The notes under the pieces are model-generated. The model was given only the letters and a program-made list of their open reading frames with translations, was not told the DNA's origin and did not search any database. The position numbers and the translations under genes are program-made. From contig NZ_CP034448.1 of assembly GCF_003952465.1 (NCBI RefSeq), forward strand, positions 1,860,001 to 1,924,000: a DNA stretch of 64,000 nucleotides. The letters run 5' to 3'. Shown one piece after another: positions 1 through 64,000 of the stretch (position 1 is its first letter; each line of letters starts with the position of its first letter). The stretch is from Mesorhizobium sp. M1B.F.Ca.ET.045.04.1.1 (lineage in GTDB: Bacteria > Pseudomonadota > Alphaproteobacteria > Rhizobiales > Rhizobiaceae).

Positions 1-1496
1 CACATATAGAGCCCGCCGACCGGCGAGCGGTGTTGCGCGTAGCCCGGCACCGGGCGGTTGAAGAGCAACTGGTCGAAGGTGAGCTCGCCCTGAAAAATGT
101 TGCCTTCGGTGAGGCCGACCTCTGCCTCGATCTCGCGCGGCGTGCGCACCTCCATATGGACGATGCGGTCGCGGAAGCCGGGTGAGTATTCGGCGATTTG
201 CGCAATCACGCTTTCAGCAAAACCATCGCGGTCGGCATCGGTCCAGTCGCGTCCGTCGATCTTGGGCGGCGCGTACTGCACGAAGCAGCTCATGAAATGT
301 TTTCCCGGCGGAGCCATGGTCGGGTCGAGCGTGGTAGGGATCACCATGTCGAGGAAGGGGTCGGCCGACCAGCGTCCGGCCTTCCAGTCGTCATAGGCGC
401 GCTCCATTCGCTCGATGGAATCGGTGAAGTGCATGTCGGCGCGATAGACCGGCGAGTCCTTCGGCAGAGCCGGGAACTCGGGCAGCGAATCGAGCGCGAT
501 GTTGACCTTGCCGGACGAGCCGCGGATCTTGAAGTTCCTGACGCGCCTCAGGAAGATGTCGGGCAGCTCCTTTTCCTCGACCAGCTTCAGGAAGGTGCGC
601 TTGACGTCTGCGTTGGAGACGACGAGCTTGCCGTAGACCTCCTCGCCGCCGGCAAGCACGACGCCCTTCGCCTTGCCGTTCCTGATCAGCACGTGATCGA
701 CCGCGGCGCCGGTGCGGATGCTGCCGCCCGAGGCTTTGAAGGAGGCGGCCAGCGCCTTGGTGACGGCGCCCATGCCGCCGCGCGCATAGCCCCAGGCGCC
801 GACCGAGCCGTCGACCTCGCCCATATAGTGGTGAAGCAGGACATAAGCTGTGCCGGGCGACATCGGCCCGAGCGCGGTGCCGATGATGCCGGAGAGCGCG
901 AAGTTCGCCTTGATGACGTCGGTCTCGAAATATTCGTCGAGGAAGTCGGAGATCGACATCGTCCAGAAGCGAAGCGTCAGCGCCATCTCCTCGGCGGTGA
1001 GACCGGCGAATTTCTTGCCGAGATAGAGCAACTCGCCGAGGTCGCGCGGCCTGAAGCTGGTCGGGTCGGGCGCGGTGCGCATCAGAAGCGGCTGAATGAA
1101 ACGGCACTGCCTTGTGACGTCGCGCGAATAGCGGTCATAGGCCTCGGCGTCGCGCTTGGAGAAGCGGGCGAACTCGCGGCGATGCGCGTCATGATCGCGG
1201 TAGTTGGCGAGATAGTCGCCATCGCGCGTGAACACGGCGCCGCCCTCATAGGAGACCACCTGCAGGCCGAAGCGCGGCAGCTCCAGGTCGCGCATGATCT
1301 CGGGCCGGAATAGCGAGCAGACATAGGAGCAGTTGGAGTAGAGGAAGCCCGGCGTCAACTCGCGGCTGGTAGCGGCGCCGCCGACCCAGTCGTTCTTCTC
1401 GACCACCAGCACGTCGAGCCCGGCGCGCTGCAGATAGCAGGCGTTGACCAGGCCGTTGTGGCCGCCGCCGATGACGATCGCATCCCACGCCTTCAT
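1..1496 (-). CDS. FAD-dependent oxidoreductase, phytoene dehydrogenase-like (3' end outside window)
   Basis: The ATG at 1496 opens a frame that runs off the window edge, so 498 codons of the N-terminal and central parts are visible. Residues 6-13 read AIVIGGGHNG, a Rossmann FAD-binding GxGxxG-type motif, followed about 20 residues on by an acidic strand end (LVVEKND) and WVGGAATS. This layout is typical of the CrtI/COG1233 family of FAD oxidoreductases, which includes phytoene desaturases but mostly consists of uncharacterised enzymes. It is divergent from the methyltransferase at 1712, with a 16-bp palindrome at 1594-1609 between them. The neighbourhood (amine oxidase, aminotransferase, Rieske oxygenase) suggests oxidation of an amine-derived substrate rather than carotenoid synthesis. 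The family is clear; the substrate is unknown. Confidence 0.85.
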   Translation of the reverse strand, partial: MKAWDAIVIGGGHNGLVNACYLQRAGLDVLVVEKNDWVGGAATSRELTPGFLYSNCSYVCSLFRPEIMRDLELPRFGLQVVSYEGGAVFTRDGDYLANYRDHDAHRREFARFSKRDAEAYDRYSRDVTRQCRFIQPLLMRTAPDPTSFRPRDLGELLYLGKKFAGLTAEEMALTLRFWTMSISDFLDEYFETDVIKANFALSGIIGTALGPMSPGTAYVLLHHYMGEVDGSVGAWGYARGGMGAVTKALAASFKASGGSIRTGAAVDHVLIRNGKAKGVVLAGGEEVYGKLVVSNADVKRTFLKLVEEKELPDIFLRRVRNFKIRGSSGKVNIALDSLPEFPALPKDSPVYRADMHFTDSIERMERAYDDWKAGRWSADPFLDMVIPTTLDPTMAPPGKHFMSCFVQYAPPKIDGRDWTDADRDGFAESVIAQIAEYSPGFRDRIVHMEVRTPREIEAEVGLTEGNIFQGELTFDQLLFNRPVPGYAQHRSPVGGLYM

Positions 1497-1593
1497 GTGC
1501 GCTCAACCTCCATCCGGCCGCCCTTTCTTTCCGGGCTGTTTGTTCCCCGATGCGCGGAATTTGGCATGGGTCGCGGTTTTCTGTCCAGCCATT

Positions 1594-1609
1594 TTGAATG
1601 AATGTTCAA
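1594..1609. promoter_or_regulatory. Putative TetR-type operator, copy 1 (TTGAA-N6-TTCAA)
   Basis: TTGAA (1594-1598), six bases, then TTCAA (1605-1609). It sits near the middle of the 215-bp divergent region between the genes starting at 1496 and 1712. The same 16-bp architecture recurs at 10112 and 13029, each time in front of a gene of the same locus. I infer that it is the site of the TetR protein encoded at 2534-3199. Confidence 0.6.
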
Positions 1610-1711
1610 CCAATGATATTGCGTTTTCGTTTTGATGCGCTAGGCTTTGTCGGCATTTCTGGACACTGCATTACTGAACCGGGAACCCAGGTATTCGGGA
1701 CTCGAGGTCTG

Positions 1712-2506
1712 ATGATCGAAACGGCGGATGCCGAGCCGGAATATGACGACACCGCCATCCGCTTCCTCGAAGCGCTTTGGGGTGACGGCTATCTGTCGCC
1801 GGGCGGTCCCGAAGAGGTCGACCGCGTGGTCGAAGGTCTTTCGCTGAAGGGCAAGGCGATCCTCGATATCGGCTGCGGCGCGGGTGGCATCACGGCGCAT
1901 CTGGTTGCGCGGCATGGTGCTGCCCGAGCCACCGGCTTCGACGTCGAGAAGCCGGTGATCGAGACGGCGAGGCGAAAGGCGATGTTGAAAGGTCTCCAAG
2001 ACCGCGTCAGTTTCGTCCAGGCGCCGCCGGGGCCGCTGCCGTTCGCCAACGCCTCCTTCGACGTCGTGTTCTCCAAGGACGCGCTGCTGCACGTGCGGGA
2101 CAAGGAGGCGCTGTTCGCCGAGATTTTTCGCGTGCTGAAACCCGGCGGCGTCTTCGCCGCGTCGAACTGGATGATCGCGCATGACGGCGAGCCGTCTCCG
2201 GAGATGAAGGCTTATACAGCGGCGGTAGGCTTGTCCTTCGCAATGGCCTCGCCGGCGCGTTATGCCGAAGCGATGCGGCGCGCCGGCTTCTCTGACATTG
2301 CCGTCCGCGACCGCAATCCATGGTACCGCGAGGTCGCGCGGGAGGAACTCGCGCGGCTCAAGGGGCCGCTCTATGAGCCGGTCGCCGCCGCGGTCGGCGC
2401 GGCCTATGTCGACAAGAACATCCGGACCTGGGAGGCGATGCAGAAGGTGCTTGACAGTGGGGAGCACCGTCCCACTCATCTGCGCGGTTGGAAGCCGGTT
2501 GGATAG
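1712..2506 (+). CDS. Class I SAM-dependent methyltransferase, small-molecule N-methyltransferase-like
   Basis: A 264-residue protein starting at the ATG at 1712, preceded by GAGG. An upstream ATG in the same frame (1598) lies inside the palindrome at 1594-1609 and is less likely. Residues 52-59 read [11 protein letters not shown] motif I; GFDVE follows as the acidic end of strand 2, and LLHVRDK and [10 protein letters not shown] are the later core motifs. The segment LSPGGPEE just before motif I resembles the phosphoethanolamine and related amine N-methyltransferase group, so a small amine is a reasonable substrate guess. It is divergent from the FAD oxidoreductase and followed after about 27 bp by the TetR gene, probably in one transcript. 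The fold is certain; the substrate is inference. Confidence 0.85.
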
Positions 2507-2533
2507 CCGGCAATGCTGGAGACCGTCACGCTC

Positions 2534-3199
2534 ATGAAGACTGTAGAGGCCAGGGACAACGCTCCTCAACCGGCGCGAAAAGCAAACGCCGAGAAGCGCG
2601 GGCGCAAGGCGTCGAAAGAGGTCAGGCAGCTCCAACTGATCGAAGCGACGATCGATTCACTCGCCAAGCGAGGCTATGCGGAAACGACGATGGCCGATGT
2701 CGCCGACGGCGCCGGACTGTCGCGCGGCATCGTCAACTTCCATTTCGAGAGCAAGGAAAAGCTGCTCGTCGCCACGCTGCAGTACATGTATGACGAGTAT
2801 TCGGCGCATTGGCGCACCGCCTTGCAGAAGGCCGGCGACGATCCGGCCCGGCAGTTGCAAGCGCTGGTGTGGGCCGACTTCGACCGCTCGATCTGCAACA
2901 AGCGCAAGCTCGCCGCCTGGTGCGCCTTCTGGGGCGAGGCCAAGTCGCGGCCGACCTACCAGGCACTGAGCAGTTCGCGCGACGCTTACTACCAGCAGGT
3001 CTTCATCGACCTCTGCGCGACGCTGAAGCAAAGCGGCGGCTATGCCTATGAGCCTCAGGTCATGGCCCTGGCGCTCAGCGCCATGCTCGAAGGCCTGTGG
3101 CTGCGGCTGATGATGGGGACGGAGGACACCACGCGCGAAACGGCGCTGCAGGCGGCCAACGCCTTTTTGGCGGCCGCCTTCCCGAAACATTACGGTTAG
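2534..3199 (+). CDS. TetR/AcrR family transcriptional regulator, BetI-like
   Basis: A 221-residue regulator. The N-terminal helix-turn-helix reads GYAETTMADVADGAGLSRGI followed by VNFHFESKEKLL, the classical TetR signature, and the C-terminal ligand domain contains WCAFWGEAKSRPTYQ, which is typical of the BetI/choline-responsive branch. I prefer the ATG at 2534 (GGAG at 2518); an ATG at 2513 would add seven residues but lacks a convincing ribosome site. It lies between the methyltransferase and the binding-protein genes. Three TTGAA-N6-TTCAA palindromes in the surrounding promoters (1594, 10112, 13029) are the obvious candidate operators. Quaternary-amine or polyamine responsiveness is inferred from family and context. 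Confidence 0.88.
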   Translation: MKTVEARDNAPQPARKANAEKRGRKASKEVRQLQLIEATIDSLAKRGYAETTMADVADGAGLSRGIVNFHFESKEKLLVATLQYMYDEYSAHWRTALQKAGDDPARQLQALVWADFDRSICNKRKLAAWCAFWGEAKSRPTYQALSSSRDAYYQQVFIDLCATLKQSGGYAYEPQVMALALSAMLEGLWLRLMMGTEDTTRETALQAANAFLAAAFPKHYG

Positions 3200-3247
3200 C
3201 AGCAGCCGGCCGCCAAGACCGGCAAGACCAAAAGAGGATGGAACAGC

Positions 3248-4330
3248 ATGAAGAAACTCAGCCGACGCCTCACATTGACATTGGCGCTCACCGGCGCGCT
3301 GGCGGCCTCGGCGGCGGCGTTCGCCGTCGCCGCCGACAAGGACCTGATCGTGTTCGACTGGTCCGGCTATGAGGATCCGAGCTTCCATCCGAAATATGTC
3401 GAGAAGGACGGCGACTCACCGACCTTCGCCTTCTTCGGCGACGAGGATGAGGCATTCGAAAAGATCCGCTCCGGCTTCAAGTCCGACCTCGGCCATCCCT
3501 GCTCGCAGAGCGTGGTGAAGTGGCGCGAGGCGGGGCTGCTGCAGCCGCTCGACACCTCGAAGATCGCCGGCTGGAAGGATCTCAATCCCGGCATCATGGC
3601 GATGAAGGATCTCGCCACGACATCCGACGGCAAGGCCTGGTTCATGCCGTGGGACTGGGGCGACACGCAGCTCACCTTCAATTCCGACAAGATCGCCGAG
3701 AACGACGTGCAGTCGCTCAAGGCCTTCGCCGATCCGAAGTACAAGGGCAGGGTCTCGATCGGCGACAATGTCGACGACGCCTATGCGCTGGCCAGCCTCG
3801 CCATCGGGCTCAAGGACTGGACGAAGATGACGGACGAGCAGTTCAAGCAGGCATCCGACTTCCTGCGCCAGGTGCACAAGAACGTGCGCTCGTACTGGAC
3901 CGACACCACCGACATCGTGCAGCTCTTGAGCGGCGGCGAGGTCGACCTCGCCTGGGCCTGGAACGACGCCACGGTGCAGTCGGTCGCGGCGGGCGTGCCG
4001 ATCAAATCCAAGAAAGATACCGACGAGGGCATCTCGACCTGGGTGTGCGGCTATGTGCTGTTCAAGGACGCGCCCGGCAATGTCGACAAGGCCTATGATT
4101 ATCTCAACGCCGTCAACGATCCGGAAGTCGCCAAGGTGCTGGTCAAGGACTGGGGCTACGGCCAGGCCAACGCCAAGGGCATGGCCGGCGTCGACCAGGC
4201 GGTGCTCAAGGAAAAGGGCTACGACAACGTGGAAAAGTGGGTCGGCAAGACGCTGTTCCAGCAGCCGCTGCCTTCCGAGCTCAAGCTGAAGATGATCGCC
4301 GAGTTCGAGAAGATCAAAGCCGGCTATTGA
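3248..4330 (+). CDS. ABC transporter substrate-binding protein, PotD/PotF-like (copy 1)
   Basis: A 360-residue periplasmic binding protein with a signal peptide (MKKLSRR, hydrophobic stretch, AFAVAADK cleavage region). The mature part begins DLIVFDWSGYEDP, the opening strand of family 1 polyamine-type binding proteins, and carries HPCSQSVVKWREAGLLQP and WVCGYVL later. A ribosome site, AGAGGA, lies just upstream. It probably delivers a cationic amine to the permeases encoded at 8194-9929 with the ATPase at 7089-8201. The next gene but one is a close paralogue (4754-5830), so the locus has two alternative binding proteins. The ligand cannot be read from the sequence; polyamine or a related amine is inference. 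Confidence 0.92.
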   Translation: MKKLSRRLTLTLALTGALAASAAAFAVAADKDLIVFDWSGYEDPSFHPKYVEKDGDSPTFAFFGDEDEAFEKIRSGFKSDLGHPCSQSVVKWREAGLLQPLDTSKIAGWKDLNPGIMAMKDLATTSDGKAWFMPWDWGDTQLTFNSDKIAENDVQSLKAFADPKYKGRVSIGDNVDDAYALASLAIGLKDWTKMTDEQFKQASDFLRQVHKNVRSYWTDTTDIVQLLSGGEVDLAWAWNDATVQSVAAGVPIKSKKDTDEGISTWVCGYVLFKDAPGNVDKAYDYLNAVNDPEVAKVLVKDWGYGQANAKGMAGVDQAVLKEKGYDNVEKWVGKTLFQQPLPSELKLKMIAEFEKIKAGY

Positions 4331-4426
4331 GTGCTGCGGAAACGACCGGTCGCCCTGAACTGAAACGGCGTAGCGCAATCGCTTCAATGGCGGCTTGTGG
4401 TTGTTTGGCAGGTGCAGATCGCCGAT

Positions 4427-4613
4427 GCCGGCGCTGCCCCTCATCCCCCTGCCGGGACCTTCTCCCCGTCGTGACGGGGAGAAGGGGCCGGCCGCAACGC
4501 TGACGCCTATCCTGCAACGCCGGCGATTGGCGAAACCATCGATGACGGCGTCTTTCTCCCTGTCACTATACGGGGAGAAATGCCCGGCAGGGCAATGAGG
4601 GGCAGCGCCAGCC
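4427..4613. repeat. RIME-like large palindromic intergenic element
   Basis: The left arm begins GCCGGCGCTGCCCCTCATCC (from 4427) and continues into CTTCTCCCCGT. The right arm (4568-4613) reads back its complement: ACGGGGAGAA, GCCCGGCAGGGCAATGAGG, GGCAGCGCCAGC. Smaller hairpins (TTCTCCCCGTCGTGACGGGGAGAA) sit inside. This is the architecture of the intergenic mosaic elements scattered in rhizobial genomes. It fills most of the 423-bp gap between the two paralogous binding-protein genes; I see no gene in this gap. Confidence 0.75.
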
Positions 4614-4753
4614 TCGGCAATTGAAGGTCCCGGCATAAGTTGGAGGCAGGTCCGAAAGCCGTTGCTCCGGCCCCGGACCATGCGGGCTCGCCAAAGCTGC
4701 CGAATTCTCCTAACTTCCGCCGATACGTCCGCGACGGGGGGAGTTCTCGCGCC

Positions 4754-5830
4754 ATGAAATCCATGCTTCGCCGCCTTGCCTTGGCTGCCGCCGTCACCGT
4801 CGGCGCGGGTGCTGCCTATGCGCTTGCCGAAGGCGGCGGCGACCTCGTCGTCTTCGACTGGTCGGGCTACGAAGATCCGCTGCTGCATCCGGCCTATACC
4901 GCCAAATACGCGGCCGAGCCGAGCTTCTCCTTCTTCGGCGACGAGGACGAAGCCTTCGAGAAGATGCGCGCCGGCTTCAAGGCCGACATCGCCCATCCCT
5001 GCTCGCAGAGCGTTGTGAAGTGGCGCGAGGCCGGCCTGCTGCAGCCGCTCGACACGTCCAGGATCGCCGGCTGGAAAGATCTCAATCCCGGCATCATGGC
5101 GATGAAGAATCTCGCTACCACCGCCGACGGCAAGGCCTGGTTCATGCCCTTCGACTGGGGCAACACCTCGCTGCTCTACCGCACCGACAAGGTGACGGCG
5201 GACGAGGCGCAGTCGCTGAAAATCTTCGCCGATCCCAAGTTCAAGGGCCGCGTCACCATTGGCGACAATGTCGACGATGCCTATGCGCTGGCAAGCCTCG
5301 TCATCGGGCTGAAGGACTGGACCAAGATGACCGACGAGCAGTTCAGCCAAGCTTCCGCCTTCCTGCGCGACGTGCACAAGAACATCCGCTTCTACTGGAC
5401 CGACGACACCGACCTCAACCAGGCCTTCACCGGCAACGAGGTCGATCTGGTCTGGGGCTGGAACGAGACCTATGTGACGTTGAAAGGACAAGGACTGCCG
5501 ATCGAGATGAACCGCAACACGAGGGAAGGCCTGTCGACCTGGGTGTGCGGCTATGTGCTGATGAAGGACGCGCCGGGCAAGCTCGACCAGGCCTACGATT
5601 TCCTCAACGCCGTCAACGCGCCCGATGTTTCGGAGTATATGGTGAAGACCTTCGGCTACGGCCACGGCAACAGCGCCGGCATGGCGGCTATGGACCAGAA
5701 GCTGCTCACCGAACGCGGCTTCGACAATCTCGACAAGTTCCTCGACAAGACGCTGTTCCAGCAGCCGGTGGCGCCTGAGCTCAAGCAGCGGATGGTCGCC
5801 GAGTTCGAGAAGATCAAGGCCGGCTATTGA
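4754..5830 (+). CDS. ABC transporter substrate-binding protein, PotD/PotF-like (copy 2)
   Basis: A 358-residue paralogue of the protein at 3248. Long stretches are nearly identical (SQSVVKWREAGLLQPLDTS, IAGWKDLNPGIMAMK, GDNVDDAYALASL, LKDWTKMTDEQF), which indicates an ancient tandem duplication. The ATG at 4754 follows a GGGGGGAG ribosome site and starts a signal peptide (MKSMLRRLALAAAVTVGAGA). The central ligand-facing segments differ from copy 1 (NTSLLYRTDKV against DTQLTFNSDKI; DDTDLNQAFTGNEVDLVWGW against TTDIVQLLSGGEVDLAWAW), so the two may bind different ligands. Its TGA overlaps the TTG start of the amine oxidase, so the two are translationally coupled. Confidence 0.92.
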   Translation: MKSMLRRLALAAAVTVGAGAAYALAEGGGDLVVFDWSGYEDPLLHPAYTAKYAAEPSFSFFGDEDEAFEKMRAGFKADIAHPCSQSVVKWREAGLLQPLDTSRIAGWKDLNPGIMAMKNLATTADGKAWFMPFDWGNTSLLYRTDKVTADEAQSLKIFADPKFKGRVTIGDNVDDAYALASLVIGLKDWTKMTDEQFSQASAFLRDVHKNIRFYWTDDTDLNQAFTGNEVDLVWGWNETYVTLKGQGLPIEMNRNTREGLSTWVCGYVLMKDAPGKLDQAYDFLNAVNAPDVSEYMVKTFGYGHGNSAGMAAMDQKLLTERGFDNLDKFLDKTLFQQPVAPELKQRMVAEFEKIKAGY

Positions 5831-7125
5831 GCATCAGAACCGAAAGGACCGACGTTGCCATCGTCGGCGCTGGCTTCACCGGCCTGTCCGCCGCGCTCGA
5901 ACTGAAGCGCGCCCGGATCGATTTTCTTGTCCTGGAAGCGCGCGACCGTGTCGGCGGGCGCGTGGAGGCCGTGCGAAACGGGCTCGGCGAACTGATCGAC
6001 AGCGGCGGCCAGTTCCTGTGCGAAGACATGCCCGAACTGATGGCGCTGGCAAAGGCGAACGGCAGGACATTGGTCGAGACCTACGTCGAGGGCGAGTTCA
6101 TCACCCATCCGCGCATGTCGGCGTCGAGGGGCGAGCTCATGTATCACGCCTCGATGGCGATCCGCGACCGCATGAACAGTATCGAGCCGGACGATCCGGC
6201 GATCGCCGGCTTGAGCGTCGCCGACTGGCTCGAACGCCAGGAAGACCCGGCGGACGCCAAGGCGGGCTTTCGCTCGTTGATCGAGGGCCTGTGGTGCCTG
6301 GCGCTGGACAAGGTGCCGCTCTGGCACCTGATCGACAACGACCGGCGCATCACCAACGAGGTGCCGGAGCTGCAATACTCGTTGCGCGAAACCATGCAGT
6401 CGCTCGCCGACGATCTGGCGGGCGATCTCGGCGACCGGCTGCGGCTCAGTCAGCCGGCGACGCGCATCGAGCATGGACCGGAAGGCGTTCGCGTGACTTC
6501 CGCCGCGGGCGTCGTCGAAGCGCGCGCGGTGCTGATTGCGCTGCCACCGGCGACAGCTGCCAAGCTTGACTTCGCGCCTGCCTTGCCGCCCGCCCTGGCG
6601 AAGGATTTGGGCGTCTGGGAAAGCGGTGCGGTGATCAAGATCCTGGTGCGCTATACGAAGCCGTTCTGGCGCGAGCGGGGTTTGAGCGGCATGGTGATGT
6701 GGCGCGATCTGCCGGGGCTGTTTGCCTGCGACGCCAGCAAGGATGAGGGGCACGCCGCGCTCACCGTCTTCGTCGGCGGGCCGCGTGCATTGCGCTGGCG
6801 CGAGTTGGGCGAGGCGGCATTGCGTGCGGAGGTGACGGCGAGGCTTGTCGACGCGCTCGGCCCGGAAGCGGCCGACATCGTCGATTTCAGCTCACGCGAC
6901 TGGACGCACGATCGCTGGAGCGGCGGCGCCTACAGCGATCTCATCGTCGACGTGACGGCGAGGTACGCCGAGCGCACCATCCTTGCCGGCGCACCGCCGG
7001 TCTATTTCTCGGCTTCGGAACTCTCGCCGTCTTTTCCCGGCTATGTCGAAGGCGCGATCGTGGCCGGGCGTATCGCCGCCAGGAAAATTCAGTCGGCCAT
7101 CGCCACCAGCGCCTCGGGATCGTAA
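5827..7125 (+). CDS. Flavin-containing amine oxidase
   Basis: A 432-residue FAD enzyme. The start is the TTG at 5827, which overlaps the TGA of the binding protein (TTGA). The N-terminus reads VAIVGAGFTGLSAALELK, a dinucleotide-binding GxGxxG, then FLVLEARDRVGGR, the GG-doublet of the monoamine-oxidase superfamily. The C-terminus has AGAPPVYFSASELSPSFPGYVEGAIVAG, the second FAD-contacting region. It would oxidatively deaminate an amine to an aldehyde plus ammonia and peroxide, which fits coupling to a polyamine-type uptake system. Its 3' end overlaps the convergent ATPase gene by 37 bp. The exact amine is unknown. Confidence 0.88.
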   Translation: MSIRTERTDVAIVGAGFTGLSAALELKRARIDFLVLEARDRVGGRVEAVRNGLGELIDSGGQFLCEDMPELMALAKANGRTLVETYVEGEFITHPRMSASRGELMYHASMAIRDRMNSIEPDDPAIAGLSVADWLERQEDPADAKAGFRSLIEGLWCLALDKVPLWHLIDNDRRITNEVPELQYSLRETMQSLADDLAGDLGDRLRLSQPATRIEHGPEGVRVTSAAGVVEARAVLIALPPATAAKLDFAPALPPALAKDLGVWESGAVIKILVRYTKPFWRERGLSGMVMWRDLPGLFACDASKDEGHAALTVFVGGPRALRWRELGEAALRAEVTARLVDALGPEAADIVDFSSRDWTHDRWSGGAYSDLIVDVTARYAERTILAGAPPVYFSASELSPSFPGYVEGAIVAGRIAARKIQSAIATSASGS

Positions 7126-8201
7126 GCGAGGCGGATCGGCGCGCCGACCGGAATGTCGTCGGCGCCGAAATCGTTGGTCTCGGTCACCGAGAGCGGCTTT
7201 TCCAGTCCCGGTATCTCGACGATCAGATGCGTGATCTCGCCGAAATAGTGGCGCTCGACCACCTTGCCGGCGACCTCGAACTTCGCCGTGGCGTTGTCCC
7301 ACAAAACGCGCAGCCGCTCCGGCCGGATGCCGAGCGTGGCTACGCCGCCATTGCGCACGAAGGCCTTCGGCTTGTCGGTTTTGACGCGCCCGAAGCCAAG
7401 CGTGTCGACAACCAGCGAAGCGCCGTTCTCCTCGACGATCTCGGCCTTGACGAAGTTCATGCCGCCGAGGAAGTCGGCGACCTGGCGGTTGACCGGACGC
7501 TGATAGATTTCCTTCGGCGAAGCGACTTGCGCGATGCGGCCGTCGAACATGACGGCGATGCGGTCCGACATCGCGAGCGCCTCATACTGATCGTGAGTGA
7601 CCAGCACGAAGGTGATGCCGACCGCCTGCTGCAGTCGACGCAGCTCGACCTGCATCTGCTCGCGCAGCTTCTTGTCGAGCGCCGAGAGCGGCTCGTCGAG
7701 GAGCAGCACCTTGGGCCGCATGACCAGCGCGCGGGCGAGCGCCACGCGCTGGCGCTGGCCGCCGGAGAGCTCGGTGGCGCGGCGCTTGCCGAGGCCGGTC
7801 AGCGACACCTGCGCCAGCGCCTCCTCGATGCGGCGCTTTTCCTCGCCGGCCGCTAGCTTCAGCCGCTTCAGGCCGTAAGCGACATTCTGCTCCACATTCA
7901 GGTGTGGGAAGATCGCATAGCTCTGGAACACCATGTTGGTCGGCCGCCGGTTGGCCGGAATGCCGTCCATCGGCTGACTGTCCACGGCGATCGAGCCGCT
8001 GGTCGGCGTGTCGAAGCCGGCGATCATGCGCAAGAGCGTGGTCTTGCCGCAGCCGGAAGGACCAAGCAGCGAGAAGAACTCGCCCTCGCGGATGCTGAGC
8101 GATGCATCGTCCAGCGCCTTGAAGGCGCCGTAGCTGCGCGTGACCTCGCGGATCTCGATCATGGTGCGATCCGATTGGGCGCGCTCCGATCGCTCAAGCA
8201 T
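7089..8201 (-). CDS. ABC transporter ATP-binding protein, PotA-like
   Basis: A 370-residue importer ATPase. The ATG at 8201 is preceded by GGAGG at ideal spacing and overlaps the stop of the upstream permease gene (ATGCTTGA), which decides it over upstream ATG codons. Walker A is GPSGCGKTT, the signature is ELSGGQRQR, Walker B is VLLLDEPLSALD, and the H-loop is LVTHDQ. The C-terminal third is the TOBE-type regulatory domain (TLGIRPERLRV). It energises the permease pair encoded just upstream, with the binding proteins at 3248 and 4754 as probable partners. The operon order is permease B, permease C, ATPase, all overlapping. Confidence 0.93.
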   Translation of the reverse strand: MLERSERAQSDRTMIEIREVTRSYGAFKALDDASLSIREGEFFSLLGPSGCGKTTLLRMIAGFDTPTSGSIAVDSQPMDGIPANRRPTNMVFQSYAIFPHLNVEQNVAYGLKRLKLAAGEEKRRIEEALAQVSLTGLGKRRATELSGGQRQRVALARALVMRPKVLLLDEPLSALDKKLREQMQVELRRLQQAVGITFVLVTHDQYEALAMSDRIAVMFDGRIAQVASPKEIYQRPVNRQVADFLGGMNFVKAEIVEENGASLVVDTLGFGRVKTDKPKAFVRNGGVATLGIRPERLRVLWDNATAKFEVAGKVVERHYFGEITHLIVEIPGLEKPLSVTETNDFGADDIPVGAPIRLAYDPEALVAMAD

Positions 8202-9015
8202 AGAGGCCTCCCTCGTTCTGGGTGCGTCTCGCCGCGCGGCGGCGCAGGATTTCGGCAACGGTCATCAGCACGAAGGACGCCACCAGCAGCAAGGTGCCAA
8301 GCGCCAGCACGCCAGGGAGCTTGGCCGCAAAGCGGAGCTGGCCCCAGATATAGATCGGCAGCGTCGCTTCGGTGCCGGTGAGGAAGAAGGCGATGATGAA
8401 TTCGTCGAGCGAGATGGTGAAGCAGACGAGCAGGCTGGAGATGATCGCCGGCGCGACCATCGGCAGCGTCACGCGCCGGAAGGTGCCGAAGGCGCTCTCG
8501 CCGAGATCGGCGGAAGCCTCCTCCAGGCTGCGATCAAAGCCTTCGAAACCGGAGGTCAGCACCGTCATCGAATAGGGGATGCAGACCAGCACGTGGCCGA
8601 GCACGACGGTGAACAGCGACAGGCTCAAGCCAAGTTGCAGCATGACCAGCAGCATCGAGATGGCGACGATCACCTCGGGCAGCACCAGCGGCGCCATGAT
8701 CAGCCCATTGATGCTGCGGCGGCCGGGATAGCGGTAGCGGGTGATCGAGCGGGCGGCGAGGATGCCGAGCACGGTCGACAGGATCGAGGCCGAGACACCG
8801 ACAGCCAAGCTGTTCCAAGTCGCGTCGATCAGCGCCGGCGTGCGCGGCAGGTCCTCATACCAATGGAGCGTGACGCCGGAGAGCGGGAATTTCGGCGTCG
8901 CCGCGGTGTTGATCGAAAAGATCGGCAGGAAGATCACCGGCAAATAGAGGAAGAGGATGTAGAGCGCTGCGTAGCTCGACAGCCAGCTTGGCAGGAAGCG
9001 TCTGGTCGCAGTCAT
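8194..9015 (-). CDS. ABC transporter permease, PotC-like
   Basis: A 273-residue inner-membrane protein with about six hydrophobic segments (for example YAALYILFLYLPVIFLPIF at the N-terminus). The EAA cytoplasmic loop reads EEASADLGESAFGTFRRVTLP, which docks the ATPase. The motif SLDEFIIAFFLTG is typical of the PotC/YdcV subfamily of spermidine/putrescine-type permeases. Its ATG overlaps the TGA of the PotB-like gene by 4 nt, and its own stop overlaps the ATPase start. It forms a heterodimeric pore with the 9012-9929 product. Confidence 0.92.
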   Translation of the reverse strand: MTATRRFLPSWLSSYAALYILFLYLPVIFLPIFSINTAATPKFPLSGVTLHWYEDLPRTPALIDATWNSLAVGVSASILSTVLGILAARSITRYRYPGRRSINGLIMAPLVLPEVIVAISMLLVMLQLGLSLSLFTVVLGHVLVCIPYSMTVLTSGFEGFDRSLEEASADLGESAFGTFRRVTLPMVAPAIISSLLVCFTISLDEFIIAFFLTGTEATLPIYIWGQLRFAAKLPGVLALGTLLLVASFVLMTVAEILRRRAARRTQNEGGLYA

Positions 9016-9929
9016 CGCGCCAGCCTCTGCAGCGCCCGGATGACCAGCACCGTGGCGCCGGCCATCAGCGAGACGATGACCATGGTGGTGACGGAAAGTG
9101 CGGCGCCGAGCGGCCAGTTCGACGCCTTGCCGAATTGCGCCTGGATGGCGTTGGCGATCATGACGCCGTCCTTGCCGCCGACCAGCTTCGGCGTGACATA
9201 GTCGCCGACGGTCGGGATCATCACGATGAGCGCCGCCGAGATGACGCCCGGCGCCGACAACGGCAAGGTCACGCGCAGGAAGGAGCGCAGCGGCCCGTCG
9301 CCGAGATCGGTCGCCGCCTCGACCAAGGTGCGGTCGACCTTCTCCAGCGAGACGAAGATCGGCAGGATGGCGAAGGTCGCCCAGGCATGTGTGAGCGTGA
9401 TGATGACGGCGCTGGAATTGTAGAGCAGCGCCGTCGACGGCTCGTCGGTGATGCCCAGCCCCATCAGGCCGGAATTGAGCACGCCGTTATAGCCGAGGAT
9501 CACCTTCCACGACATCACGCGCAAAAGGTAGCTGGTCCAGAACGGGATGGTGATGAGGAACAGCCACAGGCTCTTGTGGCGGCCGCCATGGAAGGAAATG
9601 AAATAGGCGATCGGGTAGGCGAGAGCCACGGTGAGCAGGCTGACCGTCAGCGAGATGTAGAGCGAGCGCCAGAGCAGGTCGCGGTAGATTGGCTCGGTCA
9701 GCGCGATCCGGTAGTTCTCCAGCGTGAAGGTGTGGTCGATGGTGAGGTAGTCTTGCGTCCAGAAGGAATGGGCGATGACGACCAGGATCGGCAGAACGAG
9801 AAGGATGAGCGCGTAGAGGAAGGTCGGGCTTATCAGCGCGAAGCCTTGGGCGGCTTCCGATTGCAGAAGGGGACTTCGTCTGGCTCCCGCCATGGTGAGC
9901 GGGGGCGACCCTTCCGCCGCCGCCGTCAT
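9012..9929 (-). CDS. ABC transporter permease, PotB-like
   Basis: A 305-residue inner-membrane permease. I take the ATG at 9929, which has GGAG seven bases upstream; a longer frame to 10013 adds a basic, non-conserved leader without a ribosome site. About six transmembrane segments are visible (FALISPTFLYALILLVLPILVV first), and the ATPase-docking loop is EAATDLGDGPLRSFLRVTLP. Motifs such as IPFWTSYLLRVMSWKVIL and TVGDYVTPKLVGG are characteristic of the PotB/PotH branch. It is the first gene of the leftward operon, divergent from the aminotransferase, with the palindrome at 10112-10127 in the shared 286-bp promoter region. Confidence 0.92.
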   Translation of the reverse strand: MTAAAEGSPPLTMAGARRSPLLQSEAAQGFALISPTFLYALILLVLPILVVIAHSFWTQDYLTIDHTFTLENYRIALTEPIYRDLLWRSLYISLTVSLLTVALAYPIAYFISFHGGRHKSLWLFLITIPFWTSYLLRVMSWKVILGYNGVLNSGLMGLGITDEPSTALLYNSSAVIITLTHAWATFAILPIFVSLEKVDRTLVEAATDLGDGPLRSFLRVTLPLSAPGVISAALIVMIPTVGDYVTPKLVGGKDGVMIANAIQAQFGKASNWPLGAALSVTTMVIVSLMAGATVLVIRALQRLAR

Positions 9930-10111
9930 TGCAGCGCTCCGGGCGTGATTGCGGTTGCTGGCTCGGACTGTCCCGCCATTCGGCCTTCCCATTAACCGGC
10001 GCCGTGTTCCCAAATTCTTATGCCTGGAGCGATCGCGCCCTGGCTTGCCGGCTTTCTTTCATCATGAGCGCATCCGCCGATTGAAATCAAGCGCTATTTC
10101 TGCAATATTGA

Positions 10112-10127
10112 TTGAACGGACATTCAA
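10112..10127. promoter_or_regulatory. Putative TetR-type operator, copy 2 (TTGAA-N6-TTCAA)
   Basis: TTGAA (10112-10116), six bases, TTCAA (10123-10127), in the divergent promoter region between the permease operon (start 9929) and the aminotransferase (start 10216). It has the same length and half-sites as the copies at 1594 and 13029. Nothing else distinctive is visible in this 286-bp gap. Confidence 0.6.
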
Positions 10128-10215
10128 AATGAAGTGAAGAAAGCTCGAATTTCCACGGTTTTCCGCTTCGTTTCGTGTCCATGGAAATTCCGCAACCGGA
10201 CGATGCGAGGCTAAC

Positions 10216-11634
10216 ATGGCGGCTGCAAGAGAGATCAAGTCGAGGGAAATGGTCGACGCCGGCGACGAGGACGCGGTCGAGCTCGCCAAGCGCCATCTCG
10301 TCCAGCCCTGGCCCTATGCCGGCTCGGTCGGCGCAGAGGCGCGCGCGCTGATCGGCGAGGGCGACGGCATCTACATCACCGACGCATCCGGCAAGCGGCT
10401 GATCGACGGCCCGGCCGGCATGTGGTGCATCAATGTCGGCCACCGCCGCGAGGCGCTGGCAAGGGTGATGTACGACCAGGCGATGGCGCTCTCCTACAAT
10501 ACGCCCTGGTACACGATGAACGCGCCTTCGGCCGAGCTTGCCCGGCGCATTGCGGACGCCGCGCCGGGCGACCTCAGCCATACCTTCTTCACCACCGGCG
10601 GCTCGTCGGCGGTGGAGACGGCGCTGCGCTTCATGCAGTTCTACAACAACGTGCGCGGCCGCCCGGAGAAGAAGCTGATCCTCAGTCGCGGCGGCGCCTA
10701 TCACGGCTCGACCTACCTGTCGGCCTCGCTCAACGGCCGCCCGCGCGACCGCGACTGGATGGACGGTGCCGACGAGCTGGTGGTGAAGCTGTCATCGCCC
10801 AACCCGTTCCGGCGGCCGCAAGGCATGAGCGTTCCCGCCTTCACCGATTTCCTCGTCGATCAGTTCCGCGACACCGTTGCGCGCGTCGGCGCAGACCGGA
10901 TCGGCGCCTTTGTCGGCGAGCCGGTGCAGGCCTCGGGCGGTGTCGTCGTGCCGCCGGATGGCTATCTCAAGCGTATCCGCGAGATCTGCCGCGAGAATGA
11001 TATCCTCTACGTCTCGGATGAGGTGGTGACCGGCTTCGGGCGGCTCGGCCACGTCTTTGCCTCGGGCGACGTGTTCGGCATCGATCCGGATATGATCACC
11101 TTCGCCAAGGGCGTCACCTCGGGCTATTTCCCGCTCGGCGGTGTCATCATCTCGGAGCGGCTTCTGGAAGAATTGCGACGCTCCAATCATCCCGACGCGC
11201 TGTTCGGGCACGGCCTCACCTACACCAGCCATCCGATCGGCTGCGCCGTCGCGCTGAAAAACCTCGACCTGCTGGAAGACGGCGTCCTTCAGCATGCACG
11301 CGAGATCGCGCCCTATTTCCAGGCGCGGTTGAAGACGCTCGAGGAATTGCCGCTCGTCGGCGAGGTGCGCGGCGTCGGCCTGATGGCTTGCGTCGAATGC
11401 GTCGCCGACCGCGAGAGCAAGGACCCGCTGCAGCTCGACAAGGATGTGGGCAAGCGCATCGACGCGCATTGCCACGAGCTCGGCCTTTTGGTGCGGCCTT
11501 TGATCAACATGTGCGTGATGTCGCCGCCGCTGATCATCAGTCGCGAGCAGGTCGACGACATGGTAGCGATCCTGCGCGAGGGGATTTCGCGGACGATGGA
11601 TGATCTGAGGAAGGAAGGGGTGTGGCGGGGGTGA
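10216..11634 (+). CDS. Class III PLP-dependent aminotransferase
   Basis: A 472-residue aminotransferase of the omega-amino-acid/polyamine type. TTGGSSAVETALRF (residues 127-140) contacts the PLP phosphate. SDEVVTGFGRLG (267-278) supplies the Asp that binds the pyridine nitrogen. TFAKGVTSGYFPLGG carries the catalytic Lys at about 298. The ATG at 10216 follows GAGG. Enzymes of this class move a terminal amino group from putrescine, beta-alanine, taurine or similar amines to pyruvate or 2-oxoglutarate. Next to amine uptake and amine oxidase genes it probably takes part in the same catabolic route. It is divergent from the permease operon and followed by a palindromic repeat. Confidence 0.9.
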   Translation: MAAAREIKSREMVDAGDEDAVELAKRHLVQPWPYAGSVGAEARALIGEGDGIYITDASGKRLIDGPAGMWCINVGHRREALARVMYDQAMALSYNTPWYTMNAPSAELARRIADAAPGDLSHTFFTTGGSSAVETALRFMQFYNNVRGRPEKKLILSRGGAYHGSTYLSASLNGRPRDRDWMDGADELVVKLSSPNPFRRPQGMSVPAFTDFLVDQFRDTVARVGADRIGAFVGEPVQASGGVVVPPDGYLKRIREICRENDILYVSDEVVTGFGRLGHVFASGDVFGIDPDMITFAKGVTSGYFPLGGVIISERLLEELRRSNHPDALFGHGLTYTSHPIGCAVALKNLDLLEDGVLQHAREIAPYFQARLKTLEELPLVGEVRGVGLMACVECVADRESKDPLQLDKDVGKRIDAHCHELGLLVRPLINMCVMSPPLIISREQVDDMVAILREGISRTMDDLRKEGVWRG

Positions 11635-11642
11635 GAGCGCTC

Positions 11643-11799
11643 CTCTCCCCCCTTGAGGGGGAGATGTCGCCGAAGGCGACAGAGGGGGTCGTCTCGCGTA
11701 GATCGCCGGCGTTGTCTATGTCCCGAAGGGCGTTGGCGCTTCACGCGCAGCGACCCCTCTGGCCGCTTCGCGGCCATCTCCCCCTCAAGGGGGGAGATT
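11643..11799. repeat. Palindromic intergenic element (RIME-like, second type)
   Basis: Left arm TCTCCCCCCTTGAGGGGGAG followed by a small GTCGCC/GGCGAC hairpin and AGAGGGGGT. The right arm (about 11749-11799) is its complement with the inner hairpin replaced by GGCCGCTTCGCGGCC. The element fills the 172 bp between the convergent aminotransferase and Rieske genes and may act as a bidirectional terminator. Confidence 0.7.
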
Positions 11800-11806
11800 G
11801 GCAGCT

Positions 11807-13009
11807 TTATCCCCTCGACCTCAGCGCATCGTTCAGCCCCCACATGTCCTTTTCCTCGGGCGCCGTCTCGAGGTTCAACACCGGGACCTGCCTGCGCAGA
11901 TGGTCGTGGTGGGTGCGCACGCCATATTCGAGGTCGGAAAGATAAAAGCCCCCGAAGGCTTCCGACAGCATGGATTCGTTCGACCAGACCGAAAGCTGCA
12001 CGTCCTCGTTCATGGTGTCGCGGTCGATGCGATAGGCTAGGTAGCGGGCGGCCGCCTGCTCTCTTGTCTCGTCCTTGTAGCGATAGATCGCGCCGCGCAG
12101 CAGCGTTTCGCCGGTCGACAGCGGGAACTCCTGATAGAATTGCACCGATTCCGGCATGATCGACAGCGCGTTGTTGGGGAAGATGCCGTAGTAGATCCAG
12201 GCCTTGCGCAGATGCTGCGGCAGATGCGTCGGCTCGGGCGCTATTTTGATGTACTGGCCGACGCTCCAGCGCCGCCCGGCATGCGGGTTGTAGGTGGCAA
12301 AGGACCGCGACACGCCGTTGATGAAGGGCTCGTCGAAATACGTCGCGCCGTAAAGGTCCTGCAGCGCAGGATGCGCCATGGCGACGTGATAGCCTTCATT
12401 GTCGACGTCGCGAACCGACTTCCAGTTGACCGGCGATTTCTGCGTCCAGATGCCCCAGGACGGCACCATGTCGGCAATGCGGTAGTTGGCGATCTCGGCC
12501 TCGATCGGCTTCAAGAGCTCGGCCACCGAAGGCTGCGGGCCGCCGTTGCGGAAGCGGATGAAGATGAAGCCCATCCAGATTTCGAGGTCGAGCGGCATCA
12601 GGCCGAACTCGGTCTTGGCGAGCTCGGGGAAAGAGCGCGGGCGGGCAGCACCCCGCAGCGTGCCGTCGAGATTGTAGACCCAGCCGTGGAACGGGCAGAC
12701 CAGCGCGTTCTTGCAGGTGCCCTGGCTGTCGGCGACGACCCGGCTGCCGCGGTGGCGGCACATATTGTTGAAGGCGCGCACGACGCCGTCCTTGCCGCGC
12801 ACGATCAGCGCGCGCTCGCCGATGACGTCCATGGTCAGATAATCGCCCGCATTCGGAACGTCGGAGACGTGGCCGGCGATCTGCCAGTGATTGCGGAAGA
12901 CATATTCCTTCTCGAGCTCGAGCAGCGCGTTGGAGTGATAACTCCACCCCGGCAAGCCCCGCCGGTCCCAATCGTTGGGGATCGCCACGTCACGGAGGTG
13001 CGGGTTCAT
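11807..13009 (-). CDS. Rieske [2Fe-2S] ring-hydroxylating/demethylating oxygenase, alpha subunit
   Basis: A 400-residue oxygenase. The Rieske cluster ligands are C84-R-H86 (in MCRHRGS) and C105-P-F-H108 (in VCPFHGW). The mononuclear iron site is in DNEGYHVAMAHP (H208, H213), and the third ligand is probably the Asp of NEDVQL near residue 337. It lies in the broad family of aromatic dioxygenase alpha subunits that also contains the stachydrine, glycine-betaine and carnitine oxygenases. With an N-methyltransferase-like gene and a BetI-like regulator nearby, an N-demethylating role is plausible but unproven. No reductase gene is adjacent. The promoter contains the most perfect copy of the locus palindrome. 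Confidence 0.88.
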   Translation of the reverse strand: MNPHLRDVAIPNDWDRRGLPGWSYHSNALLELEKEYVFRNHWQIAGHVSDVPNAGDYLTMDVIGERALIVRGKDGVVRAFNNMCRHRGSRVVADSQGTCKNALVCPFHGWVYNLDGTLRGAARPRSFPELAKTEFGLMPLDLEIWMGFIFIRFRNGGPQPSVAELLKPIEAEIANYRIADMVPSWGIWTQKSPVNWKSVRDVDNEGYHVAMAHPALQDLYGATYFDEPFINGVSRSFATYNPHAGRRWSVGQYIKIAPEPTHLPQHLRKAWIYYGIFPNNALSIMPESVQFYQEFPLSTGETLLRGAIYRYKDETREQAAARYLAYRIDRDTMNEDVQLSVWSNESMLSEAFGGFYLSDLEYGVRTHHDHLRRQVPVLNLETAPEEKDMWGLNDALRSRG

Positions 13010-13028
13010 AAAAGTACTCTTCTTATTG

Positions 13029-13044
13029 TTGAATGATCATTCAA
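13029..13044. promoter_or_regulatory. Putative TetR-type operator, copy 3 (perfect palindrome)
   Basis: TTGAATGATCATTCAA at 13029-13044 is a perfect 16-bp palindrome with the same TTGAA-N6-TTCAA form as the sites at 1594 and 10112. It ends 20 bp upstream of the Rieske oxygenase start (13009), where a repressor would block transcription. Confidence 0.65.
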
Positions 13045-13056
13045 TAAAAGCATATT

Positions 13057-13072
13057 TTGCATTGAAATGCAA
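13057..13072. promoter_or_regulatory. Second inverted repeat upstream of the Rieske gene
   Basis: TTGCATT (13057-13063), GA, AATGCAA (13066-13072) is a perfect 7-bp inverted repeat just beyond the 13029 palindrome. It could be another regulator site. The rest of the 454-bp gap from 13010 to 13463 shows no gene that I can support. Confidence 0.4.
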
Positions 13073-13463
13073 TGGGTTGTTGGAATATGGAACTTCCGCG
13101 GCGGCGACTTTGAGGCCGCCTAAGCCAGAAAAATCCCGGAAAATCCGGGCCTTAACTACGGATGTAAAACAGCGGTTCCGGCTGCGGATTCGGGCGTTGC
13201 GACAGGTCCGCTTCGGATCGTCTGGTGCATCCGATGATCGCAACGGTCATGCCAATTCGGCGGCTGTGTGAGGTCGCTTACAGTCCGTCGCGTCCGACAG
13301 GCGCATGAACCTTCGCCAGCGGGCAAGCAGGGATGGAAGGCTGGCGGTCCAGATCCCTGTTTCAATCCTGTTACACGGGCAATCTCGCCCTACCATTCGG
13401 CTGTTACGCGGCGCGATTAAGTTCGTTTCATGGGAAAAGGAAAGATAACGAAGGGAGCAGCCG

Positions 13464-13874
13464 ATGTTTACGAAAGCCCAGACCGTCGACGCGAGTCGCC
13501 ACGCATATGGCCCGGAGCGCAATGATCGCCGGCCGAAGCTGGCGCTGCGCCAGCGCGCCAGCGACAATCCGATGGCGATGTTCATGCTGATCGGCGCCTG
13601 CGCTTTCGCCGGCATGGTGCTGGCGCCTGTCTCCGGCCCCGCTTTCGCTTCGCTCAATCCGCCGGCCAACGTGGTGCAGGGCGCCTCGACGACCCTCAAA
13701 ACGGCGCGGCTGCCGGAGCCGGCAATCGACTTTGCCTGCAAGGGTCAGAACTGGGGCGCCGAAAACGCCGAATGCCTGCGCGCCATCGCCGAACAGTCCG
13801 GCCAGCACCGGGCCCGCGCGGTGCGCATGATCGCCAATGCCGCGCCGCTCACCAACACGCCGAACGTCTTTTAG
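13464..13874 (+). CDS. Hypothetical exported or membrane-anchored small protein
   Basis: A 136-residue protein whose ATG is preceded by GGGAGC at good spacing and which is followed by a strong intrinsic terminator, so it looks like a real single-gene unit. A charged N-terminus (residues 1-35) precedes one hydrophobic segment, MAMFMLIGACAFAGMVLAP, which is either an uncleaved anchor or an atypical signal. The rest is about 75 residues with two cysteines (FACKGQNWGAENAECLRA), which could form a disulfide in the periplasm. I do not recognise a family and propose no function. Confidence 0.65.
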   Translation: MFTKAQTVDASRHAYGPERNDRRPKLALRQRASDNPMAMFMLIGACAFAGMVLAPVSGPAFASLNPPANVVQGASTTLKTARLPEPAIDFACKGQNWGAENAECLRAIAEQSGQHRARAVRMIANAAPLTNTPNVF

Positions 13875-13907
13875 AGTTCCCCTGAGCGCACCCTCCGCGC
13901 TCCAGTC

Positions 13908-13946
13908 AGGCTCCCGCCGCAATGTCGGTCGGGAGCCTCTTTTTTT
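13908..13946 (+). terminator. Rho-independent terminator
   Basis: Stem AGGCTCCCG (13908-13916) and CGGGAGCCT (13930-13938) with a 13-nt loop, followed by CTTTTTTT. It terminates the 13464-13874 gene and separates it from the convergent kinase gene. Confidence 0.9.
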
Positions 13947-13967
13947 GGGCGACTGGAACCCAGCCCG

Positions 13968-16067
13968 TCAGATGTGCGCCCCGCTGTCGACCGCGGCAAG
14001 ATCGGCAATCGCTGCGAGCACGCCGCGGACGTCGAGCGTCGAGAACGGCTTTTCCAGGATATGCGGGCGCTGCGGCGGCGGCAGCGCCTCGATCTCCGCC
14101 TTGGCGCCGATCAGGTCGCCGGTGACCAGCACGAAGCGCTGCGCCAGGCCTGGACGTTCGGCCAGCAGCTCGCGGTAGATGGATATGCCGCTGGTGCCCG
14201 GCATGCGCAGGTCGGAAAAGACGATGTCCGGCGGCATCTGCCCGCTCAGCACGTCGCCGGCCGACGTCCAGCTTGCGACGACCCGCGATTTCACCCCCAT
14301 CAGCTCCAGTATGTCGGAGAGCGAAGCGGCGACGTCGGGCTCGTCGTCGATGATCAGCGCATGGCGCAGCCCGCTCGAGCGCGCCGGGCCTTCGCCGGCC
14401 TTGGCGGCGTCGCCGGAAATCGCCGGCAGTTGCACGACGAAGCGCGCGCCGTGCGGCTCAACCTCCTCGAACCAGATATTGCCGTTGTGGCGCTCGACGA
14501 TCGATTTCGAGATCGACAGGCCGATGCCGGTGCCGACACCGACCGGCTTGGTGGTGAAATAGGATTCGAAGATGCGCGAGCGGATCGCCTCGGGAATCCC
14601 TGGACCATTGTCCTCGACGGAGAAGCCGGGATTGCCGCGGTCGCTGCGGAAGGTCCGCACCTTGATGCGCCGTTCGCCGGTAACGCCGGCCAGCGCATGC
14701 TGGCTGTTGATGAGGAAGTTGGCCGCGACCTGCGTGACATGGTCGGCATCCGCCATGGCAAGCAGCGGGCCATTGGCGAAATCGGTGTCGATGATGATGC
14801 CGCTGGAGCGCGCGCCGTAAGCGGTGACCTCGAGCGCGGCTCGCATCACCTGGTTGAGGTCGGTCTCGGCCTGCTCGGTCGGATGCAGGCGCACCATCGA
14901 CAGGAAGCTCTTGACGATGCGGCCGCAGCGCTCGGCGGCGGCGCGCACCTTTTCGGCGCGCACTTTCGTCTGCGGGTCGGTCGCGAATTCATGCAGCAAG
15001 GTCGACTGCGCCACCACCACCGCGAGTGGGTTGTTGAGTTCGTGCGAGACGCCGGCGAGCAGCGAGCCCATCGCCGCCATCTTCTCATTCTGGTGCAGCT
15101 TCTCGCGCTGGCGGTTGATCTCTTCCTCGGCGCGCAGCTTTTCGCGCAGGTCGCGGATCGAACCGAAGATCAGCCGGCGGTCGGCAACCCGCATCTCGGT
15201 CGCGGTCAATTCGATCGGAAAGATCTCGCCGGCAGCGTTCTGGGTCACGGTCTCCAGCCGCTGGTTGACCATCGGCGCGCCGCGGCCGGCCATGTAGTCG
15301 GCGCCTGACGCATAGCCCTTGCGATAGTAGTGCGGCACGATCGTGTCGATCAGGTCCTTGCCGAGGATGTCGCCGCGCTTGAAGCCGAACATCTTCTCGG
15401 CGGCCGGATTGAATTCGATGATGGAGCCGGACTCGTCGATGACGATGATGGCGTCGAGCGAAGCCTGCAGCATGGTGCGGCGGATCACCTCGCTGGCATG
15501 CGCCTCGGAGGGTGAGCGCTCGATGGCGTCGCCGATGGCGAGCGCGATGATGTGCAGCGTCGCCTCTTCCTCGTCCGTCCATTTGCGCTCTGCGACGCAG
15601 TCGTTGACGGCGAGCGTGCCCCAGAGATGACCGTGAGCGAAGACAGATACGGAAATGAAGGATTTTATGCTCTGCTTCTCGAAATCGGCCCGCAGGAAAC
15701 CCTCGAGGTTGCGCGTGTGTCCGGCAAAGACCTTGCCCTGGCGCTCGTCCTCCTGCAGCCGTTCCAGCAGCGGATCGGAGTTGATGATCGACTGCATAAT
15801 CACCGTGGGCGATGCGAGCTCGCCGCCGGAGGCCGGATCGATCCAGTAAGCGGCGACCGATTGGGCGAAGCCCTCGCCCGGCAATTCGCGCAGGCGGAAG
15901 AGGATGCCGCGCTGGCAATCCATCGAGCGGCAGAGCGTCTCCAATATGCCGTCCATCTCGCGCTGCCAGTCGCCCGCCTCGCGCAGGCGGCGAACGACAT
16001 GGACGGCCGCCATCGCGGCGCCCTGACGGGAACCCTGCATTTCGGTGCGTGCTGCCTCAGCAGTCAT
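13968..16067 (-). CDS. Hybrid sensor histidine kinase/response regulator
   Basis: A 699-residue soluble kinase with no clear transmembrane segment. In order: a GAF-like domain (about residues 30-185, with HGHLWGTLAVND), a PAS domain (about 195-310, with LDAIIVIDESGSIIEFNPAAEKMFG), a HisKA domain with the phospho-accepting His in AGVSHELNNPLAVV, a HATPase domain with VEDNGPGIP and GTGIGLSISKSIVE, and a C-terminal receiver (ALIIDDEPDVAAS, phospho-Asp in DIVFSDLRMPG, Lys in ILEKPFS). It is downstream of, and probably co-transcribed with, the response regulator at 16100-16828 (32-bp gap). The kinase probably phosphorylates that regulator. The signal is unknown; a cytosolic ligand for the GAF domain is likely. 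Confidence 0.92.
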   Translation of the reverse strand: MTAEAARTEMQGSRQGAAMAAVHVVRRLREAGDWQREMDGILETLCRSMDCQRGILFRLRELPGEGFAQSVAAYWIDPASGGELASPTVIMQSIINSDPLLERLQEDERQGKVFAGHTRNLEGFLRADFEKQSIKSFISVSVFAHGHLWGTLAVNDCVAERKWTDEEEATLHIIALAIGDAIERSPSEAHASEVIRRTMLQASLDAIIVIDESGSIIEFNPAAEKMFGFKRGDILGKDLIDTIVPHYYRKGYASGADYMAGRGAPMVNQRLETVTQNAAGEIFPIELTATEMRVADRRLIFGSIRDLREKLRAEEEINRQREKLHQNEKMAAMGSLLAGVSHELNNPLAVVVAQSTLLHEFATDPQTKVRAEKVRAAAERCGRIVKSFLSMVRLHPTEQAETDLNQVMRAALEVTAYGARSSGIIIDTDFANGPLLAMADADHVTQVAANFLINSQHALAGVTGERRIKVRTFRSDRGNPGFSVEDNGPGIPEAIRSRIFESYFTTKPVGVGTGIGLSISKSIVERHNGNIWFEEVEPHGARFVVQLPAISGDAAKAGEGPARSSGLRHALIIDDEPDVAASLSDILELMGVKSRVVASWTSAGDVLSGQMPPDIVFSDLRMPGTSGISIYRELLAERPGLAQRFVLVTGDLIGAKAEIEALPPPQRPHILEKPFSTLDVRGVLAAIADLAAVDSGAHI

Positions 16068-16099
16068 TGTCGGCTGTCATTCGAGCCCGCGCGTGTCGT

Positions 16100-16828
16100 T
16101 CAATTGCTGTCGCCGGTCGGCAGCGAGAAGATATAGCCTTCGCCGCGCACCGTGCGCAGGAATTTCGGATTGGCCGGATCGGCTTCGATCTTCTTTCTCA
16201 GACGCATGATGCGGATGTCGACCGCGCGCGACGATTCGGGGTCTTCCACGAAGCCGATCGCTTCCGAGATCGCCGCCCGCGTCAAAAGCCGGTTGGCGCG
16301 GGTCAGGAAGACCTCCAGCACGTCGAACTCGCTCTTGGCCATCTCGACGACCGCGCCATTGGCGCCGGTGACGAGCCTGCCGTCGAAATCGGCCTGGAAA
16401 CCGCCGAAATTCATGAAGCGGCGGGCGCCGGCCTCGATCTTGGCAGCCTGCGGCGCTGCCGGCTGCGGCACGCGGCGCAGCACGCTGCGGACCCGCGCCA
16501 GCACTTCGCGCAATTCATAGGGCTTGACGATGTAATCGTCGGCGCCAAGCTCCAGCCCGACGATGCGGTCGAGCGCGGTGCCGGCGGCGGTGGCATAGAT
16601 GATGCCGATCTGGGTCTTGGAGCGCAGCCAGCGGCCGAGCGACAGGCCGTCCTCGCCGGGCATGGCGATGTCGAGGATGGCGAGATGGAAGGATTGCGCG
16701 TCCAGCAGGCTGCGCGCCGCCGCGGCGTTCTCGGCCGTGGCGACGTCATAGCCGTTGGCGCCGAGATATTCGGCAACCGCCTCCCTCAGATCCGGCTCGT
16801 CCTCGACGACGATGATGCGCGCCTTCAC
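16100..16828 (-). CDS. OmpR-family response regulator
   Basis: The receiver starts VKARIIVVEDEPDLREAV (acidic pair E-D), with the phospho-Asp in HLAILDIAMPGEDG and the conserved Lys in DDYIVKPYEL. A winged-helix DNA-binding domain follows, ending RIMRLRKKIEADP and TVRGEGYIF. I choose the GTG at 16828, preceded by GGGAG; the frame also has an ATG at 16876, which would add a 16-residue leader unusual for this family. It pairs with the kinase downstream and is divergent from a degenerate regulator at 16922. Confidence 0.9.
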   Translation of the reverse strand: MKARIIVVEDEPDLREAVAEYLGANGYDVATAENAAAARSLLDAQSFHLAILDIAMPGEDGLSLGRWLRSKTQIGIIYATAAGTALDRIVGLELGADDYIVKPYELREVLARVRSVLRRVPQPAAPQAAKIEAGARRFMNFGGFQADFDGRLVTGANGAVVEMAKSEFDVLEVFLTRANRLLTRAAISEAIGFVEDPESSRAVDIRIMRLRKKIEADPANPKFLRTVRGEGYIFSLPTGDSN

Positions 16829-16921
16829 AATGGTCTCGCTCCCGCTTTCAGCGGAAAGTAGATTGGGTATAAACATGATGTCCAGCGCTCATCTCGAGTT
16901 GTCTGTGGCGGGGTGAAAAAA

Positions 16922-17623
16922 ATGGCAGCACGATCCGTCGTCGCGCTTGTGTCCGTTGCCGAGGTGGTGGCCAGTGACCTTGCCGACCATCTCGAGCGGC
17001 GGGGGCACGATGTGCGCCAAGCGCGCCAGCCCTGGGAGGCTGAGTCGCTGCTCTCGGCAGGGGGCATCGATGTCGTGGTCGTCGGAGACGATGTGACCCA
17101 GGCGGAAGGGCGGGAGCTGCTCAAGCGATATAGTAGCCAAGGCGGGGGCGGCGAGGGCGGCTCCGACTTCATCCTGATCTGCCGGCCACGCGATCTCGTC
17201 GACAAGGTGCTGGCGCTGGAACTCGGCGCCGCCGACGTGATCGAAAGCCCGCTCAACGTTCGCGAACTCGCCGCCCGCATCGGCGGCCTGTTGATGCGGC
17301 GCGGCCGCAACACCCAGGAACTGATCGTGCTGGAGAACGCCACCGTCGACTTGAGGTCGGCCATGGTCATGCATCGCTCCGGCGCCGAGGATCAGCTGTC
17401 GCCGGGGCAGGTGGCGCTGCTCAGGCTGTTCCTGGCGAGCCCGCGAAAGGTGCTGACGCGCGACGACATCATCGCCGCCGCGCCTGCCGAGAATGCCGAC
17501 GCTTTCGACCGCTCGATCGATTCGCGCATTGTAAGGCTGCGCCGCAAGCTCGATACCGAGACCATCACCACGATCAGAGGCGCCGGCTATCGCTTCGATC
17601 CGCCGACGCCGCGCACCGACTGA
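16922..17623 (+). CDS. Atypical response regulator with degenerate receiver and winged-helix output
   Basis: A 233-residue protein with the C-terminal winged helix of the OmpR family (SPGQVALLRLFLASPRKVLT, then VRLRRKLDTETITTIRGAGY). The N-terminal half has receiver-like strands but no acidic pair at strand 1 (VVALVSVAEVVASDL), and strand 3 reads GIDVVVVGDDVTQ in place of the usual DxxMP. Phosphorylation is therefore doubtful, and it may act as a constitutive or ligand-gated regulator. The ATG at 16922 has GGGGTG upstream; a GTG at 16913 adds three residues. It is divergent from the OmpR-type gene by about 93 bp and may share its promoter region and possibly its targets. Confidence 0.82.
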   Translation: MAARSVVALVSVAEVVASDLADHLERRGHDVRQARQPWEAESLLSAGGIDVVVVGDDVTQAEGRELLKRYSSQGGGGEGGSDFILICRPRDLVDKVLALELGAADVIESPLNVRELAARIGGLLMRRGRNTQELIVLENATVDLRSAMVMHRSGAEDQLSPGQVALLRLFLASPRKVLTRDDIIAAAPAENADAFDRSIDSRIVRLRRKLDTETITTIRGAGYRFDPPTPRTD

Positions 17624-17667
17624 GGCGGAGGCGGCCAAGTCATTTCCTTGATCTGGCATCGGAATTC

Positions 17668-17693
17668 CCCAAAACCTGCTTTACACTTTTGGG
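17668..17693. repeat. Small hairpin, possibly a terminator or dispersed repeat
   Basis: CCCAAAA (17668-17674) and TTTTGGG (17687-17693) form a perfect 7-bp stem around a 12-nt loop. It lies between the convergent ends of the atypical regulator and the small ORF at 17708, so it could terminate both. It has no long U tract beyond the stem itself. Confidence 0.45.
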
Positions 17694-17707
17694 ACCGATG
17701 CCAGTGC

Positions 17708-17872
17708 TTAACGCACCACGAGGACCGCGGGGCCCGATGGCATGTCGGCGTTGGCGGTGATCTCGGCGTGCGCGCGCTCCTTGAGGAGCACCGTTGCAAG
17801 CGCGGCAAAGCCGAGCAGCCCTTGAGCGTAAAGCAGCGCGGACAGCACCGAAGCTGCAAATTTCGTCTTCAT
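17708..17872 (-). CDS. Small hypothetical membrane or secreted peptide
   Basis: A 54-residue ORF starting at the ATG at 17872 with GGGGA eight bases upstream. It begins MKTKFAASVLSALLYAQGLL, a basic start followed by a long hydrophobic stretch, and continues GFAALATVLLKERAHAEITA, so it looks like a signal peptide or a single-span membrane peptide with a short charged tail. The coordinates do not overlap a better candidate. No family is recognised, so the call rests on the ribosome site and the protein-like composition. Confidence 0.5.
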   Translation of the reverse strand: MKTKFAASVLSALLYAQGLLGFAALATVLLKERAHAEITANADMPSGPAVLVVR

Positions 17873-17907
17873 GTCTTTGATCCCCAAATTCGATAGTCGT
17901 CGGTGCT

Positions 17908-18270
17908 TCAGGAAACTCCCGAAGCGCCCGCGCCGCTGACGGAGCCCCCCGCTGCGGCGCGGGCCTTCGGTCCTCTCGGCAGCAAGTAGCCGGAGGGGCC
18001 GCGCGTCCTCATCAGCCGAAAGCCGACCCGCCAGAGGGCCCTCAGCCGGTTGACGCGCAGGCTGGAAACAATCCAGACCGTGGCGATGAACAGTGCAGTG
18101 TGCAGCGTCGAAACCTCGCCGGAATTCATGGTGCCAAAATTCAGGGCGCCAAAATTCAGGGCGCCAAGCGTCGTCACCGGTTTGCCGGCGACTGAGCCGG
18201 CGCCACCGAGGATGACCGCCGCGACGCTTATCCTGAGAAACCAGGAGCGTAGGTTCGATTTCCTGCCCAT
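17908..18270 (-). CDS. Hypothetical membrane protein containing an in-frame tandem repeat
   Basis: A 120-residue ORF with two hydrophobic segments (LRISVAAVILGGAGSVAG near the N-terminus and LHTALFIATVWIVSSL in the middle) separated by a short repeat LGALNFG-ALNFG-TMNSG. The repeat comes from a 15-bp tandem duplication (CCAAAATTCAGGGCG on the plus strand, about 18133-18163). A basic tail (RVNRLRALWRVGFRLMRTR) follows. The upstream ribosome site is weak. It may belong with the 54-residue ORF just downstream on the same strand. No family is recognised. Confidence 0.45.
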   Translation of the reverse strand: MGRKSNLRSWFLRISVAAVILGGAGSVAGKPVTTLGALNFGALNFGTMNSGEVSTLHTALFIATVWIVSSLRVNRLRALWRVGFRLMRTRGPSGYLLPRGPKARAAAGGSVSGAGASGVS

Positions 18271-18608
18271 TTTCGTTTGCTGATGTCTGTTCCCGTTGCA
18301 TCGATATTGCCGCCGACCTGTATCCGCATCATGCCGCGCAGGCCGCGTTTTGTTGCAATTTGGTTTCGAGATCGGCGAAATAGCTTTCGTATCAGAGGCA
18401 TACGAGCTTTCGTTTTCCGCATCTGCTTGATTTCTCGTTAACCATTATGGCCATCCACGAGCAGATTCCATGGGCGGCTCCGTTAATTTCGAGAAACGGA
18501 TTCGAAACAGAAACGAGCATCAAGCGAAATAAGCTTGAAACAGGTGCCCACGATAGGACGGCCCATCGAAATTGAAGCCGGCCGGGACCGGACAAAAGAG
18601 GGATCGTC

Positions 18609-19061
18609 ATGCATACCGCCATTTCAGCCAAGCTCATCAACATTGCCGCCGCCGCGCTGACCGGCGCTGCACTGCTTTTCGCCAGCAATGCCGCCCACGC
18701 CAATCAGATCGTCGCCCGGGTTTCGCTGTCGCAGCAGATCATGGAAGTCACGGTCGACGGCCGGCCGACCTTCACCTGGAAGGTATCGACGGGCGACAGG
18801 GCGCACATCACGCCGACGGGATCGTTCAAGCCGACGCGCATGCACGAGATGTGGTATTCGAAGAAATACGACAACGCGCCGATGCCGCATTCGGTGTTCT
18901 TCAGCGGCGGCTATGCCGTGCACGCGACCTATGCCATCAATCGCCTTGGCCGGCCTGCCTCGCATGGCTGCGTGCGGCTGCATCCCGATGCGGCGGCCGA
19001 TTTCTACCAGCTCGTCGAGGCCTTCGGTCCCACCAACACCAGCATCGTCATTGTTAAGTAA
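18609..19061 (+). CDS. L,D-transpeptidase (YkuD/ErfK family)
   Basis: A 150-residue exported protein. A signal peptide (LINIAAAALTGAALLFASNAAHA) is followed directly by a minimal YkuD catalytic domain. IVARVSLSQQIMEVTVDG opens the domain, and the catalytic motif is ASHGCVRLHPDAA with the nucleophile Cys; AVHATYAINRLG supplies the conserved upstream His. It forms or remodels 3-3 or lipoprotein crosslinks in periplasmic peptidoglycan. A GAGGGA ribosome site precedes the ATG, and a strong terminator lies 70 bp downstream. The 338 bp upstream (18271-18608) contain no gene I can support, so it is probably transcribed alone. Confidence 0.92.
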   Translation: MHTAISAKLINIAAAALTGAALLFASNAAHANQIVARVSLSQQIMEVTVDGRPTFTWKVSTGDRAHITPTGSFKPTRMHEMWYSKKYDNAPMPHSVFFSGGYAVHATYAINRLGRPASHGCVRLHPDAAADFYQLVEAFGPTNTSIVIVK

Positions 19062-19130
19062 CGGGCTGGGTCAAGTAGCAGGCAGGTTGCCGCCTTCGGA
19101 CGAATTCGCCGAAGCTGTGAGGCGGCTGCC

Positions 19131-19167
19131 AAAAAAAGAGGCCGGAAAATTTCCGGCCTCTTTTTTT
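19131..19167. terminator. Bidirectional rho-independent terminator
   Basis: AAAAAAAGAGGCCGGAAA followed immediately by its complement TTTCCGGCCTCTTTTTTT: a stem of GAGGCCGGAAA with A and T tracts on either side. It can terminate the L,D-transpeptidase gene rightward and anything from the RND operon leftward. Confidence 0.9.
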
Positions 19168-19170
19168 GGA

Positions 19171-19278
19171 GCGAATAGCGAATAGCGAATAGGGAGTAGC
19201 GAGTAGCGAGTAGGGGATTGAAGGCCCGTTGCGCGCCACTCTTCGCTACTCGCTCTTCGCTACTCCCTATTCGCTATT
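19171..19278. repeat. Heptamer repeats arranged as an inverted repeat
   Basis: GCGAATA is repeated three times (19171-19191), followed by GAGTAGC-type heptamers to about 19214. The segment 19257-19278 is the exact reverse complement of 19181-19202 (22 bases), so the two clusters can form a long hairpin. It lies between the terminator and the RND gene stop at 19287. Confidence 0.8.
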
Positions 19279-19286
19279 GCCTTAGT

Positions 19287-22200
19287 TCAAGTCGGCAGCG
19301 CCGGCATCAGCTTCGGATCCGGCTTCTCGGCAAGGTGCGGCAGATCCTTGCCGGCGATGAAGGTGTAGAACATGGGCACGACGAACAGCGTGAACATCGT
19401 GCCGACCAGGATGCCGGTGAAGATGACAAGGCCCATCGAGTAACGGGCCGCGGCGCCCGCGCCGCTGGAGATGATCAGCGGCACGACGCCGAGCGCCATC
19501 GCCGCCGTCGTCATCAGGATCGGCCGCAGGCGCACCTTGGCCGAGGCTATGATGGCGTCGCGCCGCCGCATGCCATGGATCTCGCGCTGCTGATTGGCGA
19601 ATTCCACCAAAAGGATGCCGTGCTTGGTGATGAGGCCGATCAGTGTGATCAGTCCGACCTGGGTGTAGATGTTGAGCGTGCCCAAGCCGATGTTGAGCGG
19701 CACGATGGCGCCGAAGATCGAGAGCGGCACCGCCATCATGATGATCAGCGGATCGCGGAAGCTCTCGAACTGCGCGGCCAGCACCAGGTAGATGACGATC
19801 ACGGCGGCGGTGAAGGCGATCAGGATGGTGTTGCCCTGCTCCTTTTCCTGCCGCGACTGGCCGGAATAGTCGATGAAGAAGGTGTCGGGCAGCGTCTCCC
19901 TGGCGAGATCCTCCAGCACCTTCAGCCCGTCGCCGGTGGTCACGCCGGGCAAGGGCAGGGCGGAGATCGTGGCCGAGTTCAGCTGGTTGAACTGCTCGAT
20001 CGCCGCCGGCGAGGCGTTGGTCGAGATTTGCACCACGGCCGACAGCGGCACCATCTTGCCGTCGACGCTGCGCACGAAATATTCGCCGAGCTTGGCCGGA
20101 TTGTCGCGGAACTCCTGCGGCACCTGCGGGATGATGTCGTAGCTGTTGGAATCGCGGTCAAATTGCGCCACTTCGGCGCCGCCAACCAGCAGCGTCAGCG
20201 TGCGGCCGACGTCGGCGATCGGCAGGTTCAGCGCCGCCGCGCGCTCTCGGTCGATGGTGACGGTCACCTGTGGCGCGTCATAGGCCATCGAGTTCTGCAC
20301 GACGATGAAGCGGCCGGAAGCCTGCGCCTTGTTCTTGATCTTCTCGGCCTCGTCGAAGACCTCGGAGGGATCGCCGGTCGAGCGCACCACCATGGAGATG
20401 GGCAGGCCGCCGCCGGAACCGGGCAATGTGGGCGGCGCGAAGACGAAGGCCTCGACGCCCGCCACCTTGGCCAAGCGGCCGGTGATATCGGCCTGGATCT
20501 GCTTCGAGCTGCGCTGCCGCTCGGCCCAGTCCTTGAAAGCAAAGCCAACGAAGGCGCTGTTGGTCGAGCCGCCGAAGGCGACGGCGGAGAACTGCGCCCT
20601 GGTCTCCGGTATATCCTTCACCAGGCCGAGGATCTGGTTGACGTAGGTTTCGGTATAGTCCGACGTCGCATAGCGCGGCGCGGTCACGATCGAGAGCAGG
20701 AAGCCTTGATCCTCTTCCGGCGCCAATTCGCTCGAGGTCTTCGTGAACATGAAGCCGGTGAGCGCGACCAAGGCGACGACGATGATCAGCGTCACCGGCC
20801 GGTTTCTGAGCGAGGCGGTGACTGCGCGCTCGTAAACACGCTCGACGCGGCTGAAGGTGCCGTCGACGATGCGCTGGAAGCGGCCGTGCGCGCCCGCTTT
20901 CAGGAGGCGCGCCGACATCATCGGCGTAATGGTGACTGCGATCAGGCCCGACAGCACCACGGAGCCGGCCAGCGTGACCGCGAACTCACGGAACAACGCG
21001 CCGGTCAGGCCGCCGGTGAAGGCTAGCGGCGCGAACACGGCGGCGAGCGTGATGGTCATGGCGACGATGGCCGAGAAGATCTCGCGCATGCCGTTGAAGG
21101 CAGCCTGCATCGGCGACATGTGGTCTTCCTCCATGTGGCGATGGATGTTTTCCACCACCACGATGGCGTCGTCGACGACGAGGCCGATCGCCAGCACCAT
21201 GGCCAGCAGCGACAACAGATTGATCGAATAACCGACCGCGAACAGCAGGAAGCAGACGCCGATCAGCGACAGCGGGATGGTGACGATCGGCATCATCACC
21301 GAGCGGAAGGACCCGAGGAACAACAGGATGACAACGATGACGATGGCGACCGCCTCGACGATGGTCTTGAACACTTCTTCGATCGAGGCGCTGATCTGCT
21401 CAGTGGAATCGTAGACGACCTCGATCGTCATGCCTTTCGGCAGTGTCTCCTGAATCACCGGCACGAGCTTGGTGACTGCCGCCGCCGTCGTCAGCGGGTT
21501 GGCCGCCGGCGTCGGGAAGATGGCGAGGAAGGTACCAGGCTTGCCGTTGAAGCTCACCCTGGTGTCGGTGCTGGCGGCGCCGAGCTCGACGCGCGCCACG
21601 TCGCGCAGGCGTACCACCTGCCCATCCGTCGAGCGGATCGGCAGCTGGGAGAAGGCTTCCGGCGTCTGCAAGGTCGAGTGAACCGTGATCGACGAGACCA
21701 CATACTCGTTCTGGGTGTTGCCGGGTGCCGAAAGGAAGTTGGAGTTGTTGATCGCGGTCAGCACGTCGGCGGCGGTGGCACCGCGGGCGGCAAGCCTGAC
21801 CGGGTCGATCCAGACGCGCATGGAATATTCCTCGGCGCCAAAGATCTGAACATCGGCTACGCCTTCCACCGTCGAAATGCGGGGTCGTACGACACGCTCG
21901 ATGTATTCGGTGAGCTGCTCCTTCGTCATGTTCGGATTCTGCATCGAGATGTACATCATCGCGAACTGCTGGCCGGTGCCCTTGACGATCACCGGGTCCT
22001 TGGACGCATCCGGCAGGGTGCCGCGCACGCCCTGAACCTTGGACAGCACCTCAGTCAGCGCCACGTCGGGATTGGAGCCGAGCTTCATCTGCACAGTTAC
22101 AGTGCTGGAAGACGGGCGGCTCGACGATGTCACGTAGTCGATGTTCTCGGTCGAGGCGACGGCGCGCGCGATCGGGGCGGAGATGAAGCCCTGGATCAGG

Positions 22201-22370
22201 TCGGCGCTGGCGCCGGGATAGGCGGTGGTGATGGTGATCGCCGTCTCGTCCACCTTCGGATATTGGCGGATCGACAGGTTGAAGATGGCCTGGAAGCCTA
22301 GCAGCAGGATCATGCAGGCCAGCACCGTCGAGAGGACGGGCCGGCGAATGAAGATGTCGGAAAAGCTCAT
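19287..22370 (-). CDS. RND-family multidrug efflux transporter, inner-membrane pump
   Basis: A 1027-residue protein of full family length. It starts MSFSDIFIRRPVLSTVLACM, the usual first transmembrane helix of hydrophobe/amphiphile efflux pumps. Helix 4 has GLVVDDAIVVVEN with the paired proton-relay aspartates. Two large periplasmic loops follow TM1 and TM7, and the second half begins around the ASLRNRPVTLIIVVALVAL segment. It works as a trimer with the periplasmic adaptor encoded just upstream (ATGA overlap at 22367-22370) and an outer-membrane channel that is not encoded here. Control is probably by the divergent TetR at 23815. Confidence 0.95.
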   Translation of the reverse strand: MSFSDIFIRRPVLSTVLACMILLLGFQAIFNLSIRQYPKVDETAITITTAYPGASADLIQGFISAPIARAVASTENIDYVTSSSRPSSSTVTVQMKLGSNPDVALTEVLSKVQGVRGTLPDASKDPVIVKGTGQQFAMMYISMQNPNMTKEQLTEYIERVVRPRISTVEGVADVQIFGAEEYSMRVWIDPVRLAARGATAADVLTAINNSNFLSAPGNTQNEYVVSSITVHSTLQTPEAFSQLPIRSTDGQVVRLRDVARVELGAASTDTRVSFNGKPGTFLAIFPTPAANPLTTAAAVTKLVPVIQETLPKGMTIEVVYDSTEQISASIEEVFKTIVEAVAIVIVVILLFLGSFRSVMMPIVTIPLSLIGVCFLLFAVGYSINLLSLLAMVLAIGLVVDDAIVVVENIHRHMEEDHMSPMQAAFNGMREIFSAIVAMTITLAAVFAPLAFTGGLTGALFREFAVTLAGSVVLSGLIAVTITPMMSARLLKAGAHGRFQRIVDGTFSRVERVYERAVTASLRNRPVTLIIVVALVALTGFMFTKTSSELAPEEDQGFLLSIVTAPRYATSDYTETYVNQILGLVKDIPETRAQFSAVAFGGSTNSAFVGFAFKDWAERQRSSKQIQADITGRLAKVAGVEAFVFAPPTLPGSGGGLPISMVVRSTGDPSEVFDEAEKIKNKAQASGRFIVVQNSMAYDAPQVTVTIDRERAAALNLPIADVGRTLTLLVGGAEVAQFDRDSNSYDIIPQVPQEFRDNPAKLGEYFVRSVDGKMVPLSAVVQISTNASPAAIEQFNQLNSATISALPLPGVTTGDGLKVLEDLARETLPDTFFIDYSGQSRQEKEQGNTILIAFTAAVIVIYLVLAAQFESFRDPLIIMMAVPLSIFGAIVPLNIGLGTLNIYTQVGLITLIGLITKHGILLVEFANQQREIHGMRRRDAIIASAKVRLRPILMTTAAMALGVVPLIISSGAGAAARYSMGLVIFTGILVGTMFTLFVVPMFYTFIAGKDLPHLAEKPDPKLMPALPT

Positions 22371-23668
22371 TGCTGAACCTGCTTGTTCGCCGATTTGCTG
22401 GGATCGATGGTGTTGTCGACGGCAACGGACATGCCGTTGAAGAGCCGGTTCTGGCCGGCGGTGACGACCTGGTCGCCGGCCTTCAGGCCCTCGGTGATCT
22501 CGACCATGCCGTTGTTGCGGCGGCCGAGCTTGACGAACACCTGCGACAGAACGAGCGCCGGCTGCTGCCCGGCCTCGGCCGGCTTCTGAGCGTTGTCAGC
22601 TGGCTTTGCGGCGTTGTCGGCGGGCTTTGCTGTATCGGAGGCCGGCTTCGAGGCATCGGCCTGCGGTTTGGCGGCCTCGCCGGCCGGCTTTACGGCGCCA
22701 GTCTTCTGGTCATCCGTTTTGGCCGGCGCCGCAGCGCCACCCTCGGCAGGCTTTGCCGGAACGACAACGAAAACGAAGTCGCCGTAAAGGCTTGACGTCA
22801 CCGCGGTCTGGGGCACCGAGATGATGTTGTTTTCCTCCGGCAGCTCGACGCGGATCTGCACGAACTGGCCTGGCGTCAGCTTGCCTTCCGGATTGGCGAC
22901 CTCACCGCGGATCGACACCAGCCGGCTCGCCGGGTCGATCTTGGGATCGATGCCGCGAATGGAGCCGGCAAAGGACATGTCGGCAGCATTGCTGCCGATC
23001 CGCACCGTCTGGCCGATCTTCAACAGCGGCAGCTGCTGCTCGGGCACCGTGAAGTCGACCCGCATCGTGTCCAGATCCTGGATCGTCACTACCGAGTTGC
23101 CGGGCGCCAGATATTGGCCGATGTCGATCTTCGGAATGCCGACCGTCCCGGTGAAGGGTGCCGAGAGCTGCTTCTGGTCGAGCACCGCCTGCAGCTTGTT
23201 GACCTGCGCGGCCGAGGCGTCCGCAGCCGCGCGCGCTGCGTCAAGCGTCGCGTCTGTGCCGACACCACGCCGTTGCAATTCGATCGCGCGGGTCAGCGCC
23301 GCCTGATCGGACGCGGCCTGAGCCTTCTGCGCCACCAGGTCGGCTTTCTCGACGGCATCGTCGAGCTGCAGGAGCACGGCGTCGGCCGCGACCTTCTGGT
23401 TGGCGTGGAAGAGGATGTCCTTGACGATGCCGGCTGTCTCGACCGTCAAGTCGACGCCGCGCACGGCGTTGACGGTACCGATCGCCTCGACGCCGGGCGT
23501 CCAGTTCGAAGGCTTCGCTACGACCGTCGAGACGGTCGCGGCCGGCGGCTTCATGGTGGCGAAAAACTGCTTGATCGCATTGTCGCGAAACAGGTTGAAA
23601 CCGACGATCCCGGCGCACGCCACAACGAGCAGCAGCAGAATTCCGGCGATGATAAAGAAGCGCTTCAC
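22367..23668 (-). CDS. RND efflux periplasmic adaptor (HlyD/MFP family)
   Basis: A 433-residue adaptor. I choose the GTG at 23668, with GAGGGG seven bases upstream, because it starts directly at the membrane anchor VKRFFIIAGILLLLVVACAG; an ATG at 23743 would place 25 non-conserved residues in front of it and lies close to the operator. The core has the barrel-sandwich and hairpin (VETAGIVKDILFHANQKVAA to LSAPFTGTVGIPKIDIGQYL). Between the beta-barrel and membrane-proximal domains there is an unusual low-complexity insertion of AKPAD-type repeats (about residues 315-375). It links the RND pump to an outer-membrane channel. Confidence 0.93.
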   Translation of the reverse strand: MKRFFIIAGILLLLVVACAGIVGFNLFRDNAIKQFFATMKPPAATVSTVVAKPSNWTPGVEAIGTVNAVRGVDLTVETAGIVKDILFHANQKVAADAVLLQLDDAVEKADLVAQKAQAASDQAALTRAIELQRRGVGTDATLDAARAAADASAAQVNKLQAVLDQKQLSAPFTGTVGIPKIDIGQYLAPGNSVVTIQDLDTMRVDFTVPEQQLPLLKIGQTVRIGSNAADMSFAGSIRGIDPKIDPASRLVSIRGEVANPEGKLTPGQFVQIRVELPEENNIISVPQTAVTSSLYGDFVFVVVPAKPAEGGAAAPAKTDDQKTGAVKPAGEAAKPQADASKPASDTAKPADNAAKPADNAQKPAEAGQQPALVLSQVFVKLGRRNNGMVEITEGLKAGDQVVTAGQNRLFNGMSVAVDNTIDPSKSANKQVQQ

Positions 23669-23762
23669 GGACAATCCCCTCGAGCCGGCAACCGGCAAAA
23701 CAATCGATGCCGGGACACATATCGACGTGAATCCCGATTTCAAATGGCGGGCGCTTTACTGT

Positions 23763-23776
23763 ACCGTCTGGACGGT
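23763..23776. promoter_or_regulatory. Putative operator for the divergent TetR repressor
   Basis: ACCGTC (23763-23768), TG, GACGGT (23771-23776): a perfect 6-bp inverted repeat with a 2-bp spacer. It lies in the 146-bp divergent region between the adaptor (start 23668) and the TetR gene (start 23815), the usual place for autoregulation of an efflux operon. Confidence 0.7.
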
Positions 23777-23814
23777 CTTGTCAATTCCGCACATGCTAAT
23801 GTAAGGGAGGCGTG

Positions 23815-24348
23815 ATGAAGGCTCGCAGGGCAAACTCGCGCAACAGAATTTTGGCCGCCGCCGCCGACGTGGCCCGCGAGGCGGGTCCGGGAAGCCTGTC
23901 GCTCGACGCCGTTGCCAACCGGGCCGGCGTCTCCAAGGGGGGCCTGCTCTACAATTTTCCGACCAAGGCCAAGCTGATGCAGGGGCTGGTGGAAAATTAC
24001 CTCAACGCTTTCGAGGAGGCGCTCGAGGAACGCACGGCCGAGGCCAGCGATGAAAGCGTGCTCGCGGCCTACATACGGCTTTCGGCCGATGATTGCGAGA
24101 AGCCAAAACCATCGGCTTCCTGGATGTTCTCCGCGATCGCGGAGGATCCGGATTTCCTGACGCCGATAAAGGCGTTCAAGCGGCAGCTGTTCGAACGGCT
24201 GAAAGACGAGACGGACGACCTCGGCTCGCTGCTGGTCTGCTTCCTCGCCATCGAGGGACTGCGCAGCATGAATCTCTTCGATTCCGACGTGCTCTCGCCG
24301 GAGGAGCACAAGCTCCTGGTTTCCTCGCTTCTCAAGATAGCCGGATAG
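23815..24348 (+). CDS. TetR/AcrR family repressor of the RND efflux operon
   Basis: A 177-residue regulator. The helix-turn-helix reads SLSLDAVANRAGVSKGGLLY followed by NFPTKAKLMQGLVE, the TetR signature. The C-terminal ligand domain is short and helical. The ATG at 23815 has GGGAGG four bases upstream; a GTG at 23812 is too close to that site. It is divergent from the adaptor and pump genes with an ACCGTC-TG-GACGGT operator between them, so drug-responsive repression of the pump is the natural inference. Its 3' end is followed directly by an imperfect 49-bp copy of its own last codons. Confidence 0.92.
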   Translation: MKARRANSRNRILAAAADVAREAGPGSLSLDAVANRAGVSKGGLLYNFPTKAKLMQGLVENYLNAFEEALEERTAEASDESVLAAYIRLSADDCEKPKPSASWMFSAIAEDPDFLTPIKAFKRQLFERLKDETDDLGSLLVCFLAIEGLRSMNLFDSDVLSPEEHKLLVSSLLKIAG

Positions 24349-24397
24349 AGAGGAGCGCAAGCTCCTCGTCTCCCCGCTTGTGAGAATAGCCGCATAG
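24300..24397 (+). repeat. 49-bp tandem duplication of the TetR 3' end
   Basis: 24300-24348 (the last codons and stop of the TetR gene) and 24349-24397 match at 39 of 49 positions by my alignment. The second unit still reads EERKLLVSPLVRIAA-stop, close to EEHKLLVSSLLKIAG-stop in the gene. It looks like an old duplication of the C-terminal coding segment that left the original gene intact. Confidence 0.7.
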
Positions 24398-24477
24398 GTT
24401 GCACGGCGTCACACCAGCTTCATCCTGGAGACATAGCGTTCTTCCCGGTTCTTTGCTGCATGCAAAAGGAGTGGGAC

Positions 24478-26079
24478 ATGGTGGACGTTGTTTCCAGTGA
24501 GGCGGGGATTCCGAGACCGGATCACCCGTTAGAGCAATCGAGCGGTGCCAAATGGTTCCTGCCGGCCTTCGGGGTGCTAGTTCTGGCCGGCCTGGTCTAT
24601 GTCGGCTATGCGCTGAGCCAGGACCTGGCGATTGCCAAGACGGTGCCCTGGATCCTGCTCGGCATCGCGCTCCTGATTGCGCTGGGCTTCGAGTTCGTCA
24701 ACGGCTTCCACGATACCGCCAACGCGGTGGCCACCGTCATCTACACACGATCGCTGCCGGCGGAATTCGCCGTCATGTGGTCTGGCGTCTTCAACTTCCT
24801 CGGCGTCTTGACCTCGAGCGGCGCGGTAGCGTTCGGCATCCTGTCGCTGCTGCCGGTCGAGCTCATCCTGCAGGTCGGTTCGTCTTCCGGCTTCGCCATG
24901 GTGTTCGCCCTGCTGGTGGCGGCGATCCTGTGGAACCTCGGCACCTGGTTCCTCGGCCTGCCGGCTTCGAGCTCGCACACGATGGTCGGCTCGATCATCG
25001 GCGTCGGCCTCGCCAACCAGTTCATGGCCCCGGCCGGAAGCGCCACCAGCGGCGTCGAGTGGGGGCAGGCGAGCAATGTCGGCATGTCGCTGCTGGTCTC
25101 GCCCCTCGTCGGCTTCTTCGTCGCCGCCCTCCTGCTCTATGTGATGAAGCTTCTGGTGCGCAATCCGGCGCTCTATCAGGCGCCGAAGGGCAACACGCCG
25201 CCGCCGTGGTGGATCCGCGCGCTGCTCATCTTCACCTGCACCGGCGTCAGCTTCGCGCATGGCTCGAACGACGGCCAGAAGGGCATGGGCCTGATCATGC
25301 TGATCCTGATCGGCGTGGTGCCGACCGCCTATGCGCTCAACCGCACGCCTGACGTCAACTATCTCGATGCCTACAAGGCGGCCTCGGTTTCCGTAGAGCA
25401 GGCGCTGGGCAAATACATCAAGCCGGGCATCACCGTCGCGGATGCCAAGGCAGCGGTTCAGGAGGCCGTGCGCAGCAAGTCATGGAACGACCAGACGACG
25501 GTGGCGCTGCAGACCTACATCCACAACACGACTGCCGGGCTGCAGCCCTACGCTACCGTCGACAAGGTCCCGACCGACCTGGTCAGCAACGCCCGCAACG
25601 ACATCTATCTGATCGGCGAAGCGCTGAAGCTGATCGACAAGAAGAAGCTTTTGCCGATGCAGGACGCCGACCTGAAGGCGGTCACCGACTATCATAAGGC
25701 GGTCGACAACGCGACCAAGTTCATCCCGCTGTGGGTGAAGATCGCGGTGGCGCTGGCGCTCGGCCTCGGCACCATGGTCGGCTGGAAGCGCATCGTCGTC
25801 ACCGTCGGCGAGAAGATCGGCAAGAGCCACCTGACCTATGGCCAGGGCGCCGCCGCCGAGCTGGTCGCGATGATCACGATCGGCATGGCCGACCGTCTCG
25901 GCCTGCCGGTGTCGACCACTCACGTCCTGTCGTCGGGCGTTGCCGGCACGATGGCGGCCAACGGCTCCGGCCTGCAGTGGGCGACCGTGCGCAACCTTTT
26001 GCTTGCCTGGGTGCTGACGTTGCCCTGCTCGATCGCGCTTGCCTTCGCGCTGTTTGTGATCTTCCGCCAGGTGTTCTAG
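24478..26079 (+). CDS. pit: PiT-family inorganic phosphate transporter
   Basis: A 533-residue membrane protein. The ATG at 24478 has AGGAG seven bases upstream and is preferred to the ATG at 24460. The duplicated PiT signature is present: GFEFVNGFHDTANAVATVIY in the N-terminal half and SFAHGSNDGQKGMGLIMLIL in the middle, with PASSSHTMVGSIIG and PVSTTHVLSSGVAG as the paired second motifs. About ten membrane segments flank a soluble central loop of roughly 130 residues (from about ALNRTPDVNYLD to HKAVDNATKF). It imports phosphate with protons or as a metal-phosphate complex. No DUF47/PhoU-like partner gene is adjacent, unlike many rhizobial pit loci. Confidence 0.93.
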   Translation: MVDVVSSEAGIPRPDHPLEQSSGAKWFLPAFGVLVLAGLVYVGYALSQDLAIAKTVPWILLGIALLIALGFEFVNGFHDTANAVATVIYTRSLPAEFAVMWSGVFNFLGVLTSSGAVAFGILSLLPVELILQVGSSSGFAMVFALLVAAILWNLGTWFLGLPASSSHTMVGSIIGVGLANQFMAPAGSATSGVEWGQASNVGMSLLVSPLVGFFVAALLLYVMKLLVRNPALYQAPKGNTPPPWWIRALLIFTCTGVSFAHGSNDGQKGMGLIMLILIGVVPTAYALNRTPDVNYLDAYKAASVSVEQALGKYIKPGITVADAKAAVQEAVRSKSWNDQTTVALQTYIHNTTAGLQPYATVDKVPTDLVSNARNDIYLIGEALKLIDKKKLLPMQDADLKAVTDYHKAVDNATKFIPLWVKIAVALALGLGTMVGWKRIVVTVGEKIGKSHLTYGQGAAAELVAMITIGMADRLGLPVSTTHVLSSGVAGTMAANGSGLQWATVRNLLLAWVLTLPCSIALAFALFVIFRQVF

Positions 26080-26102
26080 CGTTCGAAGCGGAAAACCAGA
26101 GG

Positions 26103-26132
26103 CGGCGCCGTTCGCGGCGCCGTTTTCTTTTT
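26103..26132 (+). terminator. Rho-independent terminator of the phosphate transporter gene
   Basis: CGGCGCCG, loop TTCG, CGGCGCCG, then TTTTCTTTTT: a GC-rich 8-bp stem with a stable UUCG tetraloop, 23 bp after the stop at 26079. Confidence 0.92.
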
Positions 26133-26142
26133 GCCGGCCAGC

Positions 26143-26988
26143 CTATCGCCGAGCGACATCCGCCCTGCTACGGCGGCGCAGTTGGCGCAGCGACAATACA
26201 TGTAGCAGGATTGAGCTTGGCACCACGAAAGCAGGAGTCAGTACACCCGGGTAATCGCCAGCACCGATGCTCTGCACATGCGGAACGATCAGTTGCCAGG
26301 GTCCGGGCGAGGTAATCACGCCCATGGTGATCGCGACTGCGAAGTCTGCAAGGCCGAGGAAATTCCAGAAAATTGCCGCCCTCCGGCCCTCGACTGTACC
26401 TGTCGCCACAGCGATCGCCGCCGGCAACGCGAGCAGTCCGGTCAGCATGTCGCCGATACCTGCCGGCACTGCGAATACGCCGGGCAGCGCACCGTGCAGC
26501 CAGGCTGCGACCGCCCAGCTGCCGAATATGCGGTAGAGCTGAAGCGTGACAAGCCACCTCGCTGGTATTGCATCGAGTACCTGCCCAATCCGCTTTGAGA
26601 ACAGCAGCAGCGGCGCGCCGATCATCACCGGCAGGAAGATCGCCATTGGCAACACCGGTAAAGACGCAGTGTCCGGGTGAAAGACGCCGTTGATCGCGGC
26701 GCTCCAGGCGACGGTGAGCCACAGCGTGTCCGGGACCATGATTGCCAGCCAGGTCGCGCGGCGTTGATCCTGCGTCAGGCTCGTGTGTTCGAGGCCGAGC
26801 CACAATCCCAGCGCTACGAGCCCGTGGGCGGCGAGTTGGTGGGCCGTGGTCGGAATCCCGCTGGCCGGGATCGCTGGCCAACTGTAGATCAGCAGTAGCC
26901 ATAGCACCGTGAGCGGCGCAAGCCAGAGCAGGCTGCGCCAGGCGTCACGCGACGGAACGATGGCAGAGGAAACAGCTTCGGCGGTCAT
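26143..26988 (-). CDS. Hypothetical polytopic membrane protein
   Basis: A 281-residue protein starting at the ATG at 26988, which has GGAG eight bases upstream; an upstream ATG (27114) lacks such a site. About seven hydrophobic segments are visible, for example LLWLAPLTVLWLLLIYSW, TWLAIMVPDTLWLTVAW, LPMAIFLPVMIGAPLLL and FLGLADFAVAITMGVI. The spacing and the ALPAAIAVATG and GLADFAVA motifs suggest an uncharacterised integral membrane family. There is no transport or enzymatic motif that I can name. It is convergent with the phosphate transporter across a terminator and stands alone. Confidence 0.7.
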   Translation of the reverse strand: MTAEAVSSAIVPSRDAWRSLLWLAPLTVLWLLLIYSWPAIPASGIPTTAHQLAAHGLVALGLWLGLEHTSLTQDQRRATWLAIMVPDTLWLTVAWSAAINGVFHPDTASLPVLPMAIFLPVMIGAPLLLFSKRIGQVLDAIPARWLVTLQLYRIFGSWAVAAWLHGALPGVFAVPAGIGDMLTGLLALPAAIAVATGTVEGRRAAIFWNFLGLADFAVAITMGVITSPGPWQLIVPHVQSIGAGDYPGVLTPAFVVPSSILLHVLSLRQLRRRSRADVARR

Positions 26989-27304
26989 CGGCAGCACTCC
27001 AGAGCCTGGCGCATTTACTTGCGCCCGGATGTACGCCCGCTTTCCGCAAGCGGCTATTCGCGATAATGTTGATGGCCTATTAAGAGGAACTTCACAGTTC
27101 GAAGGCGTTCCCAAGCGTTGCCCTGCGCCGCGGTTTTCGCCGTGGCGCCGCAGAATTCAGAATGTCTCTTATCGGATAAGTCAGCGGTGCGCCTTTATGG
27201 AAGCGCGTCGGGCTAAAGCGTGATGCACACCCGATGCCCAGGATCGGCGCTGACCGAAGCCGGGGAAGGTTTTCCTTCCGCGCGCAAGCCTGCCTTCGAC
27301 AATA
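26989..27304. other. Non-coding gap with one palindrome
   Basis: These 316 bp separate the start of the membrane protein (26988) from the stop of the patatin gene (27305). CTTATC-G-GATAAG at 27168-27180 is a perfect inverted repeat that could be an operator for the leftward gene. I see no supported gene here. Confidence 0.4.
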
Positions 27305-28465
27305 TCAGGTCGGGTCTTCGCGGTGCAGGTCGTGGATGGCGACGCCTTCGATATTGGTCGGCAGCATCAGCCACTTTTTGTGGCGCAGCGTGCGCTCGGT
27401 GTCCTCGAGGCCCATCTCCCAGTGCTCGCGCATCGAGGTGCCCGAGAATTCATAGTCCTTGGCGTGGCCCTCATAGCCTTTGTGCTGGTAGATCAGGTGG
27501 ACGATGTTGACCACACCGGCATCGGAGTAGTCGGCCATCAGTTCCTTCTCGCCGTCTTTCAGCAGCTCCGGCGGAACGCGCTTCAGCGCATCGAGCAGCT
27601 TCATCTTGAGCGCGTGGATGCGCTGGAAATTGTCGGTGTTCTGGCGCGTGCGGCTCGAATACATGATGTCCTTGTGACGCGACAGCACATCGGCCATGCC
27701 GCGTGGCAGCGCGCCGCGGGCGCTGAACAGATCGACCTGGAACACCAGCGAGGAGCGGTCTTCCTCCTGGTCGAGCAGGTATTGCAGCGGCGTGTTGGAG
27801 ACGATGCCGCCGTCCCAGTAATACTCGCCCTCGATGCGGATCGAGGGGAAGGCAGGCGGCAGCGCGCCGCTCGCCATGATGTGCTCCGGCCCGATGCGCA
27901 CCTTGTCTGTGTCGAAATAGACGAAGTTGCCGGTCCTGACATTGACCGCGCCGACGCTCAAGCGCTTTTTGCCGTCGTTCAGCACATCGAAGTCGATCAG
28001 GCTCTCCAGCGTTTCCTTCAGCTCGGCGGTGTCGTAGAAGCTGGTGGCGCCTTCAGCGCCTGGGGGCTCGAACCATGGATTGGGATTGCGCGGCTTGAAG
28101 AAGCCGGGCTGGCCCATGGTCATCGTCATCCACGACGAGGTGCGGTTGCGGATGTCGCGATAGATGTCGCCTTCCGGCGTGTAGGCCCAGATCTTGCGGC
28201 CGGAAACCGTCTGCCAGAACTGCTCCAGCCGCTGCAGGCGGCGGCTCGGCTCGTTGCCGGCGATGATCGAGGCGTTGATGGCGCCGATCGACACGCCGGA
28301 CAGCCAGGTCGGCTCGCAGCCGGCGTCGGCAAGCGCCTGATAGACACCGGCCTGATAGGCGCCCAGCGCGCCGCCACCCTGGAACACCAGGGCGATGCGG
28401 TCATATTGCGCGGTGATTTCCTCAATGGTGGCGGCGTTTGCCTTGTTTCGGGTGCGTTCAAGCAC
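27305..28465 (-). CDS. Patatin-like phospholipase
   Basis: A 386-residue serine hydrolase of the patatin family. I choose the GTG at 28465, which overlaps the stop of the decarboxylase gene (GTGCTTGA) and has GGAGA seven bases upstream. The oxyanion loop [12 protein letters not shown] is at about residues 30-41, the nucleophile elbow GVSIG has Ser59, and the catalytic Asp is in [13 protein letters not shown]. The C-terminus (after about residue 250) is an extension common in rhizobial homologues. Its coupling to acetoacetate decarboxylase and proximity to 3-hydroxybutyrate dehydrogenase suggest a link to polyhydroxybutyrate or ketone-body turnover; direct evidence is lacking. Confidence 0.9.
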
Positions 28466-29246
28466 GAGCCTTCTCCGGCTGGATTGCGCTGGTCGCGGAC
28501 GGGTTGCGATCGGCGAGATAATCATGAACGACCTCGCCCAGCCCAAGCGTCAGGTCGGCGGTGAAGTGGACGGCCGAGACGACCTCGAGCACCGGCAGCT
28601 TCGCGACATCGGCCATGACATGCGGCCGAAGGTCGAGCGCGGCTGGCGCCGTCCAGGCCTCCTTCAGCGCCACATCGGTCAGGTAGTAGCGCACCAGCTC
28701 GCAGATGCGCGGGCTGCCGTCGACATGCGGGATGATCTTGATCAGGAAGTTGGGCGCGGCGAGCGAGGCGAGCACGGAATCGTGGTCGGCCTCGCGATGC
28801 TTGTAACCCATGGTGCCGGTGGCGCACAGAACGCTGCCGTAATGGAGCGTGCCCACCACCACTTCGCCCTCGTGCACGATCTTGGGGCTGGCGAGCTTCT
28901 TCGGAAAACCCCAGAGCTCGCGGCCGCCGGCGATCGGCGCGTCGTCGTCGAGATACATGGAATGGACATAGCCGCCATGCTGGCCGCCGAAGCGGACAGG
29001 GATGACCTGGCCGGTCTCGGTATAGTCGCCGAAGCCGGTCGAATCCGGCATGCGGATGAACTCGTACTTGACCAGCGGCTCGTCGATTTCGAGCGGCGCC
29101 GGCACTATCGCCTCCAGCGCCTCGCGCGTCGTGCGGTAGGTGATGATGATATATTCGCGGTCGAAGAAACGGTAGGGGCCGGGCGGGAAGGAGGGGTTGG
29201 TGAGCGGCATCGCATAGGCGCGCTTCACGACATCGTCGATTTCCAA
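28458..29246 (-). CDS. adc: Acetoacetate decarboxylase
   Basis: A 262-residue enzyme. I prefer the TTG at 29246, which has AGGTGA six bases upstream; a GTG at 29255 overlaps that site. The Schiff-base motif is [15 protein letters not shown] with the reactive Lys at about 116 beside a second Lys that lowers its pKa, as in the clostridial enzyme. It converts acetoacetate to acetone and CO2. It is the first gene of a leftward pair with the patatin gene and is divergent from a 3-hydroxybutyrate dehydrogenase, so the whole locus handles C4 ketone bodies, probably from storage polyester. Confidence 0.93.
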
Positions 29247-29312
29247 GCTGTTCACCTATCGGTTTAGGAACGACATGCGCGAGATGCGCAGAGGACTATG
29301 TTGCACGGCACC

Positions 29313-29330
29313 ATGACAGTGCCATGTCAT
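29313..29330. promoter_or_regulatory. Inverted repeat in the adc/bdhA divergent promoter
   Basis: ATGACA (29313-29318), GTGCCA, TGTCAT (29325-29330): a perfect 6-bp inverted repeat with a 6-bp spacer in the 224-bp region between the divergent starts at 29246 and 29471. It is a candidate operator for both; no regulator gene is adjacent. Confidence 0.45.
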
Positions 29331-29470
29331 CCCCTCGTTCGCCAGCTTCCCGGCTCCCGGACAGCATCACAACATTGTAATCGCAGGGACATATGGTCAT
29401 GGCATTGTTATGTTGCGGCGCACAAACTATGTGCGCCTATAGCTCCTTCCACCTGTCGCGAGATCTCCCC

Positions 29471-30259
29471 ATGGGTTCCCTGTCTTCGAAGAATGCGCTC
29501 GTCACCGGCTCGACCAGCGGCATCGGCCTTGCAATCGCCCGCGCCTTTGCCGCCGAGGGCGCCAACGTCACCATCAACGGCCTGGGCGATGCCGCGGCGA
29601 TCGAGCAGGAGCGCGCCGGCATCGAGAAGGATTTCGGCGTAAAATGCCGCTATTCGGGTGCCAACATGATGGACGGTGCGGCGGTGACCGCCATGATCCG
29701 CGAGGCCGAAGAGGCATTCGGCAGCCTCGACATCCTGGTCAACAACGCCGGCATCCAGCATGTCGCGCCGATCGACGAATTCCCCGACGACAAATGGGAA
29801 GCCATCATCCGCATCAACCTGCTTGCCGCTTTTTACGCCATCAAGGCGGCGCTGCCCGGCATGAAGCGGCGCAAATGGGGCCGCATCATCAACACGGCTT
29901 CTGCGCATGCGCTGGTCGCCTCGCCGTTCAAGTCGGCCTATGTCTCGGCCAAGCACGGCATTGCCGGCATGACCAAGACGGTGGCGCTGGAAGTGGCGCA
30001 GGACGGCATCACCGTCAACGCGATCGCGCCCGGCTATGTCTGGACGCCGCTGGTCGAAAAGCAGATCCCAGACACGATGAAGGCGCGCGGCATGACCGAG
30101 GAGCAGGTCAAGCACGATGTGCTTTTAGCCGCACAGCCGACCAAGGAATTCGTCACCGTCGAGGAACTCGCCGCGCTGACGCTCTTCCTGTGCTCGGACG
30201 CCGCCAAGCAGATGACCGGCACGACCTTGCCGATGGATGGCGGCTGGACGGCGCAGTAG
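29471..30259 (+). CDS. bdhA: 3-hydroxybutyrate dehydrogenase
   Basis: A 262-residue short-chain dehydrogenase. The ATG at 29471 starts MGSLSSKNALVTGSTSGIGL with the TGxxxGIG NAD-binding motif. NNAGIQHVAPIDEFPDDKW and the catalytic YVSAKHG (Tyr, Lys) follow. IQHVAPIDEFP and the C-terminal PTKEFVTVEELAAL and GTTLPMDGGWTAQ are characteristic of D-3-hydroxybutyrate dehydrogenases, which oxidise 3-hydroxybutyrate to acetoacetate with NAD. The product is the substrate of the divergently encoded acetoacetate decarboxylase. The ribosome site (CGAGA) is weak. Confidence 0.93.
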   Translation: MGSLSSKNALVTGSTSGIGLAIARAFAAEGANVTINGLGDAAAIEQERAGIEKDFGVKCRYSGANMMDGAAVTAMIREAEEAFGSLDILVNNAGIQHVAPIDEFPDDKWEAIIRINLLAAFYAIKAALPGMKRRKWGRIINTASAHALVASPFKSAYVSAKHGIAGMTKTVALEVAQDGITVNAIAPGYVWTPLVEKQIPDTMKARGMTEEQVKHDVLLAAQPTKEFVTVEELAALTLFLCSDAAKQMTGTTLPMDGGWTAQ

Positions 30260-30271
30260 GCGCGCTTCCCT

Positions 30272-30374
30272 AGAGCAGTTCATCGTTTCACGGAAACGCT
30301 GAACTGCTCTAACTATCTGTTTTTACGCAATTCCGGACGGAAAACCGTTACACACTTTTCCTGGAATTGCTCTA
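30272..30374. repeat. Two palindromic intergenic repeats in tandem
   Basis: AGAGCAGTTC (30272-30281) pairs with GAACTGCTCT (30301-30310) around an inner CGTTTC/GAAACG hairpin. Then GCAATTCC (from about 30328) pairs with GGAATTGC (about 30363-30370). This is the AGAGCAATTCC-type dispersed repeat common in Mesorhizobium-like genomes. It occupies the gap between bdhA and the convergent ROK gene. Confidence 0.65.
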
Positions 30375-30459
30375 AAGGGGGCGCTGTCGCGGCGTAAGGC
30401 TTAACTCGCGGTGCTTCGTACTATCCTTCCCCTGGCGCAGTCCTTGCCGGTCCCCATGG

Positions 30460-31656
30460 CTATTGAAGTCGCCCGTAATGGCTCAGGACAAGGCCGACGG
30501 CTCCAAGCAGCACATCGTTTTCGGTGTGCTTGCCGATGATTATTCGCGTGCGCCTGTCGGGGGCGACGTCCCGCGCCTTGATTAGGGTGTGCCGTTCATA
30601 GGCTGCAATGAGCGGCGTAAGTAGGATGTCGCCGGCGAGCGCCATGCGTCCTCCGATGATGATGAGGGGCGGGTTCAGAACGGATCCAATCATGCCCAGG
30701 CCGCGGCCCGCCATTTCGGCCGTATCCTCGATCATGCGCAATGCTCCGACATCCCCCTGCTCGGCCATGCGGATCACGTCGTCCATCGTGACGCGCCGGC
30801 CCGTCACGCGCGCGATCTGCTCCAATGGCCGGTTGAAGCTGGCGTAGAGTTCCAGGCAGCCTCGATTGCCGCAGCGGCAAAGATCGCCCGATGGATCGAT
30901 GCTCATGTGACCGAATTCGCCCGCGCCGCCGGCAATTCCGGTCACGACGCGTCCGTGCTGGACGATCGCGCCGCCGACCCCGAGGTCGATCTTGAACAGG
31001 ACAAAGTCCTCGTAACCGACGGCGGCGCCCCACATCATCTCGGCAATGGCGGCGCAGTTGCTTTCATTGGCTGCGAAGATCGGCTGCTCCAGCACCGGCC
31101 CAAAGACATGTCGGATGTTGACGCCAGCCCAAGTGGGAACGATGCTGGCCCGCTGGACGAAGCCTTCGGGGCTGACCGGTCCCGATACAGAAACCCCGAC
31201 ACCCAGGAGGCCGGACGCAGACAAGCTGTTCTCCTCGTAGCATTGCGCGATCGCCGCCTTGGTGAGCTTTGCCGCCCGGTCCGGAGGATAATCCAGGCCG
31301 AGGGGGATAGTTTTTTCAGAAATGAATGAATGCGAGACGTCGGCCACAGCGACCCGAATCTCGTCGAGACTAAGATGAACGCCAACGCAGGTGCCGGCTT
31401 CAGGATTGAGCGTCAGCGTCGCCGGCGGCCGGCCGACGCCTTTGGCCGTTTCGTCAGCCGCCGCCAGTTCCACCACGATCCCTGACTTCTTCAGACCAGT
31501 CAAAGCCGTCGAGACGGTCGAGCGGGCCAAGCCGGTGAGCCGGGCAATCTGCGCGGCGGAAATGGCGCCGCGCTGGCTGAGACAGCGGACAATCAGACTT
31601 TCAGGCGTGCCCGGAGGCTGACCGTCCAGCAGCGATCTGAGCAGGCTTTTTGTCAT
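30460..31656 (-). CDS. ROK-family transcriptional repressor
   Basis: A 398-residue NagC/XylR-type regulator, taken from the ATG at 31656 because a longer frame to 31776 adds 40 basic residues and crosses the operator. The N-terminal winged helix has ISAAQIARLTGLARSTVSTA. The sugar-kinase-like domain carries the zinc motif CRCGNRGCLE and the ATP/sugar-site segment GGAGEFGHMSIDP. It is divergent from the sugar ABC operon that starts at 31791, with a TCTAG-A6-CTAGA palindrome between them, so it most likely represses that operon until a sugar binds. Confidence 0.92.
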   Translation of the reverse strand: MTKSLLRSLLDGQPPGTPESLIVRCLSQRGAISAAQIARLTGLARSTVSTALTGLKKSGIVVELAAADETAKGVGRPPATLTLNPEAGTCVGVHLSLDEIRVAVADVSHSFISEKTIPLGLDYPPDRAAKLTKAAIAQCYEENSLSASGLLGVGVSVSGPVSPEGFVQRASIVPTWAGVNIRHVFGPVLEQPIFAANESNCAAIAEMMWGAAVGYEDFVLFKIDLGVGGAIVQHGRVVTGIAGGAGEFGHMSIDPSGDLCRCGNRGCLELYASFNRPLEQIARVTGRRVTMDDVIRMAEQGDVGALRMIEDTAEMAGRGLGMIGSVLNPPLIIIGGRMALAGDILLTPLIAAYERHTLIKARDVAPDRRTRIIIGKHTENDVLLGAVGLVLSHYGRLQ

Positions 31657-31698
31657 TTTCGTCTTAAAACTCCTTGACTGTCGATCGTATTTGATCAT

Positions 31699-31714
31699 TC
31701 TAGAAAAAACTAGA
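31699..31714. promoter_or_regulatory. Putative ROK repressor operator
   Basis: TCTAG (31699-31703), AAAAAA, CTAGA (31710-31714): a perfect inverted repeat with an A6 centre, midway in the 134-bp divergent region between the ROK gene and the binding-protein gene. An AT-rich centre flanked by short inverted arms is typical of NagC/Mlc-type sites. Confidence 0.6.
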
Positions 31715-31790
31715 GACCTTCTGCGATGCGCGGGCGGTCTCGACGAAACGGTCGTGATGAACCGTGCTGAAATCAAATGGGAGTGAGACG

Positions 31791-33056
31791 ATGAGATATC
31801 TGAGGGCGACCCTTGTCGCTACGGCGGTATTTGCCTTTCTTGCAAACACAGCACTCGCCGAGCCGAAAACCAATCTGCTCCACCAATGGGCGACCGGATC
31901 GGACGCGCAGGCCATCGCCAAGCTTGGCGAGATGTTCGAGGCGAAGGGCGGAAAATGGCAGCAGACCTCGATCGCCGGCCATACCGCCAACACGCTTGCC
32001 AAGCTGCGCGCCGACGTGATCGCAGGCAATGCTCCGCCGGCGGTTCAGCTCAAGGGTCCCGAGATCGCTGAATGGAACAAGACCGGCATGACCGCCGATC
32101 TGGATGATCTCGCGAAGGCGGAGAATTGGGAGAAGGTGGTGGCGCCGGAATTGCTGCCGGTGATGAAGCCGAGCGGCAAGTGGGTGGCGGCACCCATGAA
32201 CATCCACCGCATCAATTGGATATGGGCGTCGCCGAAAGTCATGCAGGCCGCCGGCGTGACGGAAGTTCCGAAGACCTGGGCGGAATTCAACGCAGCCTGC
32301 GACAAGATCGTGGCCACCGGCAAGATCTGCATCTCGCACTCGACCGCCGACTGGACCGATTCCACCGTCTTCGAAGTCGTCGTCTACGGCCAGGACCTCG
32401 ACCTCTATCGCAAGGCCTTCGTCGAAGGCAACGTCGACGCCATGCGCAGCGACGGCATGGTCAAGGCCTTCGAGCAATTCCGCATCATGACGTCCAAGTA
32501 CATGGACCCAGGCATGAACGGCCGCGACTGGGATTCGATGTCGGCTCTCGTCGGCCGCGGCGAGGCGGCGTTCCACATCATGGGCGATTGGACGATCGGC
32601 TTGCTCACCGCCGCCGGCTTCAAGGAAGGAACGGATTATGTCTGCGCCCAGGCGCCGACCGACTGGGGCAAGCCCGGCTTCATCCTGAACTCCGATTCCG
32701 TCGTCTTCTTCCAGCAGAAGGATCCCGACTACGTGGAGGGCCAGAAGCTGCTCGCCAGCACCATCCTGTCGCCGGAGTTCCAGACCGTCTTCAACCAGGC
32801 CAAGGGCTCGATCCCGGCGCGCCTCGACGTCGATCTGTCGAAGGGCTTCAATCCCTGCCAGCAGAAGTCCCAGAAGGACCTGCAGGCCTCGATCGAGGCG
32901 GGCACGCTGGTCCGCTCAATGGCCCACAACATGACCATCCCGCAAAAGGTCCGCGGCGCCATCATGGACACGATCACAGAATTCGTCGCGACGCCAGACA
33001 TGTCCGCCAAGGATGCGGCCAACGCCATGGCCGACGCCGCCGAAGCGCAGGAATGA
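31791..33056 (+). CDS. Sugar ABC transporter substrate-binding protein (family 1)
   Basis: A 421-residue periplasmic protein. The ATG at 31791 has GGGAG upstream and opens a signal peptide (LRATLVATAVFAFLANTALA). The mature protein begins TNLLHQWATGSDAQAIAKLG and contains PPAVQLKGPEIAEW and WIWASPKVMQAAGVTEVPKT, the layout of family 1 carbohydrate-binding proteins of the glucose/mannose-type subgroup. It feeds the permeases at 33112 and 34040. A strong hairpin follows the stop, consistent with higher expression of the binding protein than of the membrane genes. Confidence 0.92.
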   Translation: MRYLRATLVATAVFAFLANTALAEPKTNLLHQWATGSDAQAIAKLGEMFEAKGGKWQQTSIAGHTANTLAKLRADVIAGNAPPAVQLKGPEIAEWNKTGMTADLDDLAKAENWEKVVAPELLPVMKPSGKWVAAPMNIHRINWIWASPKVMQAAGVTEVPKTWAEFNAACDKIVATGKICISHSTADWTDSTVFEVVVYGQDLDLYRKAFVEGNVDAMRSDGMVKAFEQFRIMTSKYMDPGMNGRDWDSMSALVGRGEAAFHIMGDWTIGLLTAAGFKEGTDYVCAQAPTDWGKPGFILNSDSVVFFQQKDPDYVEGQKLLASTILSPEFQTVFNQAKGSIPARLDVDLSKGFNPCQQKSQKDLQASIEAGTLVRSMAHNMTIPQKVRGAIMDTITEFVATPDMSAKDAANAMADAAEAQE

Positions 33057-33066
33057 CGTGCGGAGA

Positions 33067-33092
33067 GCGCCGGCGCGACATCGCGCCGGCGC
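33067..33092 (+). promoter_or_regulatory. Intercistronic hairpin after the binding-protein gene
   Basis: GCGCCGGCGCGA (33067-33078), CA, TCGCGCCGGCGC (33081-33092): a 12-bp perfect GC-rich stem without a U tract. It probably protects the upstream mRNA from 3' decay or partly attenuates read-through into the permease genes. Confidence 0.65.
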
Positions 33093-33111
33093 CCGGCCGG
33101 CAGGAAGCCCA

Positions 33112-34047
33112 ATGTCCATCCACGATCTTTCCGTTCCGATAGCCGTGCCCGCCCGCTCGTGGCGGGATCGTCTGGGATCGATCGTGCCGATCCTCGTGCT
33201 CGCCCCTTCGCTCGCGGCGAGCTTCGTCTATGTCTTCGTGTTCACGGGCTGGACGCTCTATCTGTCGCTGTCAGACTCGACACTTTTGCCGAGCTACGGC
33301 TTTGCGGGCCTCGACAACTACGTATCGCTCTGGTCCAACCGGCGCTGGAACATCGCCTACACCAACCTTTTCCTCTTCAGCGGCTTCTATATCGTGGGCT
33401 CCATGGCGGTCGGGCTGCTGCTGGCCATCCTGATCGACCAGCGCGTGCGCGGCGAGGCGGTGTGGCGGACGATCTTCCTCTACCCGCTGGCGGTTTCCTT
33501 CATCGTCACCGGCACTGTCTGGAGCTGGCTCTACAATCCGGTCGACGGCATCCAGGCGCTGGTGCGCGGGCTGGGCTGGAGCGACTTCAGCTTCGCGCTC
33601 ACCAGCGATCGCAACCACGCGATCTATGCGGTGATCATCACCGGCGTCTGGCAGTCTTCCGGTTTCGCCATGGCGCTCTTTCTGGCCGGCCTACGCTCGG
33701 TCGATCCGGATCTGGTGAAGGCGGCGCAGATCGACGGCGCATCGGTCGTGCGCACCTACAGGAAGGTCATTTTGCCAACCATCGCGCCGATCTTCCTTGC
33801 GGTCGCCGTCATCCAGATCCAGTTCGCCATCAAGACGTTCGACCTCGTCGCCGCCCTGACCCGCGGCGGACCGGGCATCTCGACCACGTTCCCAGCCATC
33901 TACGTCTACGATCTGATGTTCCAGCGTGGCGAGATCGGCGAGGGCGCGGCCGCCGCGGTCATGATGCTGGCCGCGCTTGCCGTGGTGCTGGTGCCCTATT
34001 CGTTGTGGGTGGTGTGGCGCCGCCGGGCGGAGGCAGGAAATGGCTGA
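33112..34047 (+). CDS. Sugar ABC transporter permease (first subunit, MalF/UgpA-like)
   Basis: A 311-residue permease starting at the ATG at 33112 with AGGAAG upstream. It has six main membrane segments (IVPILVLAPSLAASFVYVFV first), and the ATPase-docking loop reads VKAAQIDGASVVRTYRKVIL. RGGPGISTTFPAIYVYDLMF in the last third is characteristic of carbohydrate permeases of this subgroup. Its stop overlaps the start of the second permease by 8 nt. Confidence 0.92.
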   Translation: MSIHDLSVPIAVPARSWRDRLGSIVPILVLAPSLAASFVYVFVFTGWTLYLSLSDSTLLPSYGFAGLDNYVSLWSNRRWNIAYTNLFLFSGFYIVGSMAVGLLLAILIDQRVRGEAVWRTIFLYPLAVSFIVTGTVWSWLYNPVDGIQALVRGLGWSDFSFALTSDRNHAIYAVIITGVWQSSGFAMALFLAGLRSVDPDLVKAAQIDGASVVRTYRKVILPTIAPIFLAVAVIQIQFAIKTFDLVAALTRGGPGISTTFPAIYVYDLMFQRGEIGEGAAAAVMMLAALAVVLVPYSLWVVWRRRAEAGNG

Positions 34048-34936
34048 ACTGGCCGCCGCCATCGACCTGGAAGCGGCTGCAGCGAGCCGCAGGCACTTCT
34101 GGAGCCGGTTCGCGATCTATGGCCTGCTCACGGTCTTCGCCGCAATCTATCTGATCCCGCTGCTCGTGGTCGTCTTCAATTCCTTCCGCGAGCAGGCGGA
34201 GATCGCGCGCGACGGGCTCATCTCGCTGCCAAGGACCTTCCGGCTGGAGGCATGGGCGCAGGCCTGGAGCACCTATTGCATCGCGGGCACCTGCCAGGGG
34301 ATGCAACGGAATTTCCTGAACTCGCTGTGGATGACCATTCCGGCGACGATCGTTTCCACGCTGCTCGGCGCCGTGAACGGCTACGTGCTGTCCAAATGGC
34401 GCTTCAAGGGCTCGGAGGTCCTGTTCACCCTGATGCTGCTCGGTGTCTTCATGCCGGGGCAGATCGCGCTGATGCCCTGGGCATTCGTTCTTGGAAAGCT
34501 CGGCCTGACCAACTCGACCTACGGCCTGATCCTGGTGCATGTCGTCCAGGGCATTTCCTTCACCACCCTGTTCTGCCGCAACTACTATGTCGGCATCCCC
34601 GACGACCTGATCAAAGCGGCGCGCATCGACGGCGCCGGCTTCTGGCGGATCTTCTGGAAGATCATAATGCCGCTGTCGCCGCCCATTCTGATCGTGACCG
34701 TCATCTGGCAGTTCACCGGCATCTGGAACGAGTATCTGTTCGGCGTGGTCTTCACGTCCGGCCAGGCGCAGCCGATCACAGCCGCGCTCGTCGCGCTGAC
34801 GGCGAGCGGCACGACCGCCCGCAGCTACGACGTGATGAGCGCCGCCGTGCTGATCGGGGCGCTGCCGCCGCTCCTGATCTATCTCTTTGGCGGCAAATAC
34901 TTCGTTCGCGGTCTGACACAGGGCGCCATCAAATGA
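34040..34936 (+). CDS. Sugar ABC transporter permease (second subunit, MalG/UgpE-like)
   Basis: A 298-residue permease whose ATG at 34040 overlaps the previous stop and has GGAGG upstream. The N-terminal cytoplasmic part is followed by YGLLTVFAAIYLIPLLVVVF and five further segments. The EAA loop is IKAARIDGAGFWRIFWKIIM, and the helix before it carries the MPGQIALMPWAF motif. A Cys-containing periplasmic loop (YCIAGTCQGMQRN) is unusual and could form a disulfide. It overlaps the ATPase gene by 4 nt (ATGA). Confidence 0.92.
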   Translation: MAELAAAIDLEAAAASRRHFWSRFAIYGLLTVFAAIYLIPLLVVVFNSFREQAEIARDGLISLPRTFRLEAWAQAWSTYCIAGTCQGMQRNFLNSLWMTIPATIVSTLLGAVNGYVLSKWRFKGSEVLFTLMLLGVFMPGQIALMPWAFVLGKLGLTNSTYGLILVHVVQGISFTTLFCRNYYVGIPDDLIKAARIDGAGFWRIFWKIIMPLSPPILIVTVIWQFTGIWNEYLFGVVFTSGQAQPITAALVALTASGTTARSYDVMSAAVLIGALPPLLIYLFGGKYFVRGLTQGAIK

Positions 34937-36054
34937 CGAACCAATCCCTATCCGCCCTGACCATTCGCAATCTCTACAAGAGCTACGGCGCCGTGGACGT
35001 CTTGAAGGGCATCAACCTCGAAGCGCAGCCGGGAGAGTTCATCGCTCTCGTCGGACCTTCCGGTTGCGGCAAGTCCACCCTGCTTGCCATGATCGCGGGA
35101 CTTGAAAGCGTGACGTCGGGCGAAATCCGCATCGGCAACCGGCTGGTCAATTCCGTGCCGCCAAAGGACCGCGACATCGCCATGGTGTTCCAGTCCTATG
35201 CGCTCTACCCGACCATGACCGTGCGCCAGAACATCACCTTCGGCATGGAGAGCCGCGGCGTGCCGAAGGCCGATCAGGCCGAAGCCGTCAAGCACGTCGC
35301 GGCGCTGCTGCAGATCGAGGCGCTGCTTGGCCGCAAGCCCGGGCAACTCTCCGGCGGCCAGCGCCAGCGGGTCGCCATGGGCCGGGCGCTGGTGCGGGAC
35401 CCGAAGCTTTTCCTGTTCGACGAGCCGCTTTCCAACCTCGATGCCAAGCTGCGCGTCGACATGCGCACCGAGATCAAGAAGCTGCACAACCGTGTCGGCA
35501 AGACCACGGTCTATGTCACCCACGACCAGGTGGAGGCGATGACGCTCGCTTCGCGCATTGCCGTCATGCATCAGGGGTCGGTGCAGCAGTTCGACGCCGC
35601 GCAGATGATCTACAGCCGCCCCGCCAACATGTTCGTCGCGGGCTTCATGGGCTCGCCGGCGATGAATTTCATTCCCGCCGAGCTCGGCGACGGGGCGGGC
35701 CGGCCCTGCGTCACGGTTCGGACCGTGGATGGCGGCACGGCAGCGTTGGAACTTGCCCAGCCGGTGCCGGCCGGCGCGCCGAGGAACGTCGTGCTTGGCG
35801 TGCGGCCGGAACATATCTACCGCTTTTCGGACGACTTGAAGCATCGCAAGCGCGCCATTGCGGCGGTGAAGGCCCCGGTCGAGCTGGTCGAGCCCACGGG
35901 TGCCGAGACCTTGGCGGTGCTTCGCTTCGGCGATCTCGAAGTCACCGGCCGTTTCGACCCGGACAGTGCGCCACGCATGGGCGAGACAATGACCCTCGGC
36001 ATCGACATGGCGCGGGCTTGCCTCTTCGATCCGACGACCCAATCCCTTCTTTGA
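34933..36054 (+). CDS. Sugar ABC transporter ATP-binding protein (MalK/UgpC-like)
   Basis: A 373-residue ATPase. Walker A is GPSGCGKST, the signature is QLSGGQRQR, Walker B is LFLFDEPLSNLD, and the switch His is in YVTHDQVEAM. The C-terminal TOBE-type domain has VVLGVRPEHIYRF. The start ATG at 34933 overlaps the permease stop (ATGA). This ATPase class energises carbohydrate import, and it completes a four-gene transporter under the ROK regulator. Confidence 0.94.
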   Translation: MTNQSLSALTIRNLYKSYGAVDVLKGINLEAQPGEFIALVGPSGCGKSTLLAMIAGLESVTSGEIRIGNRLVNSVPPKDRDIAMVFQSYALYPTMTVRQNITFGMESRGVPKADQAEAVKHVAALLQIEALLGRKPGQLSGGQRQRVAMGRALVRDPKLFLFDEPLSNLDAKLRVDMRTEIKKLHNRVGKTTVYVTHDQVEAMTLASRIAVMHQGSVQQFDAAQMIYSRPANMFVAGFMGSPAMNFIPAELGDGAGRPCVTVRTVDGGTAALELAQPVPAGAPRNVVLGVRPEHIYRFSDDLKHRKRAIAAVKAPVELVEPTGAETLAVLRFGDLEVTGRFDPDSAPRMGETMTLGIDMARACLFDPTTQSLL

Positions 36055-36065
36055 AAGCTCAGCCT

Positions 36066-36833
36066 TTGACATTCGCCACCTATCCAAGCCTCGCAGACCG
36101 CGTCGTGCTGATCACCGGAGGAGCCTCTGGCATCGGCGCCGAAATGGTTCGCGCCTTCGCGGCCAACGCGGCGCGCGTGGCCTTTCTCGACATTCAGGAA
36201 GCGGTCGGCAGGGAACTAAAGGCGGAGCTTGCGGGCGCTACGCGCCACGCGCCTCTGTTCCTGCCATGCGATGTGACCGACATCGCGGCCCTGCGCGCAG
36301 CGATCGAGAATGTGCGGGAAAAGGCCGGGCCGGTTGCTGTCCTGGTGAACAACGCCGCCAATGATGACCGCCACGCAGTCGCCGAGGTGACGCCGGACTA
36401 CTGGGATCATGCCCAGAACGTCAATCTGAAGCATCAGTTCTTCGCCGCCCAGGCCGTCCATCCGCAGATGAAGTCGCTGGGCTTTGGCTCCATCATCAAC
36501 CTTTCCTCGACCTCCTGGCGCTTCGGCGCCGACCAGATGACCGCCTATGCCACGGCCAAGGCCGCGATCATCGGCATGACGCGGTCGTTGGCCCGCGCCT
36601 TCGGTCCCGACAATATCCGCGTCAACGCCATCGAGCCGGGCGCCGTGATCACCGAGCGGCAGCGCCGTCTTTGGTACACAACGCAGGAGTCCGTCGATCA
36701 GATGGTCGGGCGCCAGTTGATCAGGCAGGTTCTGCTGGCCGACGAGATCGCCCGCACGGCGCTTTTTCTCGCCGCCGACGACAGCCGCATGATCACCAAG
36801 CAATCCATCACCGTCGATGCGGGCCTGCGCTGA
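36066..36833 (+). CDS. SDR-family oxidoreductase, sugar or sugar-acid dehydrogenase
   Basis: A 255-residue classical short-chain dehydrogenase. No ATG fits; I take the TTG at 36066, which gives MTFATYPSLADRVVLITGGA, a start often seen in rhizobial homologues. TTG codons at 36018 and 36051 are alternatives. The cofactor motif is TGGASGIG, NNAAND replaces the usual NNAG, and the catalytic motif is YATAK. It follows the ATPase gene by 11 bp in the same operon and probably oxidises the imported sugar or its lactone-derived acid. Confidence 0.85.
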   Translation: MTFATYPSLADRVVLITGGASGIGAEMVRAFAANAARVAFLDIQEAVGRELKAELAGATRHAPLFLPCDVTDIAALRAAIENVREKAGPVAVLVNNAANDDRHAVAEVTPDYWDHAQNVNLKHQFFAAQAVHPQMKSLGFGSIINLSSTSWRFGADQMTAYATAKAAIIGMTRSLARAFGPDNIRVNAIEPGAVITERQRRLWYTTQESVDQMVGRQLIRQVLLADEIARTALFLAADDSRMITKQSITVDAGLR

Positions 36834-36873
36834 TGCAGGTTCTCCGTCTCCCCTCGTTCGATCGGCTGGCCTG

Positions 36874-37875
36874 ATGCTGCGCGTTGGTTTGAACCCCTAT
36901 GGGCTTACCTATCATCTTGGGCTGCAGGGCCGTGGCACGCCGCGCGCCAACCCCAAGGGCGCGGGGCTCGAAGGCTTCATCGCCCTGGCCGAAGAGCTCG
37001 GCGCACGCACGCTGGAGATCTATGATCCGTGGCTGGCGGAAATGTCCGATTCCGGACTAGCCGCGCTGAAGGAGCGGCTCGATGGGGTTGGGATGACGCC
37101 CGTCGTCAGCGCCGGGCTCAACATGATGGGGCCGCTGGAGAGCGCGTTCCGTTCCGCCCGCTCGCTCGGCGCGAAGACCATCCGGCTCGGCCTGACACCG
37201 GTTCTGTGCGGTGACCGCAATGCCTGGGGCGAGAAATGGGGCGAGCTCAACGCCTCGATCAGGTCGGCGCTTCAGCAATGGGGGCCGCGGGCCGAAGCCG
37301 AAGGCCGCGTGCTCGCGATCGAGAACCATCAGGATTTCGGCAGCGCCGAGCTGGTGGCGTTCTGCGAGATCGGCGGGCGAGGGGTCGGCATCACGTTCGA
37401 CACCGGCAATACGTTTCCCGTCGCCGAGGCGCCGCTCGACTTCACCCGCCGCGTCGCGCCCTATGTGCGGCATGTCCACCTGAAGGACTACCGCGTCCAG
37501 TTCACGGGCGAAGGATACCGGCTCGTGCGCTGCGCCATCGGCGACGGTGCCGTGCCCTTCCGCGACCTCGCGGCCCTGCTCGGCGACCTCCACGACGAAC
37601 TCACCGCAGTGCTCGAGCCGGGCGCGCTCGAGGCGCGCCATGTGCGCTTTCTTCTCGACGACTGGTGGAACGGCTATCCGCCGAAAACCGCGCGCGAATT
37701 CGCCGCCTGCCTTGCGGCCGCGCAAGAGAATTGCCTGCCCGGCGATGCTGATTTCCGCACTCCCTGGGAGCGCGGGGACGACGGCGCCCTGGTTTCCTAC
37801 GAGCTCGACATGATCCGGCGCAGCGCCGCCAACATGAAGGAGCTCGGCCTCATGACCTTGGAGAACCCCTCATGA
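36874..37875 (+). CDS. Sugar phosphate isomerase/epimerase, TIM barrel family
   Basis: A 333-residue protein from the ATG at 36874, although the ribosome site is weak. Barrel strands are visible as LRVGLNPYGLTYHL, LEIYDPWLAEM, RVLAIENHQDFG (the metal-binding Glu and His region), GITFDTGNTFP (Asp) and HVHLKDYRV (His). These match the AP-endonuclease-2-like xylose-isomerase superfamily. It could epimerise or isomerise a keto-sugar or inositol-like intermediate. It sits between two dehydrogenases of the same operon and overlaps the next start by 4 nt. Confidence 0.87.
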   Translation: MLRVGLNPYGLTYHLGLQGRGTPRANPKGAGLEGFIALAEELGARTLEIYDPWLAEMSDSGLAALKERLDGVGMTPVVSAGLNMMGPLESAFRSARSLGAKTIRLGLTPVLCGDRNAWGEKWGELNASIRSALQQWGPRAEAEGRVLAIENHQDFGSAELVAFCEIGGRGVGITFDTGNTFPVAEAPLDFTRRVAPYVRHVHLKDYRVQFTGEGYRLVRCAIGDGAVPFRDLAALLGDLHDELTAVLEPGALEARHVRFLLDDWWNGYPPKTAREFAACLAAAQENCLPGDADFRTPWERGDDGALVSYELDMIRRSAANMKELGLMTLENPS

Positions 37876-38684
37876 CAACTCGCGAACTCAGCGGCGTCAC
37901 CGCCTTCGTCACCGGTTCCGGACGCGGCCTCGGCCACGTGATGGCCGACCGGCTGGCGGAACTCGGGGCGGACGTAGCAATCCACGACCTGGACTGGACC
38001 CAACCGGCGAAGTATGGCGAGTTCGCAGACCTCGGTGAATCGGCAAGGCACTTGGGACGACACGGCACCCGGGTGACCGCGGTCACCGGCAATATCGGCG
38101 ACCGTGCCGCCGTTGCCGAGATGAAGCGCAAGATCGAGGCGGAACTGGGCGATGTGCATGTGCTCGTCAACTGCGCGGGCGGCGACATCGGCGCCAAGGG
38201 AACCAAGCCCAACCCCAACAATGCCCTCGACATCGATTACGAGGACATAAAAGTGCTCACCGAAAACAACCTGATCGGCACCATGCTGGTTTGCCAGGCC
38301 TTCGTGCCGCCGATGGTGAAGCGCGGATCAGGGTCAGTGATCAATATCGCCTCGGCGGCCGCTCACCTCGGCTGCTCGCCGGAGGTCGTCTATTCGACGC
38401 TCAAGGCTGCTGTCGTCCACTATACCCGTTGCCTCGCCAAGGAGCTGATCGACGAGGGCGTGCGGGTCAATGCAGTCAGTCCCGGGGCTACGAAAACCGC
38501 CCGGTTCCAGGCGACACGCGTCGTCGATCCGGCCAGGATGGATTCGTCGAAGCGTTCCCTGAACCGCTATGCCGAGCCTGAAGAGATTGCCGAGGCTGTC
38601 GCCTTTCTCGCTGGGTCGCGCGCCCGCTTCATCAACGGCCAGGTGATCCGCGTGGACGGCGGCTTCACGATCTTTCCGGGGTGA
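37872..38684 (+). CDS. SDR-family oxidoreductase
   Basis: A 270-residue dehydrogenase. The ATG overlaps the previous stop (ATGA at 37872-37875). The cofactor motif is TGSGRGLG, the active-site motif is YSTLK, and VNCAGGDIGAKGTKPNPNN is a longer-than-usual loop after strand 4 that could shape a larger substrate pocket. VRVNAVSPGATKT and INGQVIRVDGGF are the normal C-terminal motifs. It is part of the ROK-controlled sugar operon; the substrate is unknown. Confidence 0.87.
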   Translation: MTTRELSGVTAFVTGSGRGLGHVMADRLAELGADVAIHDLDWTQPAKYGEFADLGESARHLGRHGTRVTAVTGNIGDRAAVAEMKRKIEAELGDVHVLVNCAGGDIGAKGTKPNPNNALDIDYEDIKVLTENNLIGTMLVCQAFVPPMVKRGSGSVINIASAAAHLGCSPEVVYSTLKAAVVHYTRCLAKELIDEGVRVNAVSPGATKTARFQATRVVDPARMDSSKRSLNRYAEPEEIAEAVAFLAGSRARFINGQVIRVDGGFTIFPG

Positions 38685-39472
38685 TGCACGTGACGATGAG
38701 CGAAACTGCCATCAAGCGCTTCGACCTTTCCGGCCGGCTCGCGCTGATAACCGGATCCTCGAAGGGGATAGGCTTCGCGATCGCCCGCGGCCTGGCCGAA
38801 GCAGGCGCGGAGCTGGTGCTCAACGCGCGCAACGAAAGCGTGCTGGAGGAGGCGCGGGCAAGGCTCGCCGCCGAAGGCCATAAGGTTCACGCTCGCGCCT
38901 TCGATGTGACCGACGCGGCCGCCGTGGCGGCAGCGGTCGATGCCATCGAGAGCGAAATCGGTCCGATCGAGATCCTCTTCAACAATGCCGGCACGCAGTT
39001 TCGCGCGCCGCTCGAGGAATTTCCGCTGGATGCCTGGGAAAGGCTCAAGGCGACCAATATCGACAGCGTGTTCCATGTCGGCCAGGCCGTGGCACGCCGT
39101 ATGATCCCGCGCGGACACGGCAAAATCGTCAACATCGCCTCCGTGCAGAGCGAGCTGGCACGCACGAGCATCGCGCCCTATACGGCGACCAAGGGTGCCG
39201 TGAAGATGCTGACCAAGGGCATGGCGACCGACTGGGCGCGATATGGCCTGCAGGTCAATGCGATCGGTCCAGGCTATTTCAACACCGAACTCAATGCCGC
39301 CCTGGTCGCCGACGCCAACTTCACCGCCTGGCTGGAGAAACGCACGCCTGCCGGCCGCTGGGCAGAGGTCGAGGAACTGATCGGGGCGGCGGTCTTCCTG
39401 GCATCCGATGCATCAAGCTTTGTCAACGGCCACGTCCTCTATGTCGACGGCGGCATCACGGCATCGCTGTGA
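38684..39472 (+). CDS. SDR-family oxidoreductase, gluconate 5-dehydrogenase-like
   Basis: A dehydrogenase of 258-262 residues. Start candidates are the ATG at 38684, next to the previous stop, and the ATG at 38696 (MSETAIKRFDLSGRLALITG), both in frame. The cofactor motif is TGSSKGIG, and the catalytic motif is YTATKGAVKMLTKGMATDWA. FDLSGRLALITGSSKGIG and the MATDWARYGLQVNAIGPGYF segment are typical of the IdnO/gluconate 5-dehydrogenase group, which interconverts 5-keto-gluconate and gluconate. It is the last gene of the operon; 139 bp follow before chrB. Confidence 0.88.
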   Translation: MHVTMSETAIKRFDLSGRLALITGSSKGIGFAIARGLAEAGAELVLNARNESVLEEARARLAAEGHKVHARAFDVTDAAAVAAAVDAIESEIGPIEILFNNAGTQFRAPLEEFPLDAWERLKATNIDSVFHVGQAVARRMIPRGHGKIVNIASVQSELARTSIAPYTATKGAVKMLTKGMATDWARYGLQVNAIGPGYFNTELNAALVADANFTAWLEKRTPAGRWAEVEELIGAAVFLASDASSFVNGHVLYVDGGITASL

Positions 39473-39611
39473 CGGGACGAGCGTAGAAGCTCTTCCTTGA
39501 CAATCGGCGGGGATCATTCCAGCATCATTGCAAGGGGTTTCCCGCGACGACCCCGTGAGGCGTCAGCCCAACGATCGCGTCCAGACTCTCTTTGTTCAGG
39601 AGGTGGACGCC

Positions 39612-40430
39612 ATGCCATCAACGACCGCAATCACCATTCCGCAACTTATACGTCTCGTCGGCTTGCCCGATGCGCCGGTTCTCATCGACGTGCGCATCGA
39701 CGAGGATTATGCAGCCGATCCGCGGCTGCTGCCGGCTTCCCGCCGGCGCGATTTCAGAACCGTCTCGGCCTGGGCGGCCGAATTCTCCGGATCAAAGGTC
39801 GTCGTCATCTGCCAGAGAGGGCAGAAGCTCTCGCAAGGCGTCGCCGCGTGGCTGCGCCATGAAGGCATCGCGGCGGAATCGCTCGAAGGCGGCTTCGAGG
39901 CCTGGGCCGCCGCCAAGGCGCCATTGGTCACGGCCAGTGCGGTCCCGCCCCGCGACCAGAAGGGCCGCACCGTCTGGGTCACGCGTTCCCGGCCAAAGGT
40001 CGACCGCATCGCCTGCCCCTGGCTGATCCGCCGCTTCGTCGATCCCGATGCGGTGTTCCTGTTCGTCGATCCCGCCGAGGTGCCCCTGGTGGCCGATCGG
40101 TTCGCCGCGGTTCCTTTCGACATCGAAGGCGTGTTCTGGAGCCACCGCGGCGACCGCTGCACATTCGACACGATGATCGAGGAGTTCGGCCTGCGCGTCG
40201 AGACGCTCGATCGCCTGGCGCTCATCGTGCGCGGAGCGGACACGGCACGGCTCGACCTCGTGCCGCAGGCGGCCGGGTTCCTCGCCGCCTCGCTCGGCCT
40301 GTCGCGCATGTTCCGCGACGACCTTGAGCAGCTCGAAGCCGGCATGCTTCTCTACGACGCCTTCTTCCGCTGGTGCCGCGACGCCACGGACGAGACGCAT
40401 AACTGGCCGGTCGCAGGCAAGGCACAATGA
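39612..40430 (+). CDS. chrB: Rhodanese-ChrB fusion, chromate resistance protein
   Basis: A 272-residue protein from the ATG at 39612, preceded by AGGAGGT. Residues about 10-110 are a rhodanese domain (VLIDVRIDEDY, then the active-site Cys in VVVICQRGQKLSQGVAAWL). Residues about 125-270 are the ChrB C-terminal domain (VWVTRSRPKVDRIACPWLIR, RRFVDPDAVFLFVDP, THNWPV). ChrB proteins regulate chromate resistance or assist it. It overlaps chrA by 4 nt (ATGA), so the pair is an operon. The fused rhodanese domain suggests a sulfur- or thiol-linked step such as chromate or sulfate sensing; that part is inference. Confidence 0.88.
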   Translation: MPSTTAITIPQLIRLVGLPDAPVLIDVRIDEDYAADPRLLPASRRRDFRTVSAWAAEFSGSKVVVICQRGQKLSQGVAAWLRHEGIAAESLEGGFEAWAAAKAPLVTASAVPPRDQKGRTVWVTRSRPKVDRIACPWLIRRFVDPDAVFLFVDPAEVPLVADRFAAVPFDIEGVFWSHRGDRCTFDTMIEEFGLRVETLDRLALIVRGADTARLDLVPQAAGFLAASLGLSRMFRDDLEQLEAGMLLYDAFFRWCRDATDETHNWPVAGKAQ

Positions 40431-41815
40431 CTGTGCTTGCCAAAGACGGCGCCGCGCAGCCGGCCGATATCCCGGCCGTGCCGACCTTCGGCGAAGCGAC
40501 ACGGCTCTGGGCAAAGATCGGCCTGCTCTCCTTCGGAGGGCCGGCCGGTCAGATCGCGCTGATGCACAAGGAACTGGTCGAGGAGCGCCGCTGGATCGGC
40601 GAGGAGCGGTTTCTGCATGCGCTCAACTACTGCATGCTTTTGCCCGGCCCCGAGGCGCAGCAGCTCGCTGTCTATATCGGCTGGCTGCTGCACCGGACGG
40701 CCGGCGGCCTCGTCGCCGGAACATTGTTCGTGCTGCCCGGTGCGCTAGTCATGCTCGGCTTGAGCAGCTTCTACATGCTCTACAACGACGCGCCGGTCAT
40801 CGAGGCGCTGTTCTTCGGCGTCAAGGCGGCAGTGCTTGCCGTCGTCGTCGAGGCTGTGATCCGCATCGGCAAGCGGGCGCTGAAGAACCGGGTCATGGTG
40901 GCGATCGCGGTGGCGGCCTTCCTCGCCATCTATGTCGCGAGGTTGCCGTTCCCGCTGATCGTGCTTGCGGCAGGCCTGATCGGCTGGGTCGGAAACCGCT
41001 TCGCGCCGGGCCTGTTTTCGGGCTCGGCGCACGGCAAGGGCAAAACCGCCGCCGACAGCCGGGGCGTGGTCGACCTGATGTTCGAACGCGGCGAGCTCGG
41101 CCACACCGTGCCGACCAGGTGGCATGCCGCCCGCACCGTCGCGATCTGGCTGCCGCTCTGGCTCGGACCGGTGGCACTTATCGCCGCGCTGGCGGGACCG
41201 GGGAGCGTGTGGGCGCAGATGGGCGGCTTCTTCAGCCTGATGGCGGTCGTCACCTTCGGCGGCGCCTATGCGGTTCTGGCCTATGTCGCGCAGGCTGCGG
41301 TGACCTCGTTCGGCTGGCTTTCGCCCGGCGAGATGGTCGACGGGCTCGGGCTTGCCGAGACGACGCCCGGGCCGCTGATCCTGGTGCTGCAATTCGTCGG
41401 TTTCGCCGCCGCCTATCGTCATGCCGGCGCGATCAGCCCGCTGCTTGCGGGATCGCTCGGGTCGGCGCTGACGCTCTGGACAACCTTCGTCCCCTGCTTC
41501 TTTTGGATATTCCTGGGCGCGCCTTACATCGAGCAGTTGCGGCAGAACAAGGCGCTGTCGGCGGCGCTCGGCGCGATCACGGCGGCCGTCGTCGGCGTGG
41601 TGATGAACCTTGCGCTCTGGTTCGCGCTGCATGTCGTGTTCACCCAAGTCGAGAGCGTCGGCTGGGGCGTGGAGGTCCCGGTCTTCTCCTCGCTCGACTG
41701 GCGCGCGGCGCTGCTGTCGGCGGCGGCGATGGTCGCCATGCTGAAGCTGAAAGTCGGCATGTTGCCGACGCTCGCGGCATCGGCGCTGGCGGGACTGGCC
41801 TTGCAAGCACTGTGA
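40427..41815 (+). CDS. chrA: Chromate efflux transporter ChrA
   Basis: A 462-residue membrane protein with the two-domain layout of long-chain CHR transporters. The N-terminal half has LWAKIGLLSFGGPAGQIALM and CMLLPGPEAQQLAVYIGWLL. The C-terminal half has the partner motifs MAVVTFGGAYAVLAYVAQ and GLAETTPGPLILVLQFVGF. Between the halves is a hydrophilic linker (about FSGSAHGKGKTAADSRGVVD). ChrA exports chromate using the membrane potential. Its ATG overlaps the chrB stop. The gene ends just before the GntR-type operator region at 41864. Confidence 0.93.
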   Translation: MTVLAKDGAAQPADIPAVPTFGEATRLWAKIGLLSFGGPAGQIALMHKELVEERRWIGEERFLHALNYCMLLPGPEAQQLAVYIGWLLHRTAGGLVAGTLFVLPGALVMLGLSSFYMLYNDAPVIEALFFGVKAAVLAVVVEAVIRIGKRALKNRVMVAIAVAAFLAIYVARLPFPLIVLAAGLIGWVGNRFAPGLFSGSAHGKGKTAADSRGVVDLMFERGELGHTVPTRWHAARTVAIWLPLWLGPVALIAALAGPGSVWAQMGGFFSLMAVVTFGGAYAVLAYVAQAAVTSFGWLSPGEMVDGLGLAETTPGPLILVLQFVGFAAAYRHAGAISPLLAGSLGSALTLWTTFVPCFFWIFLGAPYIEQLRQNKALSAALGAITAAVVGVVMNLALWFALHVVFTQVESVGWGVEVPVFSSLDWRAALLSAAAMVAMLKLKVGMLPTLAASALAGLALQAL

Positions 41816-41863
41816 ACTGTTTCAGGCCGCAGCCAAGCGTGATCGACGGATGCTGTTTACAAT

Positions 41864-41881
41864 TAACATGTCAGCATGATA
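41864..41881. promoter_or_regulatory. Putative GntR-type operator
   Basis: TAACATG (41864-41870), TCAG, CATGATA (41875-41881): an inverted repeat matching at 6 of 7 positions, 37 bp upstream of the lyase start at 41919. It is a candidate site for the GntR protein encoded at 42826. Confidence 0.45.
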
Positions 41882-41918
41882 CTTCTGCCTGCATATTGAT
41901 GAATTGGAGACTTTGCAG

Positions 41919-42803
41919 GTGGCTTCGCGCTTTGGTCTGTCGGTTGCCCTCACAACGCCCTTTGATGCATTCGGGCGGATTGCCGTCCCGCTCATGACCG
42001 CGCATGCCTGGGCTTGTCTCGATGCCGGCTGCAGCAGCGTGACGCTGTTCGGCACCACCGGCGAAGGCGCCTCCGTCGGGACGGCGGAACGGCAGCCGGT
42101 GATCGACGCCATGCTTGCGGCAGGCATTTCGGCCGACCAGCTTGTCGCCGGCGTGCTGGTCGATGCGGCGGAAGATGCCGCGGAGCAATCCCGCCAGGCC
42201 TTGCAGCGCGGTGCGCGCAACATCCTGCTGGCGCCGCCGAGCTACTTCAAGAATGTCGGCGACGACGGACTGTTCGGCTGGTTTGCGGCGGTGTTCGCGG
42301 CCCTCGGTCCGCTCGCCCGCGGCATGCTGCTCTACAACATCCCTTCGGTCACCACGGTGCAGCTGTCGCTCGACCTGATCGGCAGGCTGCGCAAGGCGTA
42401 TCCAGGCGTGGTCGCAGGGGTCAAGGATTCCGGCGGAGACTGGGCCTACAGCGAAGCGCTGATCAAGACGCATGGCGACCTGATCATCCTGATCGGCGAC
42501 GAACGGCATCTGGCGCCCGCGGTGCGGATCGGAGGTCAGGGCGCGATTTCCGGCATGGCCAATTTCGCCGCCGGCGAGCTTCGCGCCATGATCGAGAGCG
42601 GGCGCGACGATCCCCGTGTGGAAGGCTTCGTCCTCGAACTGCTCAGGCGCCCGGTTATTCCGGCGGTGAAGGCCATGGTGGCGCGCCAGGCCGGCGACGA
42701 ACGCTGGCTGACGGTTCGGCCGCCGCTCGAACCGGTGGTACTGCAGGAGCGGCAGCAGCTTGGCGCCGCTTACGACAGGCTGTTCGCGACGCAAGCGGCC
42801 TGA
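41919..42803 (+). CDS. Dihydrodipicolinate synthase (DapA) family lyase/aldolase
   Basis: A 294-residue TIM-barrel enzyme. The GTG at 41919 follows GGAG by nine bases and is preferred to the TTG at 41904. The pyruvate-binding motif is FGTTGEGAS, the catalytic Tyr is in MLLYNIPS, and the Schiff-base Lys is in GVVAGVKDSGGDW. The lack of amino-acid genes around it and the linkage with a GntR regulator and a sugar-type ABC importer suggest a catabolic member, such as a keto-deoxy sugar acid aldolase or dehydratase, rather than lysine biosynthesis. The substrate is not determinable here. Confidence 0.88.
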   Translation: MASRFGLSVALTTPFDAFGRIAVPLMTAHAWACLDAGCSSVTLFGTTGEGASVGTAERQPVIDAMLAAGISADQLVAGVLVDAAEDAAEQSRQALQRGARNILLAPPSYFKNVGDDGLFGWFAAVFAALGPLARGMLLYNIPSVTTVQLSLDLIGRLRKAYPGVVAGVKDSGGDWAYSEALIKTHGDLIILIGDERHLAPAVRIGGQGAISGMANFAAGELRAMIESGRDDPRVEGFVLELLRRPVIPAVKAMVARQAGDERWLTVRPPLEPVVLQERQQLGAAYDRLFATQAA

Positions 42804-42825
42804 ACGGCAAGGACGCGGGATCGGC

Positions 42826-43485
42826 ATGGACGACACGAGCGAACCGGCAACCCTGAGGGAAAAGGCCTATGCCAGCTTCACGCGGCATCTGTTGGCCCGC
42901 GACCTCAGGCCGGGCCAGTTCGTGTCGCAGCGCGAGCTGGTCGCCTTCACTGGCCTGCCGCTTGGCGCGATCCGCGAGATCGTGCCGCGGCTCGAGGCGG
43001 AGGGGCTGCTGACGACCATTCCGCAACGCGGGATGCAGATCGCGCATATCGACATCAGCCTGATCCGCGAAGCTTTCCAATTCCGCCTGTTCATGGAGCG
43101 CGAGGCGGTCGCGCTGTTTGCCGTCAACGCTTCCGACGCCGAGATTGCGCGTCTCAGGCGCGAGCATGAGGAGATGCTCGCCCAGGCGCTGGCGCAGACG
43201 GCGACGCCGGAAATGGAAGCCAAGGCCCAGAGCATCGACTGGGCCATGCATGACACCTTCATCAGCGCGCTGGGCAACGAGATCATCGCCAAGGCCTATC
43301 TGGTCAATTCGGTGAAGATCAGGCTGATCCACCAGGAGCGTTTCCGCATCGACGGCCGCGTCGTGCCGGTCATGCGCGAGCATCTGGCGGTGATCGACGC
43401 GCTGGAGAAACGCGATCCGCAGAAGGCGGTCGAGGCGATCAGCCAGCACATCGACAATGCGCGCCGGCTGGCGCTGCAGATTTGA
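42826..43485 (+). CDS. GntR-family transcriptional regulator, FCD subgroup
   Basis: A 219-residue regulator from the ATG at 42826. The winged helix reads LRPGQFVSQRELVAFTGLPL with AIREIVPRLEAEGLL, the GntR signature. The helical ligand-binding FCD domain has a metal-site pattern (DWAMHDTFISALGNEII, then VMREHLAVIDALEKRD, and HIDNAR), with His and Asp residues at the usual positions. It lies between the lyase and transporter genes and probably represses them. An imperfect palindrome in front of the lyase (41864) is a candidate operator. Confidence 0.9.
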   Translation: MDDTSEPATLREKAYASFTRHLLARDLRPGQFVSQRELVAFTGLPLGAIREIVPRLEAEGLLTTIPQRGMQIAHIDISLIREAFQFRLFMEREAVALFAVNASDAEIARLRREHEEMLAQALAQTATPEMEAKAQSIDWAMHDTFISALGNEIIAKAYLVNSVKIRLIHQERFRIDGRVVPVMREHLAVIDALEKRDPQKAVEAISQHIDNARRLALQI

Positions 43486-43549
43486 GGAAGCAGGACCGCG
43501 CCGCAACCGACGCTGCGCAATCGACAACGACAGCAACCGGGAGGAAGAA

Positions 43550-44887
43550 ATGTCGTCCAATCCGTTCAATCCAACCAGGAGGCAGCTTCTCCAGGGAACA
43601 GCCGCACTCGCCGCCGCCGGCCTTGCCGGTCTTCGGCCGAGCTTTGCCGCGGGCGTCGACTGGAAGCGCTTTGCCGGCACGACGCTCGACGTCAACCTGG
43701 TCAAGAGCCCACGCAGCGACACCATCCTGAAGAACCTCGCCGAGTTCGAGGAACTGACCGGCATCAAGGTCAATGCGGAGGCGACGCCCGAGCAGCAGCA
43801 GCGCCAGAAGACCGTGATCGAGCTCAGCTCCGGCAAGCCGAGCTTCGATGTCGTGCATCTGAGCTACCATGTGCAGAAGCGGCAGTTCGAGAAGGGAGGC
43901 TGGCTGGCCGACATTTCCGGCTACCTTGCCGATCCGGGTCTCACCGACCCGGGGCTGGTCGAAAGCGACTTCGCCGAGGCCGGCATGCAGTTCGCCAAGG
44001 ACGGACAGGGCGTGCTGCGCTCGCTGCCGTTCTCGGTCGACTACTGGATTCTTTACTGGAACAAGGAGTTGTTCGACGCCAAGGGACTGAAATATCCCGA
44101 AAGCTTCGAGCAACTGGTCGCCACCGCCGAAGCGCTGACGGACCCGTCGAGCAACACGTACGGCTTCGTCGCGCGCGGTCTCAAGAATGCCAACACGCCG
44201 GTGTGGACGTCGCTGATGCTCGGCTACGACATGACGCCGCTCGGCAGCGACGGCAAGCTGCGCACGACGTCGCCGGAAGCGGTCGAAGCCGCCAGCCTCT
44301 ACCAGCGGCTGATGACCAAGGCGGCGCCTCCCGGCGTCACCGGCTTCAACTGGGCCGAGGCGCAATCCGCGTTCCTGCAAGGCAAGATCGGCATGTGGTT
44401 CGACGGCGTGGGCTTCGCGCCGCCGATGGAAAATCCGGAAAAGTCGCGGGTGGTCGGCAAGGTCGGCTACGGCGTCATGCCAAAGGGACCGAAAGCGCAT
44501 GCCTCGGGTACGTTCGGCGACGGCATCGGCGTGACGTCCGCCAGCTCGAAGAAGGAAGCGGCTTATCTGTTCTGCCAGTGGGCGGTATCGCCTGCCATGG
44601 GCGCGCGCCTGCTGCAGGCCGGCGCCGGCGTGCCGTTCCGCAAATCCGTGCTCGAAGACCCCAAGGTGCGCGAGGGCGTCACCATGCCACCGAGCTGGCT
44701 GGACGCCGTGGTCGGCTCCGGCAACATCAGCCGGCTGGCGCTGCCGGTCATCATCCCGGTCACCGAGTTCCGCGACATCTATGGCGTGGCGCTGACCAAC
44801 ATGATCGCCGGTGCCGATCCGGCCGACGAGCTGAAGAAGGCCACCGAGCAGTTCCAGCCGGTTCTCGACAGGAGCGAGCAAGGCTGA
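43550..44887 (+). CDS. ABC transporter substrate-binding protein (family 1) with Tat-type signal
   Basis: A 445-residue binding protein from the ATG at 43550, preceded by GGGAGGAA. The leader NPTRRQLLQGTAALAAAGLA has a twin-arginine motif, so export through Tat is likely, unlike the other binding proteins in this window. The mature part has LDVNLVKSPRSDTILKNLAE and PFSVDYWILYWNKELFDAKG, the sugar-type family 1 layout. It is followed by two permeases and an ATPase. Its ligand is probably a sugar or sugar acid handled by the lyase upstream. Confidence 0.9.
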   Translation: MSSNPFNPTRRQLLQGTAALAAAGLAGLRPSFAAGVDWKRFAGTTLDVNLVKSPRSDTILKNLAEFEELTGIKVNAEATPEQQQRQKTVIELSSGKPSFDVVHLSYHVQKRQFEKGGWLADISGYLADPGLTDPGLVESDFAEAGMQFAKDGQGVLRSLPFSVDYWILYWNKELFDAKGLKYPESFEQLVATAEALTDPSSNTYGFVARGLKNANTPVWTSLMLGYDMTPLGSDGKLRTTSPEAVEAASLYQRLMTKAAPPGVTGFNWAEAQSAFLQGKIGMWFDGVGFAPPMENPEKSRVVGKVGYGVMPKGPKAHASGTFGDGIGVTSASSKKEAAYLFCQWAVSPAMGARLLQAGAGVPFRKSVLEDPKVREGVTMPPSWLDAVVGSGNISRLALPVIIPVTEFRDIYGVALTNMIAGADPADELKKATEQFQPVLDRSEQG

Positions 44888-45825
44888 TGTCCGCCATCGC
44901 CCCAGAACGCGCGGGGGTGACGACGCAAGCCATCGAAGAGAGCCAGCCGGTCCGGCTGGCTCCCAACTACTGGCCTTTCGTCGTCCCGGCGCTCGTCGTC
45001 GTCGGCGCGGTGATCGTCTTTCCGTGGGCCTTCACGCTGTGGATGAGCGTCAACAGCTGGACGCTCGGCCAGTCGCGAAGCTTTGCCGGGATGGAGAATT
45101 ATCTGCGCCTGGCGAGCGATCCGCGTTTTTGGGAATCGCTGTGGCACACCTTGACCTATACGTTCCTGTCGGTGGTCGCGCCGATGTTTTTCGGCACCGT
45201 CGCGGCGCTCATCTTCGACGCCAGGTTCCCGTTGCGCGGCCTGCTGCGCGGGCTTTTCGTGATGCCGATGATGGCCACACCCGTCGCCGTGGCATTGGTC
45301 TGGACGATGATGTTCCATCCGCAGCTCGGCGTGCTCAACTACCTGTTGTCGCTTGTCGGCATTCCGGCGCAGGAGTGGATATTCAACGCCAACACGGTCA
45401 TCCCGTCGCTGGTCGCCGTCGAGACCTGGCAGTGGACGCCGCTGGTGATGTTGATCGTGCTGGGCGGGCTGGCATCGGTGCCGCGCGAGCCCTTCGAGAG
45501 CGCCGAGATCGACGGCGCCAACGCCTGGCAGCAGTTCCGCTATCTCACCTTGCCGATGATCGCGCCGTTCCTGATGATCGCGGTCATCATCCGTACGATC
45601 GATGCGCTGAAGAGCTTCGACATCATCTACGCCATGACCCAGGGCGGGCCGGGCACCGCGTCGGAGACGATCAACATTTACCTCTACAACACCGCCTTCT
45701 CCTATTACGACATGGGCTATGGCTCGGCCATGGCCGTGGTCTTCTTCATCGTCATCGTGGCGCTGTCCTTCATCCTCCTGATGCTGCGCCAGCGCTCGCA
45801 ATGGATCGACGCGGAGGGCAAATAG
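44887..45825 (+). CDS. ABC transporter permease (first subunit)
   Basis: A 312-residue permease whose ATG shares one base with the previous stop (TGATG). After a polar N-terminus come six segments starting YWPFVVPALVVVGAVIVFPW. The ATPase-docking loop is ESAEIDGANAWQQFRYLTLP, and MTQGGPGTASETINIYLYNT is the family motif. It pairs with the product of 45826-46647 and is typical of carbohydrate importers. Confidence 0.92.
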   Translation: MSAIAPERAGVTTQAIEESQPVRLAPNYWPFVVPALVVVGAVIVFPWAFTLWMSVNSWTLGQSRSFAGMENYLRLASDPRFWESLWHTLTYTFLSVVAPMFFGTVAALIFDARFPLRGLLRGLFVMPMMATPVAVALVWTMMFHPQLGVLNYLLSLVGIPAQEWIFNANTVIPSLVAVETWQWTPLVMLIVLGGLASVPREPFESAEIDGANAWQQFRYLTLPMIAPFLMIAVIIRTIDALKSFDIIYAMTQGGPGTASETINIYLYNTAFSYYDMGYGSAMAVVFFIVIVALSFILLMLRQRSQWIDAEGK

Positions 45826-46647
45826 ATGAGCTCGCGGCTGCTCAACAAGCTGGGCCTGTTCTTCGCGGCGCTGGTGCTGGTCTCGCCGGCGATCCTGTTC
45901 TTCCTCTGGATGATCTCGCTGTCGCTGAAGTTCGAGATCGACAACGGCGCCTACCCGCCGATCCTGATCCCGGAGCGCTTCGCCTGGTCGAACTACGCGA
46001 AGGTGTTCGAGGAGAACAATTTCCTGCTCTATCTCTGGAACTCGGTGCTGGTGACCGGCACGGCGACGCTCTTGGCGTTGCTGATCGGCGTGCCGGCCGG
46101 CTACGGCATCGCCAGGCTCAAGGCGGAACGCTCGGCGGTCGTGATCATGATCGCCCGCATGACGCCGGGGCTCTCCTACCTCATTCCGCTGTTCCTTCTG
46201 TTCCAGTGGCTGGGCATCCTCGGCACGCTCTGGCCGCAGATCATCATCCATCTGGTGGTGACGGTGCCGATCGTGGTCTGGGTCATGATCGGCTATTTCG
46301 AGACGACGCCGATGGAACTGGAGGAGGCGGCCAATATCGACGGCGCCTCGTCCTGGCAGGTGTTCCGCCTGGTGGCGCTGCCGATCGCCAAGCCGGGCAT
46401 CGTCGTGGCCTTCATCCTGTCGGTCATCTTCTCGTGGAACAACTTCGTCTTCGGCGTGGTGCTCGCCAGCCGCGAGACCAGGACGCTGCCGGTCGCGGTC
46501 TACAACATGCTGTCCTACGAGCAGGTGAGCTGGGGACCGCTCGCCGCCGCGGCGCTGGTGGTGACGCTGCCGGTGCTGGTGCTGACCATGTTCGCGCAAC
46601 GGCAGATCGTCGCCGGACTGACCGCCGGCGCGGTCAAGGGCGGTTGA
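45826..46647 (+). CDS. ABC transporter permease (second subunit)
   Basis: A 273-residue permease that starts immediately after the preceding stop (TAG ATG). Membrane segments begin LGLFFAALVLVSPAILFFLW. The EAA loop is EEAANIDGASSWQVFRLVAL, and SWNNFVFGVVLASRETRTLP is the conserved penultimate loop. It forms the pore with the 44887-45825 product; a 35-bp gap separates it from the ATPase gene. Confidence 0.92.
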   Translation: MSSRLLNKLGLFFAALVLVSPAILFFLWMISLSLKFEIDNGAYPPILIPERFAWSNYAKVFEENNFLLYLWNSVLVTGTATLLALLIGVPAGYGIARLKAERSAVVIMIARMTPGLSYLIPLFLLFQWLGILGTLWPQIIIHLVVTVPIVVWVMIGYFETTPMELEEAANIDGASSWQVFRLVALPIAKPGIVVAFILSVIFSWNNFVFGVVLASRETRTLPVAVYNMLSYEQVSWGPLAAAALVVTLPVLVLTMFAQRQIVAGLTAGAVKGG

Positions 46648-46682
46648 GCGGCTGATCCGCCGTCACTTTTTGGAGACACGCA

Positions 46683-47741
<1,059 letters not shown>

Positions 47742-48231
47742 TCGCGGCCGGCCCTCTCTGACCAAGCTGGACGGGCGGCGCCTGGCCGTCCCGGAATGTA
47801 CTCTTGGCGAAGCCATGCGACATCGATCACGTCAGCGTGATCGGAAACTGGCGATCGTTTGGGAATAAACCGACGGTTCCACCGGTCTTCCCGGCAGATG
47901 CTGCTCACGGCATTGCAGGAGACCGACATGACCCATTGCGACAATGCGAACGCCGGGAGGCAGGGAGAGGGCATAAACCGCCGCTGGCCCCTGGAGCGAC
48001 TGAGCTGGACCAAAATGATTTTGGCCTCGCCGTCATGCCACCGGGCCTGACACGGCGGTGCGCCGTTGCGTTGCTAAGCGCTTGACTCCGGTGACGCCAA
48101 TGCCTTCACCTCCACCAAAGCAGGCGCCTTCGCCTGCAATCGCGATCTTCACCCGCGTGAGCAGGGACGGATCATCGCCACCCGCTGAAGGTGGCCGCGG
48201 AGCCCTGGCGGGAGCGCCTGACGGTGGGACG
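47742..48231. other. Intergenic region with a hairpin and a possible 40-codon ORF
   Basis: These 490 bp precede the sigma-factor gene. CCAAAA-TGA-TTTTGG at 48010-48024 is a perfect hairpin. An ATG at 47928 with AGGAG upstream opens a 40-codon ORF to 48050 (begins MTHCDNANAGRQGEG); I give it low weight because the composition is not clearly protein-like. No recognisable sigma-factor promoter could be fixed by eye. Confidence 0.3.
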
Positions 48232-48762
48232 GTGTTGAGCGAGAAAATGCTGGCCGCGCGTTTTGCCGAGGTGGTGTTGCCGCATCTTAGCGATGCGCTG
48301 TCGCTCGCTCGCTGGCTGACCGGCAACGCCGCCGATGCCGAGGATGTTGTACAGGAAGCTTGTCTCAAGGCGCATGCCGGTATTGCCGGTTTCGCCGGTG
48401 GCAATTCGCGTGCGTGGCTGCTGACCATCGTGCGCAACGCCTCCTACACCTGGATGGCGCGCAACCGTCCCCGCGCGGTGGTTGCCGTCGGCGATCTCGC
48501 CGATCTCGACGACGTGTCGCCGCCGCCGGATAGCTCAGACAGCCCGGAGGCGGCGCTGATCGCCAAGGCGAACTCGGCGGCGGTGGAAGCGGCGATCGCA
48601 AGGCTGCCGGACGTGTTTCGCGAAACACTGGTGCTGCGCGACATAAACGGGCTCAGCTACCGCGAGATCGCGGCGATGTTAGGGGTGCCGCAGGGCACGG
48701 TGATGTCGCGGCTGGCGCGGGCCCGCAGCCTGCTGATGACAGACATTGGAGGGGCACCATGA
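48232..48762 (+). CDS. ECF-type RNA polymerase sigma factor
   Basis: About 176 residues from a GTG at 48232 (a TTG at 48235 and an ATG at 48247 are close alternatives); a longer frame to 48058 adds a proline-rich leader that is unusual for the family. Region 2 has LSLARWLTGNAADAEDVVQE and ACLKAHAGI, and region 4 has INGLSYREIAAMLGVPQGTV followed by MSRLARAR, both canonical. It overlaps the anti-sigma gene by 4 nt (ATGA), so the two are made together. It would direct an envelope or stress regulon whose signal is sensed by the partner. Confidence 0.9.
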   Translation: MLSEKMLAARFAEVVLPHLSDALSLARWLTGNAADAEDVVQEACLKAHAGIAGFAGGNSRAWLLTIVRNASYTWMARNRPRAVVAVGDLADLDDVSPPPDSSDSPEAALIAKANSAAVEAAIARLPDVFRETLVLRDINGLSYREIAAMLGVPQGTVMSRLARARSLLMTDIGGAP

Positions 48763-49655
48763 GCCCGCGTGAGGATGGATTGCCGGAAGACCCGCAGGAT
48801 ATGAAGCTGATGATCCACGCTCTTGTCGATGGCGAGCTCGACGCCGCGGCCGCCCTTGCCGTCGAGCGACGCATCGCCGCCGATCCGGAGCTCGCCGCCG
48901 AACATGCGCGCATCCTCGCGCTGCGCAGCGCCATCGCGAACGTGCCGCGCCCCGAGATCAGCAGCGATTTCCTGGCGCGCATCGCGGCGATCGGCGAGGT
49001 GAAAGCTTCCGGCGAAGCCGAGGCCGCGCAGGCCGAAGCTGTGAAGGCAGACCCGGAGCTGCAACAGGGCAAGGTCATCGAGATGCGGCCGCGCGCTACG
49101 GCACGGTGGTTCAACTCCTTCGACTGGCGCCAGATGGCGGCCTCGATCGTGCTCACGGCGTTTCTCGCCAGCGGCGCGACGCAGTGGCTGATGGTGGAGA
49201 ATGCGCCCGACAGTTTCGCGGTCGCCGCCGCCAACGGCCATCGCCGCAGCCTGCTTGCGGCAACGCCGGTCGATATCGTCTCGTCCGACCGACATACGGT
49301 GAAGCCGTGGCTCGACGGCCGGATCGGCGTGTCGCCGCCGGCGCCCGACATGGCCAAGGACGGCTATGCGCTGCTTGGCGGACGGGTCGAGGTGATCGGC
49401 GACAAGCCGGTGCCGGCCCTGGTCTACCGCCATCACGAGCACCTGATCACGCTGGTGGCGGCGCCGCGGCAGTACGAGGCCCCTGTGCCGGTGGCGGACG
49501 ATCTCTCGGCCGGCGGCTTCCTCTTGGTCCACTGGACCGACGACGCCTTTTCCTACTGGGCGATCTCGGATGCCGAACGCCCCGCGCTGGACGATTTCGT
49601 CGCCCGCTTCCGGGAGGCGATCATCGCCAATCCAACTGCGGGCAGTCCGGGCTGA
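48759..49655 (+). CDS. Transmembrane anti-sigma factor
   Basis: A 298-residue protein whose ATG overlaps the sigma-factor stop. The N-terminal cytosolic part has LMIHALVDGELDAAAALAVE, the helix pattern of anti-sigma domains, though without an obvious HxxxCxxC zinc motif. A single membrane segment (about residues 128-146, WRQMAASIVLTAFLASGATQ) leads to a periplasmic domain of about 150 residues with many prolines and an HHEHLITLV strand. Context and topology support the call; the periplasmic signal is unknown. Confidence 0.87.
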   Translation: MSPREDGLPEDPQDMKLMIHALVDGELDAAAALAVERRIAADPELAAEHARILALRSAIANVPRPEISSDFLARIAAIGEVKASGEAEAAQAEAVKADPELQQGKVIEMRPRATARWFNSFDWRQMAASIVLTAFLASGATQWLMVENAPDSFAVAAANGHRRSLLAATPVDIVSSDRHTVKPWLDGRIGVSPPAPDMAKDGYALLGGRVEVIGDKPVPALVYRHHEHLITLVAAPRQYEAPVPVADDLSAGGFLLVHWTDDAFSYWAISDAERPALDDFVARFREAIIANPTAGSPG

Positions 49656-49680
49656 ATATTTGCCGCCGGGCCCATGGAAG

Positions 49681-49959
49681 TCACCGGCAGGTGTAGCCGC
49701 CGTCGATGGGCGGGTGGATGCCGGTGATCATCGAGGCGGCGTCGCTGAGCAGGAACACGATCGGGCCGGCGACCTCATCCTCGGTCGCCCAGCGGCCGAG
49801 CGGCATCTGCTTCAGAAACGGCTCGGCGACATGCGGCTGGCTCCAATGGCCGGACGAAATCGGCGTCATGACCACGGTCGGGTTCACGCTGTTGACGCGA
49901 ATGTTGTGTTTGCCGAGCTCGAGCGCCGAGCAGCGTGTGATGTTTTCGAGCGCCGCCTT
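49681..49959 (-). pseudogene. C-terminal remnant of an SDR oxidoreductase, split by the IS element
   Basis: About 93 codons of the C-terminal half of a short-chain dehydrogenase remain: KAALENITRCSALELGKHNI, VNPTVVMTP, GPIVFLLSDAASMITG and DGGYTCR. The VNPTVVMTP segment resembles the L-xylulose reductase group. The reading frame stops at the IS630 element. On the far side of the element, bases 51020 to 51009 read TAC-GGC-TCG-TCT on the minus strand; joined to the AAG codon at 49959-49957 they restore Y-G-S-S-K, the catalytic YxxxK. Nothing further upstream matches an SDR, so the 5' half is missing. Confidence 0.8.
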
Positions 49960-49960
49960 A

Positions 49961-51007
49961 GGGTCTTTCACGTTTTGACGGAAGCATAGCCTGCGTTTGC
50001 GAAGTAGTTCTTGCATTCGGCTGGCTCGATGGTTTCGACGAGGTGACCGATGTGACGCCAGGTGTCCTCGACGGTACGTTTCTGAGCTTGGCGCATCCAG
50101 TGTTTGATTTTGGCGAAGGCCTGCTCGATCGGATTAAGGTCCGGCGAGTAGGGCGGCAGGTACCAAAGCCTGGCACCGGCGGCCTTGATCATCTGCCTGA
50201 TGGCGGCCGACTTATGACTTCCCAGATTGTCCATGATGACGATATCGCCGGGCTTAAGGACAGTGATGAGCTGTTGCTCGACATAAGCGCGGAAGCATTG
50301 ACCGTTGATCGGTCCGTCGAAGACACAAGGTGCCGCGAGCCGATCCCAGCGCAGCGCGCCCAGGAAAGTCAGCGTGCGCCAGTGGCCGTGCGGAGCCAAG
50401 CCGCGCAGCCGCTTGCCCTTCGGCCCCCAGCCACGCAGCGGAGCCATGTTGGTCTTGATCCAGGTCTCATCGATGAAAACCAGGCACTGCGGATCGAGGC
50501 CGGCCTGCCAGGATCGCCATCGCTGGCGCCTTCGGGCAATATCGGCGCGTGCCTGCTCAAGAGCGAACAACGTTTTTTTTGAAGCTCAGCCCCTCGCGGC
50601 GCAGGAATTGCCACACTGCGTTATGCGAAACCTTGACCCCGCGAGCGGCCAACTCATCCTTCAGACCGTGCAGCGTCAGATGCGGCGTCTCACGTAGACG
50701 GGCCGCGATGAAGGCACGGTGCGGCTCCAACACCCTCTTGCGATGTCCACCCATCTTGCCTGGAGCAACCGAACCAGTCGCCCGATGGCGCTGCAACAAC
50801 TTCACCGCCGCCGAAACCGAAATGCCAAACCGTTTGGCCGCCGACCGGCGGCTCTCACCACGCAAAACCGCCGCCACAACCCGTTCGCGAAGATCATTCG
50901 AAAGAGGTCGCGTCATCAGATGCTGGCCTCCATTCCAGCCAGCATCTTGAATCACAAATCCGACAAATCGGGAATCCCTTCCGATTCCGTCAAATCTTGA
51001 ACCGCTC
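49961..51007 (-). mobile_element. IS630-family insertion sequence, complete, 1047 bp
   Basis: The ends can be read. TA dinucleotides lie at 49959-49960 and 51008-51009, as expected for TA target duplication in the IS630/Tc1 group. The left terminus (GGGTCTTTCACGTTTTGACG from 49961) and the complement of the right terminus (GAGCGGTTCAAGATTTGACG) match at 17 of 23 positions over the first 23 bases, with the inner TTTGACGGAA identical. The element carries a two-frame transposase on the minus strand. It inserted into an already rearranged stretch between an SDR and a DeoR gene fragment. Confidence 0.88.
49968..50916 (-). CDS. IS630-family transposase, two overlapping frames
   Basis: The first frame (ATG at 50916, to about 50557) encodes the helix-turn-helix part: LSNDLRERVVAAVLRGES, AAKRFGISVSAAVKLLQRH, then a second DNA-binding half. 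It ends shortly after FKKNVVRS. The second frame (50570-49968) encodes the DDE domain with FIDETWIKT (Asp), IVIMDNLGSHKS (Asp) and PDLNPIEQAFAKIK (Glu). The two overlap at a run of eight A residues in the mRNA (T8 at 50573-50580), and the second is in the +1 frame relative to the first. Slippage on this run probably gives the full transposase; a disabling indel is the alternative. The stop codon lies inside the left terminal repeat. Confidence 0.85.
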
Positions 51008-51009
51008 TA

Positions 51010-51278
51010 GACGAGCCGTAGGAAATGTGGCCCTCGCCATGATCGGCTCCGCCCGCAAGACGATCCTGCTCGTCGACAGCTCGAAATTCACCGCACCCGG
51101 TTCCTGCACGCTGTCGGATATTTCCGAGATCGACGAGGTGATTACCGACGAGGGCGTGTCGCAGGACGCGCTGTCATCCCTCTACGCCGCCGAGCGAAAG
51201 GTGACGGTGGTTCGCGTCGGGGCCTGGCCGGGATGCGTCGCCCCGGGCTATAGCCGTGACTCGGCGAGGCGGGCTTGA
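51010..51278 (+). pseudogene. C-terminal fragment of a DeoR-family regulator
   Basis: The frame reads NVALAMIGSARKTILLVDSS, KFTAPGSCTLSDISEIDEVI and TDEGVS, the effector-binding DeoR C-terminal domain (conserved LLVDSSKF and EIDEVITD). The helix-turn-helix half is absent, and the last 20 residues (after KVTVV) look unrelated, suggesting a second junction near 51215. With the SDR fragment across the IS element it is probably debris of a sugar or polyol operon. Confidence 0.7.
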
Positions 51279-51626
51279 ACTCGTTGCAAAAATGCTGCGG
51301 TGGCACTGGTGTATAAACTACTAAAGCTCTGCATGCATCGGCACTGATAGTAGAAAATCTTTCGGTGTAAGGGCTCATCTGGTTTGAGAACTGAATATAC
51401 TTTCCAGTTCGGATAACCTATCTGAGCATGGATGATTCTGTATGCTTCCGTCGAGCATAACCTCAATCCGCGCAAATGTATAAGTGTCTTCGTTTAAGGT
51501 ACAATGCGGAGAGATATGCTGTCATGCCCCGGCCGCTGGGGTTCAACTGAAAAGTAGCGTAAATTAGCTTATGGCCTGTTCAAATTTGTGCTACTCATGT
51601 CGGGGGTTGTGGCCAGGGAGGGGGGT
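51279..51626. other. AT-richer intergenic region at the left edge of the STAND gene
   Basis: These 348 bp have clearly lower GC than the flanking housekeeping DNA and no ORF I can support. They must contain the promoter of the gene at 51627; no -35/-10 pair is convincing by eye. Confidence 0.4.
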
Positions 51627-52073
51627 ATGGATCCGGTTTCAGCGATATTGGGCGCGCTCGTCGCGGGAGCGACGGCTGCAGGATCGGAGGTCGGCTCTTT
51701 AGCGTTAAAGGAAGCCTATCAGGGCTTAAGGACAATATTGGTCGATACCTACAAGGTGGTGTCAACAGCCCTACTGGAGAAGAAACCGTCCAATACAGCC
51801 TACCAAGGTGCCGTGCAGGACGAATTGAGGGCAATCCCGGAAATTGCCAATGACCCTGACCTTCTTAAGCAGGCCAAGGCCGTGCAAGAAGCGGTTAGCG
51901 CAATGCCGGCGGATCAGGTAACTGCGCTTGGCATCGACATTGAGACACTGACGTCTCAAGGCAATTTGATTGCCGAACGCATTCATGGCGGTATTCGCGG
52001 TAAGAGCTGGAGCGCTGCCGGCGACATTCGTTTCTCGGATGTTAACGGAGGTAAGTCCTCGGGAAACCGATAG
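51627..52073 (+). CDS. N-terminal module of a two-frame STAND protein (zero-frame product)
   Basis: A 148-codon ORF from the ATG at 51627, preceded by GGGAGGGGGG; an ATG at 51588 is less likely. The protein begins MDPVSAILGALVAGATAAGS, a glycine-spaced hydrophobic helix, then helical segments (LALKEAYQGLRTILVDTYKV; PDLLKQAKAVQEAV), and ends GDIRFSDVNGG. Short proteins with this kind of start and a terminal glycine/aspartate strand occur fused to STAND-type NTPases; the domain has no function I can name. The ORF stops at TAG 52071 directly after the slippery heptamer GGGAAAC. The predicted default product is this short protein, and a -1 shift fuses it to the large ORF downstream. Confidence 0.75.
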   Translation: MDPVSAILGALVAGATAAGSEVGSLALKEAYQGLRTILVDTYKVVSTALLEKKPSNTAYQGAVQDELRAIPEIANDPDLLKQAKAVQEAVSAMPADQVTALGIDIETLTSQGNLIAERIHGGIRGKSWSAAGDIRFSDVNGGKSSGNR

Positions 52074-52106
52074 GGGGGGCGGATTCGGCCCCATCCTCCC
52101 CCTCTA
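52061..52106 (+). promoter_or_regulatory. Predicted programmed -1 ribosomal frameshift signal
   Basis: In the zero frame the codons read TCG GGA AAC CGA TAG. GGGAAAC (52061-52067) is therefore in the X-XXY-YYZ phase required for -1 slippage. Three bases later a stem begins: TAGGGGGGG (52071-52079) pairs with CCCCCTCTA (52098-52106), and after a single C/T mismatch GGAT (52081-52084) pairs with ATCC (52093-52096), with an 8-nt loop. After the shift the codons are CCG ATA GGG and the frame stays open to 56707. The lambda tail gene pair G/T uses the related GGGAAAG. Confidence 0.72.
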
Positions 52107-55100
52107 AGCTCGGGGTTGAACTCGGCAGCGCGACCGCAGGCAGAGACTTCTTCCTGAATATCGCGCTGCAAGGCTCGTCGGCCCCGCCGTCGGGTCCCGT
52201 AGGGCTTTCTCCGCACAGCAACGGCGATGCTATCCGAAAGGCGCGTGAAGTCCTTGGACTGACAGCGACTGAGATCGTCGCGAGAGCTGGCGGTGGATTC
52301 GATGAGAACTGGCTGCTCGCTGCGGAGGAAGGTGCGCGGGTTGATGCCCGGCAACTGGCTCTTCTTGCGCGCCTGATTGAAGTTGAACCCTCCGACATAA
52401 CGCTCAAAGATGATGAGCGTCCGCCGTATCGAGGGCTTCTTTCGTTTGAGCCGGAAGATGCACTATTGTTCGGCGGGCGCGAACTGGCGACCCGTGATAT
52501 TCTGGGATTGCTGGACCGCCATACGGTTGTGGCGGTGATCGGCGCATCAGGATCCGGCAAGTCGTCTGTAGTGAAGGCGGGCGTGGTTCCGGAACTCCGC
52601 AAGCGCATCGCGCCGGGCTGGCGCGGCCTTGTCATGCGGCCAGGAACGGATCCGCTTCTTGCTCTGGCACGTGCACTTGGCAGCGAGGTCGATCTCGATG
52701 CTGATGAGGATACTCGCATAGTCAGAGCGCGGGAACGTGCTGAAAGCCTCCTCGCCGGTAAAGCGAAGCTCTCAGACTATATCGCGCGTATAGCCGACCT
52801 GCGGGCGCATGGAGCGGTTGCTCCGCGGCTGCTGCTGTTCATTGATCAATGGGAAGAACTCTACACCCAGACTCACAGTGCAGCAGCGAGAAATGCCTTC
52901 CTGGAACATTTGGTGGAAACCTTCCGGTCAGGGCCCCATCGGCTGATCTTTACAATGCGCGCAGACTTCACCGGCCATCTCTTGGAGAGCGACCGCCGCT
53001 TTGCCGATTGTGCAAGCTCGGGTACCATGCTGTTGGCCCGCATGACGCGCGACGAGTTGTCGAGGGCGGTTCGAAAGCCGGCCGAGGCTGTTGGTTTCAC
53101 ACTTGAAGAGAAGCTGGTTGAAGCCATTCTCGACGATGCCGGCGAGGAGCCTGGCGTCCTGGCGCTTGTCGAATTCAGCCTAACCGAACTATGGAAGGAT
53201 CGCGATCAGCAGGCCAAATCCTTGACACTGGCCGCATACGCGACTCTCGGAGGCCTGAAGGGCGCAATAGACCGGCATGCAAATGAGGTCTTTGCCAAAC
53301 TTCAACCGGAACAGCAAAACGCTGCACGCAGAGCTTTGACGCGTCTGGTTCACGTTTCAACGCTGGAGTCCTACACACGTCTGCGCCGTCCCTTGGCCGA
53401 GTTTGATAAGCCGGGTCTGGATGTGATCCAGGCATTGGCTCAAGAGGCGAACCGGCTAGTGGTTATTTCACGCGATGAAAGCCGCCAGCAGGACGTGGCC
53501 GAAGTCGCCCATGAGGCCCTAATCCGCGAATGGGGAAAACTGCACGATTGGGTGGCTGCGGATCCCGCCTTCTTGCAGTGGCAAGAAAGCGTAGAACGTA
53601 GAATGAGGCGCTACGACGAGAAGGGGCAGCGCGACGAAGACTTGTTGCGCGGGACCGATCTCGAGGAGGCCCAGAGCTGGCGTATCACCCGCACCAACGA
53701 CATTCCCGACAAGATCAGCGCCTTTGTCGCAGCGAGCCAAGTTCAAAAAGAAAAGCAAGCCGCGGACGCGGCAAAGGCGACAGAAGACAAAGCTGCGGCT
53801 GCACAACGGTTTAAGAAATGGAGTCTGGCTTTTGCCGCTGTGCTTGGGGCATTCGCAATTGCTCTCGGGATTAGTGCCTTTTCCCTGAATTCGGCTCGGA
53901 CCGATGCCGACTCGAAGGCAAAGGCTGCCCTCGTCAACCAAACGCGTGCCTTCTCGGCGCTTGCACAGCAAGCGCTCTCAGTTGGGCGATCCACGGAGGC
54001 TCTGAAACTCTCGCTGGGGGCTTGGCCTAAGGATGATACCGATAATAAACCGCAGCTTGAGAAAACGATAAGAAGTATGTCTATAGCTAACAGCTATCAG
54101 AAAGTTCCATCTCGTATAATAAAGCTGGGAATTTCCGATGCTGTTCAAATTTCTCGAACCGAAATACTAATAGCGTCTGGGGAAAAAGTATCACTCATGA
54201 ACACAAATACGGATAAATACATTTGGACTGCGGATTTTACTCGGCAGAAGGGTCCGTTTTCCAATCCGCTTTCCTCCGTCGTCATGTCCCTGCTGCCAAA
54301 CGGCGATATTGCGCACTCAATAGCAGGCGATATATCGATCCTGGATAGGGGAACCGGTAAAATCAAATTTCAAAATTTCTCAAGGAACGGTTCGACCGTT
54401 GGGCTTACCCCCGACGGAGATATCTACCGCGTTGGCCTCAATGAGTATGAGCTACTAGATGGCAAAGGTATCGCCCGGATCGGGCTGGTATCTGTCATTG
54501 ATGGCAAAATAGAGAAGGTGCTTCCAATATCAGGACGCAGAGTTGCTTTATTCATAGTCAGCAACTCTTCATCAGAGCCCGATTTTATTGCGGTATTTGA
54601 TGCAATTTCTGGACACAGAATTGGAAATACCTTTTCATCGGAATACTACGGAGATTTGACCCCTTCCGTTCAAATATCGGATAGCGCAATAGCTTTTTAC
54701 TACGACAATCAAATCAGATTTTGGGATTTCACCACTGCCCGGCTGCTCGGCGATCCTGGTGAGATGGCACACGACCGCGATGTCCGAGGTGTGATCAATT
54801 TGTCCAATGGCAACGTCGTGTCTTGGGGCGATGACGGTATCATCAAAGTTTGGGATGGCATCACCGGGAGGCATCTAGGAACAGATATGTCTCAGGATGG
54901 AGGTGTGATTGGGGTAATGCCTCTACCCAGTGGCGGGCTGCTCTCATGGTCGAAACTCGGAACGATGCGGATTTGGGATCTGCGAAAGAGAGCTCAGGTT
55001 GGAAAGGAGATGCATCATCCCGGGCTTATAATCTCCGCATCTGTGACTGCTGATGACCGGATCTTGTCTTGGTCGGCGGACGGCTCCGTTCGACTGTGGG

Positions 55101-56707
55101 ACTTGCAAACCGGTCTAGAGACAAGTCCTCCCATGTATCACGACGGCGCTGTCATCGGGGCCGGGGTTTTCTCCGGCGATCGCGTGATATCCTGGTCTCA
55201 GGATTCAACAATTAGATTCTGGAAGGTCGATGAGGCTCGCGTCCGGCAACTCGAGTCTCAGCATGTCAGGCCAATTAAAGAGATATTGCGGGTTGGTGAA
55301 GGCGCGGTGCTTTCGTGGAGTTCGGACGGTATAATGTGTGTCTGGAACAGCAACGATGGAAATCTAGAAAGGTGTATAAGGTCCGGCGGGGTTTTAAAGT
55401 CCGTAAAGGTGGTCGGCAGTGATTATGTACTGACTTTAGCAGCCAGAAGCGCTGCTGTCTGGAGAATATCGGATGGGATCAAGATCTGGGAATGGATGCC
55501 GGAACGCCCTATTAAAGATGAGATCCTGATGGATGAAAATCGCCTTGCTTTGATATCATCGAATCAAATTAGTATCTTGGATGTCAAAACCGGTAAGCCT
55601 TTGATTGAAAAGGAATTCCGCCCCATGAGGACCGGTGGGCAGGCGGATTCGGATGTCTCATGGGCTGCCAAGGCAATATTATTGCAGAGCGGCTTGATTT
55701 CCATATGGTCAAGGGATTTCGTCGCCATATTTGATGACAGCAGCGGACAACTCCATCCACTACTGGACGTGAAAGATCCTAGTGAAGCAAATGAAATCTT
55801 GAATGTGGTGGAGATCGGCGACGGTCGGCTCTTAGTTGCGGCATCCAACCTTCTTGCCGCCTATGATTGCTCCAATGGAAAAATAATATGGGAGAAAGAC
55901 CCAGGCAACGATGACGATATTGTTTATTCTGGAATTTTTTCCACGGCGATTGCAAAGTTGTCGACGGACCTATTTATGATCTCTGACGGCGGCGATGTTC
56001 AGATTCGAGAGGTGGGTAGTGGCGGTTTAAGGAAGAAGTTTACAAAGGGACTTTCTTTTGGGGACAACTATATGCTCCTCCCGGAATCTGGGGGGCTTTT
56101 AATCTGGGGTGACGATGGCGTTCTTGAGAAATATGATTACCTAAAGGACAGCGTGTCGTGGGTATCAAATCTGGAATCAGAGATTCAAAACGTATTTTTG
56201 CTGGATGAAATCTTATTGGTAAATTTTTCTGACGATACCTGGAATTTCGTTTCCCTCAAAACCGGAAGGCAAATTGGAATTAGGAATCTAGGTTCTCCAG
56301 TAGCTGCGCACGCTCTTTCGAATGACCGGATCGTAACGGCGATCGAAGATAGATTTCAGATTTGGGATGTTTCCACGGCCTCCCAAGTGGGTGGGAACAT
56401 ATTCACCCCAAAGAGATTGAACGAGAAAAGGATTCTATTTTTAAATGACGGCGCCATATTCTTCGGTCCGTATACATTTAACTATGTTAAATTTAAGTAT
56501 GACTCCGGAAATTTGTTTCAAATATCGTGCAAAATGATAGATCGTAACAATAGTGAGGATGTGAAGTACCTGTATTCTGTTGGCGTCGATCTCGCTATAT
56601 GTGAAAACGCGGGTCAAGCACCCTTGCCGGACTGGCGCGTCATTGAGAGAGACCCCATCGAATCTATCTCTGATCAGATGGTATCTGGGCGATTTCGGCA
56701 CGGGTGA
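52067..56707 (+). CDS. STAND NTPase-WD40 protein, expressed by -1 frameshift from 51627
   Basis: The -1 frame encodes 1546 residues after the shift, giving a 1693-residue fusion. In fusion numbering: an XRE-like helix-turn-helix segment at about 201-255 (AIRKAREVLGLTATEIVARA), PYRGLLSFEPEDALLFGGRE at about 267-286, Walker A GASGSGKSS at 306-314, Walker B LLLFIDQWEE at 402-411, a winged/helical arm (DELSRAVRKPAEAVGF), a membrane segment KWSLAFAAVLGAFAIALGIS at about 731-750, then a beta-propeller region. Tryptophans of the WD motifs fall at codons 54722, 54851, 54974, 55097, 55220 and 55343, the last five exactly 41 codons apart. This is the nSTAND1-WD40 architecture of bacterial signalling or conflict ATPases. 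The frame lacks ATG, GTG or TTG before 52466, which is already inside the conserved STAND N-terminus. GC falls markedly in the 3' half, which suggests transfer. Confidence 0.85.
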   Translation, partial: PIGGADSAPSSPSKLGVELGSATAGRDFFLNIALQGSSAPPSGPVGLSPHSNGDAIRKAREVLGLTATEIVARAGGGFDENWLLAAEEGARVDARQLALLARLIEVEPSDITLKDDERPPYRGLLSFEPEDALLFGGRELATRDILGLLDRHTVVAVIGASGSGKSSVVKAGVVPELRKRIAPGWRGLVMRPGTDPLLALARALGSEVDLDADEDTRIVRARERAESLLAGKAKLSDYIARIADLRAHGAVAPRLLLFIDQWEELYTQTHSAAARNAFLEHLVETFRSGPHRLIFTMRADFTGHLLESDRRFADCASSGTMLLARMTRDELSRAVRKPAEAVGFTLEEKLVEAILDDAGEEPGVLALVEFSLTELWKDRDQQAKSLTLAAYATLGGLKGAIDRHANEVFAKLQPEQQNAARRALTRLVHVSTLESYTRLRRPLAEFDKPGLDVIQALAQEANRLVVISRDESRQQDVAEVAHEALIREWGKLHDWVAADPAFLQWQESVERRMRRYDEKGQRDEDLLRGTDLEEAQSWRITRTNDIPDKISAFVAASQVQKEKQAADAAKATEDKAAAAQRFKKWSLAFAAVLGAFAIALGISAFSLNSARTDADSKAKAALVNQTRAFSALAQQALSVGRSTEALKLSLGAWPKDDTDNKPQLEKTIRSMSIANSYQKVPSRIIKLGISDAVQISRTEILIASGEKVSLMNTNTDKYIWTADFTRQKGPFSNPLSSVVMSLLPNGDIAHSIAGDISILDRGTGKIKFQNFSRNGSTVGLTPDGDIYRVGLNEYELLDGKGIARIGLVSVIDGKIEKVLPISGRRVALFIVSNSSSEPDFIAVFDAISGHRIGNTFSSEYYGDLTPSVQISDSAIAFYYDNQIRFWDFTTARLLGDPGEMAHDRDVRGVINLSNGNVVSWGDDGIIKVWDGITGRHLGTDMSQDGGVIGVMPLPSGGLLSWSKLGTMRIWDLRKRAQVGKEMHHPGLIISASVTADDRILSWSADGSVRLWDLQTGLETSPPMYHDGAVIGAGVFSGDRVISWSQDSTIRFWKVDEARVRQLESQHVRPIKEILRVGEGAVLSWSSDGIMCVWNSNDGNLERCIRSGGVLKSVKVVGSDYVLTLAARSAAVWRISDGIKIWEWMPERPIKDEILMDENRLALISSNQISILDVKTGKPLIEKEFRPMRTGGQADSDVSWAAKAILLQSGLISIWSRDFVAIFDDSSGQLHPLLDVKDPSEANEILNVVEIGDGRLLVAASNLLAAYDCSNGKIIWEKDPGNDDDIVYSGIFSTAIAKLSTDLFMISDGGDVQIREVGSGGLRKKFTKGLSFGDNYMLLPESGGLLIWGDDGVLEKYDYLKDSVSWVSNLESEIQNVFLLDEILLVNFSDDTWNFVSLKTGRQIGIRNLGSPVAAHALSNDRIVTAIEDRFQIWDVSTASQVGGNIFTPKRLNEKRILFLNDGAIFFGPYTFNYVKFKYDSGNLFQISCKMIDRNNSEDVKYLYSVGVDLAICENAGQAPLPDWRVIERDPIESISDQMVSGRFRHG

Positions 56708-56813
56708 TGAGACTGCTGCATGTGATGCGCAAACCTATCGACAAGGACAGTTGAATATCCGAGAAGCTGGCTTCGAACGCCTCCGGCGCCCAAAACTGAC
56801 AGCCTGTCCCGAT

Positions 56814-56892
56814 TGGAGAGCCCGACAGGAATCGAACGTGTGGCCTACAGTTTAGAACCCGCGCCTCTATCCTGCGAGCTACGAGACCACCC
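56814..56892 (-). pseudogene. Degenerate tRNA-like sequence (possible tRNA-Arg(UCU) remnant)
   Basis: On the minus strand the segment has a D-arm-like TAGCTCGCAGGATAGAG, an anticodon-region GGTTCTAAAC, a T-arm-like CGTTCGATTCCTG and a terminal TCCA, spanning about 77-79 nt as a tRNA would. The acceptor and anticodon stems do not pair well, so it is probably not functional. It lies just beyond the end of the STAND gene and may mark an integration boundary. Confidence 0.45.
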
Positions 56893-56938
56893 GGCTAGAT
56901 CCGTCGCCCCATCAGCAGCCTTCGCCTGCTGTGAACAC

Positions 56939-58042
56939 CTATTCCACCATGAACCGCGAGCTAAACGGAAGGCTTGCGGCTCCCACCGCCTTGGGCGAGC
57001 GCTCGATGTTGCCGGCGATGGCGGTGATGCCGGGCATGGCCTGCTCCAACTCCCGGCAGATCGCCTTGCACACCGCCTGGGGCGCGTAGGAGGACAGGAC
57101 AACCGAAGCTAGCGGAACGAATTGCTTCAGCGCCCCTATCGACGACTTCATCTGCTCCACCAGCTCGCGTTGCCACGCGGTCTCGGCCTCGCCAAACGAC
57201 GGCCAGTCGGCCCCCCGTTCCCAGAGCTCGGAGGGCGAGCTGCCGCTCCTCCTGATCTCCTCCTCCAGGCGCAGGATGCCGACGTCGAAGCTGACCGCGG
57301 CGGCGGTGTTGTAGATCTGATGGTTGAGGATCAGTCGGCTGTGCAGCCGCGCGCCGAGATAGAAGAACAGATAGTCCGAAAGGTGCTTCGCCACGCCGAA
57401 CATACTCTCGCCGCCTGCGGCGGCGGTGATGTCGTTCTGGACGTAGACCGGGTAGCCGATTTCCCTTTCGACTTCCTCCTGCAAAGCGTCGAACCGTTCA
57501 CGGGCCGCCATGGGGGTCAGCTCGAGTTCCGCCTGGTCGCCGGGCAAGGCGAGGCCGATGCCGGCGATGCGCGAGTGGAGGTGCTGCGGCAGATCGGCAA
57601 TGGCCTTGGCGATAGCGCTCATGAATTGCGGATGGTTGGTGTCCTGCCTGGCCGCCGAGAACGGCAGCACCGTGCGCGAGCGGATCGAGCCGACGAAGTC
57701 GACAAGCACGACCTCGACCTGCCGGTGGCCGACGCTGATGCCGACGGAATACGCACCTTCCGGGTTGAGCGAGATCGGCACCGTCGGCGGCCCGACGCGG
57801 CCGCGTTGGGCCTCGCCCTTGGCGATCAACCCTTCCTGCTCGAGCGAGCGGACGATGACGGACACCGTCTGCGCCGACAGGCCGGTCCGCTCGCCGATCT
57901 CGAGACGGGTGATGCCTTTGCTCTGGAGCAGCAGTGACAGCACGAGGCGCTCGTTGTAGCCGCGCACGCTGACGGCGTTGAGGCCGCTGGCGCGGTCCGC
58001 GATGCGGAGGGGATTGGGCGGCGCAAAGCGCATGTCAGGCAT
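56939..58042 (-). CDS. ROK-family regulator lacking the zinc motif
   Basis: A 367-residue regulator. I take the ATG at 58042 with GAGAGGG upstream; an ATG at 58033 is next. The winged helix reads ITRLEIGERTGLSAQTVSVI with VRSLEQEGLIAKG. The sugar-kinase-like domain is recognisable (GAYSVGISVGHRQVEVVLVD, YPVYVQNDITAAAGGESMFG) but the CxCGxxGCxE zinc motif and the usual GGxGEfGH segment are missing, replaced by YLGARLHSRLILNHQIYN. Sugar sensing may thus differ from canonical ROK repressors. It follows the SGNH hydrolase on the same strand (41-bp gap) and is divergent from the ribose-type ABC operon it probably controls. Confidence 0.87.
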   Translation of the reverse strand: MPDMRFAPPNPLRIADRASGLNAVSVRGYNERLVLSLLLQSKGITRLEIGERTGLSAQTVSVIVRSLEQEGLIAKGEAQRGRVGPPTVPISLNPEGAYSVGISVGHRQVEVVLVDFVGSIRSRTVLPFSAARQDTNHPQFMSAIAKAIADLPQHLHSRIAGIGLALPGDQAELELTPMAARERFDALQEEVEREIGYPVYVQNDITAAAGGESMFGVAKHLSDYLFFYLGARLHSRLILNHQIYNTAAAVSFDVGILRLEEEIRRSGSSPSELWERGADWPSFGEAETAWQRELVEQMKSSIGALKQFVPLASVVLSSYAPQAVCKAICRELEQAMPGITAIAGNIERSPKAVGAASLPFSSRFMVE

Positions 58043-58083
58043 GGTGTGCCCTCTCGCAATCCGTCGTGTCCAATATGCCGCCG

Positions 58084-58734
58084 TCACTTTTCATCCGGCC
58101 ACCCGATTGCTTCGACTTCGCGGGCCAGCGCGCTGCCCAGCAGCGCATGCGCCTGCCTGTTGATGTGGAACCCGTCGAGAGGGTCGCAGGTGGCGACCGA
58201 GCCCGCATCGAAGAAATGCACTTCGAGCGAATCGGCAATTATCTCGAATTCGAGCGCCAGCTTTCGCGATTTCTCCGGCGCACCGGCAAAGATCGACCGC
58301 CATTCCTTGATGTCGTCCAGCATCGGCGGCGGCGAGACGATCATGATCTCGGGCACGCTGCCGCCCGGGCCGGGCTTCAGCTCCTTGATGTCGTAGACAA
58401 GGCAGCCCATGGCCATCGCGACTTCCGAAGCCGGCTGGTTGAAGCGTGCCTTGAGATCGTTGGTGCCCAGCATGATGATGACGAGATCGAGAACGGCGTG
58501 GCTCTGCAGGCAGGGCCTCAGATATGTGCGCCCGTTCTTGTGGGCTCCCTCGATCGGATCGTCGCGCACCGTCGTGCGGCCGCTCAGGCCCTCCTCGATG
58601 ACATGCCAGCCGGCGCCCAGCTCCCTTGCCATGACGCCGGGCCAGCGCTCGGCCGGACCGTAGCGGTCCAGCGGCGTGCCGCCGGGTACCTGCCCGTGCG
58701 TGTTGGAGTCGCCATAGCACAAGACAGATCGCAT
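58084..58734 (-). CDS. SGNH/GDSL-family hydrolase, arylesterase-like
   Basis: A 216-residue hydrolase from the ATG at 58734 with GGAGGAGG upstream. Block I is VLCYGDSNTHGQVPG (Ser nucleophile), block II is EEGLSGRTTVRDDP, block III is IIMLGTNDLKARF (Gly, Asn oxyanion residues), and block V is DPLDGFHINRQAHALLG with the catalytic Asp and His. These enzymes cleave short acyl esters, often acetyl groups on sugars or alcohols. It is first in a leftward pair with the ROK gene and divergent from a sugar ABC importer. A related hydrolase begins at 63796, at the far end of that importer. Confidence 0.92.
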   Translation of the reverse strand: MRSVLCYGDSNTHGQVPGGTPLDRYGPAERWPGVMARELGAGWHVIEEGLSGRTTVRDDPIEGAHKNGRTYLRPCLQSHAVLDLVIIMLGTNDLKARFNQPASEVAMAMGCLVYDIKELKPGPGGSVPEIMIVSPPPMLDDIKEWRSIFAGAPEKSRKLALEFEIIADSLEVHFFDAGSVATCDPLDGFHINRQAHALLGSALAREVEAIGWPDEK

Positions 58735-59127
58735 GCTCCTCCTCCGATGCAGCCAAGGTTCTGATTTGCAGAGGTAATCGGACGAGAGTCGGTCGTCCGC
58801 CACACCGCGACCCTGCCATTTGGCGCAAAGGTAGTGCAAGCGGCGAAAATAATCCATCACTCTGAATAATTATTGACAGCCCGTCGGATCGATGGTTGAA
58901 GTGAGCCTGGGAGGAATGCCCCGAACCTTTTGCGCCGACCGGCTGCCATGACCCATGGCGGCAACGCTGGACCATGTCTCCGGCGGCCCTGGCGCGCGGG
59001 TTGAGCAATGAACTGAAGCAATGCCGGATCGTCCGGCAGGTGCGGCGCTTGGCCATGGCCGGACGCCGATGGGGAAGTCGTGACCCTGGCTCCAGGGTCG
59101 GAGGAGCTTGAGAAGGAGGATGGCTCA
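58735..59127. other. Divergent promoter region between the hydrolase/ROK pair and the sugar ABC operon
   Basis: This 393-bp region holds AATAATTATT (58865-58874), a perfect 10-bp palindrome, and TTGACA (58873-58878), a -35-like hexamer for the rightward operon. The palindrome overlapping the -35 box is a plausible ROK operator. I see no gene here. Confidence 0.45.
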
Positions 59128-60201
59128 GTGAAACGGATTGTACAATCAATCGCAGCGGCGGTGATCGCGACCACCATGTTGTGCAGTCCCTCGTTCGCCG
59201 ACGAGGGGTCCCTGCTGGATGGCGTGACGGCACGTGCCGGCGACAACCCGACGGTCGAGGCCGGGAAGTTCAAGAAAGACGCGCCCTGGGTCATCGGCAT
59301 GAGCCATTTCGGCGTCAATGCCAACACCTGGACCGTGCAGGTCGCGCATGAAGCCGAGGCGGCCGCCGCCAAGGACAAGCGCATCGCCAAGTTCATCCTG
59401 CTCGACGCCGGCTTCGACCAGAAGAAGCAGGTCGCCGACATCGAGGACCTGATCGCGCAGAAGGTCGACGCCATCATCGTCCAGCCGGTCACGTCCACCT
59501 CGGCCGACGCCAGCATCGCCAAGGCGGTTGCTGCCGGAATCCCGGTCATCGTGCACACCGGCCGCATCGAGAGCGACGCCTTCACCACCGAGATCCAGGG
59601 CGGCGCCGAGCATTTCGGCAAGGTGATGGGCGACTTCCTGGTCAAGGATCTTGGCGGCAAGGGCAACATCTGGGTGCTGCGCGGGCTCGCTGGCCATCCG
59701 GAAGACACCAACCGCTACAACGGCCTGCTGCAGGCGCTGAAGGGGACCGACGTCAAGATCATCGCCGAGGAGCATGGCGACTGGCAGTACGACAAGGCCA
59801 AGAAGCTCTGCGAGACGCTCTATCTCAACAACCCCGAGGTCGACGGCATCTGGTCTTCCGGCGCCGACATGACGCGCGCCTGCGTCGACGTCTTCAAGCA
59901 GTTCGGCGCCAAGATCCCGCCGATCACCGGCGAGGGCAACAACGGCTTCTTCGGCCAGTGGATCGCAGACGGCTTCAAGTCGATCTCGGCCGAATACAGC
60001 CCCGCCCAGGGCGCCGCCGGCATCCGCGCCGCCGTGGCCCTGCTCGAAGGCAAGGAGCTGAAGAAGCACTATGACTACAACCCGCCGGGCTGGGATCTCG
60101 AGAAGGTCAAGAAATATTATCGCGATGACCTCTCGGCCAATGTCTGGTGGCCGTCGGAGCTGCCGGAAGACAAGCTCAAGGAGTTCTACGCCAAGAAGTA
60201 A
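59128..60201 (+). CDS. Sugar ABC transporter substrate-binding protein (ribose-type, family 2)
   Basis: A 357-residue binding protein. The GTG at 59128 follows AAGGAGG and opens a signal peptide (IVQSIAAAVIATTMLCSPSF). The mature protein has WVIGMSHFGVNANTWTVQVA, then DIEDLIAQKVDAIIVQPVTS and a C-terminal GEGNNGFFGQWIADGFKSIS, the two-lobed LacI/RbsB-type layout. It feeds the ATPase at 60284 and the permeases at 61810 and 62773. The ligand is a sugar or polyol, identity unknown. Confidence 0.92.
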   Translation: MKRIVQSIAAAVIATTMLCSPSFADEGSLLDGVTARAGDNPTVEAGKFKKDAPWVIGMSHFGVNANTWTVQVAHEAEAAAAKDKRIAKFILLDAGFDQKKQVADIEDLIAQKVDAIIVQPVTSTSADASIAKAVAAGIPVIVHTGRIESDAFTTEIQGGAEHFGKVMGDFLVKDLGGKGNIWVLRGLAGHPEDTNRYNGLLQALKGTDVKIIAEEHGDWQYDKAKKLCETLYLNNPEVDGIWSSGADMTRACVDVFKQFGAKIPPITGEGNNGFFGQWIADGFKSISAEYSPAQGAAGIRAAVALLEGKELKKHYDYNPPGWDLEKVKKYYRDDLSANVWWPSELPEDKLKEFYAKK

Positions 60202-60283
60202 AGGGTGGCGCCATCGTGGCGCGGGCGGCGCTGAGGCTGCCAGCGCCACGGAAAATTCTCCCGGACGCAACGGTGCTTTGGTC

Positions 60284-61809
<1,526 letters not shown>

Positions 61810-61813
<4 letters not shown>

Positions 61814-62772
61814 CAGCCATCAGCAGACGCCTGACGGGCGCGCGGGGATCGCGGCAGGGCATGTGGGTGCTGCCCTTGCTGATCGCGCTGGCGATCGCGC
61901 TCTGGCTGAGCCTCGAGACCGCGCAGTTCCTCAACGGCGAGAATCTGCTCAATCTGGTGCCGCAGGCGATGCCGCTCGTCATCACGGCGGTGGGCCAGAT
62001 GTTCGTCATCCTGCTCGGCGGGCTCGACCTTTCGGTCGGATCGATGATCAGCTTCACGACGGCAGTGCTTGCGCTTGGCGGATCCGGCTGGGTGCTGATC
62101 CCGGCCGTGTTCGTGCTGGCGGCCTTGGTGGGCTTCACCAACGGCTTCATCATCACGCGCTTCAACGTGCATCCGATCATCGCGACGCTGTCGATGCAGT
62201 ACATTTTGCTCGGCATCACGCGGGTGCTGCGGCCGGTGTCCGGCGGCACGGTGCCCGATATCGTCATCAGCGCCGTGGCCGGCTCCTTCCTCGGGGTGCC
62301 CTTGCCGATATTCTGGGGGATATTCACCCTCCTGGTCGCCCGGAAGCTGCTCTACGGCTCGCGCTTCGGACTGCACCTTTTCGCCATCGGCGGCGGCGTG
62401 TCGTCCGGCGTGGAGGATGCGGCGCATAATTTCGGCATCGCCGACAGGCGCAACATCGTGCTTGCCTATGTGATCTGCGCCTGCTTCGCGGCCCTTGCCG
62501 GCGTCTTCCTTGCAGGACGCATCGTCTCCGGCGACCCGAATGTCGGGCTGCTCTTCGAGCTCGACGCGATCACGGCCGTCGCCATCGGCGGCACCCAGCT
62601 TTCCGGCGGCATCGGCAGCCTGCACGGCACGGTGATCGGCGCGCTCGTCATGGCGCTGCTCGCCAACGGGATGAACCTGACGAATGTGTCGCCCTTCATC
62701 CAGACCACCATCAAAGGCGCGATCCTGCTTCTGGTGGTCGCCCTGCAATCGCGCAAGAAGATGGGGCTGTAA
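61810..62772 (+). CDS. Sugar ABC transporter permease (RbsC-type, first subunit)
   Basis: A 320-residue permease of the ribose/branched-chain type. Segments include MWVLPLLIALAIALWLSLET and VFVLAALVGFTNGFIITRFN. The signature GGLDLSVGSMISFTTAVLA and the late GGTQLSGGIGSLHGTVIGAL are characteristic of RbsC-like proteins. Its ATG overlaps the ATPase stop. The second permease follows without a gap. Confidence 0.93.
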
Positions 62773-63726
62773 GTGGCTGCCGCGCTCGCCAATCCTGTCA
62801 TGCGCCGCCTGCTTCGCATCCCGCCGGCATACTACGTCTTTGCCGTGCTGCTTTTGGTTCTGTGGATCGCGCGGCCGAACATGCTCAACCTCAACGTCAT
62901 GGGCATATTCGTGCGCCAGATCGTGCCGCTCGGCATATTGGTGCTCGGCCAGCTTCTGGTGATGCGGGTGAGGAGCATCGACCTCTCGGGCGGCGGGGTC
63001 ATCCTGCTTATCAACTATACGATCTCGTCCGGCGTCTTTCCCGGTGCCTCGATGACGTTCTTCGTCGCCCTGGCGCTGGCCATCGGCCTTGCCGTCGGCC
63101 TCTTCAACGGCCTGATGGTCGGGGTCAGACGCGTCTCGGCCGTCATCGTCACGCTGGCGGTCGGGATCGTGCTCGTCGGGATCGTGCAATACCTGTCCAG
63201 CGGCAAGCCGCCGGGCGACGTGCCCGGCATGTTCGGCGACATCTACAACACCAAGCTCGGCTCGCTGCCGACGCCTGTGATCTTCTGGGTGGCGGTTTCG
63301 GCCGCGCTGTCGCTTTTCCTGTCGCGCACGGTCTTCGGCCGCTACGTGACCTCGGTCGGCGAAAGCGTTCAGGCCGCGCATTTCTCCGGCGTTCCGGTCG
63401 CCCGTACGGTGGTGCTCGCGCACACGCTTGCCGGCCTGTTCGCAGGCATTGCCGCCCTGGTCCAGACGGCCTCGATCGCCGTCGGCAGCGTCAGGGTCGG
63501 TCTCGACCTGCCGATCCTGGCGGTCGCAGCCACCATCCTTGGCGGCGTCGTCTTCGGCCGCGGCGAAGGTGGCGTCTGGGGTCCCTTCTTCGGCGTGCTG
63601 TCATTTGCGCTGCTGTTCGTCGTGATGACCACCTTCGGCGTCGACGAGCCCGGCAAGCTGATTGCGCAGGGCCTCATCATCCTGCTCGCGGCGATCCTCT
63701 ACGGGATCAGGAGCAGGTCAACGTGA
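62773..63726 (+). CDS. Sugar ABC transporter permease (RbsC-type, second subunit)
   Basis: A 317-residue permease starting at a GTG directly after the previous TAA. It has RSIDLSGGGVILLINYTISS in place of the usual DLSVG motif, and ATILGGVVFGRGEGGVWGPF late. Having two distinct RbsC-type permeases suggests a heterodimeric pore; many ribose systems use one permease twice. The 69 bp before the next gene contain no other feature. Confidence 0.92.
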   Translation: MAAALANPVMRRLLRIPPAYYVFAVLLLVLWIARPNMLNLNVMGIFVRQIVPLGILVLGQLLVMRVRSIDLSGGGVILLINYTISSGVFPGASMTFFVALALAIGLAVGLFNGLMVGVRRVSAVIVTLAVGIVLVGIVQYLSSGKPPGDVPGMFGDIYNTKLGSLPTPVIFWVAVSAALSLFLSRTVFGRYVTSVGESVQAAHFSGVPVARTVVLAHTLAGLFAGIAALVQTASIAVGSVRVGLDLPILAVAATILGGVVFGRGEGGVWGPFFGVLSFALLFVVMTTFGVDEPGKLIAQGLIILLAAILYGIRSRST

Positions 63727-63795
63727 CGGCATTTTTGAGGGGACGAGGCCGGAACGGCCAATGATCAATCGCATACGGGAAAATGGATTGGAGAC

Positions 63796-64000
63796 ATGAC
63801 CAAGAGATCGATTTTGTGTTTTGGAGACTCGCTGACCTGGGGCTGGATTCCGGTCATGGAGGGTTCGCCGAGCCACCGCTATCCCTATCAGGACCGCTGG
63901 ACTGGCGCGATGGCCGCTCATCTGGGCGACGGCTATCACGTGATCGAGGAGGGCTTGAGCGCGCGTACCACCAGCCTCGACGATCCCAACGATCCGCGCC
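63796..64000 (+). CDS. SGNH-family hydrolase (3' end outside window)
   Basis: Sixty-eight codons are visible from the ATG at 63796, preceded by GGAG. The start TKRSILCFGDSLTWGWIPVM is block I with the nucleophile Ser, and EEGLSARTTSLDDP matches EEGLSGRTTVRDDP of the hydrolase at 58084. It is the last visible gene of the ribose-type operon. The two related esterases bracket the transporter, which fits import of an acylated sugar or deacylation of it, but the substrate is inferred only from context. Confidence 0.85.
   Translation, partial: MTKRSILCFGDSLTWGWIPVMEGSPSHRYPYQDRWTGAMAAHLGDGYHVIEEGLSARTTSLDDPNDPR

What the first reader, a model, noticed from the sequence alone, without database searches (positions are those of the whole stretch)
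51627..56707. STAND-WD40 protein apparently made by programmed -1 ribosomal frameshifting
Seen directly: the 148-codon ORF ends TCG GGA AAC CGA TAG, with GGGAAAC in the exact X-XXY-YYZ phase. The -1 frame is closed by TAA only at 52052-52054 and is then open from 52055 to 56707. It has no ATG, GTG or TTG before 52466, although recognisable coding sequence (an HTH-like segment, then PYRGLLSFEPEDALLF) lies upstream of that codon. A 13-bp stem-loop (52071-52106) starts 3 nt after the heptamer and includes the stop codon. Established: this layout is the standard -1 frameshift signal, and lambda G/T uses GGGAAAG. Inference: most ribosomes make a short protein, and a minority make a 1693-aa fusion whose sensor-NTPase is tethered to that N-terminal domain. 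A signalling or immune ATPase gated by recoding would be unusual.
Basis: partly seen in the sequence, partly recalled or inferred. Interest (0 to 1): 0.93.

Follow-up and report, generated by a model that had tools for sequence, protein, structure and literature searches.

The report
Frameshift-made immune sensor with effector head
A soil bacterium appears to make one small helical protein and, when some ribosomes slip back one base at its end, a giant version of the same protein fused to an immune-type ATPase sensor; relatives keep the slip site although the large protein attached behind it is a different one.

Summary
ORF1 (51627-52073, 148 codons) ends with an in-phase GGGAAAC, and the -1 frame is open from 52055 to 56707 with no ATG/GTG/TTG before 52466, which lies inside its nSTAND1 domain. 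A Shine-Dalgarno-like GGAGG sits 9 nt before the heptamer, the published spacing for -1 stimulators. The stem exists but folds no better than shuffles.

Comparison is the main evidence. All five other alphaproteobacterial ORF1 homologues that I found have an in-phase heptamer 0-6 nt before the ORF1 stop (background 11 of 1446 ORFs). In four of the five a large -1 ORF follows, unrelated to the window's and to each other. None of 16 homologues from other groups has such a heptamer. The fifth (R. jaguaris) has a closed -1 frame, and each of the four has a possible start codon 81-150 nt past the stop.

Some homologues resemble published Bell/BASS effector-NLR pairs; the window lacks a detectable paired motif, so it is not filed there. 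Best reading: free helical effector plus a minority effector-sensor ATPase fusion, probably for phage defence. The shift, its rate and the function are not demonstrated.

The parts
51615..51625 (+). Shine-Dalgarno sequence of ORF1 (AGGGAGGGGGG)
   Evidence: sequence; predicted duplex with the 16S 3' end -11.7 kcal/mol
51627..52073 (+). ORF1: 148-aa all-helical, Bell-like effector candidate with a disordered C-terminal tail
   Evidence: AlphaFold2 helices 3-119, residues 121-148 below pLDDT 50, mean pLDDT 73.2 from a 3-row alignment; homologues in 21 other examined loci
52047..52051 (+). internal SD-like GGAGG, 9 nt before the heptamer: candidate 5' stimulator
   Evidence: (-11.5 kcal/mol); spacing rule from PMC5009743 passages
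52061..52067 (+). slippery heptamer G-GGA-AAC in phase
   Evidence: in-phase heptamer 0-6 nt before the stop in 6 of 6 alphaproteobacterial loci and 0 of 16 others
52071..52073 (+). ORF1 stop TAG
52071..52106 (+). stem-loop, 9+4 bp with a 1x1 mismatch: possible 3' stimulator
   Evidence: not significant against shuffles
52055..56707 (+). ORF2 in the -1 frame (open stretch, stop included); read from 52067 on after the slip
52184..52465 (+). coding stretch of ORF2 upstream of its first ATG/GTG/TTG (52466), homologous to the N-terminus of a Streptomyces nSTAND1 protein
   Evidence: BLASTP from ORF2 residue 44, 31% over 522 columns, E 3e-49; start-codon list; nSTAND1 profile position 1 at residue 124
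52424..53635 (+). nSTAND1 NTPase domain
   Evidence: PF20703, E 7.6e-103, residues 124-527
53816..53872 (+). hydrophobic segment, possible membrane anchor between NTPase and propeller
   Evidence: Kyte-Doolittle 1.82 over 19 residues
54530..55390 (+). WD40-type beta-propeller region (putative sensor)
   Evidence: several propeller families, best E 2.2e-17, each below its own curated cut-off

Best explanation
One mRNA makes two proteins. Most ribosomes stop at TAG 52071 and release a 148-aa Bell-like helical effector. A minority slip back one base on G-GGA-AAC, helped by the internal GGAGG and perhaps by the stem, and go on to make a 1693-aa protein with the same effector at the N-terminus of an nSTAND1-WD40 sensor ATPase. 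The cell thus holds free effector plus fewer sensors that each carry a covalent copy. When propeller and ATPase are triggered, for instance by a phage product, the fused effector copies cluster and recruit free effector, which stops growth or damages the cell's own membrane. Shown: the sequence signal, its recurrence in relatives with different sensors behind it, the domain content, and that ORF2 coding reaches upstream of every ATG/GTG/TTG. Inferred: that the shift occurs, its rate, the clustering, and the defence role.
For: In-phase GGGAAAC inside the only 19 nt where a slip can work. GGAGG at the stimulator spacing. Heptamer in 5 of 5 other alphaproteobacterial ORF1 homologues against 11 of 1446 background ORFs; four of the five have a large -1 ORF. 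All 15 pairs of the six ORF1s match at E 0.001 or better, while among the five -1-linked ORF2s no pair matches better than E 0.018 over 45 residues: head and shift site are kept, the module is swapped. Gly codon GGA with a preceding xxG: 5 of 6 alphaproteobacterial loci spell [STA]G[NK] as xxG-GGA-AAx near the ORF1 end, against 5 of 157 such tripeptides in the genome sample. No TGA among 14 ORF1 stops of alphaproteobacterial and actinobacterial loci (123 of 197 long ORFs in the window's genome end in TGA), so no xTGA overlap start. Homology upstream of 52466. Kaistia's copy lies in a predicted provirus beside an HNH endonuclease and a terminase small subunit; 8 of 15 plasmid loci fetched are typed conjugative.
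Against: No trans-frame product, profiling or reporter data. Stem not significant: z from -1.82 to +0.82 over six loci. R. jaguaris (L063) has the heptamer, but its -1 frame closes after 10 codons and the ATPase ORF lies in frame 0. The four productive homologues have a possible ATG or GTG 81-150 nt past the stop (and annotation), and for L055 a stand-alone relative starts at the matching place. SD-like element at the right spacing in only 3 of 6 (background 67 of 403). ORF1's hydrophobic helix is only moderate (1.50). No convincing match to a catalogued defence system. The stop-codon figure ignores relatedness and differences between genomes.
Confidence: 0.7

Rival explanations
1. ORF2 is not reached by frameshifting but by re-initiation or initiation at an unusual codon (ATA 52070 overlapping the stop, or CTG/ATC at 52154-52166); the GGAGG before the stop would serve re-initiation.
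For: GGAGG lies before the stop, as in translationally coupled genes (PMC5009743, passages). A homologous pair in another Pseudomonadota genome (L091) uses a real ATGA overlap in the same relative frame. Sinorhizobium L055 has an ATG where a stand-alone Bradyrhizobium relative starts.
Against: In the window no ATG/GTG/TTG precedes 52466, and the candidate non-NTG codons before 52184 have weak predicted SD pairing (-1.1 to -4.3 kcal/mol). The codon overlapping the ORF1 stop would be ATA in W, L046 and L055 but GTA in L060 and L061. It does not explain why an in-phase heptamer recurs in 6 of 6 alphaproteobacterial loci.
Confidence: 0.12
2. Artefact or decay: a missing or extra base splits a gene that is or was in one frame.
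For: Single assembly seen; a G run follows directly; R. jaguaris has a junction that does not read through.
Against: The G run lies after the TAG, so it cannot remove the stop from frame 0. ORF2 is open for 1550 codons. The same arrangement recurs in independent records. 0 of 22 loci have ORF1 in one frame with a large protein.
Confidence: 0.04
3. The frameshift is real but the role is not defence: ORF1 is a localisation or oligomerisation head shared by several unrelated large proteins, and the short form is a by-product or a regulator.
For: The ORF2s of L060, L061 and L055 have hydrophobic segments and no Pfam match, hence no recognisable ATPase. ORF1's hydrophobic helix is moderate. No convincing PADLOC match.
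Against: Several homologues sit directly before STAND/NACHT/TPR-type genes, on plasmids and in a predicted provirus, the setting described for Bell-NLR pairs (PMC7889193, passages).
Confidence: 0.25

Closest known systems
Bell-domain effector / BASS-NLR gene pairs (Dyrka et al. 2020, paper not held; seen through passages of PMC7889193 and PMC8086366)
   Same: Small helical protein with an N-terminal hydrophobic helix, encoded directly before an NLR-like ATPase, overlapping it; several homologues of ORF1 carry a motif repeated at the effector C-terminus and the NLR N-terminus.
   Different: Here the two are joined by a -1 frameshift signal; no paired motif detected in the window (p 0.71). The word 'frameshift' does not occur in the main text of either paper.
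dnaX and phage G/T-type -1 programmed frameshifting
   Same: In-phase heptamer, 5' SD-like element at the published spacing, 3' stem, short and long product sharing the N-terminus (PMC5009743, passages; that lambda G/T uses GGGAAAG is recalled).
   Different: Here the short product is a putative effector and the extension a STAND sensor; the extension differs between relatives.
nSTAND1 STAND NTPase of Streptomyces anulatus (WP_338060446.1, L044)
   Same: ORF2 from residue 44 aligns at 31% over 522 columns, E 3e-49.
   Different: The Streptomyces protein has its own start about ten residues before the homologous region (annotated CDS) and no ORF1 head.
Avs-type and bNACHT antiviral STAND proteins (recalled; not compared in any call)
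   Same: STAND NTPase between an N-terminal effector and a C-terminal sensor, as recalled.
   Different: As recalled they are single-frame proteins, with enzymatic effectors in Avs; here the effector head is non-enzymatic as far as seen and joined by recoding.

Membership tests
-1 programmed ribosomal frameshifting gene | X-XXY-YYZ heptamer in phase just before the 0-frame stop | tested here: met
-1 programmed ribosomal frameshifting gene | long -1 frame entered without an own start codon | tested here: met
   open 52055-56707; first NTG at 52466 inside nSTAND1; homology from 52184
-1 programmed ribosomal frameshifting gene | 5' SD-like stimulator at published spacing | tested here: met
   GGAGG, 9 nt before the heptamer; such an element occurs at that spacing in 67 of 403 background ORFs
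-1 programmed ribosomal frameshifting gene | 3' structure stronger than expected | tested here: inconclusive
   stem present, z -0.87 and -0.59
-1 programmed ribosomal frameshifting gene | heptamer conserved in homologues | tested here: met
   5 of 5 other alphaproteobacterial loci, 0 of 16 others
-1 programmed ribosomal frameshifting gene | trans-frame protein made | not testable with these tools
   no expression data
Bell/BASS effector-NLR pair | small helical domain with a hydrophobic helix | tested here: inconclusive
   helical bundle predicted at moderate confidence; hydrophobicity 1.50; Foldseek and VIA-align gave no clear relative
Bell/BASS effector-NLR pair | adjacent or overlapping NLR-type gene | tested here: met
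   nSTAND1-WD40 ORF overlapping by 19 nt
Bell/BASS effector-NLR pair | matching motif at effector C-terminus and NLR N-terminus | tested here: not met
   window p 0.71; met in 10 of 19 loci tested
Bell/BASS effector-NLR pair | match to the published Bell and BASS profiles; amyloid formation | not testable with these tools
   profiles not held; no Pfam, NCBIfam or PHROGs family for ORF1
nSTAND1 STAND NTPase | PF20703 above its gathering score | tested here: met
   345.5 bits against 27.1
WD40 beta-propeller | propeller models above their own cut-offs | tested here: inconclusive
   best E 2.2e-17 but below the curated cut-offs
catalogued anti-phage system (PADLOC-DB 2.0.0) | match to a system's models | tested here: not met
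   ORF1 none; ORF2 only mad3 at E 0.0042 over residues 157-175 and capH at E 0.079

The most novel reading that the evidence does not exclude
Recoding has replaced amyloid pairing as the link between effector and sensor. Where a -1 shift can fuse the effector to the sensor, the paired amyloid-like motif is mostly undetectable (present in 2 of 11 loci); where the genes are not so linked it is present (8 of 8; one-sided Fisher 0.0006, or 0.0035 with four related actinobacterial loci merged; post hoc, not corrected for relatedness). The frameshift ratio would then set how many sensor nuclei exist per pool of free effector, and the shift site would be a modular socket into which different sensors are exchanged.
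Probability: 0.3. Interest if true: 0.93.

Novelty: new variant of a known kind. Interest (0 to 1): 0.8.

Why it matters
If true, programmed frameshifting sets the stoichiometry of an immune-type sensor and its effector from one gene, and the shift site serves as an exchange point between one effector head and different sensors. The two halves are listed as separate genes in the annotated plasmid records seen here, so such systems would be overlooked. It would make the question of how many sensors are needed to trigger a pool of effector directly testable by changing the shift rate.

Tried and rejected
Searches with ORF1 alone found no relative in genome contigs, viral contigs or phages, none among 297 family genomes beyond its own, and none in plasmids at E 0.01. 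In the class search (289 genomes, E up to 0.1) eleven weak places in ten other genomes came up; seven of the eleven loci were printed and all eleven were set aside as noise. The way in was a single plasmid hit at E 0.06. Searches with the NTPase part gave other nSTAND1 architectures, with TIR-like, cyclase-like and DUF4062-like N-termini judged by eye (loci on the minus strand were not turned round there, so that listing is incomplete), not the ORF1 head. ORF2 in viral contigs, L060's ORF1 in plasmids and viral contigs, and L060's ORF2 in plasmids found nothing.

Dropped before counts: L033-L043, L059 and L092 (weak); L058, L087 and L099 (same locus as L061); plasmid records H47, H50, H52 and H70 (same hits in sister plasmids, not fetched); L065 and L066 in the motif test (near-copies of L064); L049 in the motif test (no downstream gene on its strand); L056, L065 and L050 in the codon comparison. 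L093-L097 were fetched and not used.

Transcriptional slippage: not plausible on GGGAAAC; possible in L055 and L046 (runs of nine and seven A). Actinobacterial loci: -1 overlap in 8 of 8 but no canonical heptamer; CCC-CAC-CC is shared by seven of the eight, and a one-tRNA slip on the following CCY codon is only a guess. Fold search of ORF1: Foldseek nothing at E 0.001; VIA-align best Z 5.5 (talin R4, rmsd 3.8, 98 aligned), in the range the tool itself calls common for helical bundles. Rfam: nothing at gathering thresholds in 49500-57500.

Literature: nine searches. No listed paper joined frameshifting with BASS/NLR or antiphage STAND genes in this sense; I judged from listings and from passages of eight papers. 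The library lacks most subscription journals, and the key Dyrka 2020 paper is not held.
Full report
What is there. ORF1 (51627-52073, strong SD) encodes 148 aa and ends TCG GGA AAC CGA TAG. The heptamer GGGAAAC (52061-52067) is in the X-XXY-YYZ phase. The -1 frame is closed at 52052-52054 and open from 52055 to 56707, so a -1 slip can be productive only in the 19-nt overlap, where the heptamer lies. The trans-frame product is 1693 aa. ORF2 holds nSTAND1 (E 7.6e-103, residues 124-527) and WD40-type repeats. Its first ATG/GTG/TTG is TTG 52466, residue 138, inside nSTAND1. Homology to a Streptomyces nSTAND1 protein reaches back to residue 44, that is 52184, so translation must enter upstream of any such codon. 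Codon usage of the same genome prefers frame 0 before and the -1 frame after the junction; the likelihood optimum falls at the start of the overlap, though the two bounding stop codons help to place it.

Signals. GGAGG (52047-52051) lies 9 nt before the heptamer, with predicted anti-SD pairing about as strong as ORF1's own SD (-11.5 against -11.7 kcal/mol). A review gives 9-14 nt for -1 stimulators, calls G_GGA_AAG highly shift-prone in E. coli and lists G_GGA_AAC among shift sites of halovirus g-t genes (PMC5009743, passages). The 9+4-bp stem at 52071-52106 is a real fold but typical for such G/C-rich sequence.

Chance. Of 1447 ORFs of at least 100 aa in the window plus 400 kb of the same genome, 12 carry an in-phase heptamer 0-6 nt before the stop, and 2 of these also have a -1 frame open for 200 codons or more; the window's ORF1 is in both counts.

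Homologues. ORF1 is rare in the genomes searched: own genome only among 394 family genomes and 41 genus genomes; 3 of 297 order genomes including its own and one weak match; 6 of 269 phylum genomes including its own and one weak partial match; 1 of 14 in Kaistia's genus. Plasmid searches and collection scans added more. I examined 22 loci including the window: 6 alphaproteobacterial, 8 actinobacterial, 4 cyanobacterial and 4 from Pseudomonadota that the tool labels only as same phylum. An in-phase heptamer 0-6 nt before the stop is present in 6 of 6 alphaproteobacterial loci and 0 of 16 others.

The five alphaproteobacterial relatives. Rhizobium sp. L43 (L060): 53% identical ORF1, GGGAAAC-AAG-TAG, an 8-bp perfect stem, -1 ORF of 489 codons past the stop with hydrophobic segments. 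Kaistia soli (L061): GGGAAAG-TAG, -1 ORF of 306 codons past the stop with hydrophobic segments. Rhizobium ruizarguesonis (L046): AAAAAAA-TAA, an 8-bp stem, -1 ORF an AAA_16/NPHP3-type ATPase of 1383 codons past the stop; it also has GGGAAAC 15 nt before the stop. Sinorhizobium chiapasense (L055): AAAAAAAAAC, -1 ORF of 417 codons past the stop with a hydrophobic segment. Rhizobium jaguaris (L063): GGGAAAC-TAG. All 15 pairs among the six ORF1s match by BLASTP at E 0.001 or better, whereas among the five -1-linked ORF2s no pair does better than E 0.018 over 45 residues. Head and shift site are kept while the protein behind them is exchanged, which an accident or an annotation error would not repeat.

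Results against. In R. jaguaris the -1 frame closes after 10 codons and the NACHT-type ORF lies in frame 0 behind two stop codons; I have no explanation for this locus. In L055 the ORF2 has an ATG where a Bradyrhizobium relative starts on its own, so the shift is not needed there to make that protein. L046 (annotated GTG, 93 nt past the stop), L061 (GTG, 120 nt) and L060 (ATG with weak predicted SD, 150 nt) are also ambiguous. Among the six, only for the window did I show homology upstream of every ATG/GTG/TTG. Folding of the 50 nt after the heptamer gave z -0.59 (W), -1.82 (L060), -0.71 (L061), -1.37 (L046), +0.55 (L055) and +0.82 (L063). SD-like elements at the stimulator spacing occur in 3 of 6, against 67 of 403 background ORFs.

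Other lineages. Actinobacterial loci have the downstream ORF in the -1 frame, overlapping ORF1, in 8 of 8. In five of them (Gordonia, Dietzia, Prescottella, two Rhodococcus) that ORF is alignable right from the ORF1 stop, 17 to 51 codons before its first NTG. Over the first 30 columns the pairwise codon differences were 54 synonymous and 91 non-synonymous, at codon positions 64/58/95: only a moderate third-position excess. No canonical heptamer is present, only CCC-CAC-CC in seven of the eight. Three of the four cyanobacterial loci have a downstream gene with its own ATG and the fourth (L049) none on its strand; the four other Pseudomonadota loci have a downstream gene with its own ATG, one as an ATGA overlap.

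What it works like. In the passages I read, Bell domains are small helical, presumably membrane-targeting effectors whose C-terminal BASS motif matches the N-terminus of an NLR encoded by an adjacent or overlapping gene (PMC7889193; PMC8086366). ORF1 is predicted as a helical bundle with a disordered tail (mean pLDDT 73.2, 3-row alignment). Ten of 19 loci tested show a paired motif at shuffle p 0.05 or below (eight, L090, L053). The window (p 0.71), L060, L061, L055 and five of the six actinobacterial loci tested do not. So it works like a Bell-NLR pair and appears to come from that kind of family, but the window is not filed as a BASS pair. The split of motif against linkage (2 of 11 against 8 of 8) suggests that fusion by recoding may stand in for motif pairing. 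This was noticed after the fact and is not corrected for relatedness.

Defence link. Kaistia's locus is identical over 8315 bases to part of an IMG/VR contig, with an HNH endonuclease and a terminase small subunit just downstream. Of 15 plasmid loci fetched, 8 are on plasmids typed conjugative. The window copy lies between an IS630-type transposase with a short-chain dehydrogenase fragment beyond it and a ROK-type regulator. PADLOC gives nothing convincing. Defence is inference.

Verdict.

Noticed in passing
window 49968-50955, - strand: IS630-type transposase in two frames next to the cassette; its first ORF ends with a run of eight A in CAAAAAAAACG before the frame change, so it looks like another frameshifting gene of a known kind.
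   Followed up: partly
L061 4001-5364 (= L099): The Kaistia soli cassette lies in a predicted provirus, directly before an HNH endonuclease and a terminase small subunit, a likely accessory-gene position.
   Followed up: partly
L063 6001-9609 (Rhizobium jaguaris plasmid): In-phase GGGAAAC directly before the ORF1 stop, but the NACHT-type ORF is in frame 0 behind TAG and TGA; its region before the annotated start repeats the ORF1 C-terminal motif (score 84, p 0). How it is translated is unexplained.
   Followed up: partly
L047, L048, L052, L056, L064, L065, L066 (actinobacterial plasmids): A shared CCC-CAC-CC sequence near the end of ORF1, with the downstream ORF in the -1 frame and alignable upstream of any NTG start in five of them; possibly a non-canonical shift site.
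   Followed up: partly
L089, L090, L091 (other Pseudomonadota): ORF1-type genes with separately started NTPase-type genes; in L089 and L090 effector and NLR ends share an S-(N/T)IIG-Q / STVIGTQ-like motif resembling RHIM (resemblance recalled).
   Followed up: no
L098 3004-4779 (Bradyrhizobium japonicum plasmid): Stand-alone homologue (37.5% identity) of the Sinorhizobium ORF2, with its own ATG and no ORF1-type gene directly before it.
   Followed up: yes
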